The translations under genes and the position numbers were made by a program. A stretch of DNA of 64,000 nt from positions 1 through 64,000 of the forward strand of contig VEQL01000008.1 in NCBI GenBank assembly GCA_018883245.1, written 5' to 3'. Source of the stretch: Chthoniobacterales bacterium (GTDB taxonomy: Bacteria; Verrucomicrobiota; Verrucomicrobiia; Chthoniobacterales; JACTMZ01). Shown here in pieces: positions 1 through 64,000 of this stretch (position 1 is the stretch's first letter; each line of letters opens with the position of its first letter). A model generated the notes under the pieces. That model was not told where the DNA came from. It saw only the letters and a program-made list of their open reading frames with translations, and made no database searches.

Positions 1-75
1 GCGCGTGTTGCCCCCTCCTTGGACCTCTCGCAAGATCCCGATAATTTGCTCCTCGCTGAATCGACTCCGTTTCAT
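1..75 (-). CDS. IS3-family transposase OrfA, N-terminal fragment cut by window edge
   Basis: Read on the minus strand from an ATG at 75, this frame gives 25 codons beginning MKRSRFSEEQIIGILRE. That is the characteristic N-terminus of the small DNA-binding OrfA (helix-turn-helix) subunit of IS3-family transposases. The rest of the element lies left of the window, so I cannot tell whether it is intact. It sits at the edge of a region rich in toxin-antitoxin genes, which fits a mobile or accessory setting. The identification rests on recognising the N-terminal motif only. Confidence 0.8.
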   Translation of the reverse strand, partial: MKRSRFSEEQIIGILREVQGGGNTR

Positions 76-113
76 TGGTTCTGCTCCTTCTAATGGCGCA
101 GAACTTCACTTTT

Positions 114-142
114 CAACTGTCCTCTTTCAGGGGGGCAGGCCA
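114..142 (-). mobile_element. Putative terminal inverted repeat of the IS3-family element
   Basis: About 40 bases upstream of the transposase start, the minus strand reads TGGCCTGCCCCCCTGAAAGA from position 142 inward. A 5'-TG tip followed by a C-rich block is usual for IS3-family ends. The partner end is outside the window, so repeat length and target duplication cannot be checked. Confidence 0.5.
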
Positions 143-216
143 AGAGGGTCAGGCCACCATACCATCAAATCAATGCTTCAATCACTGGCAAAGCAGGATA
201 CCGCTTCAAAAGAGAA

Positions 217-242
217 AGTCGGCGATACTAGTCGGCGATACT
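217..242. repeat. Two tandem copies of a 13-base unit
   Basis: The unit AGTCGGCGATACT occurs twice back to back (217-229 and 230-242). It lies in the non-coding stretch 143-478 between the IS end and the large secreted gene. I see no convincing gene, promoter or terminator in the rest of that stretch. Confidence 0.7.
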
Positions 243-478
243 TTTACTGTCCGCAGAATATCCATGTGGCTCCGAATCTTTCTTTGAAGATTAGATTCAC
301 GAAGGAAGCAGACGATTGATCAGGGTTAAGCTCGCGATAATAGGGCGGTGTCAATTTTCCGTGCCTGATCCTGTGCCTACCCGCAGACGACTGGAGCGAC
401 TACGACCATAAGGGCGATGCGTATAAGGCCGCCGGACGTGCGCCGGACTGCCCTTACTACGCCAACAAAACGAGTGTA

Positions 479-3229
479 TTACTGCGGCCCAAGTGCGCGA
501 ATCCGCATAAAGGCTCTATTGCCGGGCATATCGAGAAAGATGGGTATAGTGCTGTGGTTTGTCCAAGCATTGGTCATGTTGCTCTTGCTTTGCAACTGCA
601 GACGCAAGCTGACCGTGTTTCCCGACTTCTGAAGCAATAGGGCGCCGAGATTCAAATCGGCGATGCTATTACTGGTGTAGAGTCCGAAGCGTGAAGCAGC
701 GCTGTTTTCGGACGTGTGCTTGAGGAAATTCACGACCGAGCGCTGGTCGATAAGTGGATTGAATTTCCAGACTACGGCCTCGCCATCCTTGATGCCGTCG
801 CCGCTGGTGTCTTCATTTACAGGACTGGTTCCTGTATTCCCCTCACCAACGTAAACACCCGTGTTCGTTTCGGCACTATCGGCCAGCCCATCCCAGTCCG
901 TATCCCAAGTATTTGGGTCTGTTCCCGTATCTGTTGGTGACAAGTAAATCCAGGTCGCCGTCTCGATGCCATCAGCCAAGCCATCGGCGTCGGAATCCGC
1001 TTTGTTCGGATCCGTGCCCGTATCTGTGGCAGACAAATAGACACCCGTCACTGTCTCCGCGCCATCGCTCAGACCGTCACCGTCGGTGTCAGGATTGTTC
1101 GGATTCGTGCCGGTGTCAGTCGTCGAAACCCACGTGCCCGTGGTGGTTTCGTAAATGTCGGGAATACCATCACCATCGGTATCTATGGCTGGAGTGTAGA
1201 GCGCAATACTGTGTCCACCTCCGGCAGCTAAACTGAGCACGTCGATTAGATTTTCGGGAACGGTCGCCTGGCCGAGCGAGTTATCCCCCCAAGCAACCAC
1301 AGTCCCATCGGCCTTCAAAGCCAGTGCATGACCAGCAACAAGTGATGCGCTGATATCCACAACATCGGTTAGGCTTGGCGGCACGCTGAGTTGCCCAAAC
1401 TGATTTAGACCCCAAGCAACTACTGTTCCGTCCGACTTGAGTGCCAGCGTGAAATGATCTCCGGCGGCAACCTTAACTACCCCGTTCAAACTCTCTGGCA
1501 CTTGGTAAACAGACGAATGATTAAACTGGCCCCAGACAACGACCTTGCCATCCCGTTTCAAAGCGACTGAATGATAAGCGCCAGCAGAGACTTGGATTAC
1601 ATCCGAAAGACCCGTAGGCACGTTCAACTCTCCCCAGTTATTGGAACCGCGTGATTCGACCGTGCCATCAGCTTTGAGCACCGTGTAGTGAGATGCACCT
1701 GCAGACACCTGCACCACTCCAGTGAGGCCAGACGCATCAGGCGCGGCTAAGTGGCTATATCCATCCCACAACCACCCCCACACGGCAACCGTGCCATCGC
1801 CTTTGAGAGCGACTTTATAGTCGAAGCCACTTTCAATCTGCACGACGTTGGCCACACCCTCTGGCACATATGAAGGAATATGCTGCAGAGATTGGTCAAG
1901 CATGGCTCCCCAAGACTCGATAGTTCCATCTAATTTCACAGCGATGGAGTCGCTGCTTCCGGCAGCCACTTGAATAACGCCTTCAAGAGTCGGCGGCACG
2001 GCACACTCACCGAAAGCGCTGTCTCCCCAAGCTCGCACACGCCCCGCAGGCCGGCTATTATTCGGCGTGACCGCTGCATTATTCGGATCCGTCTTGTAGT
2101 GCGTCTCAATGGAGTCGTTGAACCCGTCTCCGTCGCTATCGGCGTTATACGGGTCGGTCGGATAGCCAAACTCGAAAATATAGGCAGCAACATTTGGATC
2201 ATCGACGCGTTCGTCACCCCAAATGTCCGAGCCATTGAAGTGCGTAATTAAATAGTGCTGATTCCCACCGTAGTTGTCAGGCTCTTGGCCGTCATAGCCG
2301 ATATACCAATTGCTATAATTAAAACCCTCACCTGTCACCCACTGCCACAGTCCCTCTTGGGAGCTGTCTGTAGCACCCAACCACGCAAGTTGCGTGTTCA
2401 TTCCAGAGATAAATGCGTTTTCATCTGCACTGGTTACGGTGGCCAAATGTCCCCCTTTAGATTCAGCATCAGCCTTTGCTTGCTCCCATGTGAAGCTGCC
2501 TTGCACAACTTGGTAACGCCCGAATCCCCGCTCCCAAGCATCGGTCAAACCATCGCCATCAGAATCAGCATCTGAATTGGTAAGAGAAATCCCGTCCAAA
2601 CTGATATCTTTTCTCAAGGCACCTCGGGTGCTGATGTCAGTAAAGCGGACTGTTATTGAAGGCCCATTGGCCGCAGCCTGCAAAGAGAATCGATACCACT
2701 GGCCGATATTGTAACCAGCTGCGGTATCAAGATACACGCTCGTTGCCGCGAGAACACTTCCATTTTGCAGCAGTTCCGCTTTGATGCCGACTGTGCCCGG
2801 TCGAGTGTTAGAGTCTGTGCCATCATGCCTGAGCCAGAAAGACAAGAGGTATGAAGGTCCAGAAACTACGTTTACAGTTTGCTCGATTGAACCCGATGGA
2901 GTTGTCTCGCCAGCACTAAAGACCAGAAATTTTTCGCCTTGATAGGCATCCGGATAGTTAAGTCCATTGGTGATGACTTGAAAGTTCCCACTCCCTGACC
3001 AGCCATCCATCAAAGGATTAAAAGTGTTGGAGTTTGCTGGCATATAGACCGAGTCTTCAAAACTCCCATTGGCAAGGAGATTGCCCGCGGTATCATTTCC
3101 AGTCGTTGCTGCGGCAAGAACCGAAGTGCTCGCCAGCAGTATCGTGCCCACGAAGCAGCAGAGCGAGACTCCCCACCTACAAAAGGAATATTGAGGGCGC
3201 AAAAGGACAAGGATTCTGGGAGTGTTCAT
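479..3229 (-). CDS. Large secreted protein: C-type lectin, RCC1 repeats and thrombospondin type-3 calcium repeats
   Basis: 916 residues. A signal peptide covers about residues 1-40. A galactose-binding-like domain follows, opening with NLLANGSFE near 48-56, then a TSP3-type loop DSDGDGLTDAWE and a C-type-lectin-like domain at roughly 237-355 (TWEQAKADAESKGGHLATV; W and D/E positions typical of the fold). About seven RCC1-like blades follow, of the form ALKADGTVVAWG. Five more Asp-rich calcium loops (DTDGDGIPD, DTDGDGLSD, DSDADGLAD and so on) precede a C-terminal module. It probably acts at the cell surface or outside the cell in carbohydrate or protein binding. The ligand is unknown. Base composition is visibly lower in GC than the housekeeping genes to the right, in keeping with an accessory gene. 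Confidence 0.85.
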   Translation of the reverse strand: MNTPRILVLLRPQYSFCRWGVSLCCFVGTILLASTSVLAAATTGNDTAGNLLANGSFEDSVYMPANSNTFNPLMDGWSGSGNFQVITNGLNYPDAYQGEKFLVFSAGETTPSGSIEQTVNVVSGPSYLLSFWLRHDGTDSNTRPGTVGIKAELLQNGSVLAATSVYLDTAAGYNIGQWYRFSLQAAANGPSITVRFTDISTRGALRKDISLDGISLTNSDADSDGDGLTDAWERGFGRYQVVQGSFTWEQAKADAESKGGHLATVTSADENAFISGMNTQLAWLGATDSSQEGLWQWVTGEGFNYSNWYIGYDGQEPDNYGGNQHYLITHFNGSDIWGDERVDDPNVAAYIFEFGYPTDPYNADSDGDGFNDSIETHYKTDPNNAAVTPNNSRPAGRVRAWGDSAFGECAVPPTLEGVIQVAAGSSDSIAVKLDGTIESWGAMLDQSLQHIPSYVPEGVANVVQIESGFDYKVALKGDGTVAVWGWLWDGYSHLAAPDASGLTGVVQVSAGASHYTVLKADGTVESRGSNNWGELNVPTGLSDVIQVSAGAYHSVALKRDGKVVVWGQFNHSSVYQVPESLNGVVKVAAGDHFTLALKSDGTVVAWGLNQFGQLSVPPSLTDVVDISASLVAGHALALKADGTVVAWGDNSLGQATVPENLIDVLSLAAGGGHSIALYTPAIDTDGDGIPDIYETTTGTWVSTTDTGTNPNNPDTDGDGLSDGAETVTGVYLSATDTGTDPNKADSDADGLADGIETATWIYLSPTDTGTDPNTWDTDWDGLADSAETNTGVYVGEGNTGTSPVNEDTSGDGIKDGEAVVWKFNPLIDQRSVVNFLKHTSENSAASRFGLYTSNSIADLNLGALLLQKSGNTVSLRLQLQSKSNMTNAWTNHSTIPIFLDMPGNRAFMRIRALGPQ

Positions 3230-3308
3230 AAACTGCTAATATCGCCCACCCTTGGATGGGTGCAACCTAAAACTCAATCCCGACGTATTACTCCGCATGC
3301 TGCTATGG

Positions 3309-3671
3309 ATGCGTGTGAGCTTGGTGAGTCAACGGTTGAGGGAGCTGCGGAGGTCCTTGGAGATTTCGCAAGAGGCGCTTGGAGCCCAAGGGTTTGTGTC
3401 CGCTCCGGGTTGGGCCAAAATCGAGAACGGGACGCGTCAACCGAGCGATGATTTGCTGGAAAAACTGACCGATTGGATGGTGAAATACGGCTATCTTAAA
3501 TTGCGGGAAAAGTCGCGGCTATTGGACGAGCTTCTCAGTCTGAAATACATGGAGCACCTTTCACCATTCGTCTGTAGGCTGGCGCGGGACTTTCACCAAT
3601 CCATTACCACTACCCCTCTCCTCCGTGTGGCGGAACCCGCACCGACCTACCGCGCAAAGCGAAAGAGGTAA
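3309..3671 (+). CDS. XRE-family helix-turn-helix protein
   Basis: 120 residues from the ATG at 3309. In-frame ATG 3297 and TTG 3252 are alternatives. Residues of about 9-60 form an XRE/Cro-type helix-turn-helix: LRELRRSLEISQEAL is the first helix pair and WAKIENGTRQPSDDLLEKL is the recognition and following helices. The C-terminal half is basic with no domain I recognise. It is probably a DNA-binding regulator, with unknown targets. Its position between the secreted lectin gene (divergent) and a toxin-antitoxin pair fits an accessory region. The 220 bases between it and the next gene hold no gene I can support. Confidence 0.65.
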   Translation: MRVSLVSQRLRELRRSLEISQEALGAQGFVSAPGWAKIENGTRQPSDDLLEKLTDWMVKYGYLKLREKSRLLDELLSLKYMEHLSPFVCRLARDFHQSITTTPLLRVAEPAPTYRAKRKR

Positions 3672-3894
3672 TAGCTTCAATCTGTCGCGACGAGCGCAGC
3701 CAACTCGGGGGCGGTCACTGGCGAAGGCACCGTTGACGCCATCAAATCATCGACAAGATACCGATGCCACAAAGGGGCGCACGCCGCGTGTAGTCCCCTA
3801 CCCCAAGGGCGGAACCCGAAAAAGCGGGATTGGTATCATCCTCCTTTTGCCTGCACTAAAAAGCTATTTTGCATGCGCACATAGAAGGCATTCC

Positions 3895-4143
3895 GTGCCA
3901 TACACGGTGCGGGATATTCCCGAGAACACCGACCTCCGCTTGCGGGAGGTGGCGGAGGCGGAAAAGATCAGCCTCAACAAAGCGGCCGTGCAGGCACTTT
4001 CCCGGGGCCTAGGCCTCGACACGGCGGGTGTGCGCCACCGTTCTTTGCGCGGACTTCTGCACAAACGCAAGGCTCCGGACCGGAAAGCTTGGGCGCGCAC
4101 ATTGGAAGCCATGGACAAGGTTGAGGAAGCAGACTGGACATGA
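3895..4143 (+). CDS. Antitoxin of a VapBC/FitAB-type module
   Basis: 82 residues. I chose the GTG at 3895 because an AGAAGG ribosome site lies six bases upstream (3883-3888). The longer in-frame extension to 3625 has no antitoxin-like sequence. The N-terminal half (YTVRDIPENTDLRLREVAE, then ISLNKAAVQALSRGLG) fits a ribbon-helix-helix DNA-binding fold of the FitA/VapB kind. The C-terminal tail, ending EEADWT, would bind the toxin. The stop overlaps the toxin start as ATGA at 4140-4143. By analogy with the family, the complex probably represses its own promoter. Confidence 0.75.
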   Translation: MPYTVRDIPENTDLRLREVAEAEKISLNKAAVQALSRGLGLDTAGVRHRSLRGLLHKRKAPDRKAWARTLEAMDKVEEADWT

Positions 4144-4526
4144 GGCTGCTCATCGACTCGAACCGGTTCATCGATTTCTGCGCGGGTGAGGATGATGTGG
4201 TGGCGCAATTCGAAAATGCCGAGGCCCTGCTCATCCCTTTTGTCGTGCTGGCCGAAATACGGGCCGGGGCAGGACTGACGCGCCGCGGCGGTGAGCAAGC
4301 TTCCCTCCTACAGGAACTTCTCCAGCAACCCGGCGTGCGGGCCGCGCACAGCACCGATGCTGCCGCGCACCACTACGCGACGATCTACCAACAGCTGCGC
4401 CGCAAAGGAACGCCCATGCCGTCCAACAACCTCTGGATCGCCGCGCTCGCGCTGGAGCATGGCCTCGTGCTCTACACGCGCGACAAACACTTCGATCACA
4501 TTCCTTTCGTGCCGAAGCTGGGGTGA
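4140..4526 (+). CDS. vapC: PIN-domain toxin (VapC family) with an Asn at an expected catalytic Asp
   Basis: 128 residues. PIN-domain ribonucleases of this family use four acidic residues to bind Mg2+. Visible here are Asp6 (LLIDSN), Glu39 (LAEIRAG) and Asp115 (LYTRD). The third acidic position, normally Asp in the motif NDxWIAA, reads PSNNLWIAA with Asn97. The partial duplicate at about 5625-5734 keeps Asp (SNDIWIAA), so this looks like a secondary change. The toxin may be weakened or inactive, but this is inferred from sequence only. Translation is coupled to the antitoxin through a four-base overlap. Confidence 0.85.
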   Translation: MRLLIDSNRFIDFCAGEDDVVAQFENAEALLIPFVVLAEIRAGAGLTRRGGEQASLLQELLQQPGVRAAHSTDAAAHHYATIYQQLRRKGTPMPSNNLWIAALALEHGLVLYTRDKHFDHIPFVPKLG

Positions 4527-4640
4527 ACAATTTTGCCTCTGCGGCGCGGGTGAAAGCGGCGCTTGGCGGCTTCACCATTCTTCAACGGCCAGAGCCGGAA
4601 CGCGGAGAAACTCGGCAGTGTTGCGCGTGACAAGCGTGCA

Positions 4641-4862
4641 TCCGGAGGCGCCCGGCGCAAAGAGGCATTCGATGCGCCTTCCCTCGCGGGTCCGGTAGGC
4701 TCTGAAGTCCCCTCAATCGATGGCCACAATCTTGCGGTGCCTGCGCGCTAAGTTCCATAGAGCTGAACCAACCAAGCGTCGGCCAAGCTAGTAGGCGGTC
4801 GGCGTATTCGCGCATGAGCGAACGCACGTCCGCGGCATTGCGCTGCAAATCGAACCGGCAAT
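4641..4862 (-). pseudogene. Remnant of a PIN-domain toxin, broken by frameshifts and a stop
   Basis: Three minus-strand frames read in succession like the C-terminal half of a PIN toxin. The first is DVRSLMREYADRLL (from about 4830). A second frame gives LADAWLVQLYG. A third gives RRHRKIVAID, a stop, then GDFRAYRTREGRRIECLF. The order matches the intact neighbouring toxin at 4863-5282 (LIALLEKY, then SLADATMV, then LDEDFRVYRR). No intact start or N-terminus is visible. It fills most of the gap between the two toxin-antitoxin modules. Confidence 0.65.
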
Positions 4863-5282
4863 CTACCTCGGCCAGTCGAGGAGCGGGATCACCTTGCGCC
4901 CCATGCGGCGATAGACGCGAAAATCTTCGTCGAGCGTCCAGACAACGCTGCCGGCATGCAACTCGCTCATCCGAACCATCGTGGCATCGGCCAAGGACAT
5001 CCCGGTGTCTTGGTATTTCTCCAGCAACGCGATCAAAGCGGCCCTTTCCCGTCCTGCATCGAATGAAACCTTCAGCGCCCCCTCGGACCAGAAGTCGAGG
5101 AATGCCGCGCGCGAACGCGGCATGTCCCCAAGAAGGAAAAGGACCTCGCTGACCACCGGCTCGGAAGTCAGCAAGGGTCCGCGGATTTTCCCCAAGCTGC
5201 GCTTAGCCCAATCGTGGTGTTCGTCGCCCCGGTCGAAGAGCGCAACCAACGGACCCGTATCGGCCAAGACAACTTGGTTCAC
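4863..5282 (-). CDS. vapC: PIN-domain ribonuclease toxin
   Basis: 139 residues, full length for a PIN toxin. All expected acidic residues are present: Asp8 (LADTGPLVALFD), Glu46 (VVSEVLF), Asp99 (SLADATMV) and Asp118/Asp120 (WTLDEDF). It probably cleaves RNA with Mg2+ when its antitoxin is lost. The gene starts at 5282 inside the end of the ribbon-helix-helix antitoxin gene, with a four-base overlap. The module runs opposite to the vapBC pair at 3895-4526 and is flanked by two similar vapC stretches. The cellular target cannot be read from sequence. Confidence 0.85.
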   Translation of the reverse strand: MNQVVLADTGPLVALFDRGDEHHDWAKRSLGKIRGPLLTSEPVVSEVLFLLGDMPRSRAAFLDFWSEGALKVSFDAGRERAALIALLEKYQDTGMSLADATMVRMSELHAGSVVWTLDEDFRVYRRMGRKVIPLLDWPR

Positions 5283-5524
5283 CGCCCGTAGCCGCGAAGC
5301 CGTTGTTTGTTGGTGGATAAATCCCCCGGGCCGCGGTCGAGGTCATCGAAGAGGTGCGCGTGTCGCTCGAGCAGCGATGCACCGGCGGCCTGCGGGGAGC
5401 GAACCACCGAAAGCAAGGCCTGCCGCAACAAGTCCGAGGCAGACCGGCGGCTGCGACGTGCGCATTCGCGAAGAAGGTTCTTTTCGGCTTTGGAAACCTT
5501 GATGGAAAGAGTTTCGGTGACCAT
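5279..5524 (-). CDS. Ribbon-helix-helix antitoxin paired with the 4863-5282 PIN toxin
   Basis: 81 residues from the ATG at 5524. Longer in-frame starts add sequence that does not look like antitoxin. The N-terminus (TETLSIKVSKAEKNLL, then RRSASDLLRQALL) fits a short beta strand plus two helices, the ribbon-helix-helix fold. The C-terminal half, with LLERHAHLFDDLDRG, is probably the toxin-binding arm. The stop overlaps the toxin start by four bases. I infer autorepression of the pair from family behaviour; no operator was identified. Confidence 0.75.
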   Translation of the reverse strand: MVTETLSIKVSKAEKNLLRECARRSRRSASDLLRQALLSVVRSPQAAGASLLERHAHLFDDLDRGPGDLSTNKQRLRGYGR

Positions 5525-5604
5525 GGGCGCAAACGTAGTCGCAAACCGCCGGAAAGCAACTACATCGAATGCTGTGTGGTTTCGCCAGCCGCCAGCGGGG
5601 TGCT

Positions 5605-5735
5605 CCAGCAAAAGCATGCCTCATGCTACCGCGCGCCACTACGCAACGATCTACCAATAGCTGCGCCGCAAAGGAACGCCCATCCCATCGAACGACATCT
5701 GGATCGCCGCGCTCGCGCTGGAGCATGGCCTCGTC
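5605..5735 (+). pseudogene. Truncated duplicate of vapC with an internal stop
   Basis: 5625-5734 aligns without gaps to 4359-4468 of the intact vapC, with about nine differences counted by eye. It encodes the segment from ATARHYATIYQ to ALALEHGLV. A TAG stop replaces the glutamine codon after IYQ, and similarity ends before the final TRD motif. Unlike the intact copy, it retains the Asp in SNDIWIAA. The copy lies just beyond the opposite-strand toxin-antitoxin module, so the two related stretches flank that module as direct repeats. Bases 5736-5926 hold no gene I can support. Confidence 0.8.
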
Positions 5736-5926
5736 CGAGCACGGGTGCGGTCTCTGGACAAGGGGCGGAATTTCCAAGTCCAGCCTGCCTTTTTATCCCC
5801 CAACAAATAAAGCAGCGTGCGTTTTGGCCTTGCAGCAACCGGGGCAAGGCTCAGGAGCTGGCAGATCAGATCGCTGATCCAACCGGGCAGCGACTGGGCC
5901 TGCTTGGAGCATTTCCTTGACGCATG

Positions 5927-5955
5927 TTGAAGCGAGAGTATCAGTGTGCTATAAA
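5927..5955 (+). promoter_or_regulatory. Sigma70-like promoter with extended -10
   Basis: TTGAAG (5927-5932), a 17-base spacer and TATAAA (5950-5955). TGC sits directly before the -10, giving an extended -10. Transcription would begin near 5962 and read into the terminator hairpin at 6011-6042, with no gene between them. Confidence 0.5.
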
Positions 5956-5961
5956 TTACTT

Positions 5962-6042
5962 AGCTTATCACATTGCTGAAAAACGAAATTTTCTTGTTGG
6001 CGTAGTGAGAGTGCCGTCCGGCGCAAGCCGGGCGGCACTTTT
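5962..6042 (+). ncRNA. Candidate small RNA of about 80 nt
   Basis: A promoter-like sequence with predicted start near 5962 is followed by an AT-rich stretch with a small hairpin (GAAAA around 5979-5983 pairing with TTTTC), then a strong GC-rich terminator and a T run. No open reading frame with a ribosome site is visible. The end is convergent with tatD, so it could instead be an orphan promoter plus a terminator shared with neighbours. I recognise no RNA family. Confidence 0.3.
6011..6042 (+). terminator. Rho-independent terminator
   Basis: A 12-bp stem pairs GTGCCGTCCGGC (6011-6022) with GCCGGGCGGCAC (6027-6038), with one G-U pair and a GCAA loop, followed by TTTT. The T run is on the plus strand. 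The stem may also help stop minus-strand transcripts leaving tatD. Confidence 0.8.
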
Positions 6043-6078
6043 CGCATTTCGGGAGCCCGCAGACGGCTTCAGTCGCAG

Positions 6079-6936
6079 CTACAGCTTGAAAAAAACGCGC
6101 GTGGTTTGTTCGGTATCGGCGGCGACTTTTTCCAAAGTTTCGCCGCGCAGTGCGGCAATCTTTTCGACGGTGAGGCGGACATGCGCCGGCTCGCACGTTT
6201 TTCCCCGGAAAGGAACGGGCGCGAGATACGGGCAGTCGGTTTCCGCCATGTAGCCATCTGCCGTGACGGAGCGAACGGTTTCCTGCACAAGCGCGGCATT
6301 TTTGAAAGTCACGATGCCGGTGAAGGAAACAAGATGTCCCAGAGCGGCGATCTCCGCGGCGTCATCCGGTGATCCGCCGAAGCAGTGGAAAACACCTCGC
6401 ACTTTCCCGGTGTAGGGGCGCAGAATTTCCAGGTTATCCTGCCAGGCGTCGCGCTGGTGGATGACGACGTTGAGACCGAGTTCGACGGCCAGATCGAGCT
6501 GCACCTTGAAGGCTTCTGCCTGCGCGGACTTCATTGCGCCATCCGCAATCTCGGCTTCGGTGGCCTCCGCCGTCCCCGCCAACAAGGCGTTGAAGACCGC
6601 CTCCTCTTTTTGCACGGTCCGCGCACGGCTCGGCAGATGGTGGTAATCCATGCCGGTCTCTCCGATGGCAACGACTTTCGGGTGGCGTGCGAGCGCGGGA
6701 AGTTCATCGAGGAAATCCATCGCGCCTGCTTCCATGACCGAGCAAGGATGCAGACCGACTACGACGTGGACGTTGTCGTATTTTTCCGCGATGGCGAGAG
6801 ACTTTCGGCAGCTTTCGCGGTCGATACCGATGGTGATGACACGCTGCACACCGGCTTCAGATGCCCGCGCGAGCACGGCATCGAGCTGCCCTTCGAACTC
6901 GGGAAAATCAAGATGGGCGTGGGTATCGGTGAGCAC
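6079..6936 (-). CDS. tatD: TatD-family metal-dependent hydrolase/DNase
   Basis: About 285 residues. The start is taken at GTG 6936, giving the usual N-terminus LTDTHAHLDF. An upstream GTG at 6969 would overlap fabH. TatD proteins are TIM-barrel metal enzymes reported as 3'-5' exonucleases. The metal ligands are visible in order: HAH in TDTHAHLD, Glu in IGETGMDYHH, His in VVIHQRDA, His in VFHCFGG and Asp in AETDCPY. It lies five bases after fabH and ends the minus-strand run that begins upstream with coaD. An insert around LLAGTAEATEAEIADGAM lengthens the middle of the domain compared with E. coli TatD. Confidence 0.9.
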   Translation of the reverse strand: MLTDTHAHLDFPEFEGQLDAVLARASEAGVQRVITIGIDRESCRKSLAIAEKYDNVHVVVGLHPCSVMEAGAMDFLDELPALARHPKVVAIGETGMDYHHLPSRARTVQKEEAVFNALLAGTAEATEAEIADGAMKSAQAEAFKVQLDLAVELGLNVVIHQRDAWQDNLEILRPYTGKVRGVFHCFGGSPDDAAEIAALGHLVSFTGIVTFKNAALVQETVRSVTADGYMAETDCPYLAPVPFRGKTCEPAHVRLTVEKIAALRGETLEKVAADTEQTTRVFFKL

Positions 6937-6941
6937 AACTG

Positions 6942-7940
6942 CTACCAGCGAACCACGGCAGAAGCCCACGTCAACCCGCCGCCGAAGACCACCATGAGGA
7001 TGTGGTCACCGTGCTTGATGCGTCCGCTGCGCTGCGCCTCGTCGAGGGCGATGGCCACGGCCGCGGCCGACGTGTTGCCGTATTCGGTGAGATTCACGAA
7101 AAAGCGCTCCATCGGCACATGCAGCTTGTCGGCGATGGTCTCGATGATGCGGAGATTGGCCTGATGGGGGATGAAGCATTCGATGTCGTCGACCGTGAGA
7201 CCCGCGCGGCCGATGGCTTCCTTGGCGGCGGACATCATCGTGGTGACCGCGTGACGGTAAACCTCGCGGCCAGCCATTTTCATGGTGTTGAGCCTGCTGT
7301 CCACGTTGGCCGCAGTAAGCGGAAGGCGCGAGCCGCCGGCCGGCACATTGAGGATCTCGTCGAGCGAGCCGTTGCTGCCGGAATAAACCGAAAGAATTTC
7401 TCCCCCGCCCTCTTTGGCCGGCTGGAGCACGGCCGCGCCGGCGCCGTCACCGAACAAGACGCACGTATTGCGGTCACTCCAGTCGATCACACCGCTGACT
7501 TTGTCCGCCCCGATAACCAGGATGTTTTCCGCAGCACCCGTGGCGATGTAATTGCGCGCGATGTCGAGGCAGTAAAGAAACCCCGAGCACGCGGCCGAGA
7601 CATCGAAGCACGTGGCCTTGGAGGCGCCGAGAGCTTTCTGCACAAAGCAAGCCGTCGAAGGGAAAAACATGTCCGGGGTGAACGTGGCCACGATGATGAG
7701 ATCGAGGTCGGCAGCGGCGACGCCTGCGTTTTCCAATGCGGCGCGCGCCGCGTGAACGGCAAGATCACTGGTGGCCTCGTTGTCCGCGGCAATCCGGCGC
7801 TCTTTGATCCCCGTGCGCTCGGTGATCCATTCGTCGCTGGTATCGACGATTTTTTGCAGGTCCGCGTTGGTGAGGACCTTCTCGGGAACATATTTCCCGG
7901 TGCCGGTGATGGCGACGGGGCGGAGTGTTTTCGTGCTCAT
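6942..7940 (-). CDS. fabH: 3-oxoacyl-[ACP] synthase III (FabH)
   Basis: 332 residues. It condenses acetyl-CoA with malonyl-ACP to start fatty-acid chains in the cytoplasm. The Cys-His-Asn triad is visible: Cys118 in SAACSGFL, His in FIPHQANLRI and Asn in EYGNTSAA. The start is the ATG at 7940, which shares one base with the plsX stop (TGATG), so translation is probably coupled. A TTG codon immediately upstream is also in frame. The plsX-fabH order is common and links phospholipid and fatty-acid synthesis. Confidence 0.95.
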   Translation of the reverse strand: MSTKTLRPVAITGTGKYVPEKVLTNADLQKIVDTSDEWITERTGIKERRIAADNEATSDLAVHAARAALENAGVAAADLDLIIVATFTPDMFFPSTACFVQKALGASKATCFDVSAACSGFLYCLDIARNYIATGAAENILVIGADKVSGVIDWSDRNTCVLFGDGAGAAVLQPAKEGGGEILSVYSGSNGSLDEILNVPAGGSRLPLTAANVDSRLNTMKMAGREVYRHAVTTMMSAAKEAIGRAGLTVDDIECFIPHQANLRIIETIADKLHVPMERFFVNLTEYGNTSAAAVAIALDEAQRSGRIKHGDHILMVVFGGGLTWASAVVRW

Positions 7941-8944
7941 CAACGGGCGTAGAATGCGGCGAGTTCCTCGACGATGTGCGGGTTGATCCGCGTCTGGATC
8001 GATTCAAGGGCGACACGGATCGCGTTCTTGATGGCTTTGGGGCTGCTCGACCCGTGCGCGATGATGCAGATGCCGTCGACACCGAGCAGCGGGCTGCCGC
8101 CGTATTCCTCGTAGTTGGTGCGTTTCTTCAACTTGCGGAAAGCGCCCTGCATGAGATAGGCGCCGGCCATGCGGAGCGGGGAGCGTTTGATTTCGTTTTT
8201 AAGCCAGTGAAAAACCGCTTCAGCGGTGGCTTCGCAGGATTTGAGGACGACGTTTCCGGTGAAGCCGTCGCAAAGAACGACCTCGACAGGGTTTTGGAAG
8301 AGGTCATGACCCTCGATGTTCCCGCGAAAGTTAAGTCCGCTCGTTTTGAGGAGTTTGAAAATGTCCTTGGTGAATTCGCTGCCTTTGACGTCCTCGCCGC
8401 CGATGGACATGAGACCGATGGCGGGATCCTTGTAGCCGAGAACGTAGCGGGAGAAGACGGCTCCCATGATGGCGTATTGCAACATGTGCTCGGGGCGGGC
8501 GTCGGTATTGGCACCGGCGTCGATGAGGACGCAAAGGTTGGTCTCCGTCGGGAGCAAGGCGGCGATCCCCGGGCGGTCGACACCTTCGAGAGTGCGAAGT
8601 TTGATCGTGGTGGCGGCGACGGCGGCGCCGGTGTGTCCGGCACTGACCACGGCGTCGGCGCGTCCGTGTTTGACCAAGTCGACCGCGCGAGAGATGGACG
8701 AATCTTTTTTGCGGCGCACGCCATCGACGGCGCTTTCCGACATCTCGACGACTTGCGTGGCGTGGACAATTTCCACGCGCGGATCGCGGCAGCCGTTCTT
8801 TTCCAACTCGGCGCGGATGCGCGCCTCGTCGCCGACGAGGAATAATTTCTCGAGGTTGGCAAACTCGCGGAGGGCGAGGACCGCGCCATCCACGCAGGCT
8901 TGCGGGGCGTGGTCGCCGCCCATGGCATCGAGGGCAACCTTCAT
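7940..8944 (-). CDS. plsX: Phosphate acyltransferase PlsX
   Basis: 334 residues from the ATG at 8944. The 37 codons further upstream in frame overlap rpmF and are not PlsX-like. PlsX converts acyl-ACP to acyl-phosphate for the first step of phospholipid synthesis, acting peripherally at the membrane. Family features are the opening MKVALDAMGGDHAP, the SAGHTGAAVAA segment, GANTDARPEH, and the C-terminal YGGSPLLGVDGICIIAHG. It starts 16 bases after rpmF and runs into fabH, which is the classic rpmF-plsX-fabH arrangement. Confidence 0.95.
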   Translation of the reverse strand: MKVALDAMGGDHAPQACVDGAVLALREFANLEKLFLVGDEARIRAELEKNGCRDPRVEIVHATQVVEMSESAVDGVRRKKDSSISRAVDLVKHGRADAVVSAGHTGAAVAATTIKLRTLEGVDRPGIAALLPTETNLCVLIDAGANTDARPEHMLQYAIMGAVFSRYVLGYKDPAIGLMSIGGEDVKGSEFTKDIFKLLKTSGLNFRGNIEGHDLFQNPVEVVLCDGFTGNVVLKSCEATAEAVFHWLKNEIKRSPLRMAGAYLMQGAFRKLKKRTNYEEYGGSPLLGVDGICIIAHGSSSPKAIKNAIRVALESIQTRINPHIVEELAAFYAR

Positions 8945-8960
8945 CGGCTCAAAAACAAGA

Positions 8961-9143
8961 TCAGGCCGCGCCGACCGAAAGGACTTGGCGCCCTTTGTAG
9001 TATCCGCAGGACGGACAGGCGGTATGCGAGGGGATCTTGGCACCGCATTGGGCACAAGTGCCGAGCTTGCCGGCGCGCCAGCGGTTGGCCGCCTTGCGGG
9101 TGCGCAGGCGCATTTTGGAAACTTTGCGTTTGGGAACTGGCAT
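8961..9143 (-). CDS. rpmF: 50S ribosomal protein L32
   Basis: 60 residues, the expected size. The basic N-terminus MPVPKRKVSKMR and the zinc-ribbon pairs CAQC and CPSC are typical of the Cys-containing form of L32. It binds 23S rRNA in the large subunit. It sits between the DUF177 gene and plsX, as in many bacteria, and likely shares their transcript. Confidence 0.97.
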   Translation of the reverse strand: MPVPKRKVSKMRLRTRKAANRWRAGKLGTCAQCGAKIPSHTACPSCGYYKGRQVLSVGAA

Positions 9144-9149
9144 AAGAAC

Positions 9150-9605
9150 TCAGCGTTTGATTTTTAGCTTATCCAACTGGTCCCAAGCAGATTCCGCGGT
9201 TTGCGGCGACCCGCGGCCGGAGGTCTCCGGCTGTTGATAGGGACAACGGTGGCCGGGAATAAGATCACAGCGGGGGTGATTTGGCAAAGCCAATAAAAGC
9301 TCCTCGCGGACCATGGGGGTGAGGTCGACCAGTTCGCGCCCGTCGATCTCGACCTGTGCCGCGAAAGGGTCCACAACCGCTTGGAAAACAAAAGGCTGCA
9401 GGCAGGCGACGCAGTTCATTTGGACGGGTGCGACCACGCGCCCGGTGGCAAACAGGCCGCCGCCCGAGAGTCCCACTTGGAAATCGTAAGCGACGGGGCC
9501 GGCCGGCTTGGCGCCGATCGCGGAGAGGTCGAGAAACCCCGCGTCTTCCTCGCCTTCGAGGTGTTGGCCCTCGGGCGGGACCTGCCGCAGATGGACACCG
9601 ATCAT
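9150..9605 (-). CDS. DUF177/YceD-family protein
   Basis: 151 residues. The position directly before rpmF, the motif NCVACLQPF with paired cysteines, and the C-terminal acidic/hydrophobic block (LVDLTPMVREELLLALPNH, then CDLIPGHRCPY) match DUF177 (YceD). This family is linked in other bacteria to 23S rRNA processing or ribosome assembly. Four cysteines could bind a metal. The start at 9605 overlaps the coaD stop by four bases, so the two are coupled. The exact biochemical role is not visible from sequence. Confidence 0.85.
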   Translation of the reverse strand: MIGVHLRQVPPEGQHLEGEEDAGFLDLSAIGAKPAGPVAYDFQVGLSGGGLFATGRVVAPVQMNCVACLQPFVFQAVVDPFAAQVEIDGRELVDLTPMVREELLLALPNHPRCDLIPGHRCPYQQPETSGRGSPQTAESAWDQLDKLKIKR

Positions 9606-10105
9606 GACGCCCCGCCTTGCCGTGAGAACTTTTCCCCGAGCGCAGCCTGCACTGACGGCGACACCACACCGGACACGTCGCCGCCGAGGCGCGCCACTTC
9701 CTTGACGATGCGGCTGCTGATGTAGCTGTAGTCCTCCTTGGGCATGAGAAAGATGGTTTCCACAGCCGGAGCAAGGCGCCGGTTCATCAGGGCCATCTGG
9801 AATTCGAACTCGAAGTCGGACACCGCACGCAATCCGCGGACCACGACTTGGGCGTGTTCGGCCCGGACAAAATCCACGAGCAGGCCGTCAAGTTTCTGGA
9901 CCTTGAGGCGCGGTTCGCCGGGGAGGGATGAGCGGATCAGCTCGAGTCGTTCTTCGATATTGAACAGCGGTTTCTTTCCCTCGCTGGGTGCGGCCGCGAC
10001 GATGACCTCGTCAAAGAGCTTCAAGGCCCTCTGGATCACGTCGATATGGCCGAGGGTAACGGGATCGAAGCTGCCGGGATAAATCGCGCGGACCATGGCG
10101 GGCAT
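9602..10105 (-). CDS. coaD: Phosphopantetheine adenylyltransferase
   Basis: 167 residues from the ATG at 10105. The ATG at 10096 would give the more family-like start MVRAIYPGSFDP. CoaD transfers AMP from ATP to 4'-phosphopantetheine, the penultimate step of CoA synthesis. The nucleotidyltransferase motif GSFDPVTLGHIDVI (TxGH) and the C-terminal motif YSYISSRIVKEVA are intact. It begins the coaD-DUF177-rpmF-plsX-fabH-tatD run, which ties CoA and acyl-lipid synthesis together. There are only about 50 bases after guaA on the same strand, so read-through is possible. Confidence 0.95.
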   Translation of the reverse strand: MPAMVRAIYPGSFDPVTLGHIDVIQRALKLFDEVIVAAAPSEGKKPLFNIEERLELIRSSLPGEPRLKVQKLDGLLVDFVRAEHAQVVVRGLRAVSDFEFEFQMALMNRRLAPAVETIFLMPKEDYSYISSRIVKEVARLGGDVSGVVSPSVQAALGEKFSRQGGAS

Positions 10106-10155
10106 GTTGTCGCAGATTCGCGGTGTTTGTCAAAACGGCGAACCCGCGCGCAGGT

Positions 10156-11721
<1,566 letters not shown>

Positions 11722-11741
11722 CCGGGTGCGTCCGCTGGACC

Positions 11742-11921
11742 TCAATCGTAGTAGGACCCGAAGCGGTCGCCCATCGGATCGGGGGAGACGAGGCGTCCGC
11801 GCCCGGACAGGCCCTCCTCCAGTTTGTTTGTCACGGCTGCTTCCGCCTCGTCGGCGGTCGCACAACCGGAGAGCGCGGCGAGAACCAAGGCACCGAGGGG
11901 GAATAGAATCGTTTTGATCAT
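11742..11921 (-). CDS. Small lipoprotein of unknown function
   Basis: 59 residues from the ATG at 11921; a longer start at 11966 precedes the signal sequence. A short signal peptide leads to the lipobox LSGC at about residues 16-19, predicting lipid attachment and an outer- or inner-membrane location. The mature part is about 40 residues, acidic then Gly/Arg-rich, and ends DRFGSYYD. It lies 20 bases upstream of guaA on the same strand. I recognise no domain. Confidence 0.6.
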
Positions 11922-11988
11922 AAGCGGCCGAATTTGAACCAATAGAATACGCGAGTTTACCCGCATCAGCTCAAAAGTCGAACCCCAA

Positions 11989-12531
11989 TCAGCTCATGAT
12001 CGCGCGGGCAATCTCCTCCTCCCTCGCCTCGCCGAAAAGCCGGTCCACCAATGCCAAACCGAACTCGAGCGCAGTTCCCGCCCCGCGCGACGTGATGACG
12101 AGACCGTCTTCGACGACCCGCTCGCCGACCTGCGCGCCGGGCAGTTCGTTGGCCGCCGAAAAATGGGCGGTGAAGCGCTTGCCCTCGAGCAGACCGGCGT
12201 CCTCGAGCACGAGAGGACCGGCACAGATCGCGGCAACAGCCTTGCCCTCGGCGACGAAGTTTTTCGCCAGCTGGGCTGCCGTGCCGTCTTGCCGCAAAGC
12301 GGCAACCGCAGCACCACCCGGAATCAAAAGCAGGTCGAAGCTCTTCGCATCGACATCGGTCAGCCGCGCGTCCCCGTGCAACACGATGCCGTTGCGTCCG
12401 GTGACATGGATCCCGTCGCCGACAACGGCCATGACAACTTCCGCGCCTGCGCGGCGGAGCACATCCACAGGCGCCACAAGTTCCAGCTCTTCCACGCCGT
12501 CGGCGAGCAGGGCGAGCACGCGTTTATTCAT
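11989..12531 (-). CDS. DJ-1/PfpI-family protein (YajL/ThiJ-like)
   Basis: 180 residues. The DJ-1 fold is visible: VLALLADGVEELEL at the N-terminus with the conserved Glu near residue 15, and the nucleophile elbow AAICAGP with Cys103. The segment SRGAGTALEFGLALVD is typical of the DJ-1/YajL subgroup. Members act as glyoxalases or deglycases or as redox chaperones. Which activity applies here cannot be told from sequence. The gene is monocistronic or weakly linked to its neighbours. Confidence 0.85.
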   Translation of the reverse strand: MNKRVLALLADGVEELELVAPVDVLRRAGAEVVMAVVGDGIHVTGRNGIVLHGDARLTDVDAKSFDLLLIPGGAAVAALRQDGTAAQLAKNFVAEGKAVAAICAGPLVLEDAGLLEGKRFTAHFSAANELPGAQVGERVVEDGLVITSRGAGTALEFGLALVDRLFGEAREEEIARAIMS

Positions 12532-12583
12532 GGATGCATCTTAATGCAACCGTGCACGTCGGCGCGAGTCTGCGCGCGTGCCA

Positions 12584-13771
12584 TCAGATCACGCTTTCGA
12601 GCCGGCGGGCTTCGGCCAGCGCCATGCCGACAACCTGGTCCATGTTGTAGTAGCGGTAAGTCGCCAGCCGCCCGATGAAAGACACGGATGTCTTGGCGTG
12701 CCGCAGACCGAGCGGAGAGTGACCGCAGTCGGCCAACTCCTTGTATTTCCGATACAAAGCCGCCGAATCGGGCGCGGGGACGGGATAGTAGGCCTCTTTG
12801 CCCGGACCGTAGTCCTCCGGATACTCGCGGACGATCGTGGTATTCGGACACTGCTGCCCGGTGGCGTGTTTGATTTCCACGATGCGCGTGAAGTCCTCGC
12901 TGTTGGGATAGTTCACTTGCATCGCCGGCTGCCAGAATCCCGGCTTGCCCGCTATGGCCTCGCGGTCTTTGAGCCGGTCGGGCGTGAAAGACTCCGACTC
13001 GAACCGCAAGGAACGGTAAGGCAAAGGGCCGAAGCAAAAGTCGAAATATTCGTCGATCGGTCCGGTGTAAACGAGGTGCTTGAACGCGACCTGCGGCAAG
13101 ATGTCACGGAAGTCCGTGCCGAGGAGGATCTGGACCTTGTCGGCGCACGCAACCGCCATGCGCTCGAACATTTTCGTATAGCCGTCTTTGGGCAAGGCCT
13201 GGAAATCCTCGCGCAGGTAGCGGTCGTCGCGGTTGGTGCGAACCGGAATGCGCCCGCAGACGGAAGCATCAAGATCCCGCGGGTGCCGTCTCCATTGCTT
13301 GAGCGTGTAGCCCTCGAAAAATTTCGCGTAAAGCTCGCGACCGACCTGGCTGACGATCACTTCTTCCGAATTGGACGGGTTTTCGATCGGCACGCGGTGA
13401 GCCGCGAGCCAGGCTTCCATCTCCTGCGAGGTGGACGAACGCCCGAGAAACTGCTCGAAAGTGTTGAGGTTGATCGGAAAGTTCCAGTATCGGCCGTCGT
13501 CGAAAGACAGGATTTTGTAATCGACCGGATGCCAGCCGGTGAATTGCCCGAGATATTCGACGATACGCGGCGCGTTCGTCCGGAAGTAATGCGGACCGTA
13601 GGCGTGGATGAGCACGCCCGCCTCGTCATACTTGTCGTAGGCATTGCCGCCGAGATGTCCGCGCTTTTCCACCACGAGACACATCTTGCCGCGGGTTGTG
13701 GCGAGCCGCTCGGCGATGGTCAGCCCGGAAAATCCGGCGCCGACAATCAGGACATCGACTTCGATCGGCAT
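12584..13771 (-). CDS. glf: UDP-galactopyranose mutase
   Basis: 395 residues. Glf is an FAD enzyme that interconverts UDP-galactopyranose and UDP-galactofuranose for surface polysaccharides. The N-terminal dinucleotide fold VDVLIVGAGFSGLTIAERL, the FAD/substrate segment HLGGNAYDKYDEAGVLIHAYGPH (positions about 13640-13580, key residues GGN and HxYGPHxF) and the C-terminal GRLATYRYYNMDQV are diagnostic. It lies 25 bases downstream of an SDR epimerase on the same strand, suggesting joint use in glycan synthesis. Confidence 0.93.
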   Translation of the reverse strand: MPIEVDVLIVGAGFSGLTIAERLATTRGKMCLVVEKRGHLGGNAYDKYDEAGVLIHAYGPHYFRTNAPRIVEYLGQFTGWHPVDYKILSFDDGRYWNFPINLNTFEQFLGRSSTSQEMEAWLAAHRVPIENPSNSEEVIVSQVGRELYAKFFEGYTLKQWRRHPRDLDASVCGRIPVRTNRDDRYLREDFQALPKDGYTKMFERMAVACADKVQILLGTDFRDILPQVAFKHLVYTGPIDEYFDFCFGPLPYRSLRFESESFTPDRLKDREAIAGKPGFWQPAMQVNYPNSEDFTRIVEIKHATGQQCPNTTIVREYPEDYGPGKEAYYPVPAPDSAALYRKYKELADCGHSPLGLRHAKTSVSFIGRLATYRYYNMDQVVGMALAEARRLESVI

Positions 13772-13796
13772 AGGGCCGGTGCGCGGGTGCGGGGGC

Positions 13797-14849
13797 TCAG
13801 GCCGCGCGTTGCCGCCAAGCCTCGACGATCTGCCTCACGGTTTCCTCCAGCGAGACGGTGATATCCCACGCGGGGTAATGCCGGCGCATCTTGGCAAGGT
13901 TGCTGATGTAGCAGATGTGGTCGCCGATGCGGTTTTCGTCGATATAAGTATAGGCCTGCTTTTTGCCGGTGAATTTTTCCGTCATGGCAAACGCCTCGAG
14001 GATGGAGCACGAGTTGTCGCGGCCGCCGCCGATGTTGTAAACCTCGGCCACCCGGGGAGCCTTGAGAAATTCCTCGATGAAGCGGGCCACGTCGTGGCTG
14101 TGGATGTTGTCGCGCACCTGTTTTCCCTTGTAGCCGTAAACTTTGTATTCCCTGCCCTCGAGATTGCATTTCACGAGGTAGCTGAGGAATCCGTGCAACT
14201 CGACACCGGAGTGATTCGGTCCGGTGAGGCAACCGCCGCGCAGACAACAGCCGGGGATGCCGAAGTAGCGCCCGTATTCCTGGACGAGAATGTCGGCGGC
14301 GACTTTCGACGCTCCGAAGAGCGAATGCTTGGACTGGTCGATGGAAAAATCCTCGGCAATGCCGTCGGCGTAGGCGGGATCGTCGTAATCCCACCGTGTA
14401 TCCAGTTCGCGGAGTTTGATCGTGTTCGGCCGGTCGCCGTAAACCTTGTTGGTGGACATGTGGACGAACGGCGAGGTCGGGCAGGCCCGGCGCACGGCTT
14501 CGAGGAGATTGAGCGTGCCGACCGCATTGGTGTCGAAATCGTCGAATGGGATGGCGGCGGCCCTGTCGTGGCTGGGTTGCGCGGCCGTATGAACGATGGC
14601 ATCGGGTGCCACCAGCGCCAAAAGTTCGAGCACGCCGGCGCGGTTCCGGATGTCGAGTTCGTGATGATGGAAGTTCGCGATGAGCTTGGCCAGGCGTTCC
14701 TGGTTCCAGCGCGTGTCCCCCTGCGGACCGAAGAAGACCGCACGCTGGTTGTTGTCCACGCCGTGGATCTCCCAACCGAGACCGGCGAAGTGAAGGCACA
14801 CCTCGGAACCAATGAGGCCTGAGGAACCGGTGACCAGGAGTTTCTTCAT
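13797..14849 (-). CDS. NAD-dependent sugar-nucleotide epimerase (extended SDR, CDP-paratose 2-epimerase-like)
   Basis: 350 residues. The Rossmann motif TGSSGLIG at residues 8-14, STNKVYGD, and the [13 protein letters not shown] block resemble the RfbE/tyvelose-epimerase branch of extended SDRs. The catalytic YxxxK motif reads SLFGASK: Lys182 is present but Phe178 stands where Tyr is expected. This may be a lineage feature or may change the chemistry. It is probably cytoplasmic, making a deoxysugar nucleotide. It is followed by glf. A TTGACA/TATCTC pair sits just upstream of its ATG. Confidence 0.85.
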
Positions 14850-14853
14850 GTTG

Positions 14854-14880
14854 GAGATAGGGAAGGCACGAACTTGTCAA
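14854..14880 (-). promoter_or_regulatory. Possible promoter close to the epimerase start codon
   Basis: On the minus strand, TTGACA (14880-14875), a 15-base spacer and TATCTC (14859-14854) end four bases before the ATG at 14849. The -35 is perfect but the spacer is short. It would give a leaderless or near-leaderless mRNA. Confidence 0.35.
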
Positions 14881-14974
14881 CAAACATCAAAAACGGCCGG
14901 TGATCAATCCGCAACGCCGGCGCACGCCGCGCAAGGTTGGACGAAGGCGGGGAGCCGCAGTAAGGTGAGAAATT

Positions 14975-15508
14975 ATGGTCCCTTTTCCGAATCCTCTGCA
15001 CCCGGCCGTTGTCCACTTTCCCATTGCTTTCGTTCTGCTCGGAGCCGGGTTGGCGGTGCTGGCGGTGCTCCTCCGGCGTTGGAATCTTCCTTTGATGGTG
15101 GCCATTCTGCTCGTGTGCGGCGCCGCAGGAGCAGTCGTGGCGACATCAACCGGCGAGGAAGAGGCCGAACGTCTCCACGAGATCTCGGCCGCCGGAGAAG
15201 AGGTCCTCGAAGAGCATGAGGACTGGGGTGAACTGACGAGAAACATCGCCGTGGTTGCCGCGCTGCTGGCGGTGGCGGCGGCTTTCGCGGCCAACAAACG
15301 CGTTGCGGGAATCGTCCTCTCGGCGCTCACGGCGGCGGCTGCCTTGGCGGCCGCTTACTCCGTGGTTCAAACCGGCCATTATGGAGGGGAACTGGTTTAT
15401 CGCCACGGCGCGGGAGTGCGCGCCGCTGCGGACGGCGCACCCTCAGAAACAGCCGTCTCGCCATCCTCCAGCCACGAGGAGAAAAAGAACGAAGAGCACG
15501 GCGACTGA
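14975..15508 (+). CDS. DUF2231-family membrane protein
   Basis: 177 residues. The N-terminus PLHPAVVHFPIAFVLLG has the HPxxVHFP signature of the DUF2231 membrane family. About four hydrophobic helices follow (residues about 10-32, 38-58, 88-106 and 108-128), with the acidic segment GEEEAERLHEISAAGEEVLEEHE between the second and third. The tail is hydrophilic and acidic. A histidine pattern and a TGHYGGELVYRHG motif near the end recall haem- or redox-associated members. Function is unknown. It is transcribed away from the epimerase. Confidence 0.75.
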   Translation: MVPFPNPLHPAVVHFPIAFVLLGAGLAVLAVLLRRWNLPLMVAILLVCGAAGAVVATSTGEEEAERLHEISAAGEEVLEEHEDWGELTRNIAVVAALLAVAAAFAANKRVAGIVLSALTAAAALAAAYSVVQTGHYGGELVYRHGAGVRAAADGAPSETAVSPSSSHEEKKNEEHGD

Positions 15509-15522
15509 GGCCGCACCCGGCT

Positions 15523-16926
15523 TCAGCCGGCCCACCCGAGCAAACGCCGCTCGCGGATAATCTGCGCCACCTCGGGCGGAACGCACTTTTCCCATGCCGG
15601 GTCACCGGCCCGCAGCTTGGCCAGAACATCCGGGGACTTGATGCCGAGAATGTCCTCGCGGTAACGGCTCACGGGGACAATGAAGTCATTCTCGCGCAGG
15701 TAGGCGTAGAGGTGGCGCAGCTTGGGATCGACGCGGAGATTGTCGGCCGTGATGACTTTTCCGTCGGGACCCGACCGCGGGTAGGCGTAGAGACGCACGT
15801 TGGTTTTGAAAAGCCGTCCGAGTCCCTCGAGGATACCCCCTTCGAGTCCGATGTAATATTTTTCGAGGAAAATTTCCTCCAGGGCCGGAACACCCAAGGC
15901 CAAGCCGATGGCCTCGTTGGTGTAGCGGGCGATGTAATCGACGAGGCGAAAGTATTCGCCGAAATTGGAAACGAGCACCGTCTGGCCCAGGGCACCGAGG
16001 ATGTCGGTGCGGTCGAGAAAATCGCGCGGGTCGAGTTCGCCCGCACTGAGAAGATTCTGCATGGTGATTTCCGCCAGCGTGAGGAATCCGCGGGGGGCTT
16101 CCTTCTCGCGCGGGGCAAACTCTTCGCAGGCGCGGCTGAGCATCTCGTGCGTGACGAGCGTGACGGGACGGAAACTCCCGCGCTCCACGAGGACGGCGCG
16201 CTTGTAAAGCTCCTCGGACGGCTGGAGCACTTCGCCATCCGGGCGGAACATGGCTGCGCGCCCGAGACCCTGCGCGACGAGTTGCAGGCTCATGAGGCGA
16301 TTGTCCACGCCGGAGAAGTCCGGACCGCTGAACCGTATCATGTCCACCTCGATACGCTTCGACGTCAGGTCGTCGAGGAGAGTGGCGATGAGCTTCTCCG
16401 GTTCGCGGTGGTGGCGGAAAGCCCCGTAAATCAAGTTGACCCCCATGATCCCGAGAGCCTCCTGCTGCGCGATGTTCTCCGCATCGAGCATACGCACGTG
16501 GATGATGATCTCGTTGACCGGACCGCGCGGAACACTCTGGAAGCGGATGCCCATCCAGCCGTGGGACTCGCTGTGGCTGTGGTAACTGCGGGCCGCCACG
16601 GTGTCCGCGAAGACAAAAAAAGTTTTTTCCGCCCCGATTTTCGCGTCGAGCCGCTCGCGCAACAGCTCGAATTCGTGGTCGAGCATACCCCAAAGACGCT
16701 GGCGGCTGACATAGCGCTCGACCGGTCCGTAGATGGCATCGCTGAAAGTCATGTCGTAAGCCGACATGGTCTTCGCCACGGTGCCGGCGGCCGCCCCGAC
16801 ATAGAAGAAACGCCGCGCGACTTCCTGGCCGGCACCGATCTCGGCGAAAGTCCCGTAAACGCGCGGGTCGAGATTGAGTTCGAGCGCCTTCTGGTTGACC
16901 TGCTGGTTGAAAGTGTCCGATGACAT
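15523..16926 (-). CDS. Conserved protein of unknown function, 467 residues
   Basis: Start at the ATG at 16926; the longer frame to 17088 adds Arg-rich sequence without similarity to the body. The protein is soluble, with no signal peptide or membrane segment. Marked stretches are LDPRVYGTFAEIGAGQEVAR, FFVFADTVAARSY, GWMGIRFQ, IMGVNLIYGAF and VSRYREDILGIKSPDVLAKL. The density of such motifs suggests an enzyme or nucleotide-binding protein. I believe close homologues exist across several phyla, but I cannot name a function. It is convergent with the DUF2231 gene and divergent from the permease. Confidence 0.75.
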   Translation of the reverse strand: MSSDTFNQQVNQKALELNLDPRVYGTFAEIGAGQEVARRFFYVGAAAGTVAKTMSAYDMTFSDAIYGPVERYVSRQRLWGMLDHEFELLRERLDAKIGAEKTFFVFADTVAARSYHSHSESHGWMGIRFQSVPRGPVNEIIIHVRMLDAENIAQQEALGIMGVNLIYGAFRHHREPEKLIATLLDDLTSKRIEVDMIRFSGPDFSGVDNRLMSLQLVAQGLGRAAMFRPDGEVLQPSEELYKRAVLVERGSFRPVTLVTHEMLSRACEEFAPREKEAPRGFLTLAEITMQNLLSAGELDPRDFLDRTDILGALGQTVLVSNFGEYFRLVDYIARYTNEAIGLALGVPALEEIFLEKYYIGLEGGILEGLGRLFKTNVRLYAYPRSGPDGKVITADNLRVDPKLRHLYAYLRENDFIVPVSRYREDILGIKSPDVLAKLRAGDPAWEKCVPPEVAQIIRERRLLGWAG

Positions 16927-17012
16927 GAGCGCGATACTTTGCGGTCCGGCGATTCGCGCGGCAACGGCAAAACCGCGCCGGGTCATATGGCGCTCGAAAT
17001 CAGGCACGGATA

Positions 17013-17999
17013 ATGCAGACTGGCGCGGATGGGATGGGAACACCGCAACGGGGAGGAAGCGCCTTGAGCCGCACGGCCGACGCGACAAGGGCCGCAGCTC
17101 TGGCTTCCATCACCGGATGGGATCCCGTCGCCCGCCGACGCGCATTTCTCTCGGTGTGCCTCGCACCAGCACTGGTGTTTCTCGCCCTGGCGATGGTGTA
17201 TCCGCTTTTCTACAACGTGCTGCTTTCGTTCTCGGACGCGGAAAACGGCCGCATCCGCGAATGGCACTACGTCGGTCTCCGGCAATACGCGCTGGTTTTT
17301 CTCGAGCCGGGGTTCTGGTTCACCTTTTGCCGCACCGTGGTATGGACCGTGGTGAGCACGGGACTCCAGGCGGTGATCGGCGTCTTTCTCGCCATCATTC
17401 TGAACCAGCATTTCGTGCGCGGGCGGTCCGCGTGGCGGGCGTTGCTGCTTCTGCCGTGGGCCATGCCGCAATACATCACGGCGCTTACTTGGCAAGGCAT
17501 GTTCCATGGCCACCAAGGCACGGTGAATTCGTTCCTCGGTGCGGCATTCGGTCTTCCGCCGGTCGAATGGCTCACGCACCCGTTCGCCGCTTTCACCGCG
17601 GCGATCGCCGTCAATGTCTGGATGGGTTACCCGTTTCTCATGATCGCGGCGTTCGCCGGCCTGCGGGCGGTTCCTCCGTCGATCTACGAATCGGCGATGC
17701 TCGAGGGAGCGACGCCGTGGCAGCAGTTCACGAACCTGACTTTGCCGCTGCTGCGTTCCGTGATGCTTCCGGCCACGGTCATAGCGATCATCTGGAATTT
17801 CAACAGCCTGAACGTCGTGTGGCTCTTCACCAACGGCGGCGAACCGGCCGACTCCACGCACATCCTTGTCTCGTATGTTTACAAGACAGCCTTCACTTAC
17901 TACCGCTTCGGATGGTCGGCCGCGCTGTCGGTCGTCATTTTCGTCATCCTGTTTTTCTTCGTGCAGACATTCCTGAAGGTCAACCGGTGGCGCGGCTGA
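17013..17999 (+). CDS. Sugar ABC transporter permease (MalF type), without visible partners
   Basis: 328 residues with about six membrane helices starting at LSVCLAPALVFLALAMVYPL (about residue 46). The cytoplasmic EAA loop that contacts the ATPase reads YESAMLEGATPWQQF, the binding-protein-dependent permease signature. Such permeases work with a second permease, an ATPase and a binding protein. None is encoded nearby: the flanking genes are the unknown 467-residue protein and the prepilin peptidase. Either the partners lie elsewhere or the gene is an orphan. The ORF is intact. Confidence 0.85.
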   Translation: MQTGADGMGTPQRGGSALSRTADATRAAALASITGWDPVARRRAFLSVCLAPALVFLALAMVYPLFYNVLLSFSDAENGRIREWHYVGLRQYALVFLEPGFWFTFCRTVVWTVVSTGLQAVIGVFLAIILNQHFVRGRSAWRALLLLPWAMPQYITALTWQGMFHGHQGTVNSFLGAAFGLPPVEWLTHPFAAFTAAIAVNVWMGYPFLMIAAFAGLRAVPPSIYESAMLEGATPWQQFTNLTLPLLRSVMLPATVIAIIWNFNSLNVVWLFTNGGEPADSTHILVSYVYKTAFTYYRFGWSAALSVVIFVILFFFVQTFLKVNRWRG

Positions 18000-18003
18000 T
18001 CTT

Positions 18004-19053
18004 TCAGCGCAGGAAGCACCAGCGCACGAGATCGGGGCCGGCGGCGATCCAGAGCAGGGCACCCGCGGCGAGATAAGGACCGAACGGGATGCGCCCGGCT
18101 TCCCCCAAACGACCGGCGGCGAGCAGGAGCACTCCGGCAAACGCGCCGATCACGGAGCCGGCACCGATGCTGAAGAGGGCGCCGGGCCAGCCGAGAAACG
18201 CGCCGAGCGTGAGCATGAATTTCACATCGCCGAATCCCATGGCTTCGCGCGGAACCACCACGGCCTCGGCCGCGCCCTTCCATCCGTGAGCACTCGCGTA
18301 ATCAGCGAGCGCCCCTCCCCGTCTCACGCCCCGGACCCCGAGATGCCAAACCTCGCCGCCTTGCAGGTGAATCTCGAGAACATCCGTCGGGCGGTAAAAA
18401 AATTCTTCCAGCTCCCACTCTTCGGCCCCGAAGACGAGCCGCGGCGCGCCTTTGTTGAAGGAAATCTCGAACGGCTCGGCCGGCTCCAAAGCCACGCGTT
18501 TCCTGCCGAACGCCAGCTTGCCGAGTTCCACAACGGCGAGAAGGACGGCGAATCCGACAGCCGCCCCGAAGATCGACGCCCTGAGCCGTTCGTCCCACTC
18601 AAGCGCTCCTGGCTGAAGTCCGGGCACGACCATGCTCAAAACAACACCGGCAACCGCTCCACCCACGGTCAGGGAGTCGGGCAAGATCATGTGCTCCAGG
18701 TCGATGAAAGTCCCGGCGATGAGAATGGCCGCGAAAATCATGTAGGCGGCCGCCACCGGAGGCTCGAACCCGCGCCAGATCAGGACAAAAACAACCGCTG
18801 TAAGCAATTCGACCAGCGGGTAACGGAATGAAATTTTCGCCCCGCAAGACGAGCAGCGACCGCGGAGCAGCACCCAGCTGAGGACCGGGATGTTTTCGTG
18901 CCAAGGCAAGCTGCGGCCGCACGAGGGGCAGAAGGACCGGCGGGGAAAGGAAAGCCCGATGCCGCGAGGAAGGCGGTGGATGACGGCATTGAGAAAAGAG
19001 CCGACAACAAGCCCGAAAACAAAAACGGCCGCAGAAGCCAACGCGGGGTTCAT
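18004..19053 (-). CDS. pilD: Prepilin peptidase/methyltransferase with an internal insert
   Basis: 349 residues, aspartic peptidase family A24. The N-terminal methylase domain has two CxxC pairs (Cys42/45 in FCPSCGRSL, Cys67/70 in CSSCGAK). The catalytic Asp118 lies in TFIDLEHMILPD and Asp276 in MGFGDVKFM. About 160 residues separate the two aspartates, against roughly 65 in classical PilD. The extra part, about residues 185-270, is hydrophilic and rich in acidic and aromatic residues. It should process type IV pilin-like or pseudopilin precursors at the inner membrane. The start overlaps the end of gmhA by four bases. Confidence 0.92.
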   Translation of the reverse strand: MNPALASAAVFVFGLVVGSFLNAVIHRLPRGIGLSFPRRSFCPSCGRSLPWHENIPVLSWVLLRGRCSSCGAKISFRYPLVELLTAVVFVLIWRGFEPPVAAAYMIFAAILIAGTFIDLEHMILPDSLTVGGAVAGVVLSMVVPGLQPGALEWDERLRASIFGAAVGFAVLLAVVELGKLAFGRKRVALEPAEPFEISFNKGAPRLVFGAEEWELEEFFYRPTDVLEIHLQGGEVWHLGVRGVRRGGALADYASAHGWKGAAEAVVVPREAMGFGDVKFMLTLGAFLGWPGALFSIGAGSVIGAFAGVLLLAAGRLGEAGRIPFGPYLAAGALLWIAAGPDLVRWCFLR

Positions 19054-19616
19054 TCCTTCGGCAACTTCTCCTCGGCCAACTCGCAGAGCACATGGAGAAG
19101 GAACTTCTGCGCTTCCTGGATGCGCGCGGTGTTGGGACCCTCGACGATCAATTCGATGTCGGCCGCGCCTTTGGTGAAGCCGCCATCGCGACCGAGCAGT
19201 GCGATGGTCACAAGCTTGCGCCGGCGCGCCTCCTCAATCGCGGCGAGAACATTGCGCGATTTGCCCGAGCTGGATATGGCGATCAGCACATCGCCGGGTT
19301 TGCCGAAGGCGTGCACCTGGCGCGAGAAGGCGTCGGTGAACTCGTAATCGTTGCCGATCGCGGTGAGCAGACCGCCATCGACCCCGAGGGCCAGCGCCGG
19401 ATAAGGGCGGCGGTCGCCGCAAAACCGGCAGACGAACTCGGCTGCGATGTGGGCCGCATCGGACGAACTCCCGCCATTGCCGCAGAGCAGAAGTTTGCCG
19501 CCATTAGTGAGGGCAGAGAGGACAGCATCTGCCGCTCGCACCAGCGGCTTCTCGAGCGCGGACAGGGAACCGAACACGCCCAAAGCGTCGTCGAGGGAAC
19601 GGCGGAACGGGCTCAA
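19050..19616 (-). CDS. gmhA: Sedoheptulose-7-phosphate isomerase
   Basis: 188 residues. I chose the TTG at 19616 because a strong GGAGGTGG ribosome site lies at 19621-19628 and the length then matches GmhA (about 190). The longer frame to 19859 adds unrelated Arg-rich sequence. The SIS fold shows LLLCGNGGSSSDAAHIAAEF, close to the GmhA active-site segment, and IAISSSGKSRNVLAAIEEA. It makes D-glycero-D-manno-heptose 7-phosphate for the LPS core. Later steps (heptose kinase, GmhB) are encoded at 61-63 kb. It overlaps pilD by four bases. Confidence 0.88.
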   Translation of the reverse strand: MSPFRRSLDDALGVFGSLSALEKPLVRAADAVLSALTNGGKLLLCGNGGSSSDAAHIAAEFVCRFCGDRRPYPALALGVDGGLLTAIGNDYEFTDAFSRQVHAFGKPGDVLIAISSSGKSRNVLAAIEEARRRKLVTIALLGRDGGFTKGAADIELIVEGPNTARIQEAQKFLLHVLCELAEEKLPKE

Positions 19617-19736
19617 GCGTCCACCTCCGCGCAGAAAACGGGCACCGCAAAAAGAATGGAAAAATGACGCATCATCGTGGCGAGCATTCCGGCCGGCCCC
19701 GCGGTTAAGCAAGACAATTTGCGGCATCGCGGCCGT

Positions 19737-19765
19737 TTGACATCCGCGGTCAAACCTTCTTTGAT
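19737..19765 (+). promoter_or_regulatory. Promoter placed for a leaderless transcript
   Basis: TTGACA (19737-19742), a 17-base spacer and TTTGAT (19760-19765). Six bases later comes the ATG at 19772, so transcription would start at or within a base or two of the start codon. No ribosome site is visible. Confidence 0.45.
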
Positions 19766-19771
19766 GCTGCC

Positions 19772-20281
19772 ATGTTTCCGCGTTTTGCGCTCGCGTTGGC
19801 GGCGCTGATCCTCGCCTCGTGCGCCGCGCCGCCGCGGCCGGTCGAGCTGGCGTCCGCACCCGTTCTTCCCCTCGCCCTCGACAGCGATTTCCAATTCCGC
19901 AAGATGAAGCGCTTCATCAACCAGCCCGCGACCTTCCAGCCGACGGAGAACGAAACGATCAACTTCGACCGCAAGCGCGTGAACCACGGCGCGCTCTCGG
20001 CCGACGAACGGCGGCAGCGCGAAGGCACCTACTTCGACTTTTTCTGGCGTGCGCGGCGGCCGGCAGACCTCACCGTGCGTTTCGAATACCGCCAAGCGAA
20101 GCTCGGCAATGCGGTGCGCGCGCAGGAAGTGTCATACGAACAGGCAAAGGGGACGGTGAAAACCTCGTTCGCGGTCACCGGCGACGATTTCCAGTGGGAC
20201 GGACCGGTGACGGCATGGCGGTGCCTGCTGATCGAAAACAAACGCATCGTCGGGTTCACGCAATCGTATCTTTGGAAATGA
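19772..20281 (+). CDS. Lipoprotein of unknown function
   Basis: 169 residues. The signal peptide ends in the lipobox LASC (Cys at about residue 17), predicting membrane anchoring by lipid. The mature part has a basic centre and aromatic motifs such as TYFDFFWRARRPADLTVRFEY and ends GFTQSYLWK. The pattern suggests a beta-rich domain that is conserved, but I recognise no family. It begins the plus-strand run ahead of the STAS and phosphatase genes. Confidence 0.7.
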   Translation: MFPRFALALAALILASCAAPPRPVELASAPVLPLALDSDFQFRKMKRFINQPATFQPTENETINFDRKRVNHGALSADERRQREGTYFDFFWRARRPADLTVRFEYRQAKLGNAVRAQEVSYEQAKGTVKTSFAVTGDDFQWDGPVTAWRCLLIENKRIVGFTQSYLWK

Positions 20282-20342
20282 AAGCGCTGCGGGGGGCGGC
20301 GCCATTGACTAGGCCGGGAATCGCGGGCTAACTGGAACCAAC

Positions 20343-20846
20343 TTGAGCGCAGTTTCTCCAGTGCAGGTAGGGGTCGCCGGTTCGACGGTCTGGATCAAGG
20401 TCGATGGCCGCGGCACGTTCCAGAACAGCGCGGGCATGAAAGACTTCGCGGCGGAGATGACGCGGCGCGGCCACACGGAATTTATCGTGGACCTGAAAAA
20501 CTGCGAACTGATGGATTCCACCTTCATGGGGACTCTCGCGGGCATCGCCCTGCGATTGGGAGACAAAGGCAAAGTTCGCATCATCCGCCCGAACGAACGC
20601 AACCGGGGCGTCCTGCGAAATCTCGGCCTTGACCGCATTATGCAGGTAGAGACCACGGATCCCGGACAACCCGGGAGCCCTGAGTGGCACGATGCGGAGG
20701 GGGAACAGCCGCGCGAAGCGAAGAAACAGGCGATCATCGAGGCCCACGAGAATCTCATGGCTGCCAACCCGGAAAACGCCGTGCGGTTCAAGGACGTGCT
20801 GGAATATCTCCGCGAGGGAAACCCGGGGGGAGAAAGCAGCCCTTGA
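20343..20846 (+). CDS. STAS-domain protein (anti-sigma factor antagonist type)
   Basis: 167 residues, starting at TTG 20343. Residues of about 8-105 fit the STAS fold. The segment EFIVDLKNCELMDSTFMGTL carries the serine (in MDST) that is phosphorylated in SpoIIAA/RsbV-type antagonists. A C-terminal extension of about 60 residues, Glu/Ala-rich, is longer than usual. It precedes an RsbU-type phosphatase by 47 bases. I infer a partner-switching pathway in which the phosphatase dephosphorylates this protein; the kinase and sigma factor are not in the window. Confidence 0.85.
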   Translation: MSAVSPVQVGVAGSTVWIKVDGRGTFQNSAGMKDFAAEMTRRGHTEFIVDLKNCELMDSTFMGTLAGIALRLGDKGKVRIIRPNERNRGVLRNLGLDRIMQVETTDPGQPGSPEWHDAEGEQPREAKKQAIIEAHENLMAANPENAVRFKDVLEYLREGNPGGESSP

Positions 20847-20893
20847 TGGGCGTCGGCCGCGCGCACTAACCTCCGACCGTCCCCGCTGGCGAG

Positions 20894-22321
20894 ATGACGA
20901 CCCTCCTTCTTGCAATTTTCATCGCGCTGTCGGCTGCGCTCGCCTGGCTCGTCGTCCGCCAGCGCCGCGCCCTTTTTGTCCTCGGCCGTGAATGGCGCGC
21001 TTTGCGCACCGAGGAGGACCAAGTCTTCGACTTTCTGCACGGCCTCGGGGAAGCTTTCGGTGGCCAGGCCAAACGCCGCGAGCTATACCGCCTCATTGTC
21101 GAGGGAGCCGTCCGTATTCTCGACGCCCACGGCGGCGCGCTCTACATCGCGGACAAATCGGGCGCCTTTCTCGCACCGGCCTACGTCAGCCGGGCCTGTC
21201 CTCCCCTTGTGCAGCTTCCGGCCCGGATCCGCGAGCAGGCCGCGGTGAATCCGGTGGCGCTCGAGAGCTATCTGCGCCTTCATCCGGTGCACCCGGGCGA
21301 GGGCGCGATCGGAAAAATCTGGAAAGAAGGCGGAACGCGCGCGTTCGATTTCGGCAGCGCGGAGTTGCAAGGCCTGGCCACCGAGGGCCAAGCACCGAGT
21401 TCCGCGCTCGTCGCGTGCCTCGCCTACCGCGACAAAGTCCTCGGTGTGCTGGCGGTGGTCAACGGGCCGATGTCCTCGGTGTTCGGCGCGGAGGAACTCG
21501 ACGTGTTCAAAGCCATTGCCGAGCAGTCCGCTTTCGCGTTGTTCAGCGATGCGGTTTACCGGGAGGTCGGCGAGAAGAGGAAACTGGATAGCGACCTGGA
21601 AACCGCGCGGGAAATCCAGAGCGTTCTGCTTCCCGGCGAGCCGCCGCGAGTGGCAGGCTATGACTTGGCGGGATGCAACGTCCCGGCGCGCCATGTGAGC
21701 GGGGATTACTTCGATTACCTCGCCATCGACGAACACCGCTGGGGCATCGCCATCGCCGACGTCTCGGGCAAGGGCATCCCGGCCGCCCTGATCACCGGTA
21801 TGTGCCGCAGCGTTCTCAGGGGAGCCATGCAAGGCTGCGCCTCTGCGGCGGAAGTCCTGCGCCGCGTGAACCGCCAACTCTACCCCGATGTGAAGGAGGA
21901 CATGTTCGTCAGCCTGCTTTACATCATCATAGACACGCGCTCCGGGGACGTGACGCTCGCGCGGGCCGGACACGACCCGCCGCTGGTCTACCGCGCCGCC
22001 ACGCGCGAGGTTTCCGCACTTGCCGCGCCCGGCATGGCCATGGGCGTTGACAGTGGTGATGTCTTCGATAGGGTCATAGCCGACGAAGTCGTGAAGCTGG
22101 AGCCCGGCGACGGAATCCTGCTCTACACCGACGGCGCAACCGAGGCGCTCGACGCCGCCGACACGGAATTCGGGACCGCGCGGCTGACGCAATCCCTGCA
22201 GGCCAACGCCCCGAAGGGAGCCGTGGCGACCGTGCGCAACATAGCGCACGAACTGGCGGAGTTCGCCGGGGATGCGCCGCAGCACGATGACATAACTCTG
22301 ATTTTCATCCGCAAAACATGA
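20894..22321 (+). CDS. Membrane-anchored GAF and PP2C (RsbU/SpoIIE-type) serine phosphatase
   Basis: 475 residues. One N-terminal membrane helix (about 1-21) is followed by a GAF-like sensor domain (about 45-215) and a linker helix LETAREIQSVLLPGEPP. The PP2C phosphatase domain shows HVSGDYFDYLAID, IAIADVSGKGIPAAL (metal Asp), LARAGHDPPLVY, LLYTDGATEALD and APQHDDITLIFI. All metal-binding Asp/Gly motifs are present. It probably dephosphorylates the STAS protein encoded just upstream. Its last codons overlap grpE (ATGA at 22318-22321), coupling a stress-signalling phosphatase to chaperone synthesis. Confidence 0.9.
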   Translation: MTTLLLAIFIALSAALAWLVVRQRRALFVLGREWRALRTEEDQVFDFLHGLGEAFGGQAKRRELYRLIVEGAVRILDAHGGALYIADKSGAFLAPAYVSRACPPLVQLPARIREQAAVNPVALESYLRLHPVHPGEGAIGKIWKEGGTRAFDFGSAELQGLATEGQAPSSALVACLAYRDKVLGVLAVVNGPMSSVFGAEELDVFKAIAEQSAFALFSDAVYREVGEKRKLDSDLETAREIQSVLLPGEPPRVAGYDLAGCNVPARHVSGDYFDYLAIDEHRWGIAIADVSGKGIPAALITGMCRSVLRGAMQGCASAAEVLRRVNRQLYPDVKEDMFVSLLYIIIDTRSGDVTLARAGHDPPLVYRAATREVSALAAPGMAMGVDSGDVFDRVIADEVVKLEPGDGILLYTDGATEALDAADTEFGTARLTQSLQANAPKGAVATVRNIAHELAEFAGDAPQHDDITLIFIRKT

Positions 22322-22863
22322 GCAAGAAAGACAATCACCAGCCCGCCGGTCACAAACAGGAGGTTCAGGCTGCAGCACCTGCAGAAGCTGCAGAAAAAGA
22401 CGGGGCGGCGCCGGCCGATGCCGCGGCGGAGGCGGAGAAATTCCGCGATCTCGCCATGCGCACGGCGGCCGACTTCGACAACTACCGCAAGCGCGCAGCG
22501 CGCGAGAAAGAGGAAGCCATACGCTACGCGAACTCCTCGCTTCTCGGCGATCTGCTCCCGTTGATCGACAACTTCGAACTCGGCCTCGAGGCGGCGCGCT
22601 CCGCCCCGGGCGCCGATGCCATTCTGCAAGGGCTGGGCATGGTCGCGAAGCAGTTCCGCGACTTTCTCGGGTCATCCGGCCTCGAAGAAGTCAAAACGGA
22701 AGGGGCCGCATTCGACCCGAACCTCATGGAAGCCGTGGGACATGAAGCCGACGCGAAGACACCCGAGGGCAACGTCTTGAGGCAAACGCGGCGCGGATAC
22801 AAATTGCGCGACCGGCTCCTGCGACCGGCCAGCGTGGTCGTCTCCAAGGGTCCCGCAGAGTAG
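22318..22863 (+). CDS. grpE: GrpE nucleotide exchange factor
   Basis: 181 residues. GrpE releases ADP from DnaK. The acidic/Ala-rich N-terminus leads into the long helix with [17 protein letters not shown] (the family's xDfeNYrKR core). The beta domain ends in [19 protein letters not shown], close to the GrpE C-terminal signature. It overlaps the phosphatase gene by four bases and is followed eight bases later by dnaJ. No dnaK is present in the window. I see no CIRCE-type repeat upstream of the run. Confidence 0.95.
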
Positions 22864-22871
22864 TCCGAGCC

Positions 22872-24002
22872 ATGTCATCGCGCCATCGCAGGGATCCTTA
22901 CGAGATCCTCGGGGTTTCCCGCAGTGCCGCCGTCGAGGAGATCAAAACCTCCTACCGCAAGTTGGCGATGAAATACCACCCCGACCGCAACCCGGGGAAC
23001 GCGGAAGCCGAGGAGCATTTCAAAGAAATTTCGCAGGCTTACGACATTCTCATCGATCCGGACAAGCGGGCGGCTTTCGACCGCTATGGCTACGCGGCAT
23101 TCCAAGGCCCTGCCGGAGCGGGGGCGGGCTTCCACGATCCCTTCGATCTGTTCCGCGAGGTTTTCGGTTCGGGCGGCGGCGGAATTTTCGAGCACTTTTT
23201 CGGCGGAGGAGGCGGGGGTGCGGCGCAAGGCCGCGGTGCGGACCTTCGCTACGATCTGGAGATCAAGCTGGAGGAAGCCGCGCGCGGCGTGGAAAAGGAA
23301 ATCGAAATCCGCCGCAACGGGCGCTGCACGGCCTGCGGCGGATCGGGAGCGGGGCCGGGAGCCAGACGCCACACATGCGCGACATGCCGCGGGCACGGCC
23401 AAGTCGTCGCCTCGCGGGGTTTTTTCCAGATCGCCCAAACTTGCCCGCGTTGCGGGGGCGCAGGCGAAACCTTCGACCACCCCTGTAAAGTGTGCCGCGG
23501 CGAGGGGCGCACCGAGACAACCACGCGCATCAAATTGAAAATCCCCGCCGGCATCGACGATGGTGCCCGGCTCAGATCCTCGGGCAACGGCGAGGCGGGA
23601 TCACGCGGCGCACCCTGCGGCGATCTCTACGTGGTCATCCATATCCGAGAGCATGCCGTTTTTTCCCGCGACGGAGACGACCTTTACTGCGAACTCCCGG
23701 TGCCCTTCGTCACGGCGGCGCTGGGCGGCGAGATTGCGGTGCCCACGCTCGACGGACGCGCATCGCTGAAAATTCCCGCCGGCACGCAAAGCGGCACAAT
23801 TTTCAAACTGCGCGGCAAGGGCATGCCCCACTTCCGCGGTTCGGGCAACGGTCAACTACTCGTCCGCGTGGCCGTGGAAGTGCCGAGCAAACTTTCGGCC
23901 GAACAGCGCAGGAAACTCGAGGAATTCGCCGCGAGTTGCGGCGAGCAGAACACGCCGCTGACCAAGGGATTTTTCGAGCGGGCCCGGGACTTTTTCTCCT
24001 GA
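22872..24002 (+). CDS. dnaJ: Chaperone DnaJ (type I)
   Basis: 376 residues. The J domain (about 1-70) carries the HPD motif in [21 protein letters not shown] Gly/Phe-rich region follows ([20 protein letters not shown]). The zinc domain has four CxxCxGxG-type repeats: [24 protein letters not shown] and CKVCRGEG. The C-terminal substrate-binding domains include GDLYVVIHI and [20 protein letters not shown]. It stimulates the DnaK ATPase. It ends three bases before a convergent gene, with no clear terminator between. Confidence 0.96.
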
Positions 24003-24005
24003 CGT

Positions 24006-25298
24006 CTACCAGCCCCGTTCCTCGACCGAGTCGAGATAGCGCGAGATCTTGTCGTTGCGGCGCTCCGCAGGCTCGGTGCGGGGAATGCTCGTCACCTTGA
24101 TCGCGCCGGAATTCTGGTCGCCGTCATTGGCCTGCATCCAGTTCATGAAGTCGGTGATCTCGCGCCCACGTTCGCCCAGCTGCAAGCGGAGTTCTTCCAA
24201 TTCCTCGAAGCGGCGGTTGAAGCCCCCGCGACGCTTTTTGCCGAGGTTCGTGAAGAGCAACCGGTATTCCTCGACGACCGGCGCGTAGAGCGTGTGCGCA
24301 CGAAAGCCGAGTTTTTGCGCTTCGATCGAGGCTTGGGAAAGCCGGAACCGTCCGGGTTCGCTGCGCGAAAGATCGAGAATGGCCGCCGCCGGCTCCTTGC
24401 CGTCCCCGGATTCGGAGAGAGGCGAAAGAATTTTGTCCAGTTCGTCGCCCGTTTCCTCGATGCCGAGCAGATCAACCCTCGCCTCAGAAGATCGGCGAGC
24501 CAGCGACAAGGCCCAAAGGCGCGCGAGCTTGGCCTGATCCGCGGCCAAGTCGGGCCACGTTTGCGCGAAACGTTGCAAAGGATCGCGATCCGGTTCCACG
24601 AGCAGGAGGTTCTCGAGCACGCGGCGGCGCCCATCGGGCAAACCGCTCAGCGCTTCGTAGAGCGCAAGGCTCTGCGCGGCGTGCAACTCCCGCGCGCGTC
24701 CGCGCAAAGTGCCTGCATTCTGGCCCAGAAAACGGTCGAGACGCGGCATCCCCTTCCCTTCGAGCATCTTGGTGTAGAGCGAGGACCCTCCGGCGGATTC
24801 GGGAGCAAGCGATGCGGAAAGCGCGGCGGCCAGCCAGTCGGGAGGATCAACATAACGGCCCGCTTCGAACTTCTGCCGACGAAGCGACCGCTCGAGCAGC
24901 AGGCCGCGAAGAATCGCCTGATCCACAAGCCCCGCGTCACCGAGCGCCGAAGGCGCAAGATCGATCTGGATCTTTCGACCCGCCGCGTCGGCATCGAAAA
25001 CTTGAAGAACCACGGCAGGCTGACGCAAACGGAATCCGTCACCGGGCGAGAGGATAATGAGGATCGGCGACTTCCAATCCTCGGAATCGCGCAACTCGCG
25101 CTCGGTCCCGCGTTTCAATTCCTCCGCACGCCGCACCAGGTCCGACCGGCGGCCCGGTGTTCCTCCGAAAACGGTGAACTGCTTCGAGTTGCTCGCGGTC
25201 CGGTTCTCCGGCTTGAGCAGATCCGGAGCCGCCACCTGCGCCGATGCCGCGCTGACGAGCACGGCGCAAACCGGCACTAAGAACGAGCGCAATCTCAC
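24006..25298 (-). CDS. Secreted protein of unknown function
   Basis: 430 residues. The start is GTG 25298, which overlaps the upstream stop as GTGA, rather than the much longer frame to 25748. A signal peptide MRLRSFLVPVCAVLVSAASA is predicted. The mature protein is mostly alpha-helical and charged, with blocks such as LPDGRRRVLENLLLVEPDRD and FNRRFEELEELRLQLGERG. It ends in a basic/acidic tail. I recognise no catalytic motif. Coupling to the zinc-ribbon membrane protein upstream suggests a joint envelope function. Confidence 0.75.
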   Translation of the reverse strand: MRLRSFLVPVCAVLVSAASAQVAAPDLLKPENRTASNSKQFTVFGGTPGRRSDLVRRAEELKRGTERELRDSEDWKSPILIILSPGDGFRLRQPAVVLQVFDADAAGRKIQIDLAPSALGDAGLVDQAILRGLLLERSLRRQKFEAGRYVDPPDWLAAALSASLAPESAGGSSLYTKMLEGKGMPRLDRFLGQNAGTLRGRARELHAAQSLALYEALSGLPDGRRRVLENLLLVEPDRDPLQRFAQTWPDLAADQAKLARLWALSLARRSSEARVDLLGIEETGDELDKILSPLSESGDGKEPAAAILDLSRSEPGRFRLSQASIEAQKLGFRAHTLYAPVVEEYRLLFTNLGKKRRGGFNRRFEELEELRLQLGERGREITDFMNWMQANDGDQNSGAIKVTSIPRTEPAERRNDKISRYLDSVEERGW

Positions 25299-26038
25299 GG
25301 TTTGCCGCCCGACCAACTCAGCGTTGTCGTCGCGGGAGTGATGCGGACTTCCGATGCCCGCGAAAGCTGCGAGAGGGGCACGGACAAGGCGGCGCCCAGG
25401 CCGGAGAATTGGCGCGATGCAATCATTCCCGCCGCCGAGGGCAACGGCAATCGGCCGATCGAGAAACTCCGCGCCACCAAGCGCATACCCGCGGCGTCTT
25501 CCTCGGGCGCATAAACGCCTTCGAAGTAAATGCGCGGCCCCACCGACAAAGAAGCCTCGATGCCGACGCGCACATCTCCTTCTCCCGGGACGGCGTAGAC
25601 ACGCTTGGGGTGAAGCAAACCGGATGCTGGTCGGAACTTGACCAGCGTGACGAAGCTGGTCACCAACTCGCTCGAAGGCACGGCGAAGGATCTCTTTCCG
25701 TCCGCTGATGCGGAATCCGCAATGAGCGAGGTGATGCGCGACGCACACGCATCATCGGGTGCGAGCGGCGCGGGCAGATCGGCAGGCGGCAAGAAAGCCA
25801 GAACCGCCGCGGCTGCAAGACCCGCGAGGATGACGAGACGGCAAAATGCGGCAAAATATTTTCCCCAAGCGAGACGCGCACGCTGCCGGCGCTTCTTCTG
25901 CTCGACCTCACCGGGGGGAGAGAAACCCGTGGGTGGCGCAAATGGCGCCGATCCCCGCTCCAGCCGGAGCCCGCAGTTGTGGCAATAGACGCGCGTCGGG
26001 TCGTTGTCATAACCGCAGTTGGCGCAACTGAGACCCAT
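25295..26038 (-). CDS. Zinc-ribbon membrane protein of unknown function
   Basis: 247 residues. An N-terminal zinc ribbon (Cys5, Cys8, Cys19, Cys22: CANC and CHNC) is followed by a Pro-rich linker and one membrane helix at about 61-83. A periplasmic domain rich in Ser, Ala and Val ends SEVRITPATTTLSWSGGKP. The ribbon would face the cytoplasm. No catalytic residues are apparent. The gene is flanked by the FmdB-like zinc ribbon and coupled to the secreted protein downstream. Confidence 0.75.
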   Translation of the reverse strand: MGLSCANCGYDNDPTRVYCHNCGLRLERGSAPFAPPTGFSPPGEVEQKKRRQRARLAWGKYFAAFCRLVILAGLAAAAVLAFLPPADLPAPLAPDDACASRITSLIADSASADGKRSFAVPSSELVTSFVTLVKFRPASGLLHPKRVYAVPGEGDVRVGIEASLSVGPRIYFEGVYAPEEDAAGMRLVARSFSIGRLPLPSAAGMIASRQFSGLGAALSVPLSQLSRASEVRITPATTTLSWSGGKP

Positions 26039-26049
26039 GGGGAAGCGAA

Positions 26050-26391
26050 CTATTTCCCGGCGCCGCCAGAGGACCCGGAGCTTTTCGCGGGAGGAGTGGC
26101 CGCGGGCGCCGGGCTGGCGGCCGGGGCGGGCTTAGACTCGCCCGCGCCGCCGCCCGAATCTTTCTTCGCCGCCTGTTTGTATCCCTCGCTGCGGTAGTCG
26201 GTGATGTAAAAACCGCTGCCTTTGAAAATCAGTCCTGCTCCCGTGCCGAGAAGCCGCTTCACCTCGCCGTGGCCCCAAGGAGTCTCCGGACATTGGGCTT
26301 CCGGGCAGGTCTTCAGCGGCGCGTCCTTCATGGACTGGAAGATCTCGAAGTTCTTGCCGCATTTCCGGCAATGGTATTCGTAGGTGGGCAT
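26050..26391 (-). CDS. FmdB-family zinc-ribbon protein
   Basis: 113 residues. The N-terminus MPTYEYHCRKCGKNFEIFQS is the FmdB/CxxC-SSSS regulatory zinc ribbon, with a second Cys pair in KTCPEAQCPE. The segment RLLGTGAGLIFKGSGFYITDYR is also typical of the family. The C-terminal third is low-complexity Ala/Pro/Ser/Gly. FmdB proteins are proposed regulators, but their role is poorly defined. It is 11 bases upstream of the zinc-ribbon membrane protein gene. Confidence 0.88.
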   Translation of the reverse strand: MPTYEYHCRKCGKNFEIFQSMKDAPLKTCPEAQCPETPWGHGEVKRLLGTGAGLIFKGSGFYITDYRSEGYKQAAKKDSGGGAGESKPAPAASPAPAATPPAKSSGSSGGAGK

Positions 26392-26438
26392 GGGACTTTC
26401 CTTGTAGCCGCCGCCGATTGATCCGGCAAGGACGCGGA

Positions 26439-27596
26439 CTACGAGCGCGCCTCGGCCGCGGCCATCCCCCGCGCCATGCTGTCGGCGGAAATCACCGCGT
26501 CAAGGTCGCCCGCCGCCCCGTCGGGAAACTTATCGAGCACGGCGGCCACGATATCCCAGATGCGCGGGAACGCGATGCGCCCGGCGAGAAACTCAGCCAC
26601 GGCCACCTCGTTGGCGGCGTTGAGGGCGGCCGGCGCCGTGCCTCCGCGCTCTGCCGCTTGGCACGCGAGATCCAAGGCCGGAAAAACATCGCGGCGAGGC
26701 GCCTCGAAATCCAAACGCCCGAGATGCGCGAAGTCGAGCAGGGGCAAGCTGCCGCCCACGCGCTCGGGCCAAGTGAACGCATATTGGATGGGGAAACGCA
26801 TGTCGGAATGGCTCATCTGCGCGAGCACCGAACCGTCCACGAACTCGACCATCGAATGCACGACGCTCTGCGGGTGTATGACAACATCGACGCGTGGTAT
26901 ATCGACTCCGAAAAGCCAGCGGGCCTCGATCATCTCCAGACCCTTGTTGAAGAGCGTGGCGGAATCGATCGTGATCTTTTCTCCCATTCTCCATGTAGGA
27001 TGCCGCAGAGCCTCTTCCCGGGTCACGGCACGCAGCCTGTCCGCAGGCCACGTGCGGAACGGCCCGCCGGATGCGGTGAGGATCAGGCGGCGGACGCCAC
27101 CGCCGTCCCGGCCTTCGAGGCATTGGAAGATGGCGTTGTGCTCGCTGTCCACCGGCAAGATGCGACGACCGTGCTTTTTCGCCGTTGCCATGACGATCTC
27201 ACCCGCGACCACGAGCACTTCCTTGCTGGCCAAAGCAAGGTCTTTGCCCGACTCGAGGGCGCGTATGGCCGGGCGCAATCCCCCGGTGCCGACGATAGCC
27301 ACGAGAACCATGTCCGCGTCCGCCATCCCCGCAAGCGCGCACAGCCCGTCTTCGCCGGTGAAAATTTCCCGCGGCGTGTAGTCGAGCTGCCCGCGCAAAA
27401 GCGCGGCAGATTCCTCGTCGGGAACGGCAAGCGCGTCCGGCCTCAGGGCATTCGCCTCGGCGGCAAGCTGGGTGATATTGCGAAACCCCGAGAGACCGGT
27501 GACGCGGATGCGCCCGCCCAGTTCGCGCGCCACACGGCAGGCGCTGCGGCCGATCGAGCCGGTAGCCCCGAGAATGACCACCCGGCGACCGCTCAT
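26439..27596 (-). CDS. dxr: 1-deoxy-D-xylulose 5-phosphate reductoisomerase
   Basis: 385 residues from the ATG at 27596; the frame stays open to 28772 but only the part from MSGRRVVILGATGSIG is Dxr. The enzyme makes MEP from DXP with NADPH and a divalent metal in isoprenoid synthesis. Visible are the NADPH fold GATGSIG, the metal/substrate segments PVDSEHNAIFQ and LTASGGPFR, the serine-rich loop TWRMGEKITIDSATLFNK, and IHPQSVVHSMVEF. The start overlaps the cdsA stop by four bases. Confidence 0.95.
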   Translation of the reverse strand: MSGRRVVILGATGSIGRSACRVARELGGRIRVTGLSGFRNITQLAAEANALRPDALAVPDEESAALLRGQLDYTPREIFTGEDGLCALAGMADADMVLVAIVGTGGLRPAIRALESGKDLALASKEVLVVAGEIVMATAKKHGRRILPVDSEHNAIFQCLEGRDGGGVRRLILTASGGPFRTWPADRLRAVTREEALRHPTWRMGEKITIDSATLFNKGLEMIEARWLFGVDIPRVDVVIHPQSVVHSMVEFVDGSVLAQMSHSDMRFPIQYAFTWPERVGGSLPLLDFAHLGRLDFEAPRRDVFPALDLACQAAERGGTAPAALNAANEVAVAEFLAGRIAFPRIWDIVAAVLDKFPDGAAGDLDAVISADSMARGMAAAEARS

Positions 27597-28480
27597 GAGA
27601 CGGGCAGGCCGAGAACCAGACGCATGTAGAAAAACATTATCGGCGCGGTGAAAAGGACGCTGTCGATGAGGTCCAGAACGCCGCCAATGCCGGGCAACAG
27701 GTCGCCGGAGTCCTTGGTTTCCGTGCTGCGTTTGACAATCGACTCGGCCAGATCCCCGATCACCGCGGCAGCCCCGAGCAACACGGCAAGAATGGCGAGG
27801 TCGAACGAGGTGAAGACGGAAAGTTTTGCGGGAATGAGATACCAGAGGCCGAAGCTGGCACCTATCGAGAAGAGGATCGCGCCGGCCAGCCCTTCCCACG
27901 ACTTGTGCGGGCTGATGTGCGGCACCAGCTTGTGACGCCCGAAGAGCGAGCCCGCGATATACGCACCCATGTCGCTGAATTTCGTCACCAGCAGGAGATA
28001 GAGCACGTAATACTGCCCGGTCGGTTCTCCCAAGGGTCCGCGCGGCGCGAGGTAGATGATTTTGGTGAGGAAGTTGAACAGCCACACGATGTAAAGCAGC
28101 CCGAAGAGCGTGTAGGCCATCGTCTCGAGCGGATTCTGGTCGCGCGTGCGGCGGAACATCTGGCGGCCGAAGACCACGAGCAAAAACACCACCATCACGG
28201 CGATTTCGAAGTCGTAGGACTTGTCCGGGCCGTAAGACCGGAAGGTGTAAAAGCTCCCGATGAGAAAAATCACCGCGGTGATGAGAGCCGTGAGTTTGAA
28301 GTTCGGCACACCGCGGCGGTCGAGCATCTCGTAGTATTCCCAGAGCCCGAGGAGCCCTATGCCCGCGATGGTGATGAAAAAAATCTGCTCGTAGCCGGAG
28401 AGCACGGTTCCGAGGACCACGGCCCACATGACCAGCGTGCTGACCAGCCGGCGGTTGAATGTCGTGCGGGCGGATTCCAT
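27593..28480 (-). CDS. cdsA: Phosphatidate cytidylyltransferase
   Basis: 295 residues from the ATG at 28480; upstream ATGs at 28519 and 28492 are possible. It makes CDP-diacylglycerol in the inner membrane. Seven or eight hydrophobic helices are visible. The C-terminal family signature region contains SDMGAYIAGSLFGRHKL, ISPHKSWEGLAGAI, and GDLAESIVKRSTETKDSG followed by LPGIGGVLDLIDS, with the conserved Asp/Lys residues. The cdsA-dxr order with overlapping genes is common in bacteria, linking phospholipid and isoprenoid supply. Confidence 0.93.
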   Translation of the reverse strand: MESARTTFNRRLVSTLVMWAVVLGTVLSGYEQIFFITIAGIGLLGLWEYYEMLDRRGVPNFKLTALITAVIFLIGSFYTFRSYGPDKSYDFEIAVMVVFLLVVFGRQMFRRTRDQNPLETMAYTLFGLLYIVWLFNFLTKIIYLAPRGPLGEPTGQYYVLYLLLVTKFSDMGAYIAGSLFGRHKLVPHISPHKSWEGLAGAILFSIGASFGLWYLIPAKLSVFTSFDLAILAVLLGAAAVIGDLAESIVKRSTETKDSGDLLPGIGGVLDLIDSVLFTAPIMFFYMRLVLGLPVS

Positions 28481-28563
28481 CGCGCCGCGCATCGTCAAAA
28501 GCCCGCGGGCCAAAGGCAAGCGCGCAGTGGTCGGGTCGCGGGCGCAGTGATAGCATCAGAGAC

Positions 28564-28983
28564 GTGGAAAAGACACTCGCTGCCATGAGCCCGGACGAAA
28601 CTGTCGCGGCGGGTCGGGCCTTGGCCGGCGAACTCGTTGCGGGGGACACGGTCGCCCTGAGCGGCGAACTCGGAGCCGGGAAGACGCATTTGGTTCGGGG
28701 TTTGGTCGAGGGCTGGGAAGGAAAGGTGCCCGCGACCAGCCCGACATTCGCCCTGGTCCACGAATATTCCACCCCGCGCGGACCGGTATTCCACTTGGAT
28801 CTCTACCGTGCAGCTTCGGCCGAAGAGGTCTGGTCCGCAGCCCACGACGAACTCGATGCGCCGCACGGATTGGTGGTCATCGAATGGGCGGATCGCTTTG
28901 CCTCGCTTGTTCCGCCGGGGGCAATCCGGGTGCACATCGCGCACGAAGGCGACGACCGTCGCACAATCAGGATTTCCCGATGA
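28564..28983 (+). CDS. tsaE: tRNA threonylcarbamoyladenosine biosynthesis ATPase TsaE
   Basis: 139 residues from GTG 28564; the ATG at 28585 is an alternative. TsaE is the ATPase partner of TsaB/TsaD in t6A37 synthesis on tRNA. The Walker A motif is LSGELGAGKTHLVRGL. SPTFALVHEYSTP, FHLDLYRAASAEEV and VVIEWADRF are family motifs. The stop overlaps tsaB (ATGA at 28980-28983), a frequent pairing. It is transcribed away from cdsA. tsaD and tsaC are not in the window. Confidence 0.93.
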   Translation: MEKTLAAMSPDETVAAGRALAGELVAGDTVALSGELGAGKTHLVRGLVEGWEGKVPATSPTFALVHEYSTPRGPVFHLDLYRAASAEEVWSAAHDELDAPHGLVVIEWADRFASLVPPGAIRVHIAHEGDDRRTIRISR

Positions 28984-29588
28984 AGATCCTCGCGCTCGAA
29001 ACGTCATCGGCCGTCGGCAGCATCGCGGTGTCAAACGCCGGGAAAATCACCGCATCGCGGAAATTCGACATCCCGCGCGGGCGCGGAGCGGAGCTTTTCA
29101 CCGCACTGCAGGAGCTTCGTCCCGCGTGGTCGGGATGCAACCGCGTGGCCGTGGGAATCGGGCCGGGTTCTTACAACGGATTGCGCGCCGCTTGCGCCTT
29201 GGCGGGGTCGCTGCAGATGGCGCTGGGCATCGATCTCGTGGCTGTGCCCTCGCCGTGCCTTCTGCCGGTGTCCGATGAGCGCTACGCGGTGGCGGGAGAT
29301 GCGCGCGGCGGGCGCTTTTATCTCGCCGGAGTGCGCAAGCGCCGGCTGGAGGGCGAAGTCCGGTTGGTCACCCCCGAAGAGTTTCGACTCCAACGGCACA
29401 AGAAAGGCGATATCCCGTTCTACCGCATCGGAACGCTGGCCGGAGAAGACGATGTTCCGGAGACCTCTCCCGATGCGGCTGTCCTCGCTTTGATTGCCGG
29501 CGATCTGCCGCCGGCGGATCCCGCCACTTTCGGGCCGATTTATCTCAAGCCCCCTCACATCACCCAGCCGCGGGGCACAACCCGATGA
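28980..29588 (+). CDS. tsaB: tRNA t6A biosynthesis protein TsaB
   Basis: 202 residues from the ATG at 28980; a longer in-frame start at 28884 lies inside tsaE. TsaB is an ASKHA-fold scaffold for TsaD and TsaE. The N-terminus MKILALETSSAVGSIAV and the segment AVGIGPGSYNGLRAACALA match the family, as does VAGDARGGRFYLAGV. The C-terminus ends in LKPPHITQPRG, where other TsaB proteins have YLR. Coupled translation with tsaE fits complex formation. Confidence 0.92.
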   Translation: MKILALETSSAVGSIAVSNAGKITASRKFDIPRGRGAELFTALQELRPAWSGCNRVAVGIGPGSYNGLRAACALAGSLQMALGIDLVAVPSPCLLPVSDERYAVAGDARGGRFYLAGVRKRRLEGEVRLVTPEEFRLQRHKKGDIPFYRIGTLAGEDDVPETSPDAAVLALIAGDLPPADPATFGPIYLKPPHITQPRGTTR

Positions 29589-29634
29589 CTTGCCAGCGGC
29601 CCTCCGTGCGTGTTCATTGCCAGCCTTGTTCCGC

Positions 29635-31617
29635 ATGAGGTCATCCGTGGTCACCATTGCCATTTTGCTGGCCGCTGCGACCTCGCGCGCGGCAGGCACG
29701 CCGCATTCGGATGTCGTCGAGGTCCCCCAACCCACATGGGAAACGCAGAAACAGGCCCGCACCTATTTGCTCCACATCCCCGCCCCGCGCGGCCAAATCA
29801 CGGACCGCAACGGCGCCCCCATGGCGCAATCGCGCGTGAGCTACAACCTCGGCTTGAGTTTTCCCACGCCGCTCGAATTCACCGACGGGCAAGCGGTCAA
29901 CTTCGCGCGCAGCCAAATTCTCACCGCGGAAAAGCTGCTAGGGCGCAAATTCGAAGTCACCGATGAAGCATTGCTGCAGCATTACAAGAACCGCGGGATC
30001 CTGCCGTTCATTCTCGCCGAGGATCTCGGCCCCGAGCAAATCACCGCCGTGAGTCGCGGCCTCGGTGCGGGGCTGGTGCTACAGCCCGCCTACGTCCGCT
30101 ACTACCCCCTCGGCGCGCTCGCCGCGCACATCGTCGGCTACGTCGGCCGTGTGGCACCTCTCTCGGTCAAACCGATCGAAAACAAAGACCTGATCTTTCC
30201 TGATTCCGAGGGACGCGAGGGACTGGAGCAGGTCTTCGATGATGAACTCCGCGGAACGCCGGGCGTGGTCAACGTCACCCTCAACGCCGAAGGCAAGCGC
30301 ACCCACGAGCGCATCGTGCAGCAGCCTGTCCCCGGCTACAACGTCATCACGACGCTCGATCTCAAGGTCCAAAAAGCCTGCGAGGATGCGCTGGCAAAAA
30401 CCGGGCGGCGCGGCGCGGTCGTGGTCATCGACCCGAGAAGCGGCGAGATCCTCGGCATGGCATCGCGCCCCTCGTTCGATCCGAACGTTTTCATTCCCAT
30501 CGTTCGGCCCGAAGTTTTCGACAAACTCAACAACGACCCGACGGCACCGCTTTATCCGCGGGCCTTCCGGTCGGCGTATCCTCCGGGTTCGACCTTCAAG
30601 ACATTCGTCGGATTGGCGGCACTGCAGAGCGGCCTCATCACCGCGGAGACCGAGCTTTCGTGCCCCGGCGGACTGCAGGTGGGCAATTTTTATTTTCGCA
30701 ACTGGAAGTCGGGGCATTCCGGCCAGCTCAACCTTGCCGAGGCGCTGGCACAGTCGTGCAACACATGGTTTTACCAGGCGGGTCTGAAAATCGGTGCCGC
30801 ACCGATCATCGAATGGGCCACCGCGCTGGGACTCGGCAAGCGCACCGGGATCCCGCTGGGTTCCGAATCCAGGGGCAACATTCCCGACGATGATTACATG
30901 CTGCGCGTCCACAAGCGCCGCATTCTGCAGGGGGACGTGGCCAACATGAGCATCGGCCAGGGCGACATTCTCATCACACCGCTGCAAATGGCGCAGGCCA
31001 TGGGCGTGATCGCCGCCGACGGATCGTTCCACCAGACGCGCTTGGTCAAGCAAGTGCAGAGCATCAACAACCAACCGGTCTCCGCCTACCAGGACCGGGT
31101 TCGCGCGGAGCTGAATATTTCCGAACAAAACCTCGCGGATCTGACCGAGGGCCTGGTCAAAGTCACGACCTCCGGCACCGGAAGCCGCGCAGCCACGGTC
31201 AAGGGCGTCAAGGTTGCGGGAAAGACCGGAACGGCCCAATGGGGCCCGGTGAGCAAAAGGCGTAACGCCGCGTGGTTCGGCGGATTCGCCCCCGCCGACA
31301 ATCCGCTGTATGCGTTCGCCGCAGTCATCGAGGGAAATCCCGGAGAAACCATCGCCGGCGGCGCCAACGCGGCACCGGTCATCGGCAGCGTTCTGGCCAC
31401 GCTTCTCAAGGATTACAAACCGCCGAAGCCCGAGGAGGAAAAGAAAGATGAGCCCGAAGAAAAGAAACAAGCCGAAGACAAGAAACCGGGCGTAGATGAA
31501 GCTGACATCACCGAAGACGTGATGAATCCGCAGGGCGCGCCCGAGGCGGCCGAGGGTGACACTCCCGCTGCGGGCGCCACTCAATCACCCGGACCTTCAC
31601 CCGCACCATCGCCTTAG
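29635..31617 (+). CDS. mrdA: Penicillin-binding protein 2 (peptidoglycan transpeptidase)
   Basis: 660 residues from the ATG at 29635. Transpeptidase motifs are intact: SxxK at Ser319 (YPPGSTFKTF), SxN in AQSCNTWFYQ, and KTG at Lys530 (VAGKTGTAQ). The dimerisation domain begins PAPRGQITDRNGAPMAQS. It cross-links peptidoglycan in the periplasm, in elongation for this class. The N-terminal hydrophobic stretch is short and ends TSRAAG, looking more like a cleavable signal than the usual long anchor. The C-terminus has an unusual tail of about 60 residues rich in Lys, Glu and Pro. No rodA or mreB is nearby. Confidence 0.92.
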   Translation: MRSSVVTIAILLAAATSRAAGTPHSDVVEVPQPTWETQKQARTYLLHIPAPRGQITDRNGAPMAQSRVSYNLGLSFPTPLEFTDGQAVNFARSQILTAEKLLGRKFEVTDEALLQHYKNRGILPFILAEDLGPEQITAVSRGLGAGLVLQPAYVRYYPLGALAAHIVGYVGRVAPLSVKPIENKDLIFPDSEGREGLEQVFDDELRGTPGVVNVTLNAEGKRTHERIVQQPVPGYNVITTLDLKVQKACEDALAKTGRRGAVVVIDPRSGEILGMASRPSFDPNVFIPIVRPEVFDKLNNDPTAPLYPRAFRSAYPPGSTFKTFVGLAALQSGLITAETELSCPGGLQVGNFYFRNWKSGHSGQLNLAEALAQSCNTWFYQAGLKIGAAPIIEWATALGLGKRTGIPLGSESRGNIPDDDYMLRVHKRRILQGDVANMSIGQGDILITPLQMAQAMGVIAADGSFHQTRLVKQVQSINNQPVSAYQDRVRAELNISEQNLADLTEGLVKVTTSGTGSRAATVKGVKVAGKTGTAQWGPVSKRRNAAWFGGFAPADNPLYAFAAVIEGNPGETIAGGANAAPVIGSVLATLLKDYKPPKPEEEKKDEPEEKKQAEDKKPGVDEADITEDVMNPQGAPEAAEGDTPAAGATQSPGPSPAPSP

Positions 31618-31668
31618 GCGCGGCTTTCGGTTTGCCCAAGCGGGGTGCAGACAGGATGATCATCGCGC

Positions 31669-33366
31669 ATGCTCGAATTGCGCGATGTCACCGTGACGGC
31701 CGGGGACGGCGAAGACGCACCCGTCCTGCTCACGACCGTCACAGCACGCTTCGCACGCGGTGAGGTTTGCGCCCTTCTCGGACCGAGCGGCAGCGGAAAA
31801 ACAACCCTCGTGCGGGCGGTGGCAGGTATCGCAGGCACCACCGGCGGATCGCTGCACTGGCAGGGCAACGACCTCGAAATCGAGGACCTCCAGCCATCGC
31901 AAATCGGCTACGTCCCGCAGTTCACCATCAGCCGCGAGAGCCTCACGGCGGAAGAGAACGTGATCCTTGCCCTGCAGCTTCGGGTGGCGGGGCTGTCACG
32001 CAGCGCGCTCTTCACGAGGGCAGCCGAACTGCTGGAACTCACCGGGCTCGCATCCGCGGCTGCAACCCTCTCGAAACATCTTTCCGGCGGCCAGCGCCGG
32101 CGACTGGCACTCGCCATGGAACTCGCCGGAGAACCGCCTCTTTTGCTGTGCGATGAAGTCACAAGCGGCCTCGATGCGCGCGCCGAACGAGAGATCCTGG
32201 AGCTTCTGCGGCGCATCGCGCGGGAGGGCGACCGCGTGGTGGTGGTCGTGACCCACGGTCTGCGCGGAATTGAAATGTTCGACAAGGTCGCCGTGCTGAC
32301 CGAAGGCCACCTCGCCTACTTCGGCGCCCCGGACACTCTCGCCCACTACTTCCGCGCGAAGGATCCCGAAGAAATTTTCGACCGCTTGCCGCAACGCACG
32401 GGTGCGGAATGGCATGCTTCGTGGCAGAAGCACCACGGGCACTTCGAGGAAAAGAATGCCGGGAAACGGGAGAGCGACGAGCAGGAAGCAGAACTCTCCG
32501 CCCCGGCGATCCCGTCGCCTTTGGTCCAGTTCGTGACACTTCTCTCGGCACGGTGGAAAGTTTTCTTCCGCGAAAAAAGCGGCGTCCTGCTCCAACTCGG
32601 ACTCGTTCTCGGTTTCCCCCTCGTGGTCGCGGTTTTCGCGCTCGACGGGTTTCCCGCCGTGCCGAATCTCGACGCGGCTCTCAGCGGCAATGTCGTGCGG
32701 CAATTGCTCGAGGCACGCACCTTCGCCGAGGGCGCAAGCAAGGCCGGGAGCGTCGTCTCGGGATTGATCCTGCTGCAGGTGATCCTTCTCGGATTGCTCG
32801 GCGCGAACAACAGCGCGCGTGAAATCGCCGGCGAGAGGGCGATCTACGAGAAGGAGCGTTTCGCCGGTCTGCATCCCATCGCCTACATCGCGTCCAAGGC
32901 GGCTTTTCTCGGCGCGCTTGTGCTCGTGCAGACCTCGTGGATGACATGGTTCGTGCGCGCCACCACGCAATTCCCGGGCAACGGTGCGGTCCAATTCGTG
33001 TTCTTTCTTCTGGTCAACGCCGCGCTTACGGCAGTGTGCCTAGGTATTTCGGCCTTGGCGCGGTCGGCCGACCAGGCCTCCCTCGCCTCGATTTATCTCG
33101 TCGGCTTCCAGCTCCCGCTCTCGGGCGCGGTGCTGGCCCTGCCCGCCGGACTCGACGCGGCTCTGCGCCCATTCATTGCCGCTTACTGGAGCTGGAGCGG
33201 GGCGCTGCAAAGCCTGCGCGAGACCCGTTATTACGACGTCCTGGAACTTGTTCTTCCCACGACGCTCTCGCCGTCCGCGCTCTGCCTGTGGGTTCTGCTC
33301 CTGCATATCGTTTTCGGCGTTTTTCTCGCATGGCTGGGTTGCCTTCGAACCGCTTGGGATCGATAA
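31669..33366 (+). CDS. ABCG/White-type ABC transporter, ATPase fused to permease
   Basis: 565 residues. The N-terminal ATPase has Walker A GPSGSGKTTLV, the Q-loop region YVPQFTISRESLT, signature LSGGQRRRLALAMEL, Walker B PLLLCDEVTSGLD and switch His in VVTHGL. A charged linker (about 255-285) leads to an ABC2-type membrane domain with about six helices, including the NNSAREIAGERAIYEKERFAGLHPI segment typical of ABCG half-transporters. It should export a lipid-like or small hydrophobic substrate as a dimer. The substrate is unknown. It precedes two envelope genes. Confidence 0.9.
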   Translation: MLELRDVTVTAGDGEDAPVLLTTVTARFARGEVCALLGPSGSGKTTLVRAVAGIAGTTGGSLHWQGNDLEIEDLQPSQIGYVPQFTISRESLTAEENVILALQLRVAGLSRSALFTRAAELLELTGLASAAATLSKHLSGGQRRRLALAMELAGEPPLLLCDEVTSGLDARAEREILELLRRIAREGDRVVVVVTHGLRGIEMFDKVAVLTEGHLAYFGAPDTLAHYFRAKDPEEIFDRLPQRTGAEWHASWQKHHGHFEEKNAGKRESDEQEAELSAPAIPSPLVQFVTLLSARWKVFFREKSGVLLQLGLVLGFPLVVAVFALDGFPAVPNLDAALSGNVVRQLLEARTFAEGASKAGSVVSGLILLQVILLGLLGANNSAREIAGERAIYEKERFAGLHPIAYIASKAAFLGALVLVQTSWMTWFVRATTQFPGNGAVQFVFFLLVNAALTAVCLGISALARSADQASLASIYLVGFQLPLSGAVLALPAGLDAALRPFIAAYWSWSGALQSLRETRYYDVLELVLPTTLSPSALCLWVLLLHIVFGVFLAWLGCLRTAWDR

Positions 33367-33373
33367 GTAACGC

Positions 33374-33778
33374 ATGACACGCCGCGCACAACGCGCACCC
33401 AAGAACACCTGGCTGCTCGGGGGAGTGGCTGCCGCGCTGGTCCTCATTGCAGCCGGCGGATATTTCTTCGGATCATCGCGCGCCCCTTATCGCGCCGCGC
33501 AGGAGTTCCCCGTTGCCGAATATCTCAGCGAGTCCGGCACCACCACGCTGCGAGGAAACAAATACCGCCTTTCCGGCGCCGTGCTGAACTCGATTGCCTG
33601 GTCGCCCGCGGAAGGACGCCTGCTTTCGGTCGAGCCGAACGGCTCCGACTCACCGATACCCGTCATCGTCCCCGCGTCCCTCGGGGAGATCAACATCCAG
33701 AAAGGACAGCGCCTCCATTTCCTCGTCGAGGTCCGCGAAGGCGGTGTCCTTTACGTCACGGAATTGACCAAGTCATGA
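33374..33778 (+). CDS. Single-pass membrane protein of unknown function
   Basis: 134 residues. One membrane helix (about 12-32) with a basic N-terminus predicts a periplasmic domain of about 100 residues. That domain includes VAEYLSESGTTTLRGNKYRLSG interrupted by acidic turns, and ends LYVTELTKS, suggesting a small beta barrel (OB-like) module. I recognise no family. The stop overlaps the next gene as ATGA (33775-33778), so the two products are probably made together. Confidence 0.7.
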   Translation: MTRRAQRAPKNTWLLGGVAAALVLIAAGGYFFGSSRAPYRAAQEFPVAEYLSESGTTTLRGNKYRLSGAVLNSIAWSPAEGRLLSVEPNGSDSPIPVIVPASLGEINIQKGQRLHFLVEVREGGVLYVTELTKS

Positions 33779-35886
33779 AAATCCGCACTCCGGCCTTGGC
33801 TCTCCTGCTTCTTTGCTGGCATGCAACGGCACAGGACGACGGTATCGGCGACTCATCGGCCGCAACCGGCGGTGCGCGGCCGCCGCAAATGAACGAAGGC
33901 TTCATCGGGCGCGACATTCCGGGCTTCGATCCGGGAAGCGAAGTGGCATCGTTCGACGGAAAAATCTGGAACATCAACGACAACCGCTTTTTCCGTGCGC
34001 GATTCGAAAAATATCTCAACTCCCCGCCGGCCACGAGCGCGGCGGACGTGGCTTACCGGAAGACAATCGACCAGATCCTCGAGCTGCTCTCCCCCGGCAA
34101 GGCGACCAAAAAGAACATCGACGAGGCTTTCGCGCTTCTGGCCAAAGCCTCGGCTTACCGCGACGACGCCAACCTCTGCCGGACGATGCAGGACGCAATC
34201 CACGCCGCCCGCACAAGTTTGCAGGCCATCGAAGGGCTCAAGCGGGAAAACGTCCTCCTCGAAAAACAACGTTCCACCGCCGAATGGAACAACCAGATGG
34301 CAGCGCGTGATTCGTCGCTCAGGGCGCCGAGCGGGAGCGACGCCGCGGCGATCGCCGCCCAGCAGGAGAATTTGAAGTTCGAGCGCGACGCGAAGATGGC
34401 GTCCGCCAAACGGATCCTCGCCGATGTCGGGCAGACGATCGAAAACAACAAACTGCGCATGGCCACGATGGAACTCAACACGCGCGGACACCTGCAGGCG
34501 CTGATCATGCAGTATTTCGCCACGCGCCGCTTCGAGCACGTCATCATCGCCAGCCGGTTTTACCGCGCGATTTACAAGGACGGCGACAACTCGATCGACG
34601 TTTACAAACGCATGGTCCAGTCGCTTCCGGCCAACAAGGACGCGGGGCAGGCGAAGATCTCGGCCGAACTGAATCCGCAGATTGCCGCCTCGGGCGGTGG
34701 TGCCGACGGCGGTATGCGAGGCGGCGCGTGGGCGGGGACGGGCGAACACGGGGCTGGGGCCGGCGTGGGCGCCGGCAACGACACCGGCGTTCGTGGAGGA
34801 AACGCCGGTTCCTTTGCGGCAAGCGGCGCACGGCTCGGGCTGGAGAATTTCAGCGTGGAAAGCCTCACCGGCGGTGCAGCCGCGGCAGCGCAGACAGTCA
34901 GCAAACTCGTCAGCTCCCTCAGCCAGATCGACAGTCTTGCCGCGGAAGCGATACGGGACATCAACGAAGGCGTCGAGGCTTACAAATTTCTCCTCGAGCA
35001 GGGAGAACTCAACAGCGCAACCGAACGTCTTGCCGAGACGTTTGCGCTCGGCGAATACATGCCCAGCGTCCGCCTTCTCTCGAGGGAGGACAAACGCAAG
35101 GCCCTCAAATACACGCAAACGAAAAACGAACTCCTCGCCGCGCTGGAAGTGAACGACCTCACGCGTGCCGAGAAACTCGTCGATGAGATGGCCGGGATGG
35201 CGGCGGACTTCGACGAAAGCAAGCCCCTCGCAAAGATCGAGACAGCCAAGACCCTGAGCGCGATGCATCTTTCCAAGGCGAAAAACGCCGCGGTCTCCGG
35301 CGACCGCGCCGCGATGGAGTCGGAATTGCGCGCGGCTGCGGAGATCTGGCCGCGCAACCCGGCCCTTGCCGAAGTATCCGGGCAAATTTTCGAGCAGACA
35401 GACGTGCAGCAGCAGGCGCTGAAAGAGCTGGACCAACTGATCGCACAGGGCGACCAACGCGCGATCTTCAAGCAGAGCGCGAAATTCATCGCCGCCACGG
35501 CCACCGATCCCGGTCGCCAGGAAAAGCTCGGGACTATTCTCGGGCAGATGACGGAGATCGAGGGCTTCCTCCAACGCGCACGCGAAATCCAGCAACGCGG
35601 CGATGCCGTCGGCGCGTGGGAGAGCATCGAGGAAGCGGCTCGCAAATATCCCGAGGACACCGAAATCAACAAGTTGAGGGCGGATCTGGCCGTCGGAGGA
35701 GCGTCCGACTTCGTCAAATCTCTGAACCGCGGACGCGACCTCGAAGCACGCGGCGAATACGGGGCGGCGCTGGCATGGTATCTGGATGCCCACCGGCAAT
35801 ACCCTCCAAGCACATCGGCACAGGAAAAGATCGACTCCCTCGCCGCCCGCCTCCTGCCCGGCGCCTCAGGGAAAAATTCTCCCTAG
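33775..35886 (+). CDS. Large secreted helical protein of unknown function
   Basis: 703 residues. The signal peptide MKIRTPALALLLLCWHATAQ is followed by a domain with PGFDPGSEVASFDGKIWNIND. A long helical part with coiled-coil character follows (LKRENVLLEKQRSTAEWNNQ). A Gly-rich linker lies around 305-345 (GGGADGGMRGGAW, then GAGAGVGAGND). Helical, TPR-like repeats continue to the end, for example RAREIQQRGDAVGAWESIEEA. It is probably periplasmic or outer-membrane associated. It is coupled to the single-pass membrane protein upstream. I recognise no family; similar architectures are likely lineage-specific. Confidence 0.75.
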   Translation: MKIRTPALALLLLCWHATAQDDGIGDSSAATGGARPPQMNEGFIGRDIPGFDPGSEVASFDGKIWNINDNRFFRARFEKYLNSPPATSAADVAYRKTIDQILELLSPGKATKKNIDEAFALLAKASAYRDDANLCRTMQDAIHAARTSLQAIEGLKRENVLLEKQRSTAEWNNQMAARDSSLRAPSGSDAAAIAAQQENLKFERDAKMASAKRILADVGQTIENNKLRMATMELNTRGHLQALIMQYFATRRFEHVIIASRFYRAIYKDGDNSIDVYKRMVQSLPANKDAGQAKISAELNPQIAASGGGADGGMRGGAWAGTGEHGAGAGVGAGNDTGVRGGNAGSFAASGARLGLENFSVESLTGGAAAAAQTVSKLVSSLSQIDSLAAEAIRDINEGVEAYKFLLEQGELNSATERLAETFALGEYMPSVRLLSREDKRKALKYTQTKNELLAALEVNDLTRAEKLVDEMAGMAADFDESKPLAKIETAKTLSAMHLSKAKNAAVSGDRAAMESELRAAAEIWPRNPALAEVSGQIFEQTDVQQQALKELDQLIAQGDQRAIFKQSAKFIAATATDPGRQEKLGTILGQMTEIEGFLQRAREIQQRGDAVGAWESIEEAARKYPEDTEINKLRADLAVGGASDFVKSLNRGRDLEARGEYGAALAWYLDAHRQYPPSTSAQEKIDSLAARLLPGASGKNSP

Positions 35887-35974
35887 AATCAGCGGGGATT
35901 TATCCGCTGGCGCTATTTACTCATCGCGATTTCGGTGTATCCTGAAGGACTTGTCCCACGGTCCCAGCGCACCA

Positions 35975-37519
35975 ATGTCTGCCAGCATCCCAGTCACGGA
36001 AAACTCCCTTGGGCCGCAAAGCACCCCGCCGGCACGCGCTTTGGAGATATCCGCCGAGCCTCGCGGCGGCGTGGCATCAATCCTTCGCAACATTGCCAGG
36101 CAGCCATGGTTCACGAGCCTGTGCCTTTTCGGAGCGGATATCGTGCTTGTTTCCGGCGCTTATTTCTTGAGCCGCGCGGTGCGGGTGAACCAGTCGATCG
36201 ACATGTCGCCCGCTTACCTTTTGCAGATCAGCACCTTTTTCACCTGCATACTTGCCGCCGTCGCGCTGATCGGGGGTTACAAGGGACGCCGCACGTTCCG
36301 CATGCTGCACTTTGCCGCGGAGTTCCTGGTCGCCGTGCTCGTCGGCGCGGCGGTCGGAGCCTTTGTGCTCTTCGTGTTCTTCTCGGCCGGTGACTTTTAC
36401 ACGGCGCAAAGCCGTGTCGTGCTCCTCTACACGGCCGTGGGATATGCGATCCCTGCGCTGGCCCTGCGTTTGCTCGCGGCATCCGTCTGGACCAGACGTG
36501 CGCGGCGCGTTCCCTACCTCGCTATCGGCTCGCAGGACGAGTTGGCCACGTTCGAGGACTACTGCCGGCGCATGGATTTCCACAACCCCGTCGTGCTGGC
36601 CGATCTCGATCTGCGGGTGGTGCGCAGCTTGATGGATGAAGAAGCGCGCGGCCTCAAAGTGTCGCCCCGCACCATTTTGCAGGAAGCCTCCAAGATGGAG
36701 GCAACCCCGGACGCCAAAGGCGCAACGCGACGCGCACAGGATTTCGAGGGCATAGTCCTCACCGACCCTCCGGAGTCCTACCCGCCGGCCCTCTTGGAAA
36801 AACTTGCCCGGCTTCATTTTCTCCGGATCCCCGTTTACAGCGAAGACGCCTTTTTCAGCGAGGTTTGGCGCAAGGAATCGGTGCACCGGCTGGACCACTC
36901 TTGGGCCATACGCCAAAACTTCCAGCTGACCCGGAACTCCGCCTACCGCTACGCCAAGATCGCCACGGATTATGCCTTGGCTTTGCTCGCGCTGCCGGTG
37001 GCGCTTCCCCTGATGGCACTGATCGCCCTCATGATTGTCATCGACAGCGGGTTCCCGGTGTTTTTCCGGCAGGAGCGGGTGGGACGCGGAGAGCACCGCT
37101 TCAAGCTCTGGAAATTCCGCACCATGCGCGTGCGGCACGAGGAGGATGATCCTTACACACGCACCCGCGACACCCGCATCACCCGTGCGGGTCGCCTGCT
37201 CCGGCGTCTGCGGCTCGACGAGCTGCCCCAGATATTCAACGTCCTGCGCGGCGAAATGAGCTTGATCGGTCCGCGTGCGGAATGGTCGCGCATAGTCGCG
37301 GATTACGAGACCAAGATCCCCAGCTACCACTTGCGCCACTTGGTTAAACCCGGAATCACCGGCTGGGCGCAGGTCAACTACCACTACGGCTCCGGCGCGG
37401 ACGATGCCGTGGAAAAACTGCGCTACGATCTGTATTACATCAAAAACTATTCCCTTGTTCTGGACGTCGAGATTCTGCTCAAGACCATCCTCAAAGTCTG
37501 CTCGCTGGGGGGGAAATAG
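35975..37519 (+). CDS. Undecaprenyl-phosphate sugar phosphotransferase (WcaJ/WbaP-like)
   Basis: 514 residues from the ATG at 35975. Four N-terminal membrane helices (about 45-165) are followed by a cytoplasmic region and a fifth membrane segment (YALALLALPVALPLMALIA). The C-terminal catalytic bacterial sugar transferase domain has PVFFRQERVGRGEHRFKLWK, FRTM, LRRLRLDELPQIFNVLRGEM, SLIGPRAEW and KPGITGWAQVNY. It transfers a sugar-1-phosphate to undecaprenyl phosphate, starting a surface polysaccharide. It may use products of the same nucleotide-sugar pool as glf and the epimerase at 12.6-14.8 kb. Confidence 0.93.
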   Translation: MSASIPVTENSLGPQSTPPARALEISAEPRGGVASILRNIARQPWFTSLCLFGADIVLVSGAYFLSRAVRVNQSIDMSPAYLLQISTFFTCILAAVALIGGYKGRRTFRMLHFAAEFLVAVLVGAAVGAFVLFVFFSAGDFYTAQSRVVLLYTAVGYAIPALALRLLAASVWTRRARRVPYLAIGSQDELATFEDYCRRMDFHNPVVLADLDLRVVRSLMDEEARGLKVSPRTILQEASKMEATPDAKGATRRAQDFEGIVLTDPPESYPPALLEKLARLHFLRIPVYSEDAFFSEVWRKESVHRLDHSWAIRQNFQLTRNSAYRYAKIATDYALALLALPVALPLMALIALMIVIDSGFPVFFRQERVGRGEHRFKLWKFRTMRVRHEEDDPYTRTRDTRITRAGRLLRRLRLDELPQIFNVLRGEMSLIGPRAEWSRIVADYETKIPSYHLRHLVKPGITGWAQVNYHYGSGADDAVEKLRYDLYYIKNYSLVLDVEILLKTILKVCSLGGK

Positions 37520-37528
37520 ACGCCTTTT

Positions 37529-37552
37529 CGCCGTGCCGGTCGGCGTCATTTT
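37529..37552 (+). terminator. Weak candidate terminator
   Basis: CGCCG (37529-37533) pairs with CGGCG (37541-37545) around a seven-base loop, then TC, A and TTTT (37549-37552). An outer GACGCC/GGCGTC pairing is also possible. It lies between the sugar transferase and lnt. Confidence 0.4.
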
Positions 37553-37576
37553 GTGCCAAGGTCTGCGATTCATTTC

Positions 37577-39175
37577 ATGAGAATCGTCCGAAATCTCTGG
37601 CCATGGGCAGCCGCCGCCCTGTCGGGTGCGTTGCTCGTCCTGTGTTTTGCGCCGTTCGACCAATCGTGGCTCGCCTGGATCGCGCTCTCACCACTGCTCG
37701 CGGCGATTTGGTTCGGACCTGTCCACGAGCGTCACCCGCTCCTGCGCAAGGCGGAACTCGGCTATCTCGCCGGGCTGGTTTTTTTCCTGGGTTCTTTGTC
37801 CTGGCTCACCACGGTGAGCGTGCCGGGATGGTTCGTGCTGTGCCTTTATCTCGCAATCTACCCGGCGCTCTGGGCAGCGATCGTTTTTCTGGTGGCCACA
37901 CCGCGCGAATCCGCGGACACCGCTCGCTCCGTGTGGGTTAGTTCGTGGCGCAACCTGCTCACTGGAATCACTGCTGCGGCCGCATGGGTCGCGCTCGAGC
38001 ACCTGCGAGCGCGGGTTTTCACGGGCTTCGGTTGGAATTCCCTCGGCGTCGCCCTCCACGGCAACATCCCGATCATCCAGATCACCTCGTTCGCGGGGGT
38101 GGCGAGCCTGGGTTTTCTGTGCGCGCTGGCTTCGGCAATCGCCGTCGCCACCGTCCGCCGGCTCATGGTGGAGGCCCGCGGAGGGAAGATACGAGCCCAC
38201 TTCGATTTCACCCTCACCCTCGCGCTCATTGTCGGCGTGTTTGTCTTCGGCCTCCGCATGCTGGGCGGATCCGAAGGCAAATCCACCGCCCTGCGCGTTG
38301 CGGCGATCCAGCCGTCGATACCCCAGGACGTGAAATGGAATCCCGCCTTCGAGGAACACATCCTTGAGACGCTCTCGCGATTGACCGATGCAGCTGCTGC
38401 CATGGCCCCCGACCTTCTGGTCTGGCCGGAAGCTGCCACGCCACGCGGATTTTTCGAGGACCGCATCGTCAACGAGTTTGTCAAAGAGCAGGCGGAAAAA
38501 GGCGCGTTTGCGCTGCTGTTCGGGACACTCATCCTCAGCCACGAGGCGGATTACAACGCGGCGGTGATGCTCGGCGGCGGAAACGCGGAGCCACAGGTTT
38601 ATCCCAAGTCGCATCTTGTGATGTTCGGCGAATACGTCCCGTTCCGCGAAAGCTTCCCGCTCTTCGCCATCATCGTCGGCAACCTTGTGCCGGCAGACTT
38701 CGATGCGGGTGCAGGCCCTGTCATTTTCCGCCTGCAAAAACCCGCGGTCGCGCTCGCACCTCTCATCTGCTTCGAGGACACTGTCGCTCACCTTGCTGGC
38801 GAGGCCGCAATGCTCGGGGCCCGGTGCTTCGTGAACGTCACCAACGACGGATGGTTCAAGCGCACCGCGGCTTCGCGCCAGCACTTGGCCAACGCCGTTT
38901 TCCGCTGCGCCGAGAACCGGCGCCCGATGATCCGCTGCGCGAATACGGGGGTCACTTGCGTGATCGACCGTTTCGGCAGGGTGCAGCAGACTTTGCAGAC
39001 ACCCGAAGGCGACAGCTTTGCCGAGGGCGTCATGCTTGCGGAGGTGCAAGTTCCGGAAGATCCGGCGCTCACATTCTACGCACGGCACGGGGACTGGTTC
39101 TCCGGCGGCTGTCTTGCCTTTACGTTCGCGGTGCTGGCCGCAAGAATTGTGCGGCGGCGCGGGGCCTCAGCCTGA
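37577..39175 (+). CDS. lnt: Apolipoprotein N-acyltransferase
   Basis: 532 residues from the ATG at 37577; GTG 37553 is also in frame. Lnt adds the third acyl chain to lipoproteins in the inner membrane. About six to eight membrane helices occupy the N-terminal half. The nitrilase-like periplasmic domain carries the triad: Glu in LLVWPEAATP, Lys in VYPKSHLVMFGEYVPF and Cys in PLICFEDTVAHL. A final helix follows. Its presence fits the several predicted lipoproteins in the window. Confidence 0.93.
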   Translation: MRIVRNLWPWAAAALSGALLVLCFAPFDQSWLAWIALSPLLAAIWFGPVHERHPLLRKAELGYLAGLVFFLGSLSWLTTVSVPGWFVLCLYLAIYPALWAAIVFLVATPRESADTARSVWVSSWRNLLTGITAAAAWVALEHLRARVFTGFGWNSLGVALHGNIPIIQITSFAGVASLGFLCALASAIAVATVRRLMVEARGGKIRAHFDFTLTLALIVGVFVFGLRMLGGSEGKSTALRVAAIQPSIPQDVKWNPAFEEHILETLSRLTDAAAAMAPDLLVWPEAATPRGFFEDRIVNEFVKEQAEKGAFALLFGTLILSHEADYNAAVMLGGGNAEPQVYPKSHLVMFGEYVPFRESFPLFAIIVGNLVPADFDAGAGPVIFRLQKPAVALAPLICFEDTVAHLAGEAAMLGARCFVNVTNDGWFKRTAASRQHLANAVFRCAENRRPMIRCANTGVTCVIDRFGRVQQTLQTPEGDSFAEGVMLAEVQVPEDPALTFYARHGDWFSGGCLAFTFAVLAARIVRRRGASA

Positions 39176-39228
39176 CGGCCGCGCAAACGGTTGCAGAAGC
39201 TGCAACAAGGCTCTACGGTGACCCCAAG

Positions 39229-39789
39229 ATGAAGCGGCTGCCCAAAGCGGTGGATCTTTCCGGCTCTTTGCTTGTCGCACATCCCATGATGGCCGACCCG
39301 AACTTCCGCCACGCCATTCTTTACCTCTCGCACCATAGTGCAGAGGAAGGCGCGCTGGGCTTCATTCTCAACCGCCCGCTCGGACAGAAAGCCGGCGAGT
39401 TGCAAATCAACGAATCCTTCGAGCACATCGCCAACGTGCCCTTGTTCGAAGGCGGTCCGGTGCAGCGCAACCAGGTGATCGTGGCCAGCCTGGAGTGGGA
39501 CCCCAAGCGCGCCACTTGCAAGTTCGAGCCGGTCGAGCCTCCACAGGGCGAAGAATTCGAGATCCCCGAGGGGCTGGACGACAAACTGCGAGTTTTCCTT
39601 GGATACGCGGGATGGTCGAAAAACCAACTGGAAAAAGAAATCGCGCTCAACTCGTGGCTCGTGCTTAAACCCCATCCCGAGCTGCTCAGAGCCGATGCGG
39701 ATGACGGCACATGGCACCGCATCATGCAGGGCCTCGGTCCCATGTATCGCGTCCTTGCCGACGCACCCGAGGATGCCTCGCGCAATTGA
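39229..39789 (+). CDS. yqgE: UPF0301/AlgH (YqgE) family protein
   Basis: 186 residues from the ATG at 39229; earlier in-frame starts overlap lnt. The N-terminus LSGSLLVAHPMMADPNFRHA, then GALGFILNRPL, LFEGGPVQRNQVIV and the late FLGYAGWSKNQLEKEI are all signature parts of the UPF0301 fold. The biochemical role is unknown; AlgH in Pseudomonas affects gene expression. It lies between lnt and an alkyltransferase-like gene and is probably cytoplasmic. Confidence 0.93.
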   Translation: MKRLPKAVDLSGSLLVAHPMMADPNFRHAILYLSHHSAEEGALGFILNRPLGQKAGELQINESFEHIANVPLFEGGPVQRNQVIVASLEWDPKRATCKFEPVEPPQGEEFEIPEGLDDKLRVFLGYAGWSKNQLEKEIALNSWLVLKPHPELLRADADDGTWHRIMQGLGPMYRVLADAPEDASRN

Positions 39790-39831
39790 CTTGCGGCGTG
39801 CTCCCGTAGAAACCCACCACAGACTGAGTCA

Positions 39832-40158
39832 CTGAAAACTGAAATTTTTCCCTCCCCCTTCGCCCTCCGCATCTACGCCGCCCTTCGCAAAGTTCCCCGC
39901 GGCAAAGTGATCACTTACGCCGCTCTCGGCCGGAGCATCGGCTGTCGATCGCCGCGCGCCGTGGGACAAGCGCTGAGAGCAAATCCTTTCGCCCCCGAAG
40001 TCCCGTGCCATCGTGTGATCGCCTCCGACCTCACCCCGGGCGGATTCCAGGGCAAGCGCGGAGGAACTGCACTCGAAAAGAAACTCCGCCTCCTCGCCGC
40101 CGAGGGCGTGCATTTTAAAAACCGCCACTTGGCTGATCCCGCGCGCGCTATACGCTGA
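39832..40158 (+). CDS. Methylated-DNA-cysteine methyltransferase domain protein (Ogt/ATL-like)
   Basis: About 108 residues if read from CTG 39832. The conserved domain clearly begins before the first standard start codon, GTG 39907: residues FALRIYAALRKVPRGKV precede it in frame, and only non-standard starts are available after the upstream stop. The active-site motif PCHRVIAS is intact with the acceptor Cys. YAALGRSIG, RAVGQALRANPF and GGFQGKRGG follow the family. With only the C-terminal domain present, it should repair O6-alkylguanine or flag it for other repair. The start remains unresolved. Confidence 0.8.
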   Translation: MKTEIFPSPFALRIYAALRKVPRGKVITYAALGRSIGCRSPRAVGQALRANPFAPEVPCHRVIASDLTPGGFQGKRGGTALEKKLRLLAAEGVHFKNRHLADPARAIR

Positions 40159-40174
40159 ACCCTCAACTGCCTCA

Positions 40175-41851
40175 ATGTTTCACCGCGGCCAGATCATAGA
40201 TATCCAACGCCAACGCATTTTCCCCGGCGTCATCGAAGTCACGGACGGAAAAATCACGGCCGTCCGCGAGGATCCGTCGGTGGAAGAGCCCGGCTACCTT
40301 TGCCCCGGCTTTGTCGATGCACATGTGCACATCGAAAGCTCCATGCTCACGCCCCCGGAATTCGCCCGAATTGCGGTTACCCATGGAACGGTGGGAACGG
40401 TTTCCGATCCCCATGAAATCGCCAACGTTCTCGGGATCGACGGCGTGCGCTACATGCAGAATCTCGCCGCGCAAACCCCGTGCAAAATCCACTTCGGCAT
40501 CCCCTCGTGTGTTCCGGCGACCGGTTTCGAAACAGCCGGGGCAACCCTCGGACCCGAAGCCGTCGAGGAACTCTGCCGCGACAAGTCGCTCCTTTACCTG
40601 TCGGAAGTCATGAATTTTCCGGGCGTCATTCACCGCGACCCGGAGGTTCTTGAAAAAATCCTCATAGCGCGGAAATACGGCAAGCGTATCGACGGTCATG
40701 CGCCCGGATTGCGCGGCGAGGACCTGAAAAAATACGTCGCTGCGGGAATCGAAACCGACCACGAGTGCTTCAAGATCGACGAGGCGCGTGAAAAGCTCTC
40801 GCTCGGACAAAAAATTCTCATCCGCGAAGGGTCAGCCGCCAAAAATTTCGAAGAGCTTTGCCCCATTCTCAAGGAAGCGCCGGAGTCGTGCATGCTCTGC
40901 AGTGATGACAAGCACCCGGATGACCTGATCGAGGGGCATATCAACCAGCTCTGCGCCCGCGCTGTCGCACACGGAGTTCCGCTGTTCAATGTCCTTCGCG
41001 CTGCGTGTGTGAATCCGGTCGAGCACTACGGATTACGCTGCGGCCTGCTGCGGCTGGGCGATCCCGCAGACTTCATCCGCCTCCATGACCTCATCGGATT
41101 CAAAGTTATGGAGACCTGGATCAACGGACAATGCGTCGCGCGCGACGGGCGATCGCTGCTTCCGAAGACTGCCTCACCCCGAGTAAATAGGTTTCACACC
41201 CTTCCCAAAAGCCCGTCCGACTTCGCAATTCCCTCAAATGTGGCGTCGCTGTCCCCGGCGACGCCTGCTCCCGCTGCCATCCGGGTTATCGAAACGATCG
41301 ATGGACAGATCATCACCGGGGCTGGTGAAGCCGCGCCACTAATTCGCGATGGCTGTGCCGTGGCGGACCCTTCGCGGGATTTGCTCAAAATTGCCGTGGT
41401 CAATCGTTACAAGGATGCTCCGCCGGCTGTTGCATTTGTTCGGGGCATCGGACTCAAAAGCGGCGCAATTGCCTCCAGCGTGGCGCATGACTGCCACAAC
41501 ATCGTCGCGGTCGGTGCTTCGGACGATGACCTCGCGCGCGCTGTCAACCTCATCATCGCCAACCAAGGCGGTATCAGCGCGGTCGGCCCGGACGGTTTGC
41601 AGGACGCACTGCCACTTCCGGTGGCAGGCCTGATGAGTGATGGCTTTGCCGAGGACGTGGCTTCGGGCTACACGCGACTCACCAAAATGGCCAGGGAACT
41701 GGGAAGCCCCCTGCACGCGCCTTACATGACGCTCAGCTTCCTCGCCCTGCTTGTCATTCCCGCACTCAAGCTCAGCGACCTTGGACTCTTCGACGGAAAC
41801 AAATTCCAATTCGTGTCGGTTTTCACAGGCAACACCCCGCCAACAACTTAA
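40175..41851 (+). CDS. ade: Adenine deaminase
   Basis: 558 residues, amidohydrolase superfamily, converting adenine to hypoxanthine. Metal-binding and substrate motifs are GFVDAHVHIESSML, GTVSDPHEIANVLG, DGHAPGLRG, TDHECF and CSDDKHPDDLIEGH. The C-terminal Ade domain contains SVAHDCHNIVAVGASDDDL. Length is normal. It acts in purine salvage in the cytoplasm. It stands 16 bases after the alkyltransferase-like gene and ends at a bidirectional hairpin. Confidence 0.95.
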   Translation: MFHRGQIIDIQRQRIFPGVIEVTDGKITAVREDPSVEEPGYLCPGFVDAHVHIESSMLTPPEFARIAVTHGTVGTVSDPHEIANVLGIDGVRYMQNLAAQTPCKIHFGIPSCVPATGFETAGATLGPEAVEELCRDKSLLYLSEVMNFPGVIHRDPEVLEKILIARKYGKRIDGHAPGLRGEDLKKYVAAGIETDHECFKIDEAREKLSLGQKILIREGSAAKNFEELCPILKEAPESCMLCSDDKHPDDLIEGHINQLCARAVAHGVPLFNVLRAACVNPVEHYGLRCGLLRLGDPADFIRLHDLIGFKVMETWINGQCVARDGRSLLPKTASPRVNRFHTLPKSPSDFAIPSNVASLSPATPAPAAIRVIETIDGQIITGAGEAAPLIRDGCAVADPSRDLLKIAVVNRYKDAPPAVAFVRGIGLKSGAIASSVAHDCHNIVAVGASDDDLARAVNLIIANQGGISAVGPDGLQDALPLPVAGLMSDGFAEDVASGYTRLTKMARELGSPLHAPYMTLSFLALLVIPALKLSDLGLFDGNKFQFVSVFTGNTPPTT

Positions 41852-41867
41852 TCGCCCACAAACCAAA

Positions 41868-41891
41868 AGGGCGCCCGAAGTCGCCCTCTTC
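41868..41891. terminator. Bidirectional hairpin between convergent genes
   Basis: AGGGCG (41868-41873) pairs with CGCCCT (41882-41887) around an eight-base loop. On the minus strand the stem is followed by TTTT (41867-41864), so it best serves the PEP-CTERM gene. On the plus strand CTTC follows, which is weaker. Confidence 0.65.
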
Positions 41892-41912
41892 ATGAAAATA
41901 TAATAATACCCT

Positions 41913-42503
41913 TTAACGCCGACGGCGCCGCATCACGTAGCCACCAAAGCCGAGAGCGCTCATGCCAAGCAGCGCGTAAGTCGAGGGTTCAGGAACCGCG
42001 GTTGCCGTAAGCTCTGTGAAGGTCGCATTAATTGCGTTCCCTGAGCCGCCGCTATCGAAAGTCCAACCAACTATATTAGTCCATTGAAATCCGACGGGAG
42101 CAGCAGCAAAATTAACGGGTAGGGTAACTGTAGAAGAGTTACTGCTGAACGAGTTCCAGTTGAAGGTGGTGGCAAGATATTTTCCAGATCCACCCTCGAG
42201 CGTGATTGAGAAGCCACCGGAGGTAGGTGCCGTGGCAAGTCCGGTGAGGTTCAATCGGAGACTGCTAGGGCCTGTGTAATTGTCAAGCGTGGTCAGATTG
42301 ACCGACGTCCAAGGGTCGGGATAGAGCAGCGCACCGGGGGCATCAAGGCCTGTAAGCGTGCTTGTTGTGGGATTATACGTAAAACCATCAGATGTCACTG
42401 AGGATCCGAACAATGAAAGATTGATAGATGTGACAGCTTGCACATGGGAAGCAGCGAGCAAGACCGCGAAGAGGGAATATATATAGGTTTTGAATGTTTT
42501 CAT
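41913..42503 (-). CDS. PEP-CTERM sorting-domain protein
   Basis: 196 residues. An N-terminal signal peptide (about 1-23) and a C-terminal tripartite sorting tail VPEPSTYALLGMSALGFGGY followed by an Arg cluster mark it for exosortase/PEP-CTERM processing. The middle (about 25-165) is a Ser/Thr/Asn-rich beta-type domain with no recognised family. The usual role is an extracellular matrix or surface protein. No exosortase gene is in the window. Codon use is visibly lower in GC than most neighbours. It ends at the hairpin shared with ade. Confidence 0.92.
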   Translation of the reverse strand: MKTFKTYIYSLFAVLLAASHVQAVTSINLSLFGSSVTSDGFTYNPTTSTLTGLDAPGALLYPDPWTSVNLTTLDNYTGPSSLRLNLTGLATAPTSGGFSITLEGGSGKYLATTFNWNSFSSNSSTVTLPVNFAAAPVGFQWTNIVGWTFDSGGSGNAINATFTELTATAVPEPSTYALLGMSALGFGGYVMRRRRR

Positions 42504-42554
42504 GGGGCAATTAAGTTTAATGAGCTAAAAGAGTAAAGTAAGGAGAATGGTAAA

Positions 42555-43574
42555 TCAAAGATTGTAAGGTCTATCGACGCGCAGAAGTTGCGCTGGTCCG
42601 GAGCCAGACCTGCTGACCGAGACCGCACCGCCAATCGGTATAACCGTAGATCCTTGATCGGCCGAAGTTCCCGAACGACGCCATTGAGATCCGTTCCAGA
42701 AGTAGGATCTGACAGTGCCAGTAGAGTCCGTGGTGGAAACTCGATCGGACGCTGACCAACCCTGAAGATTTTGGAAACCAAAACTGTTCAATGTGCCACC
42801 TGTGGGGAAGAACCTTGCGAAATAAGTTAACCCAGAGGTAGGGACGAGATACTTCACAGCTGTTGTGGGAACATTACCGGTGGTGGTGATGTTGAGAGCT
42901 GTCGTTCCAATTCGAAGGTAGAAAGCTCCAGAAAGCGGAGGGATAGGAATGGTGCCTTGGTCTGCAGATGTTCCCGATCGCCGCCACTGATTTGCCTCAG
43001 TGTTAAAATAATATGTCCGCACTGTGCCAGTAGTATCGCGAACGTTAACGCGATCAGTTTGACCCGCAGTGTATTGAGCCGAACTCCCGCCAACGACACC
43101 GTTCGCAGACGTCCCAAACATCGAAAGCAGCGTGTCGCCTTGCACGAGTTGAACTGAGTCCCCGATGGCTGCTCCAAGCGCAGTCAAGTCGGCAGAGGAA
43201 GTATCAACAGTCGCTGTGGAATCTGTGTTTGAAGTAACACGCAATATGAGCCCCTCTAAGGCACCCGATTTAAAAAGAACATTCGCAGAACTTGATACCA
43301 GCTCATTAGCAGTCCAACCAGCAGAAGCAATAGTGACTGAATTAGAACTGACACCGGTGACATTGCCAAGTTTGGCACCTGTCACAGCAGAGGCTTCAAG
43401 TAGTGCTGGAGAAACGGGTGTTGTCGTCCAACTGACACCATTGGGACTGGCTGCAATTGTGGCAGTCACGAACCCAACCGGATCCGTCGTGGCATTGGTT
43501 TGAGCCTGGGAACCGACATTCGTCAGGAGTAACAGCGCGGAAATTGCTATTAGGGAGAACAAAGGCTTTCTCAT
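42555..43574 (-). CDS. Secreted protein resembling the TIGR02597 family
   Basis: 339 residues. After the signal peptide MRKPLFSLIAISALLLLTNV (cleaved near SQA-Q), the mature protein opens TNATTDPVGFVTATI. It is Ser/Thr/Gly-rich and contains two similar units ending NQWRRSGTSADQGT and SQWRRSGTSADQGS. This pattern recalls the paralogous TIGR02597 family described from Verrucomicrobium, which I assign from memory. The function is unknown, probably surface or extracellular. Lower GC matches the adjoining PEP-CTERM gene. The promoter lies directly upstream of the ATG. Confidence 0.75.
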   Translation of the reverse strand: MRKPLFSLIAISALLLLTNVGSQAQTNATTDPVGFVTATIAASPNGVSWTTTPVSPALLEASAVTGAKLGNVTGVSSNSVTIASAGWTANELVSSSANVLFKSGALEGLILRVTSNTDSTATVDTSSADLTALGAAIGDSVQLVQGDTLLSMFGTSANGVVGGSSAQYTAGQTDRVNVRDTTGTVRTYYFNTEANQWRRSGTSADQGTIPIPPLSGAFYLRIGTTALNITTTGNVPTTAVKYLVPTSGLTYFARFFPTGGTLNSFGFQNLQGWSASDRVSTTDSTGTVRSYFWNGSQWRRSGTSADQGSTVIPIGGAVSVSRSGSGPAQLLRVDRPYNL

Positions 43575-43583
43575 ACGGGATTA

Positions 43584-43611
43584 AACTTATGGATTCAGAA
43601 GACGCTGTCAA
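43584..43611 (-). promoter_or_regulatory. Promoter of the TIGR02597-like gene, near-leaderless
   Basis: On the minus strand, a perfect TTGACA (43611-43606), a 16-base spacer and TAAGTT (43589-43584). The ATG at 43574 follows nine bases later, so the mRNA leader would be about three bases or none. Confidence 0.45.
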
Positions 43612-43709
43612 CGGGTTTTTGGGCAAAAAAACAATAATTTTGGGGACGGGAGAGGCAACATGGGGAAAAGTTTGCCGCCAGAGAGGCGTCCAAAGTCGGC
43701 GCGCAGAGC

Positions 43710-44873
43710 CTACGGCGATTTCGATCTTCTCTCCCCAGATTTCAAGGCTGCAGAATCGCCCGCAAAGACCTCCCTTCCTCCAGCCCGCATGGGCACGGAG
43801 CCGGAGGGAACCATTTCCAATTCGACCGCATCCTTGGCAGAGAATTTGTCCGGAAAATTCGACGGCACCGGCGCGGACGAAGGCAAGTGCACTGACACAG
43901 CGCTACTGGCAGGCTCGGATTTGGCGAGATCCGCTCCAGAGCTGAAGCCTTCCTCGGATACCAGTTGCATTCGACTCTGGAGAGCGGAGGAACTTGTCCA
44001 AGGACCAAAGCGGTGCAAGGCAGAGAGGAAGTTTGCATGCGCTGCTGAGGTCCGCCCGAGTATCCGGTCCAGCTCCCCGAGAAAGAAATAGGCGGTGCCG
44101 TTGAAGGGTAGCTCCGCACAAGCTTCCTCGAGCAACTCGCGTGCGGCGTCCGCGGGATCCATGACTTTCCCGGGTTGCGCACGAAGCATCCAAGTGTTGA
44201 GTGCGAGCAGGACTTTTGCACCGGCAGCATCGTCGCCGCGTTGCAGCGCAGCGCGCGCCGCGCTTTCCAGCGCCAGCGGCTGTTTGCGCTCAAGGGCAAT
44301 CTCGGCGGCGATAAGCTCGGCGCCCGGCACGTCCGGGTCGGCTGCGCGAGCCCCGTCCGCTAATTGAAGCGCCTTGTCGTATAGCTCTTCACGCTTCGCC
44401 CTCACGGCATCGTCCATGAGCTTCAGCGCCCCGGTTTTCCGCTCCCGCAAGGATTGGTCGGTCCGCGATGCGCCGATGGAAAAGGCGCCTTTTTCAAATC
44501 CCCAACCGAGAAGGAAAAAAAACGGAAGAACTCCCAGCGGGAGGATGCGCCATATCTTGCGCTTCCTGCGCGCGCGAAGCTTTTTGCGGTGAACACGGTC
44601 GCGCTCGAGAATAACATCGTCCGCAGGCTTAAGACGTTTCAGTTTCTCCGCCAATTCTTCCGATGAAAGCAGGGGATTGAGCGGGACGGGAGGAAGGGAA
44701 GGGCCGGACGGCCGCTTCGGTGCGTCCAATGGCGGCTGAGAAATCGGAACCGCAAGCTCAGGTGCCGTCTCGACTTGCCTCTTCTTGAGAAAAGCCTTTC
44801 GCCCCAGATCCGCGGGACGAATGCGCAGGCGTTGCGATTCGGTGAGGGTCCGTGGACGCCTGCTGCGGCTCAT
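43710..44873 (-). CDS. Single-pass membrane protein with TPR-like periplasmic domain
   Basis: 387 residues. A long basic and Pro-rich cytoplasmic N-terminus (about 1-107) precedes one membrane helix (about 108-126, LPLGVLPFFFLLGWGF). Helical pairs resembling TPR follow (YDKALQLADGARAADPDVPG, then LIAAEIALERKQPLALESAA, then AYFFLGELDRILGRTSAAH). The tail is Ser/Pro-rich. It probably serves as a scaffold; I recognise no family. It is divergent from the thioesterase gene. Confidence 0.7.
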   Translation of the reverse strand: MSRSRRPRTLTESQRLRIRPADLGRKAFLKKRQVETAPELAVPISQPPLDAPKRPSGPSLPPVPLNPLLSSEELAEKLKRLKPADDVILERDRVHRKKLRARRKRKIWRILPLGVLPFFFLLGWGFEKGAFSIGASRTDQSLRERKTGALKLMDDAVRAKREELYDKALQLADGARAADPDVPGAELIAAEIALERKQPLALESAARAALQRGDDAAGAKVLLALNTWMLRAQPGKVMDPADAARELLEEACAELPFNGTAYFFLGELDRILGRTSAAHANFLSALHRFGPWTSSSALQSRMQLVSEEGFSSGADLAKSEPASSAVSVHLPSSAPVPSNFPDKFSAKDAVELEMVPSGSVPMRAGGREVFAGDSAALKSGERRSKSP

Positions 44874-44972
44874 TGCTTATCGATACGGGATATTCCGATT
44901 CTTTGTGAAGCTCGGATTGCGCGCTTTGTCCGTGCACATTCGCAAACAGATTCGCTACAAAAGCCGGCAGCT

Positions 44973-45392
44973 ATGCTGCGCTACGACACAGAGATCACGG
45001 TCCGGTTCGAGGATGCGGATCCGGCAGGAGTTGTTTTTTATCCGCGCGCGCTTGCCTTGGCCCATGCGGCGGTGGAGGAAATGATCCGTCGGTCGGCTCT
45101 CGGATGGGAAGAATGGTTCGCCTCTAAAACTCATGCCGCGCCGCTGCGTCGTGCAGAAGCCGATTTCTTCCTGCCCATGCGTGCGGGCGAACGATTCACC
45201 GCGCGTGCGAGCGTGGAAAAAATCGGCGACACATCGGTGGAGTTCTCCGTTGCATTTGCAAACTCGCGGGACGAGGTGGCAGCCAAAATCCGCACGGTGC
45301 ATGTCCTGGTGGACTCATCCACCGGCCGTCCGAAACCGCTCGCGGATGCCATGCGCGCCGCATTTGCCGGCGGCCCGGTGCGCTCCTCTTGA
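44973..45392 (+). CDS. Hotdog-fold acyl-CoA thioesterase (YbgC/4-hydroxybenzoyl-CoA type)
   Basis: 139 residues from the ATG at 44973. The N-terminal motif VRFEDADPAGVVFYPRAL carries the catalytic Asp of the 4-hydroxybenzoyl-CoA thioesterase branch. Further conserved parts are ADFFLPMRAGERFTARASV and a C-terminal PKPLADAMRAAF. It could act as the DHNA-CoA thioesterase of menaquinone synthesis, given the convergent MenE-like gene 25 bases away, but the sequence alone does not decide substrate. Cytoplasmic. Confidence 0.85.
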   Translation: MLRYDTEITVRFEDADPAGVVFYPRALALAHAAVEEMIRRSALGWEEWFASKTHAAPLRRAEADFFLPMRAGERFTARASVEKIGDTSVEFSVAFANSRDEVAAKIRTVHVLVDSSTGRPKPLADAMRAAFAGGPVRSS

Positions 45393-45417
45393 CCAAAACC
45401 GTTTGAAATGCCCGGCG

Positions 45418-46509
45418 TCAACGGACGCGCAGGATCTTGCCCGACGCGGTGCGCGGAATTTCCCCGATCTGAACCGATACGGGGCATGCAAACGGCGGGA
45501 AAATGTCCGTGGCGGCCCTCGCTTGCCCGACTGCGACGGCATTCTCCGCAACAAGGCGCAGCGTGAAACCGTTGCGCTCGTCCGGGTCCGCCTGAACACA
45601 AACCGCACCGCCCGCAACCCGGGCCTGCAACGCACGCTCGAGCGCGGAGATATCGACCAGCTCACCGCGGATCTTCAGAAGATCGTCGGCCCTTCCAAGC
45701 ATCTTTAGCTGGCGTCCGCGCAAATCAACGCGATCACTGGTCCGAAACCACCCTTCGTTCTTGGGATCTTTCCAGCGTGTGGCGCCGCAATCATCGAAGA
45801 CCATCCAGCCTGTGAGCAACGAAGGGCCGCGCAACTCGAGCAGCCCGCCCTCGCTCACCCGCGCTTGGACGTGCGGCAGCAAAGGCAGCCACTCGAAATC
45901 AGCTGTTCCCGGATCAGCCGTGGCGACTTGCGAAGCGGCCTCGGTCAGTCCGTAACTCGGCAGCACGGGCCAGCCGAGCGATGCAGCCTTCGCGCGCAAG
46001 CTCTCGTCCAATGCACCGCCGCCGACCACCACAGCGCGCAAGCTCGCAGGTGCGCGCTGTTGCCGCTGCACGAGATCATGGACCTGTGCCGGCACCAGCG
46101 AGGAAAGCGTTGCGTGTCGCGACGAGGCGGACCGCACAAACTCCTCGGGATCCCAAGGGCCGAACTGTTGCCATTTCGCGCCGCTCAAAGCGGAACGGAC
46201 GACAATGCCAAGTCCTCCAACATGAAAAAGCGGCAGCGGGTTGATCCAAACATCGCCCGACAGCGCGCCCAGATGCGCATTGACCGCGCGCGCATTGGCC
46301 TCGAGAGCGGTGCGCGAAAGCGCGACGATTTTCAACGTTCCGCCCGTGCCCGAAGTCGCGAGCCAAATGTGGTCCGGCAGATCCGGAAAATCCGCTGCCA
46401 AGATCTCTGCGCGCCGTCCTGACGGCGTCCGCGGATTGAGCAGCAGCATGCTTCCCCTGCCCTCCCAAGACCGGACATCATCCGATAGCAAATCTTTCCC
46501 GCGCGGCAT
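45418..46509 (-). CDS. menE: AMP-forming acyl-CoA ligase, MenE (o-succinylbenzoate-CoA ligase)-like
   Basis: 363 residues from the ATG at 46509. ANL-superfamily motifs are present: the phosphate loop LATSGTGGTLKIVALSR, the GLTEAAS motif (SYGLTEAAS), the Asp in WFRTSDRV, and the C-terminal Lys in IPRTASGKILRVR. It is roughly 90 residues shorter at the N-terminus than E. coli MenE. It probably activates o-succinylbenzoate for menaquinone; another aromatic acid is possible. The nearby thioesterase fits the DHNA-CoA step. No other men genes are in the window. Confidence 0.75.
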   Translation of the reverse strand: MPRGKDLLSDDVRSWEGRGSMLLLNPRTPSGRRAEILAADFPDLPDHIWLATSGTGGTLKIVALSRTALEANARAVNAHLGALSGDVWINPLPLFHVGGLGIVVRSALSGAKWQQFGPWDPEEFVRSASSRHATLSSLVPAQVHDLVQRQQRAPASLRAVVVGGGALDESLRAKAASLGWPVLPSYGLTEAASQVATADPGTADFEWLPLLPHVQARVSEGGLLELRGPSLLTGWMVFDDCGATRWKDPKNEGWFRTSDRVDLRGRQLKMLGRADDLLKIRGELVDISALERALQARVAGGAVCVQADPDERNGFTLRLVAENAVAVGQARAATDIFPPFACPVSVQIGEIPRTASGKILRVR

Positions 46510-46649
46510 GGGCGAAGTTTCCGTGCCTGCCGGACAGTTCACAAGCGCGGCGCACGCCCGGTTTTTACTTGCCGGCTGCAAACGCGCTGGACAAATTGAA
46601 CTTCTTTCGCGGCTCCTCCGCCTTCGCAATGGAGCCGCCGCTGCCGTAA

Positions 46650-46724
46650 GCCAGGGTAGCTCAGCGGTAGAGCAGGGGACTCATAAGCCCTTGGTCGGGA
46701 GTTCGATTCTCCCCCCTGGCACCA
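46650..46724 (+). tRNA. tRNA-Met (anticodon CAT)
   Basis: 75 bases including an encoded CCA. The acceptor stem is GCCAGGG/CCCTGGC, the D arm GCTC-loop-GAGC, the anticodon loop CTCATAA and the T arm GGGAG-TTCGATT-CTCCC. G1-C72 pairing and the stem sequence argue against initiator tRNA. Elongator Met is most likely. A lysidine-modified tRNA-Ile with the same anticodon cannot be fully excluded. Position 31-39 of the anticodon stem reads A-G. Its 3' end is two bases from the end of the cyclase gene. Confidence 0.93.
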
Positions 46725-46726
46725 CG

Positions 46727-48829
46727 TCACTTGCGGGTCACGTGATAAAGCGGGAACGTGCCGAATCCTTTCGGCAGCGCCGTTTCGCCGGCGTATTCGA
46801 AGCGCACGCCCGGCACGTCCAAGGCCAGCGCCAGCGCGGCCATTGTGCGGCTGGCATAAACGTGGTTCACCGGCGTGACGGGTTCGATGCGCGCCGCGCG
46901 ATTGACCAGGCGACCGGCAACATCGTCACGCCCCGTGACGGGGTCTTTGAATTCCATCACCGGTCCGGCATCGAGCGAGATGCGCAGCCCGAGATCTTCG
47001 GGAAACCCGCGCCGCGTCCAATCGATCCCTGCCGTTGCATCGCGCAACTCGAGACCGAAACGGATCGCACCGGGCACATCACGGAACGCCATGAACAAAC
47101 CGTCTCCCGCCGTCTTCACCGTGAGCGTGTGCTCGCGGAAGGAATCCACGACGCCTGCCACGCATCCCAGAAAGTCACGGCAGAAAATGCGGAGTCGTTC
47201 CGCCTCGAGCCGGCTGTAACCCTTGGCATCCGCGCAGAGCAGCGCGCGAAAAGGCAAAGATTGCCCCGGAACCGCACCGCACTGCGCGGGCGAAGGCAGC
47301 CCGTGCGGCACGAGGTCCAACTCACCCGCCCGCAACAGCGCGAGCCCGCGGAAAAAAAGTTTGGTGAACACCGGCGTGGTCTCCTGCCCCGCGGCACGGA
47401 TTTCGTTCTGGCCGAGCACACGCGCGGCGCCGGCGAGAATCTTGTCGAGGAGTTCGCCTTGCGCCGCAGACAGGCGTTCGCGGAATTTGTCCAACGGCTC
47501 CTCCGTGCCGAGATGAAACTCGGCAGCGCGAGGGACAAGGTGCGCCGCGCGCTCCAACTGGCGTGCGTCATTGAGATAGAAAAAGACGATCGAGCCGTCG
47601 GCAGGCGGCGCATCCCCTTCCCCGTCGAGGCCGGCGACGTGCAGTCCCGGCAGCCGGAACCAGGACTCCACCTTCGCTTCCGGAAAGCCCGTGCGGCGTG
47701 CGGTCTCGAGCGCCTGGCGCCGCATGGACTGGAGCGGCCGCCATTGTCCTTTGAGGCCGTGAGCCGCGGCACTGTAGGCGGCGCCAGCACTTTTGCCGTC
47801 GTGCAAAAGCAAATGCGCCTCGCCGCGCGTGGCCTCCAACCAGGGATCGGCCGAACTTCCGGCGCGCGAAGATTCCGCGCGATCGCACAAGTCGAGCACT
47901 TCGCGCGCAAGAATCTTCGACTCTTCCGTGCGACCGGCCCATGCACCCAGCGTGGCGGCGTTGATGCCGAGGTAGTAGGCCGTCTCCGCGTCCTCCGGCT
48001 TGCCGCATGACGAAAAATTTTCGCGGGCCGCACGGTAGGCTTTTTCGTAGGTGGTTTTGGACCGCTCGAAGCAGACCCGCGCCTCATCCGGTTGCGTTGC
48101 GCGCAGTCCCTGCATTTTCGCGATGCGTCCGCGCAAGCCTTGAAGATCTCCGGTCACACCGCCGAGGTTCTCCAATTTCGCCAATTCCTGCGCGGCGCGC
48201 TCGAGGGCGCCGACTTCGACGAGGGACAAAACCTCCAGATACCGCAATGGTCCATCCTCGGGACACGGCCCGGAACCTGCCGAGGACTCACGGCGGGCGA
48301 GCGCCTGCGAGGCCATGTCGAAAACCATGAGAGGCCAACCTGCATCGGACGCGTGCCGCGCCAAGCGCAGCAGCAGCGCGGGATGTGCGGCCCAAAACTC
48401 CGCCGGCTTGCTGCGGCGCAGCGCATCCGCAGCCTCGAAAGTCAGCGTTCCTGCGTCGCGGAGCAGCATTTCTACGGCCTGAATTTCACCGGAGGCGGCA
48501 TCGGAGGCGGGAACTGCGGGGACAATCGTATACCCCTCGCCCAGGATCGTGCGCAGTGTTGTCAGCGCCGTGCCGCGATCGACATCTTTCTCCGCCTCGG
48601 GAAGATTGTCATAAGCAACAAGGTTCGGTGTCGTCTTGAGCTTCTCATCGCGCACGGGCCCGTAGCGCCAACCTTCCGCCATGCGCTGGCGCGCCCAACG
48701 CTCGTGAACCTCACCGGCCAGACGTTCGGTGAGGCCCGCAAGGAACGGGGGCAATTTGACCGACGCATTGCGGTCCGGAGCAGGAGCCCAGGGAGACGTG
48801 GAACTTTGGTCCGCCATCGACCCCGTCAT
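46727..48829 (-). CDS. RyR domain + TRAFs-binding/TPR-like module + class III nucleotidyl cyclase
   Basis: 700 residues from the ATG at 48829; TTG 48856 and ATG 48817 are alternatives. An N-terminal RyR-like domain (about 35-102) carries RWARQRMAEGWRYG and LVAYDNLPEAEKDVDR. A helical middle (about 115-460) has YYLGINAATLGAWAG and WLEATRGEAHLLL, motifs of the TRAFs-binding/TPR-S type. A class III cyclase domain spans about 525-700: metal Asp534 (LCADAKGYSRL), Lys572 and Asp576 (VKTAGDGLFMAF), Asn643 and Arg647 (LVNRAARI). All core catalytic residues are present, so it probably makes cAMP or cGMP. No signal peptide is seen. It is third in a likely operon with a lipoprotein and a TIR protein. 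Domain names are assigned from memory of their motifs. Confidence 0.8.
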   Translation of the reverse strand: MTGSMADQSSTSPWAPAPDRNASVKLPPFLAGLTERLAGEVHERWARQRMAEGWRYGPVRDEKLKTTPNLVAYDNLPEAEKDVDRGTALTTLRTILGEGYTIVPAVPASDAASGEIQAVEMLLRDAGTLTFEAADALRRSKPAEFWAAHPALLLRLARHASDAGWPLMVFDMASQALARRESSAGSGPCPEDGPLRYLEVLSLVEVGALERAAQELAKLENLGGVTGDLQGLRGRIAKMQGLRATQPDEARVCFERSKTTYEKAYRAARENFSSCGKPEDAETAYYLGINAATLGAWAGRTEESKILAREVLDLCDRAESSRAGSSADPWLEATRGEAHLLLHDGKSAGAAYSAAAHGLKGQWRPLQSMRRQALETARRTGFPEAKVESWFRLPGLHVAGLDGEGDAPPADGSIVFFYLNDARQLERAAHLVPRAAEFHLGTEEPLDKFRERLSAAQGELLDKILAGAARVLGQNEIRAAGQETTPVFTKLFFRGLALLRAGELDLVPHGLPSPAQCGAVPGQSLPFRALLCADAKGYSRLEAERLRIFCRDFLGCVAGVVDSFREHTLTVKTAGDGLFMAFRDVPGAIRFGLELRDATAGIDWTRRGFPEDLGLRISLDAGPVMEFKDPVTGRDDVAGRLVNRAARIEPVTPVNHVYASRTMAALALALDVPGVRFEYAGETALPKGFGTFPLYHVTRK

Positions 48830-48887
48830 GATCGGAGGACCTTGTCGGTCTGGCAAGCCGCAGGCAGCCGCGGAAACCGGCGCCCGC

Positions 48888-49430
48888 TTACAGGCTGCGG
48901 CCCGTGCCGACGTATTGCGCGCTCACCGTCTCGTAGCGGTTGACGGAGCCGACTCCCGGCGTTTTGCCGACATTGTAAACGTTATTGCCGACGATTTGCT
49001 CGGAGCGCGTGTCATAAACCATCACTTGACTCGTCCCTTTCGGGCTTTCAGCTGCCGCGACCGTGTCCACAGCGATGAACTGCGGTTTTTTCACTTTCGG
49101 CTTCGACGCACCGCCCGAAGACTGCCGTTTCTCCTTGGCCTCCATCTTGGCCATGGCGGCGCGCGCGTTGGCCAGAGCGATCTGCCGCTGGCGCGCCGTG
49201 GCTTGCTGCTTGGAAACCACGTATGCCGCCGCGCCGGCAAGAACGGCCGCGCCCGCAGTCACGGGGATGGTGATGGCGGAATCGACACCCGCCGCGCCCA
49301 AGGCGATGCCGGTGGCCGCGCCCGCAATACCGCCGAAGACTGCGGCATTTTCACCGGGGCTCATGTTCTGACAACCGGCGGCAAACATGGATCCGACCAC
49401 GACAACGGAGAGAATTTGGGAAGTTTTCAT
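48888..49430 (-). CDS. Glycine-zipper lipoprotein
   Basis: 180 residues. The signal peptide ends at a lipobox (FAAGC, Cys20), predicting a membrane lipoprotein. Residues of about 30-70 form a Gly/Ala-rich glycine-zipper segment (FGGIAGAATGIALGAAGVD, then AGAAVLAGAAAYVV) able to enter or cross a membrane. A basic helix (RQRQIALANARAAMAKMEAK) follows, then a C-terminal domain with SQVMVYDTRSEQIVGNNVYN. It sits between the TIR and cyclase genes on the same strand, 47 bases after the TIR stop. It may connect the pair to the envelope; this is inference from location only. Confidence 0.75.
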   Translation of the reverse strand: MKTSQILSVVVVGSMFAAGCQNMSPGENAAVFGGIAGAATGIALGAAGVDSAITIPVTAGAAVLAGAAAYVVSKQQATARQRQIALANARAAMAKMEAKEKRQSSGGASKPKVKKPQFIAVDTVAAAESPKGTSQVMVYDTRSEQIVGNNVYNVGKTPGVGSVNRYETVSAQYVGTGRSL

Positions 49431-49477
49431 ACTATTATTTTACGGAATCGTCCGAACGCGGCGGACCGGCGGTCAAG

Positions 49478-51070
49478 TCAGAAATCGACGCGGTTCTGTA
49501 TGCACCAATTCTGCGCGTCCGGGTTTCCCGCTTTCGCGGCTTTTTGATACCAGAACGTGGCTTCGGTTTTGTTCGGAGGCCCGATTGCGCCCGACTCGAG
49601 GGAAATGGCGAAGAACAGCATGCAAACCGTATCGCCCTTGCCGGCGCCGTCCTCCCACAATTGCACGGCCTTTTGTGGATCTTTCGACCCGGCCTCGCCG
49701 CTCATATACATCGCTCCAAGGCGGCCTTGTGCCTCGACGAATCCCTGCGCGGACGCCTCCTCGAAAAGTTGGAAAGCTTTTTTCGGATCCGCCGCCGGCA
49801 CTCCGACGCCATGCTGGTAGAGCCTGGCCAAGTGCGACTTGGCCGCGACATTCCCCAAGGCTGCCGCTTTTGAATACAGTTCGGCCGCTTGACGTTCGTC
49901 CATCGGCGTGCCCTTGCCCGTCAGCAAACACTCGGCATAGAGCATCATACCTTCGGGGAATCCGGCGTCGGCGGACCGCTTGAGCCACTTCGCTGCCTCG
50001 ACCATGTCGGCGGGTGCGCCGTCGCCGTTGGAAATCATGAGGCCCGCCTCGGCCATCGCGCGGGCCATTCCCTGCTCGGCGGCCTTTTTGAACATCGACA
50101 AACTTTCCTGCGGGTTGGTCTTGCGGAGAAGAATCCCCAGAAAATTCTGCGCGGCAGCGACGTTTGCATCGGCGACTGCGCGCACTGCGGCGACCAGACG
50201 TTGATCGCCGGCGCGATCACGCGAATCCTCCATCAGGCGCGCGATGGCGTTGGCCGCGCGCATGCGGATCGGAGGCTGCGAGGGATTGCGGGCAAGCATC
50301 GCACCGTAGGCCTCGAGTGCACCGACAAAATCCTCGTCTTCCTCGCAAGCGTCCGCCCTCGCGGCGAGATCCTCGGTTTGGACGGGCGGTGCGGCGGCCG
50401 TCGGCGCGGCGGTCGCGACCGGTGAAGCAGCGGGCGTCGCAGCGGTCGTTTCCGCGGGCGGCTTTGCTTCGTGTTGCGGACGCAAAAAGAAAAATGCGAT
50501 CGCTGCCGCCAAGACAAAAGCCGCGACCGCCGCGAGCCCGAGCACCACACCGCGGCGCGACCGGACGGATGAAGCGGAAGCTGCCCCGGCAGCAGCGTGG
50601 GCCAGGCCCTCCGGCGGACGGGCCTGCTGCCCCAGCGCCTCGCCGACTGCGTTCACCAAGTCGGTGATCCTCGATTGCCTCGGCGGGGAAAAAGCATCCA
50701 GCCAGTGACAGCTGCTGATGAACAGCTCCAAGTCCTCCGAGGGCTGCACCTTCTCGATCCGGAAGGGAATGATCGTCACGCGGTGTGACACCGCGCGCTC
50801 GATCTCGTTCATCACATGGCGCGAATTGTTTGTGTGGCGGGAGAAGACCAAGACCATGACTTTGGCCGCAGCGATGGATTTCACGATGGATCCGCCCCAG
50901 TTCTGGCCCGGCCGCACGTCGCGCGGCGCGATCCAGCAAGGAATCCCGCTCGATTCGAGGCCCGCACAAACGGCCTCCGCCACGTTTTTGTCCTCGGTGC
51001 AATAGCTGATGAATACCCGCGGATTTCGGAAATCCGCAGGGGCGGCGCTGGTGTTTTCCGGCTCGTTCAT
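49478..51070 (-). CDS. TIR-domain protein with membrane anchor and Sel1 repeats
   Basis: 530 residues from the ATG at 51070. The TIR domain (about 17-145) has RVFISYCTEDKNVAEAVCAG, GIPCWIAPRDVRPGQNWGG and LVFSRHTNNSRHVMNEIERA. Glu89 stands where NAD-cleaving TIR domains have their catalytic Glu. One membrane helix (about 174-196) is followed by an Ala/Pro linker. About five Sel1-like repeats follow, for example AAKSHLARLYQHGVGVPAADPKKAFQLFEE split around 430-460, reaching the C-terminus. The TIR part should face the cytoplasm and the repeats the periplasm. It heads the likely TIR-lipoprotein-cyclase operon. Roles could be NAD depletion, signal production or scaffolding. Confidence 0.85.
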   Translation of the reverse strand: MNEPENTSAAPADFRNPRVFISYCTEDKNVAEAVCAGLESSGIPCWIAPRDVRPGQNWGGSIVKSIAAAKVMVLVFSRHTNNSRHVMNEIERAVSHRVTIIPFRIEKVQPSEDLELFISSCHWLDAFSPPRQSRITDLVNAVGEALGQQARPPEGLAHAAAGAASASSVRSRRGVVLGLAAVAAFVLAAAIAFFFLRPQHEAKPPAETTAATPAASPVATAAPTAAAPPVQTEDLAARADACEEDEDFVGALEAYGAMLARNPSQPPIRMRAANAIARLMEDSRDRAGDQRLVAAVRAVADANVAAAQNFLGILLRKTNPQESLSMFKKAAEQGMARAMAEAGLMISNGDGAPADMVEAAKWLKRSADAGFPEGMMLYAECLLTGKGTPMDERQAAELYSKAAALGNVAAKSHLARLYQHGVGVPAADPKKAFQLFEEASAQGFVEAQGRLGAMYMSGEAGSKDPQKAVQLWEDGAGKGDTVCMLFFAISLESGAIGPPNKTEATFWYQKAAKAGNPDAQNWCIQNRVDF

Positions 51071-51090
51071 CCTTTGACAGGTCTTCTCAT

Positions 51091-51120
51091 ACGATACACG
51101 GGCAGGGGGTTGCCGGGCAA
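51091..51120 (-). promoter_or_regulatory. Weak promoter candidate upstream of the TIR gene
   Basis: On the minus strand, TTGCCC (51120-51115), an 18-base spacer and TATCGT (51096-51091). The predicted start near 51084 would leave a leader of about 14 bases with AAAGG directly before the ATG at 51070. Confidence 0.3.
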
Positions 51121-51246
51121 AAGCGTTTGCAAGCTCCGTGGATCGGCGCGCACAACGCAAGTCCGGGATGGACTTTGCGACGCACAATCGCTAATTATCC
51201 TTGTTTGCTCGGTTCCTGCCGGGCGGCAAATTCCAATCACATCCCT

Positions 51247-51507
51247 ATGGCCAACATCAAATCCGCCGCTAAACGCGCCCGCCAAGCCAAGGTTCGCACC
51301 GAACGCAACCGCAGCAACCTCAACGCGCTGAAGACCCTCTCCAAAAAGTCCCGCGCGGCACTGGGCACCAAAGACAAGTCTTCCGCCAAGGCGCAGATCT
51401 CCGCTTACGTTTCGGAACTCGATCGCGCAGTCAAGCAGGGCACAATCCACCGCAACGCGGCAAACCGCCGCAAAAGCGCCCTGGCCCGGAAACTCGCGGC
51501 CATCTGA
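51247..51507 (+). CDS. rpsT: 30S ribosomal protein S20
   Basis: 86 residues from the ATG at 51247. The N-terminus MANIKSAAKRARQAKVRTE and the downstream KGTIHRNAANRRKSALARKL-type segment (here QGTIHRNAANRRKSALAR) are diagnostic. It is a highly basic helical protein that binds 16S rRNA. It is usually transcribed alone, as seems the case here. It is divergent from the TIR gene, with 176 bases between that must hold both promoters. Confidence 0.97.
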   Translation: MANIKSAAKRARQAKVRTERNRSNLNALKTLSKKSRAALGTKDKSSAKAQISAYVSELDRAVKQGTIHRNAANRRKSALARKLAAI

Positions 51508-51511
51508 CCTG

Positions 51512-51664
51512 CGCACAGACCCGGCGCGCCGACAGGACGCCATTGCCTTCGATCCGGCCATTGACACGGCCAACGTCACGGCATCCATGAACCGAAGTTT
51601 GCTGGTCCTCCGACTTCCCGAGACGCAGGACAAAAAGCCGCGCCGCATCCAAGTGACCGGCTGA
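51512..51664 (+). pseudogene. Possible remnant of a small heat shock protein (Hsp20) C-terminus
   Basis: The frame from 51512 to the TGA at 51662 reads AIAFDPAIDTANVTASM, then LLVLRLPETQDKKPRRIQV and TG. This resembles the end of an alpha-crystallin domain and the C-terminal tail of Hsp20 proteins (pattern: acidic-D-x-V-x-A, VLxLPxxxxxKPRxI). No N-terminal part is visible; upstream lies rpsT in another frame. The only ATG in frame (51587) would give 25 codons. It is therefore a candidate decayed fragment. Chance resemblance is possible. Confidence 0.35.
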
Positions 51665-51700
51665 GCACTGCTCCGCGCAAATCGAACAGCCGGGGTCGCC

Positions 51701-52393
51701 TCAAGGCGCTCCGGCTCTTGTATTTTCCGAGGCCAGCTTGCGCAGTGCGTCGAGGGTCAGCACATTTGTATTGTCGAAAACGGCCGGCGTCGCGTCCGCC
51801 GGAGCCAGCCAGGAGAGTGCTGAACCTCCGGTTCCGGTGGCGCGCACAAGCAAGAGAAAAGCGCTGCGCGGGCCCCAACTGCGCATGCGAAACCTTCCGT
51901 CGGTGTCGATCTTCTGCGCCGGCGAATTATCGGAAAAATCGTCGAGGATGAATGCGGTGTCCTCGAGCGCCTCCCGGTCCATCGCGCGTTTTTCCATCGC
52001 GGCGTAGGCGGCCTCCGCGTCCTGCGATGAACGCTCATAAGCCGCGCGGCAGGACTCCAGATCGGAGGAATTCGCGCCCTCGGCAACCCGCAAAATCTTC
52101 GCCGCATCATCGCGCCGGCGCGCTTTGCGCGACCATTCCTCCCTTGCACGGACAGCCGCCTCATCCGCGGCAGCCACCAGGGAAGGCAGGGCATCCAGTT
52201 CGTGCCGTGCATGGGCCAGGAATGTGGCGCGCGGAACCAGCCGGACCGTTGTTTCGCCGGGGACAGAGACCGCCCCGTCGAACGACTCGAGGCGCACGCG
52301 ACCGGAAACCTCGAAAGGTCTCCACTGCAGCGCGAGGACAAATAACAGCGCAGCCGCCGCGGCAACCACGGCGGCCCGGAAAACGCGTCGCAT
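51701..52393 (-). CDS. Single-pass membrane protein of unknown function
   Basis: 230 residues from the ATG at 52393; GTG 52408 is an alternative. A membrane helix (about 5-22) follows a short basic start. The periplasmic part begins FEVSGRVRLESFDGAVSVPG, a transthyretin- or carboxypeptidase-regulatory-like beta segment. A charged helical region with EEWSRKARRRDDAAKI and AAYAAMEKRAMDREALED follows, then a beta-like C-terminus with DTDGRFRMRSWGPRSAFLLL. No family recognised. It is divergent from pyruvate carboxylase. Confidence 0.65.
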   Translation of the reverse strand: MRRVFRAAVVAAAAALLFVLALQWRPFEVSGRVRLESFDGAVSVPGETTVRLVPRATFLAHARHELDALPSLVAAADEAAVRAREEWSRKARRRDDAAKILRVAEGANSSDLESCRAAYERSSQDAEAAYAAMEKRAMDREALEDTAFILDDFSDNSPAQKIDTDGRFRMRSWGPRSAFLLLVRATGTGGSALSWLAPADATPAVFDNTNVLTLDALRKLASENTRAGAP

Positions 52394-52459
52394 GCGCACT
52401 GGCACCACAAAGCAATGCCTTCACGGGGCGCGCGGCTCAAGGTCAAGTTGCACACGACG

Positions 52460-52488
52460 TTGCCAAGCCCCGCCTCGCGGCATAAGAA
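52460..52488 (+). promoter_or_regulatory. Possible promoter of pyc, short leader
   Basis: TTGCCA (52460-52465), a 17-base spacer and TAAGAA (52483-52488). The ATG at 52499 follows ten bases later, predicting a leader of only a few bases. No ribosome site is visible before the ATG. Confidence 0.35.
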
Positions 52489-52498
52489 TTCGTGTTTT

Positions 52499-55400
52499 AT
52501 GCCGTCCAAAAATTCTTCCGTCACCCCGGCCATCGACGTCTCGGCGCGCACACTTCTCGTCGCCAACCGCAGCGAGATCGCCATCCGCGTTTTCCGGGCG
52601 GCCAACGAACTCGGCATGCGCACCATCGCGGTCTACGCGGAGGAGGACCGTTTTTCCATCCACCGCTTCAAAGCCGACGAAGCGTATGTCGTGGGCCGCG
52701 GCAAAGGACCAGTCGGCGCTTACCTCGACATCGAGAGCATCGTCGGCATCGCACGCGAGCGCGGCGCGCACATGGTGCATCCGGGCTACGGGTTCCTCTC
52801 GGAAAACGCCGAGTTTGCCCGCGCCTGCGGCGAGGCGGGGATCACCTTCGTGGGCCCGCGCCCCGATCTTTTGGAAATGATGGGCGACAAAACGGCCGCG
52901 CGATCGCTGGCCGTGAAACTCGGCGTTCCGGTGCTGCCCGGCACGGAAGATCCGGTGGAAGACCGCGCGGAGGCCATCAAGATCGCGAAAAAAATCGGCT
53001 TCCCCCTCATCATCAAAGCGGCTTTCGGCGGTGGCGGACGCGGCATGCGTGTGGTGCGCAAGGAAAGCGAACTCGTCCCCTTGCTCGACGAGGCGCGCAA
53101 CGAAGCAGGCCGCGCTTTCGGCAACCCGGCGGTCTTCCTCGAGAAATACATCCCGAGAGCCAAACACATCGAGGTGCAGATTCTCGGCGACTCGCACGGG
53201 GGCGTGCTGCACCTGCACGAGCGCGACTGCTCGATCCAGCGCCGACACCAGAAAGTCGTCGAAGTCGCGCCGTCGGTGAACTTGCCCGACAAAGTGCGCA
53301 CGGACCTCTGCAACGCCGCGGTCGAGATCGCCAAGGGCATCGGCTACAACAACGCGGGCACGGTGGAATTCCTCTATGACGCGGACCGCCGTGAGTGGTT
53401 CTTCATCGAGATGAACCCGCGCATCCAGGTCGAGCACACCGTGACGGAGCAGATCACGGGGATCGACCTCGTTCGCTCGCAGATCCTCGTCGCCGCCGGC
53501 GCGCGCCTGCACGGACCCGAGCTTGCGCTGCCGGCGCAGGAAAACATCCCGCGCAACGGTTTCGCCGTGCAGTGCCGCGTGACGACCGAGGATCCCGCCA
53601 ACAACTTCACGCCGAACTACGGCAAGATCATCACCTACCGCAGCGCCGCCGGATTCGGAATCCGCCTGGACTCGGGTATGGGCACAACGGGCAGTTCGAT
53701 CACGCCGTTCTACGACTCGCTGGTGGTGAAGATCACGGCCTCGGGGCAGACGTTCCCGGTGGCGCTCGACCGCATGCACCGTGCGCTGCGCGAGTTCCGC
53801 ATCCGTGGCGTGAAGACCAACATACCTTTCCTCGAGAATGTCGTGACCAATCCGGTCTTCCGGGCCGGTGACGCAACCACGACCTTCATCGACAAAACGC
53901 CGGCCCTCTTCGACTTCAAACCGCGGCGCGATCGCGCGACGAAACTCATGCAATTCCTGGCCGACGTGACGGTCAACGGCAACGCCGAAGCCAAAGGCTA
54001 CCGGCCTTCCGCCCGGTTGGCGCCCGCGCCGCTTCCCGCCGTCGATTTGCGCATCCTCCCCCCGCCCGGCACGCGCCAGAAGTTGATCGAACTCGGACCG
54101 GAGAAGTTCGCCTCTTGGACGCGCAGGCAGAAGCGGGCGCTTTTCACCGACACGACCTTCCGCGACGCCCACCAGTCGCTCCTCGCCACGCGCGTGCGCA
54201 CCCACGACATGCTGCTGATGGCGGACGCCGTGGCGCGGCGCACACCGCAGCTGTTCAGCGTCGAAATGTGGGGCGGCGCGACATTTGACGCCTCGATGCG
54301 CTTCCTTCGCGAAGATCCGTGGGAGCGTTTGCGCGCCCTGCGGGCCAAGATCCCCAACATTTGCTTCCAGATGCTGCTGCGCGGATCGAACGCGGTCGGC
54401 TACTCGAATTACCCGCCGAACGTCGTGTCAGGTTTCATCCGCCATGCCGCGGAGAGCGGTATGGACATCTTCCGCGTGTTCGACTCGTTGAACGATCTCT
54501 CCAACATGCGTGCGGCGATGGAAGCCGTGCGCGAGACGCGCGCCGTGTGCGAGGGCACGGTCTGCTACACCGGCGACATCCTCGACCCGCAGCGCACGAA
54601 ATACTCGCTCAAATATTACATCAAGCTGGTGAAAGAGCTGGAAAAAATGGGCGCGCATTTCATCGCCATCAAGGACATGGCGGGGCTCTGCCGTCCGTTC
54701 GCGGCCAAGGCGCTGATCAAATCCCTGCGCGCGGAGACCGACCTTCCGATCCACTTCCACACGCACGACACCAGCGGCGTGAATGCAGCGTCCGTCCTCG
54801 CCGCGATCGAATCGGGGGCGGACATCGCGGACTCGGCCATCAGCTCGATGTCCGGCTCGACGTCGCAACCCAACCTCAACAGCCTCGTGGCCGCGCTGCA
54901 GCACACGCCGCATGACAGCGGCCTCGATCTCGACGCCTTGAACGAGTTCGCCGACTACTGGGAGCAGGCTAGGACTTTCTACGCGCCGTTCGACACCGCC
55001 CCGCGCACCGGCAGCGCCGAGGTTTATCTGCACGAAATGCCCGGCGGGCAATTCACCAACCTCAAGGAACAGGCCGCCTCGATGGGCCTTGGCCACCGCT
55101 GGCCGGAAATCGCCCGCTGCTACGCCGAGGTGAACAAGCTGTTCGGCGACATCGTCAAAGTCACGCCGTCCAGCAAAGTCGTTGGCGACATGGCGCTGTT
55201 TCTTTTCACGCGCGGGATCAAACCCGCCGATGTTCCGAACCTTCCGCCCGGGACGCCTTTTCCCGAGTCGGTCAAGGACATGCTGGCCGGCGGACTCGGA
55301 CAACCCATGGGCGGGTGGCCCAAGGACGTGGTCAAGGCCGTGCTCGGCAAGGCCGCCGCGAAGCCGGCCCGCGCACCCAAGGTTCACCTCGAAAAAGTGC

Positions 55401-55969
55401 GCGCCGAACTTGCCGCCAAGCTCAAGCAACAGCCCCACGATGACGATCTCTACAGCTATTTGATGTATCCCGACGTGTTCGCCGCATTCAGCAAATTCGA
55501 GCGCGAATACGGCGACGTCAGCGTCCTTCCCACGCCGGCCTTTTTCTACGGACTCAAGCCCGGTGAGGAGATCGCCGTGGAAATCGAGCAGGGCAAAACG
55601 CTTTTCATCAAGCTGGTCAACCTCGGTCCCGCCGACAAGGACGGACATCGCATCGTGTTCTTCGAACTCAACGGCATGCCGCGCGAAGTCACCATCATCG
55701 ACAAATCGCTGCAGACCGCCAAAAAGACCCGCGCCAAAGCCAACCCGTCGAAGCCGCTCGAAATCGGCGCACCGATACCGGGCATGGTCACGAGCGTCGG
55801 GCCGGGCAACGGCGCGCGCGTGGCCAAGGGGGACAAGCTTCTCACACTCGAAGCGATGAAAATGCAGACCACACTCTACGCGCCCTGCGACGGTTCGGTG
55901 GAAGAGGTCCTCGTCGCGACCGGGGATGCCGTCGATGCCGGCGACCTGCTTGTCAGGATGCGCGAGTAG
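52499..55969 (+). CDS. pyc: Pyruvate carboxylase
   Basis: 1156 residues from the ATG at 52499. It carboxylates pyruvate to oxaloacetate using ATP and biotin. Domains in order: biotin carboxylase (about 15-465; VHPGYGFLSENAEFARAC, AFGGGGRGMRVV, EMNPRIQVEHTVTE), carboxyltransferase (about 540-810; DTTFRDAHQSLLATRVRTHD, EMWGGATFDASMRFL, IKDMAGLCRP), PYC/OADA domain, and biotinyl carrier with EAMKMQT (Lys1121). Full single-chain length. It supplies the TCA cycle and gluconeogenesis. It stands alone on the plus strand. Confidence 0.97.
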   Translation: MPSKNSSVTPAIDVSARTLLVANRSEIAIRVFRAANELGMRTIAVYAEEDRFSIHRFKADEAYVVGRGKGPVGAYLDIESIVGIARERGAHMVHPGYGFLSENAEFARACGEAGITFVGPRPDLLEMMGDKTAARSLAVKLGVPVLPGTEDPVEDRAEAIKIAKKIGFPLIIKAAFGGGGRGMRVVRKESELVPLLDEARNEAGRAFGNPAVFLEKYIPRAKHIEVQILGDSHGGVLHLHERDCSIQRRHQKVVEVAPSVNLPDKVRTDLCNAAVEIAKGIGYNNAGTVEFLYDADRREWFFIEMNPRIQVEHTVTEQITGIDLVRSQILVAAGARLHGPELALPAQENIPRNGFAVQCRVTTEDPANNFTPNYGKIITYRSAAGFGIRLDSGMGTTGSSITPFYDSLVVKITASGQTFPVALDRMHRALREFRIRGVKTNIPFLENVVTNPVFRAGDATTTFIDKTPALFDFKPRRDRATKLMQFLADVTVNGNAEAKGYRPSARLAPAPLPAVDLRILPPPGTRQKLIELGPEKFASWTRRQKRALFTDTTFRDAHQSLLATRVRTHDMLLMADAVARRTPQLFSVEMWGGATFDASMRFLREDPWERLRALRAKIPNICFQMLLRGSNAVGYSNYPPNVVSGFIRHAAESGMDIFRVFDSLNDLSNMRAAMEAVRETRAVCEGTVCYTGDILDPQRTKYSLKYYIKLVKELEKMGAHFIAIKDMAGLCRPFAAKALIKSLRAETDLPIHFHTHDTSGVNAASVLAAIESGADIADSAISSMSGSTSQPNLNSLVAALQHTPHDSGLDLDALNEFADYWEQARTFYAPFDTAPRTGSAEVYLHEMPGGQFTNLKEQAASMGLGHRWPEIARCYAEVNKLFGDIVKVTPSSKVVGDMALFLFTRGIKPADVPNLPPGTPFPESVKDMLAGGLGQPMGGWPKDVVKAVLGKAAAKPARAPKVHLEKVRAELAAKLKQQPHDDDLYSYLMYPDVFAAFSKFEREYGDVSVLPTPAFFYGLKPGEEIAVEIEQGKTLFIKLVNLGPADKDGHRIVFFELNGMPREVTIIDKSLQTAKKTRAKANPSKPLEIGAPIPGMVTSVGPGNGARVAKGDKLLTLEAMKMQTTLYAPCDGSVEEVLVATGDAVDAGDLLVRMRE

Positions 55970-56021
55970 CACAGCGGTGCCGCTGCTTGCCTGCGGAGCT
56001 CCCACGCTTTAGACCAGCCCC

Positions 56022-57332
56022 GTGCTGAATTACATCTGGCTCGGATTGGTGCTCGCGGCCGTTCTGCTCGGCGGAGCGACGGGACAACTCAAGGAAGTCA
56101 CCGCCGCCGCGTTCGAGGCGTGCAAGACGTCGGTGATGACCATCGCCCTGCCGCTCGCCGGCGTCATGGCGCTGTGGCTGGGCATTATGCGCTTGGCCGA
56201 AAAATCCGGACTCATCCACGCCATCGCCAAGCTGCTGCGTCCGATCATGACGCGCATTTTCCCGGACGTTCCCGCCGAACATCCGGCCATGGGGTCCATG
56301 ATCATGAACATGGCCGCGAACATGCTCGGACTGGCCAACGCCGCCACCCCCCTCGGGCTGCGCGCCATGCAGGATCTCGAGAAGCTCAATCCGCGCCCCG
56401 GCACGGCGACCAACGCGATGTGCACTTTCCTCGCCCTCAACACCAGCTCGGTGCAACTTATCCCTGCCAGTGCCGTTGCCGTCCTCGCCGCCGCCGGATC
56501 GGTCCAACCCACGGCGATCATCGGCACAGCACTCGTCGCCACCGCCTGCTCGACGCTCGTCGGGCTGATCTCGGTCAAAACGCTGGAAAAACTTCCTTTT
56601 TACAAATTGCCGCCAGTCACGGCCGAAGACGAAACGGCGAAGAAAAAGGAAGAAGAAGAGCAACCCTCGGCTGTCGCCACCCCGCCGCCAGAGCCTCTCG
56701 CTTGGCGCGCGCGCCTTCTGCTCGCGATCTTCGGGGCGTTTTTCCTGTTCCTGCTCTGGCGCACGGCGGGCGCCGGCTATGACGGCAACCGCGGGATCTT
56801 CGCCTCCTATGTCGAAGCGATTTCGTTGCTCGCGATTCCGTTCCTCCTCTCGTTCTTCCCGCTCTACGCCGCGCTTCGCCGCGTTCCCGTCTATGAGGAA
56901 TTCGTCGAGGGCGCCAAGGAAGGCTTGCAAGTCGCACTGCGCATCATTCCCTTCCTCGTGGCCATCCTCGCGGCCGTCGGCATGTTCCGCGGCGCCGGTG
57001 GCATCGACATGTTGAGCCGCGGACTGGATCCGCTCTTCTCCGCCATCGGTTTCCCGACGGAGCTTCTGCCGCTCGTGTTCATGCGCCCGCTCAGCGGCAG
57101 CGGGACGATGGGGATTTTCACCGAGTTGGTCGGCGCGCACGGGCCGGACAGCATCATTGCGCGCATGGCGGGAACCATCATGGGAAGCACGGAGACGACA
57201 TTTTACGTCATTGCAGTCTATTTTGGTTCGGTTGCAATCCGCCGCACCCGCCACGCCGTTCCTGCCGGACTCCTCGCCGATCTTGCCGGCGTCATCGCAT
57301 CCATCGCCGTCTGCCGTCTGGTTTTCGGGTGA
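56022..57332 (+). CDS. Nucleoside-recognition (SpmA-SpmB-like) fused membrane protein
   Basis: 436 residues starting at GTG 56022. The N-terminal half resembles spore maturation protein A (VMALWLGIMRLAEKSGLIH, then HPAMGSMIMNMAANMLGLAN, ALNTSSVQLIP). The C-terminal half resembles SpmB (FVEGAKEGLQVALRIIPFLV, FMRPLSGSGTMGIF, IMGSTETTFYVIAVYFGSVA). A charged linker at about 205-225 joins them. About ten membrane helices. Bacillus has two separate genes; here they are fused in a presumably non-sporulating bacterium. The function is unknown, possibly transport. It overlaps the next gene by GTGA. Confidence 0.88.
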   Translation: MLNYIWLGLVLAAVLLGGATGQLKEVTAAAFEACKTSVMTIALPLAGVMALWLGIMRLAEKSGLIHAIAKLLRPIMTRIFPDVPAEHPAMGSMIMNMAANMLGLANAATPLGLRAMQDLEKLNPRPGTATNAMCTFLALNTSSVQLIPASAVAVLAAAGSVQPTAIIGTALVATACSTLVGLISVKTLEKLPFYKLPPVTAEDETAKKKEEEEQPSAVATPPPEPLAWRARLLLAIFGAFFLFLLWRTAGAGYDGNRGIFASYVEAISLLAIPFLLSFFPLYAALRRVPVYEEFVEGAKEGLQVALRIIPFLVAILAAVGMFRGAGGIDMLSRGLDPLFSAIGFPTELLPLVFMRPLSGSGTMGIFTELVGAHGPDSIIARMAGTIMGSTETTFYVIAVYFGSVAIRRTRHAVPAGLLADLAGVIASIAVCRLVFG

Positions 57333-57655
57333 GCGAACCGCGCTATCTCTGCCAGCGCTGCGGCAACTGCTGCCGCTGGCCGGGCTTTGTCCGGGTTGAT
57401 GAAAATGAAATCACCGCCATCGCAAATTTTTTGGGAATGGCCGACGACGAATTCATCGAGCGTCACACCGAACTTCGTCCGAGCAGGTCGGGCCTCATGC
57501 TGAAATCGAACCCCGACGGCTCCTGCATTTTCCTCGAGGGCATCAACACCTGCACCATCCAGCCGGTCAAACCGCAGCAATGCCGCGACTTCCCGAACAA
57601 ATGGCGCTTCGACGGATGGCGGGAAAAATGCGAGGCGATCGAGGTGATGCCTTGA
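57329..57655 (+). CDS. YkgJ-family cysteine cluster protein
   Basis: 108 residues starting at GTG 57329, which overlaps the stop of the membrane protein (57329-57332). The N-terminus YLCQRCGNCCRWPGF has the CxxCxxCC cluster, and later Cys in GSCIFL, NTCTIQ, PQQCRDFP and EKCE complete the YkgJ pattern of about eight cysteines. It probably binds zinc or an iron-sulfur cluster. Function unknown. The coupling may be only compact gene packing. Confidence 0.88.
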   Translation: MSEPRYLCQRCGNCCRWPGFVRVDENEITAIANFLGMADDEFIERHTELRPSRSGLMLKSNPDGSCIFLEGINTCTIQPVKPQQCRDFPNKWRFDGWREKCEAIEVMP

Positions 57656-57686
57656 CATCATTGACTGGCGATGCTTGATGTCCGGT

Positions 57687-57947
57687 ATGAGAACAACGCT
57701 TTCTCTGGACTCCGATGTGGCCCAGCGCCTGCGGCAGGAGTTGGCCTCGGGGAAAAAGTCCTTCAAGGAAGTCGTCAATGAACGCCTACGTCTGGGTTTC
57801 GGACTAAAAAGAGACAAGCAGCGCACGCCATTTCGGGTCAAAGCGCACTCCTCGGCATTCCTGCCGGGAATCGACCAGACCAAGCTCAATCAGTTGGTGG
57901 ACGAACTCGAGGTCGATGAATTCATCGGAAAATCCAAATCCAAGTGA
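57687..57947 (+). CDS. vapB: VapB-type antitoxin
   Basis: 86 residues from the ATG at 57687; ATG 57678 and TTG 57675 are also in frame. The N-terminus MRTTLSLDSDVAQRLRQEL, then KKSFKEVVNERLRLGF, is a ribbon-helix-helix domain. The C-terminal part, ending LVDELEVDEFIGKSKSK, is typical of VapB arms that fill the toxin cleft. The stop overlaps the toxin start (GTGA at 57944-57947). A TTGACA sequence lies at 57652-57657, but the -10 is poor. Confidence 0.85.
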   Translation: MRTTLSLDSDVAQRLRQELASGKKSFKEVVNERLRLGFGLKRDKQRTPFRVKAHSSAFLPGIDQTKLNQLVDELEVDEFIGKSKSK

Positions 57948-58372
57948 TCATCCCCGACGTCAACCTGCTGGTTTACGCATACAACAAGCAAGCCGTGCGA
58001 CACGCACCCGCCAAGGCTTGGTGGGAAGCCACACTTAACGCGAACACACCCGTCGGCCTTCCATGGATCACCTCCTCCGGATTTATCCGGCTCATGACCC
58101 ATCCACGCATTACCGCGGAACCGCTTTTCCCCGATGATGCCGTTGACCTCGTGCGGTCATGGCTTGATCAGCCGGCTGTCGTCGTTCTGCAACCCGGACC
58201 GAAGTTTGCCGGACTTTTTTTCGGTTATCTCGAAAAAATCGGCGCGGCTGGCAATCTAACCACGGACGCCCAACTCGCCGCGCTCGCGGTGGAGAACCAG
58301 GCCGAACTGCACAGCAACGACACCGACTTCTCCCGCTTCGACGGCCTGCGCTGGCGCAATCCGCTGAAGTAA
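57944..58372 (+). CDS. vapC: VapC-type PIN-domain toxin
   Basis: 142 residues from GTG 57944. PIN motifs are intact: Asp5 in MIIPDVNLLVYAY, the helix with WITSSGFIRLMT, Asp in NLTTDAQLAALAVE and Asp in LHSNDTDFSRFDGL. It belongs to the VapC subgroup with the TDAxLAALA motif, unlike the two at 4-5 kb. It is a probable RNA endonuclease, neutralised by the upstream VapB. It is convergent with the DNA polymerase gene ten bases away. Confidence 0.9.
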   Translation: MIIPDVNLLVYAYNKQAVRHAPAKAWWEATLNANTPVGLPWITSSGFIRLMTHPRITAEPLFPDDAVDLVRSWLDQPAVVVLQPGPKFAGLFFGYLEKIGAAGNLTTDAQLAALAVENQAELHSNDTDFSRFDGLRWRNPLK

Positions 58373-58381
58373 GCGACCGAT

Positions 58382-60610
58382 TTAAAGCAACCGGTCACCA
58401 CCCGCGCCGGCCGGAACGAACGCCTCGAACTTGGCGGCCAGATCCTCGAGCTTGGACAGATAGTATGCCGTGTTCTCGTCGCGCTGTTTGGGATTCCACT
58501 CTTCGAGCAGCCTCGCGCTCTCGTAAGCCTTCACCGTCTTCTTTGTGCCGGTGATGTAATAAGTCACACGGTCGCCCGCCTGCATCTTGCGCCCGCTTCG
58601 CAGCGCCAACTCGAAAGCAGCCGAGCGATTCCTCGACGAAGCCGCGATCTTCTTCTGGTAAGCTTCGAGCGAATCCTGCAGCGCCTCGGTTTTGACAAAC
58701 ATCTCCGCATCCCAACTGCGATCGCGCAGCGCTTTGGCGAACTCCGCGTGCATGGATGGAATCACCTCGGGTTTGCCCTCGAGCAACGCCCGCACCGCAC
58801 GCTCGATGAAGATCCGCTGGAATTTTTCCAGCCCGCGCGATTTCAAAGCCGCGCCCTTGATCGACAACTTTCCGTCCTCCGAAAGAAGCGCATAATTCTT
58901 CGCCTTGTAGCTGAACATCGCCGCATAACGCGCGTCGAATTCGACCTCGATGCCCTCGGGCAAAGTGGCCGCCAGTTCCCGGTAAAGACCGTGCCACGTC
59001 GCGTCCTTCGGCGGCGTGAAATAAATGCCGTCCGTGTCGATCTCGATGACGTCCGCCCCGCGCTGGCGCAACCAATCCACCATCCCGCGCAGCAACTCTC
59101 GTCCTTTCGCCGTGACCGCCGCAGCAGCCTCGAAATCGGCGAAATTTCCCTGCGCAAAGCCAAGATATCCGTAAAAGCTGTTGATGAGGATTTTGAAGGT
59201 TCCCTGCAACGCGTCGAGGTGCGCTTTCTGCGCGCCCTTGGCCGAACGCATGGCCGCCTTTGCTTCAAGCCGGAACTTGCGCAACCGCGCCAGCATCTCG
59301 CCGAAGACCCCGAGCGTGTCCGCCTTCGGAAAAAGCCCGAACGAAAGCATGACGGACGGATAGAGCGAGGCAATGTCGCAATGCCACACATCACGCGCCA
59401 CGCCGGTGAAAAAAATGTCAGTGTATCCACCCTCGAACCGGCGCACCTCGGGCAATGACGGGACCGACTGTCCTTGGCGCAGGTATTCGCGCAAAAACAG
59501 GCTGTTGATCTTTGTTGCGTTCCCGCGAATGACCACATCCTGGTAGTTGTAGGGAAAGATCGCCGTCTGCGTGAACCACGCCGGACTCAACGCCGCGGAC
59601 AGCGCCCGAGTCTCGCGCACGTCTTGCAGGGCATACTGCGTGAATGTCTCGCGCTTCTTGTCATGCGCCTCCGTGATCTCGCGTGCACCGAGCTCGATCC
59701 GGTCATCTTCCGCCACGCCGAAATGACGCGCGGCAGCTTTGAGTCCGAAACTTTCCAGCTCGCGCGCTCCCACATCATGGAATTGGACGAGAAACAGCGT
59801 GTCCACAATGTGGCGTCCGTGGATCTCGAACTTGCGGTATTGGATCAGCCTCTCGGCGATCTGCAGCCTCGACGGATGCGACCTCAGCGCGCTGCCGTCG
59901 CGTCCAAGGTCCAGCTTCACCTTGTGCTTGCGCGCCCGCGTCTCGAGATAGGGCAGGTCGAATTTGAATATGTTGTGCCCCTCGATGACATCCGGATCGC
60001 GCTGCCGCACCAAAGCGACGAATTTTTCCAGCACCTCTTTTTCCTGCGCTTCGTCCGAAGGATCATCCACCACGAGGATCTCCTCCCATCCCGAACTGTC
60101 GCTCAGCGAAATGGCCAACAGCGGGTCTTTGGCCGAATCGGACATGACACCATCCGCGCCGGTGAATGTCTCGATGTCCACCTGCATCCTACGCAGATCC
60201 TGGAACGCCATGCCTTTGAACAATGTCCGCCCGCTCTGCAGCAGGTATTGGTGCGCGAGATCGTTCAGCGCGAACACTTGCTTTTTGTATGCGGCCTTCG
60301 CTGTGGAAAACTGTGCAGCACTGTCAAAGGCGACGGTGAAACGAAAAGCATTTTTGCCGGCCAATTCCCTCGAATTTCCCGGCAACGGCTCCGTGGCCCA
60401 GGCGAACGGCTTGTGCGTTGCCTCCTCGACCGTCGTTTTATCCCCGTCGCGCCGGTAAATGTGAACATGGTCCGGAGCGGCAAATTCGACCGCCACGATC
60501 CCCTCTGTCGGATCGACACCAAAAAGCACGGGATCGAGTTCAAGCAATGAAACCGGAGACATATCGGCCACAACCCGGCGATCATAGCTCTGCGCGGAAG
60601 CATGGACCAC
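58382..60610 (-). CDS. polB: Family B DNA polymerase (Pol II-like)
   Basis: About 742 residues from GTG 60610. An ATG at 60562 and a TTG at 60634 are alternatives; the upstream part VVHASAQSYDRR looks coding. Exonuclease motifs: ExoI VDIETFTG, ExoII IEGHNIFKFDLPYL, ExoIII YALQDVRETRAL. Polymerase motifs: A HCDIASLYPSVMLSF, B LQGTFKILINSFYGYLGFA, C VIEIDTDGIYF. All catalytic Asp residues are present, so it should polymerise with proofreading. Pol II acts in repair and lesion bypass in other bacteria. It lies 50 bases downstream of kdsB. Confidence 0.92.
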   Translation of the reverse strand: MVHASAQSYDRRVVADMSPVSLLELDPVLFGVDPTEGIVAVEFAAPDHVHIYRRDGDKTTVEEATHKPFAWATEPLPGNSRELAGKNAFRFTVAFDSAAQFSTAKAAYKKQVFALNDLAHQYLLQSGRTLFKGMAFQDLRRMQVDIETFTGADGVMSDSAKDPLLAISLSDSSGWEEILVVDDPSDEAQEKEVLEKFVALVRQRDPDVIEGHNIFKFDLPYLETRARKHKVKLDLGRDGSALRSHPSRLQIAERLIQYRKFEIHGRHIVDTLFLVQFHDVGARELESFGLKAAARHFGVAEDDRIELGAREITEAHDKKRETFTQYALQDVRETRALSAALSPAWFTQTAIFPYNYQDVVIRGNATKINSLFLREYLRQGQSVPSLPEVRRFEGGYTDIFFTGVARDVWHCDIASLYPSVMLSFGLFPKADTLGVFGEMLARLRKFRLEAKAAMRSAKGAQKAHLDALQGTFKILINSFYGYLGFAQGNFADFEAAAAVTAKGRELLRGMVDWLRQRGADVIEIDTDGIYFTPPKDATWHGLYRELAATLPEGIEVEFDARYAAMFSYKAKNYALLSEDGKLSIKGAALKSRGLEKFQRIFIERAVRALLEGKPEVIPSMHAEFAKALRDRSWDAEMFVKTEALQDSLEAYQKKIAASSRNRSAAFELALRSGRKMQAGDRVTYYITGTKKTVKAYESARLLEEWNPKQRDENTAYYLSKLEDLAAKFEAFVPAGAGGDRLL

Positions 60611-60660
60611 AAAGACTTCGGCGGAAGGATGCAAAACACATCCCGGCGCCTCCGGGCCGG

Positions 60661-61401
60661 TCAGCGTGATGCCCGGCGCAAAGCGCGCTCCGCTTTGGCC
60701 ACGTCGTCGGGCGCATCGACGCCGACCGAACCATGCCGCACCACGATCACTCCGATGGGAACGCCGTGTTCCAAGGCGCGCAACTGCTCGAGCTTTTCCG
60801 CTTTCTCCAGCGGCGTGGGCTTCCATTTCACGAAATCGAGCAAGACCTTGCGCCGGTAGCCATAGATGCCTTGATGGCGGAGATATCTGACCCCTCCGCG
60901 CCCGTCGCGGTCATGAGGAATCACGCTGCGCGAAAAATAAAGCGCGCGTCCGGAGAGATCGGTCACCACCTTGACCACGTTGGGATTGTGCACATCGGCG
61001 GGATCCGTGACGGGATTCGCTGCCGTCACCATTCCGAGCGCCGGATCGGCCTGCAACGCACGCGCCAATCGGTCGATGGTGGACGGCGAAATATCGGGTT
61101 CGTCGCCTTGGACGTTCAATATGACCGGCGAGGATTTGAGCTTCCTTGCCACTTCAGCGAGGCGGTCGGTGCCCGTCGGGTGTCTGGGCGAGGTCAGCGC
61201 CACCTCCGCGCCGAAATCGAACGCGGCCTCGGCAATGCGCATATCGTCGGTGGCGATTATGACATGATCGACACACTTGGCCCGGCGGGCGCGTTCCCAC
61301 ACATGCTGCACGAGAGGTTTGCCATGCAACTCGACCAGGGGCTTGCCGGGGAAGCGCGTCGAGGCCCAACGCGCGGGGATGATCGCTGTCACCGCGGACA
61401 T
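60661..61401 (-). CDS. kdsB: 3-deoxy-manno-octulosonate (Kdo) cytidylyltransferase
   Basis: 246 residues from the ATG at 61401; the longer frame to 61566 lies inside gmhB. KdsB activates Kdo as CMP-Kdo for LPS. The N-terminus TAIIPARWASTRFPGKPLVE, the VIIATDD motif, TSPRHPTGTDRLAEV, NVQGDEPDI and YLRHQGIYGYRR are all family signatures. It overlaps gmhB by 13 bases. Together with the heptose enzymes it shows an LPS inner core with Kdo and heptose. Confidence 0.95.
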   Translation of the reverse strand: MSAVTAIIPARWASTRFPGKPLVELHGKPLVQHVWERARRAKCVDHVIIATDDMRIAEAAFDFGAEVALTSPRHPTGTDRLAEVARKLKSSPVILNVQGDEPDISPSTIDRLARALQADPALGMVTAANPVTDPADVHNPNVVKVVTDLSGRALYFSRSVIPHDRDGRGGVRYLRHQGIYGYRRKVLLDFVKWKPTPLEKAEKLEQLRALEHGVPIGVIVVRHGSVGVDAPDDVAKAERALRRASR

Positions 61402-61931
61402 GCCGCCTCCTTCAGAATAAAATCCGCGGCCGCGCCGATCTCGGGCACGACGGCATCGGCGCCGCAGTCGAGGTGACCACGGCCGTGGCCGGTCTCGACG
61501 AGAACCGTGCGCAGGCCGGCGTTTTGGCCGCAGTCGATGTCCGACGTCTTGTCGCCGACCATCCACGATCGCGAGAGGTCGAGCGCGTGTTCGCGGGCCG
61601 CCTCAATAATCATTGCCGGCGAGGGCTTGCGGCGGTCGCTCGGACGGTCCGGCGTGCTGTCATCGTAATAGGTCGCGAGAATTTCCACCGGACGCAACTG
61701 GCGGAGAACCTCCTCGTGCACTCTCTGGTAATCCTCGCGCGCGAAATATCCGCGGCCGATACCGCTCTGGTTGGTGACGATTACGAGGGCGAACCCGGCT
61801 TCCGAGAGCTTGCGCAGCGCCTCGCATGCGCTAGGAATGACCTCTACCTGCGAGGGTCGGGAGCAATAGTTGACCTCGCGGATGAGTGTGCCGTCGCGGT
61901 CGAAAAAAACGGCGGGGCGCTCAGCCGGCAT
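61389..61931 (-). CDS. gmhB: D,D-heptose 1,7-bisphosphate phosphatase
   Basis: 180 residues from the ATG at 61931; the frame extends upstream within the heptose kinase gene but is not GmhB-like there. HAD-superfamily motifs: FFDRDGTLI (nucleophile and acid Asp), VIVTNQSGIGRGYF, the RKPSPAMI motif, and SWMVGDKTSDIDCG. The loop RPSDRRKPSP differs from the typical GmhB Cys-x-His-x(9)-Cys zinc loop, whose cysteines are not evident here. It removes the 7-phosphate from heptose bisphosphate. It overlaps genes on both sides. Confidence 0.9.
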   Translation of the reverse strand: MPAERPAVFFDRDGTLIREVNYCSRPSQVEVIPSACEALRKLSEAGFALVIVTNQSGIGRGYFAREDYQRVHEEVLRQLRPVEILATYYDDSTPDRPSDRRKPSPAMIIEAAREHALDLSRSWMVGDKTSDIDCGQNAGLRTVLVETGHGRGHLDCGADAVVPEIGAAADFILKEAACPR

Positions 61932-62943
61932 GGTTTTCGAAGCTGGCCAAGAGTTCCTCCGGCGTGAGCGTTGCCGTGCCAAGCTTGCCCACGACAACCC
62001 CGCTGGCGTGGTTGGCGATTTCCGAGGCCTCGACCGGAGTCGCGCCGGCGCAGAGGGAAAGTGCATAGAGCGCGATTGCGGTGTCGCCCGCTCCGGACAC
62101 ATCGAAAACTTCGCGTGCCCGCGTGGGCGTGTGGTGGCGGGTGCCGTCGCGCGTCACCAGCAGCATGCCAAGCTCGCTCAAGGTGATGAGCAACTGCTCG
62201 GTGTCCCATTTTTCGAGAAGGACGGACGCAACCTCGAGCAGCGGACGGTCTTCCAACGGATCGGCGGCAGGCTCGCGCCACGGCTTGCCCGCAGCGGCGA
62301 AGGCCTCGTGGCGGTTGGGCTTGACCACCGTGGCCCCGCGCCATGGCAACGGATTGCCGGGGTTGGGATCCACGGCCACCACGCATCCTGCATCGCGGGC
62401 CAGACCGATCATGGACGATGCGAGGTCCGCATCGAAAAGACCCTTGCCGTAATCTTCGAGGATGACCGCATCGCAGCGCGGCAAAGACTCCTCCAAAGCG
62501 CGGATCAAACCTTTGCGTTCTGCCGGACCGGCCGGGGAAACCGTCTCGCGGTCCACGCGCACGACTTGCTGGGTGCGCGCGATGATGCGCGTCTTGACAG
62601 TGGTCGGCTCGCCACCCTCGCGCGTCAGCACAGCGCCTGTTCCGATGTTGCCCTCTCCGAGCAACGTGCGCAGCCGCGTTCCCGCGGCATCGTCGCCCAC
62701 GAGGCCGAGGACCGACGCACCGGGAGTGAAGGCCCGCAGATTGCGCGCCACATTGGCCGCACCTCCCGGATAGAAAGTTTCGCGCTCCACGGCCACCACC
62801 GGCACCGGTGCCTCCGGCGAAATGCGCGAGACACGCCCCCAGATGAACTCGTCGAGCATCAGGTCGCCCGCGGCGAGAACGCGGCATCCCGGCATCGCCC
62901 CGATGATTTCTCTGAGCCGCAGGGCGCTGGGGACTTGTTCCAC
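61921..62943 (-). CDS. rfaE1: D-glycero-beta-D-manno-heptose 7-phosphate kinase (HldE N-terminal domain/RfaE1)
   Basis: 340 residues starting at GTG 62943. PfkB-family kinase: AAGDLMLDEFIWGRVSRISP and YPGGAANVARNLRAF at the start, LEDYGKGLF, VAVDPNPGN, and the C-terminal signature FDVSGAGDTAIALYALSL with the catalytic Asp. Only the kinase half of E. coli HldE is present; the adenylyltransferase half must be encoded elsewhere. It works between GmhA (19 kb) and GmhB, whose gene overlaps its end by 11 bases. It is the first gene of the kinase-gmhB-kdsB(-polB) run. Confidence 0.93.
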   Translation of the reverse strand: MEQVPSALRLREIIGAMPGCRVLAAGDLMLDEFIWGRVSRISPEAPVPVVAVERETFYPGGAANVARNLRAFTPGASVLGLVGDDAAGTRLRTLLGEGNIGTGAVLTREGGEPTTVKTRIIARTQQVVRVDRETVSPAGPAERKGLIRALEESLPRCDAVILEDYGKGLFDADLASSMIGLARDAGCVVAVDPNPGNPLPWRGATVVKPNRHEAFAAAGKPWREPAADPLEDRPLLEVASVLLEKWDTEQLLITLSELGMLLVTRDGTRHHTPTRAREVFDVSGAGDTAIALYALSLCAGATPVEASEIANHASGVVVGKLGTATLTPEELLASFENHAG

Positions 62944-63005
62944 GGCGACGTTTTTATGCTTTATCTTGCCGCCTCCCCAAGTGAAATTTCCACCACATCT
63001 ATCTA

Positions 63006-63815
63006 ATGCGCCGTTATTTCACCTTTTTCGCTTCAGCCGCCATCCTCGCCGCACCCCTGTCCGCGCAGGAAAAGCCGCCCAAGCAGATCGACCTCGGCCA
63101 GTTCCCCGCGGAGACGGTTGACGACGTGGTCGTGCCCGTGCCGAGCGAAGTCTTCGCCGTGCTCGATAAACTCGGCAATCCTAATTGGCGCGCCCAACTC
63201 GGCCCGCAAACCACCTACCCCGCCACGGCCAACAGGGCCAAGGACGCGCTGCTTCTGGGAACCGTGATCGCGGACGGGTTCGTCGCGGTGGAGGCGGAGG
63301 ACGGAGAGCGCGTGAAAGAAATCGGGCGCAATGTTCTCACCCTCGCCGAGGCGATCAATGTGCGAAAATCCGTGGTCGCACGCAGCAACAGCATCATCGA
63401 GAAAGCCGACGCCCGCCAGTGGAACGCCGTGCGCCGCGAGTTTGACGGCGCGCTGCAGGACGTCCATCAGGCGATGGTCGAACTCAACGACGAGGAACTG
63501 GCCCGCTTGGTCAGCCTGGGCGGGTGGCTCCGCGGCACAGAAGCGCTCACTTCGATCGTCGCGGAAAAATATTCCCGCGAACGGGCCGAACTCCTTTACC
63601 AACCGCTCCTTGTCGGGCACTTCGACAACCAACTCGCATCCATGGGTTCCCGCCTGCGACGCAACCCGCTGGTCGGCGAAGTGCAGAACGCGCTCGCGCA
63701 AATCGGACCGCTGATCAAGGAATCGCCCGAGCACGACATCAGCGCCGAATCGGTCGGCAAAATCAACGGGATCACCAAGCGCACGGTCGCGATGATCCGC
63801 TCGAAAGCCGAGTGA
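63006..63815 (+). CDS. Secreted protein of unknown function
   Basis: 269 residues. The signal peptide MRRYFTFFASAAILAAPLSA is predicted. The mature protein is mainly helical: VPVPSEVFAVLDKLGNPNWR, LLLGTVIADGFVAVEAEDGE, then DVHQAMVELNDEELARLVSL and a final KINGITKRTVAMIRSKAE. No catalytic motif or known family is apparent; a periplasmic location is likely. It is divergent from the heptose kinase gene and followed two bases later by another secreted protein gene, so the two probably form an operon. Confidence 0.75.
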   Translation: MRRYFTFFASAAILAAPLSAQEKPPKQIDLGQFPAETVDDVVVPVPSEVFAVLDKLGNPNWRAQLGPQTTYPATANRAKDALLLGTVIADGFVAVEAEDGERVKEIGRNVLTLAEAINVRKSVVARSNSIIEKADARQWNAVRREFDGALQDVHQAMVELNDEELARLVSLGGWLRGTEALTSIVAEKYSRERAELLYQPLLVGHFDNQLASMGSRLRRNPLVGEVQNALAQIGPLIKESPEHDISAESVGKINGITKRTVAMIRSKAE

Positions 63816-63817
63816 CC

Positions 63818-64000
63818 ATGAATTTTTCCCTTCGCCCCGCCACGCTTGCCCGCACTCTGCTTGCGGCCGCCGCCCTCGCCATGCTTCCCGACGCCGCGCT
63901 GGCTTACGTCGATGACGCCCTCTCCTTCGCTTACGAGGCCGCCAACCCTTACGCCCAACAGGGATGGATCATCCGCGAGGATGCATGGGGCGGCGACTTG
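63818..64000 (+). CDS. Secreted protein of unknown function, cut by window end
   Basis: 61 codons are visible from the ATG at 63818, two bases after the stop of the preceding gene. The N-terminus has a basic start, a hydrophobic stretch LARTLLAAAALAMLP and a likely cleavage site near AALA-Y, so a signal peptide is predicted. The short mature part (YVDDALSFAYEAANPYAQQG) gives no family. The remainder is outside the window. Confidence 0.65.
   Translation, partial: MNFSLRPATLARTLLAAAALAMLPDAALAYVDDALSFAYEAANPYAQQGWIIREDAWGGDL

What the first reader, a model, noticed from the sequence alone, without database searches (positions are those of the whole stretch)
46727..51070. Three-gene locus joining a TIR effector, a glycine-zipper lipoprotein and a RyR/TPR-like nucleotidyl cyclase beside a tRNA
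Seen: three minus-strand genes with short gaps (47 and 58 bases) encode TIR-TM-Sel1, a lipobox/glycine-zipper protein, and RyR-TRAFs-binding-cyclase. The last gene stops two bases from the 3' end of a tRNA-Met gene, a common site for acquired DNA. Known: TIR domains often cleave NAD or make nucleotide signals; class III cyclases make cyclic nucleotides; RyR and TPR-S-like domains have been linked by comparative genomics to nucleotide-based conflict systems (from memory, no citation). Inference: the cyclase and TIR protein form a sensor-signal-effector pair at the membrane, possibly an undescribed defence or stress system.
Basis: partly seen in the sequence, partly recalled or inferred. Interest (0 to 1): 0.85.

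Follow-up and report, generated by a model that had tools for sequence, protein, structure and literature searches.

The report
TIR receptor paired with RyR-controlled cyclase
A Chthoniobacterales bacterium has picked up a three-gene signalling cassette in which a membrane TIR protein, of the kind that makes NAD-derived alarm signals, sits beside a cyclic-nucleotide-making enzyme carrying a ryanodine-receptor domain that may read such signals, so a relay between the two kinds of messenger becomes directly testable.

Summary
At 46727-51070 (-) lie TIR-TM-Sel1, a glycine-zipper lipoprotein and RyR-TPR-S-class III cyclase, 2 bp from tRNA-Met. In five same-genus genomes rpsT directly follows that tRNA, so the cassette is an insertion. 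It recurs at other sites, once in another gene order, in two further species. Its membrane half derives from an order-wide kinase-TM-Sel1 + lipoprotein pair in which TIR replaced the kinase. Canonical cyclase residues, the TIR glutamate and three of four RyR ligand residues are present. Beyond the genus, an independent RyR / TPR-S-cyclase / TIR operon exists in another family. In a phylum sample, RyR lies within 3 kb of TIR in 7 of 16 RyR-bearing genomes (0.1 expected; control family 0 of 16). A 2026 preprint shows phage RyR domains bind TIR-made cADPR. Best reading: the membrane TIR makes an ADPR-type signal, RyR senses it, the cyclase relays it. Direction, products and any defence role are untested; the reverse, Pycsar-like direction remains open. 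By the features tested it is neither Pycsar nor Thoeris. New variant of a known kind.

The parts
49478..51070 (-). Gene 1: TIR-TM-TPR/Sel1 protein (530 aa), predicted cytosolic TIR and extracytoplasmic Sel1 solenoid
   Evidence: Pfam TIR_2 2.5e-22, Sel1 4.5e-34; TM aa 171-199, basic residues on the TIR side; AF2 model pLDDT 77, Foldseek Sel1
50687..51016 (-). TIR domain (aa 19-128) with putative catalytic Glu89
   Evidence: E89 invariant in six TIRs aligned
49502..50122 (-). Sel1 repeats; the TM-Sel1 half is homologous to that of kinase-TM-Sel1 proteins of other families
48888..49430 (-). Gene 2: glycine-zipper lipoprotein (180 aa), partner of Sel1-type membrane proteins across the order
   Evidence: No Pfam/NCBIfam family above cut-off; lipobox FAAGC by inspection; homologues adjacent to Sel1 genes in six other genomes
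46727..48829 (-). Gene 3: RyR - TPR-S - class III nucleotidyl cyclase (700 aa)
   Evidence: Pfam RyR 1.5e-22, TPR-S 2.3e-8; residues; structure match Rv1900c
48524..48790 (-). RyR domain; ligand-pocket residues H42, W45, D84 kept, the phosphate-contact His replaced by T67
   Evidence: residue roles from PMC13232231
46739..47251 (-). Cyclase catalytic domain: D534/D576 (metal), K572/D636 (adenine type), N643/R647 (transition state)
46650..46724 (+). tRNA-Met, left edge of the insertion
51247..51507 (+). rpsT (S20), right edge; directly follows the tRNA in five same-genus genomes
45418..46629 (-). AMP-binding ligase (menE-like), conserved left neighbour of tRNA-Met in the genus

Best explanation
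A horizontally acquired, membrane-linked nucleotide relay. The Sel1 ectodomain and its lipoprotein partner sense an envelope event and activate the cytosolic TIR, which converts NAD+ into an ADP-ribose-type signal (cADPR isomer or ADPR). The RyR domain on the cyclase binds that signal, and the TPR-S region transmits it to the class III catalytic domain, which makes a cyclic mononucleotide (cAMP predicted) that changes cell physiology, perhaps as anti-phage or stress defence. Shown by sequence: domains, catalytic residues, insertion, recurrence, kinase-to-TIR replacement, RyR-TIR and RyR-cyclase linkage. Inferred: TIR activity, ligand identity, signal direction, product, and purpose.
For: Trio conserved at three unrelated sites in the genus, in two gene orders, and clean empty site in five genomes. 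Independent operon RyR (16 bp) TPR-S-cyclase (19 bp) TIR-TPR in G426, another family. RyR within 3 kb of TIR_2 in 7/16 RyR genomes against 0.1 expected, control N6_Mtase 0/16; adjacent TrkA_N-RyR + TIR genes in G431 and G467, AAA-RyR + TIR-WD40 in G292. RyR joined to TPR-S-cyclase in four arrangements: N-fused (window genus), C-fused (G014, G036, G044), separate gene in G046 and in a Priestia plasmid with a PycTM effector. RyR domains of phages bind 2'/3'cADPR through H75, W78, H100, D117 (PMC13232231); H42, W45, D84 here. TIR-TM-Sel1 is a kinase-TM-Sel1 receptor with the kinase replaced. Intact cyclase and TIR residues.
Against: The phosphate-contact His of RyDEP is Thr (T67) in all four genus members, so binding may differ. 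C-fused RyR-cyclases in the order (G014, G036, G039, G044, G052) have no TIR close by. G009 has the cyclase without the TIR nearby (its genome is 65% complete). No cyclic-nucleotide receptor is in the cassette. Linkage statistics assume uniform placement; defence genes cluster, and only one control family was run. Several relatives have other residues at the adenine positions, so products may vary. No defence genes found in the flanks tested.
Confidence: 0.42

Rival explanations
1. Pycsar-like, opposite direction: RyR/TPR-S senses infection or a nucleotide change, the cyclase makes a cyclic mononucleotide, and this activates the TIR protein, which depletes NAD+ and stops growth.
For: A Priestia plasmid has a PycTM effector, two unknown genes, cyclase-TPR-S and RyR in a row; Pycsar uses class III cyclases with TM or TIR effectors (PMC11224242); a G018 relative hits PADLOC PycC weakly (1.4e-4).
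Against: PycTIR has a CNBD that binds the messenger; the window TIR protein has none, only TM, TPR and Sel1. The Sel1 half is predicted outside the cytosol. The window cyclase hits no PycC model and carries the ATP-type Lys/Asp pair.
Confidence: 0.25
2. Envelope-stress regulatory relay, not defence: the TIR has taken the place of the kinase in a conserved Sel1/lipoprotein cell-wall sensing pair and signals to ordinary gene control by cAMP.
For: The kinase-Sel1 + lipoprotein pair is widespread in the order and looks like housekeeping; no PADLOC system; flanks are ordinary genes.
Against: Patchy distribution (4 of 11 genus genomes for the cyclase, 3 of 11 for the TIR), insertion at a tRNA and different sites in different species, and RyR partners beside PycTM and nSTAND1 genes, all look like defence cargo.
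Confidence: 0.15
3. RyR is an off-switch: it degrades or sequesters the TIR signal (as in phage RyDEP), limiting toxicity, while the cyclase answers to another cue through TPR-S.
For: RyDEP's catalytic pair H75/D117 corresponds to H42/D84, both present; other tested phage relatives bind without cleaving and act as sponges.
Against: The same residues are kept in animal RyRs and in homologues that do not cleave; fusion of RyR to cyclase, TrkA_N, AAA and RelA/SpoT modules fits a sensor better than a sink.
Confidence: 0.1
4. Passive neighbours: the three genes travel together without working together.
For: The cyclase occurs alone in G009; protein identities to G004 and G008 rank differently for cyclase and TIR/lipoprotein.
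Against: Trio kept together at three different sites in two gene orders, and a RyR/cyclase/TIR operon of different architecture in G426.
Confidence: 0.06

Closest known systems
Thoeris (TIR ThsB makes a cADPR isomer read by a SLOG-, macro- or other-domain effector)
   Same: TIR with catalytic Glu next to a protein with a domain family able to bind cADPR isomers
   Different: Reader domain is RyR on a TPR-S cyclase, not ThsA; TIR is a one-TM Sel1 protein; no ThsA found; only weak ThsB model hits
Pycsar (PycC cyclase with PycTM or PycTIR)
   Same: Class III cyclase with a TIR gene; a relative cassette in Priestia carries a PycTM effector
   Different: No CNBD on the TIR, no PycC match, ATP-type base residues, extra RyR and TPR-S domains
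RyDEP family of phage RyR-domain proteins (PF02026; PMC13232231)
   Same: Same domain family; three of four ligand residues kept
   Different: Here host-encoded, fused to a cyclase and beside a TIR; the phosphate-contact His is Thr; binding untested
Kinase-TM-Sel1 + glycine-zipper lipoprotein pair of Chthoniobacterales (seen here, unnamed)
   Same: Homologous TM-Sel1 half and homologous adjacent lipoprotein
   Different: TIR replaces the protein kinase
Nucleotide-centric conflict systems with TIR, SLOG, TPR-S and RyR domains predicted by comparative genomics (recalled from memory; the paper is not held)
   Same: Same domain vocabulary and general logic
   Different: Could not be checked whether this exact arrangement is listed there

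Membership tests
Pycsar | Cyclase belongs to PycC | tested here: not met
   No PADLOC PycC hit for the window cyclase; ATP-type K572/D636
Pycsar | Effector PycTM, or PycTIR with an N-terminal CNBD | tested here: not met
   TIR-TM-Sel1 without CNBD; definition from PMC11224242
Pycsar | Makes cCMP or cUMP | not testable with these tools
   Needs biochemistry
Thoeris | TIR protein that makes a cADPR isomer | tested here: inconclusive
   TIR_2 with conserved E89; weak ThsB hits 1.5e-4; activity not testable
Thoeris | ThsA-type effector with signal-binding domain beside the TIR | tested here: not met
   No ThsA family in the cassette; a RyR-cyclase takes that place
RyR (PF02026) domain family | Sequence match and ligand-pocket residues | tested here: met
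   1.5e-22; matches animal RyR repeats and bacterial 3NRT; H42, W45, D84 kept, His to T67
Class III nucleotidyl cyclase | Two metal Asp, transition-state Asn and Arg | tested here: met
   D534, D576, N643, R647 invariant in four homologues
TIR NADase | TIR domain and catalytic Glu | tested here: met
   TIR_2 2.5e-22; E89 invariant; activity not testable here
TPR-S sensor family (PF20308) | Profile match over the cut-off | tested here: met
   35 bits against cut-off 27.6

The most novel reading that the evidence does not exclude
A two-messenger relay: a transmembrane TIR receptor (extracytoplasmic repeat domain, TM, cytosolic TIR, reminiscent of Toll-like receptors) makes an ADPR-type signal that a bacterial RyR domain reads to switch on a cyclic-nucleotide cyclase; more broadly, RyR is a general receptor module for TIR signals that bacteria attach to cyclase, TrkA/channel, AAA and RelA/SpoT outputs.
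Probability: 0.32. Interest if true: 0.85.

Novelty: new variant of a known kind. Interest (0 to 1): 0.66.

Why it matters
Phage RyR domains were only just shown to bind the cADPR signals made by TIR proteins. The linkage found here suggests that bacteria use the same domain as a receptor for those signals, coupled to other outputs. That would explain why phages carry RyR sponges, add a new reader class to TIR immunity, join two families of immune nucleotides (NAD-derived and cyclic mononucleotides) in one pathway, and offer a bacterial counterpart for a domain of the calcium-release channels of animals.

Tried and rejected
Classical integration at the tRNA: no second copy of the tRNA-Met 3' end in the window and no integrase in the cassette, so the insertion mechanism is unknown. 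Foreign base composition: cassette genes GC 62-65%, window 61.7%, no signal. Filing as Pycsar or Thoeris: defining features not met. A PADLOC system in or beside the cassette: none. Close relatives through short peptide patterns of the single protein: none; the alignment query found three, Chthoniobacterales MAGs. Published description: searches for TPR-S with RyR, TIR or cyclase gave nothing on such a locus, and the 2015 comparative-genomics paper is not held. AlphaFold model of the cyclase protein is of modest confidence (pLDDT 67, pTM 0.48), so it was used only for fold recognition, not for the RyR pocket. A SLOG-like middle domain in cyclase relatives was seen by eye only and not established for the window protein.
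Full report
OBSERVATION. Pfam supports TIR_2 (2.5e-22), Sel1 (4.5e-34), RyR (1.5e-22) and TPR-S (2.3e-8); Guanylate_cyc is below cut-off in the window protein (E 0.012) but above it in relatives. The lipoprotein matches no curated family above cut-off; its lipobox and glycine-rich hydrophobic stretch are by inspection. One strong TM (aa 171-199), preceded by RSRR and followed by a Pro/Ala/Thr-rich linker, places the TIR inside and Sel1 outside (inference).

ACTIVE SITES. In four full-length homologues (51-56% identical to the window's) the cyclase keeps both metal aspartates (D534, D576), the Lys/Asp pair typical of ATP-using class III enzymes (K572, D636) and the transition-state Asn/Arg (N643, R647) at canonical spacing (roles from established class III cyclase knowledge). 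Distant family members have Asn, Glu or other residues at the base-selecting positions, so the product may vary across the family. The TIR keeps E89 in all six TIRs aligned. The RyR domain keeps three of four residues that contact cADPR in RyDEP (H75, W78, D117 = H42, W45, D84); the phosphate-contact His100 is Thr67 in all four genus members. AlphaFold models are modest for the cyclase (pLDDT 67) and better for TIR-Sel1 (77); Foldseek returns Rv1900c adenylyl cyclase and Sel1 proteins.

ACQUISITION. The window is from a 2.9-Mb genome; its nearest named homologues are Chthoniobacterales MAGs. In G002, G003, G006, G008 and G010 (same genus) the order is menE-like ligase, tRNA-Met, rpsT; rpsT starts about 18-21 nt after the tRNA. 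In the window 4.5 kb containing only the three genes lies between the same tRNA and rpsT. G008 has this empty site and carries the cassette elsewhere (G008:C5). So the cassette was most likely inserted here. There is no second tRNA 3' end copy, no integrase, and no GC difference.

RECURRENCE IN THE GENUS. G008 has TIR-Sel1, lipoprotein, cyclase in the window's order; G004 has cyclase, TIR-Sel1, lipoprotein. G009 has a solitary cyclase, but that genome is 65% complete. The other seven genus genomes show neither the cyclase nor a full TIR-Sel1. Cyclase and TIR/lipoprotein identities rank differently between species, so the cassette looks like two modules.

ORIGIN OF THE MEMBRANE HALF. The TM-Sel1 half is homologous (about 31-38%) to the C-terminal half of roughly 850-1050-aa proteins in other families of the order; four examined by Pfam (G012, G026, G029, G037) carry a Ser/Thr protein kinase N-terminal to it. 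A homologous glycine-zipper lipoprotein gene lies within about 315 bp of the Sel1 gene in G012, G029, G031, G037, G052 and G053. Hence the TIR has taken the kinase's place as the cytosolic part of a Sel1/lipoprotein sensor. This points to the TIR as an output or signal maker of an envelope sensor, and the lipoprotein as the dedicated partner of the Sel1 ectodomain (inference).

RYR, CYCLASE AND TIR BEYOND THE GENUS. RyR is joined to TPR-S-cyclases in four arrangements: N-terminal fusion (this genus), C-terminal fusion (G014, G036, G044), a separate gene beside the cyclase with an nSTAND1 gene in G046, and a separate 94-aa gene 16 bp after the cyclase on a Priestia plasmid, where a PycTM effector opens the operon-like row and a TIR gene lies nearby. 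In G426, another family of the phylum, three co-directional genes encode RyR (96 aa), TPR-S-cyclase (44% identical to the window's in the catalytic domain) and TIR-TPR, with 16- and 19-bp gaps. That is the window's functional trio in a different architecture. In a phylum sample of 289 genomes, 16 have RyR; RyR lies within 3 kb of a TIR_2 domain in seven of them (0.1 expected under uniform placement, P about 4e-13; within 1 kb three, P about 5e-6). The control family N6_Mtase, more abundant in the same genomes, is near RyR in none. Adjacent pairs include TrkA_N-RyR with TIR-TPR (G431, G467) and AAA-RyR with a TIR-WD40 gene (G292). Uniform placement overstates significance because defence genes cluster. 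C-fused RyR-cyclases of this order have no nearby TIR.

MECHANISM. A 2026 preprint shows that phage RyR domains (PF02026) bind or cleave the 2'/3'cADPR made by TIR proteins; it does not discuss host RyR-cyclase or RyR-TIR loci in the passages read (PMC13232231). With the linkage above, the simplest chain is envelope cue, TIR, ADPR-type signal, RyR, cyclase, cyclic nucleotide. Shown: anatomy, conserved residues, acquisition, linkage. Inferred: every activity and the direction. The main rival runs the other way, as in Pycsar; against it, the TIR protein has no cyclic-nucleotide-binding domain, which defines PycTIR (PMC11224242). A defence role is plausible from mobility, patchiness and the company of relatives, but no PADLOC system is called and it is untested.

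NOVELTY. TIR-nucleotide systems, class III cyclase immunity and RyR/TPR-S domains in predicted conflict systems are known kinds (the last from memory; source not held). I found no description of this trio or of a TIR-to-RyR-cyclase relay in the library searched. I therefore call it a new variant of a known kind, with a less likely but more striking reading that RyR is a general bacterial receptor for TIR signals.

Noticed in passing
L122:4126-6783 (G292) and L125:8067-10763 (G327): RelA/SpoT-RyR fusion proteins near AAA-RyR or TrkA_N-RyR genes: RyR attached to a (p)ppGpp-synthetase-like domain.
   Followed up: partly
L104:6537-7694 (own genome, G000:C18): A second TIR protein of the genome: TIR, one TM, coiled coil, SH3-like end; another membrane TIR with a likely extracytoplasmic domain.
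   Followed up: partly
L131, L134, L130 (G431, G467, G442): TrkA_N-RyR proteins; in G431 and G467 the next gene downstream is a TIR-TPR or TIR-NPHP3-TPR gene: possible RyR-gated channel or NAD-sensing system.
   Followed up: partly
L128:6648-10879 (G454): RyR gene, a 722-aa putative membrane protein and a TIR gene in a row, with the genome's only other TIR 2.4 kb away.
   Followed up: partly
MT836850.1 1162-1428; MT837259.1 940-1206: Phage contigs from human fecal samples encode RyR domains 42-48% identical to the window's; possible sponges against such systems.
   Followed up: no
window 58382-60826 (-): An 814-aa ORF matches the PADLOC 'HEase' model (4e-27); identity not examined.
   Followed up: no
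L040:8167-10338, L044:6876-9476, L047:6209-8833: TPR-S-cyclase relatives have, between TPR-S and cyclase, a stretch that looks SLOG-like by eye; degenerate in the window protein.
   Followed up: no
G000:C13:16429-16851 and one copy in most genus genomes: A more distant glycine-zipper lipoprotein paralogue (37-46% identical) present in nearly all genus members, without a Sel1 neighbour in the window genome.
   Followed up: partly
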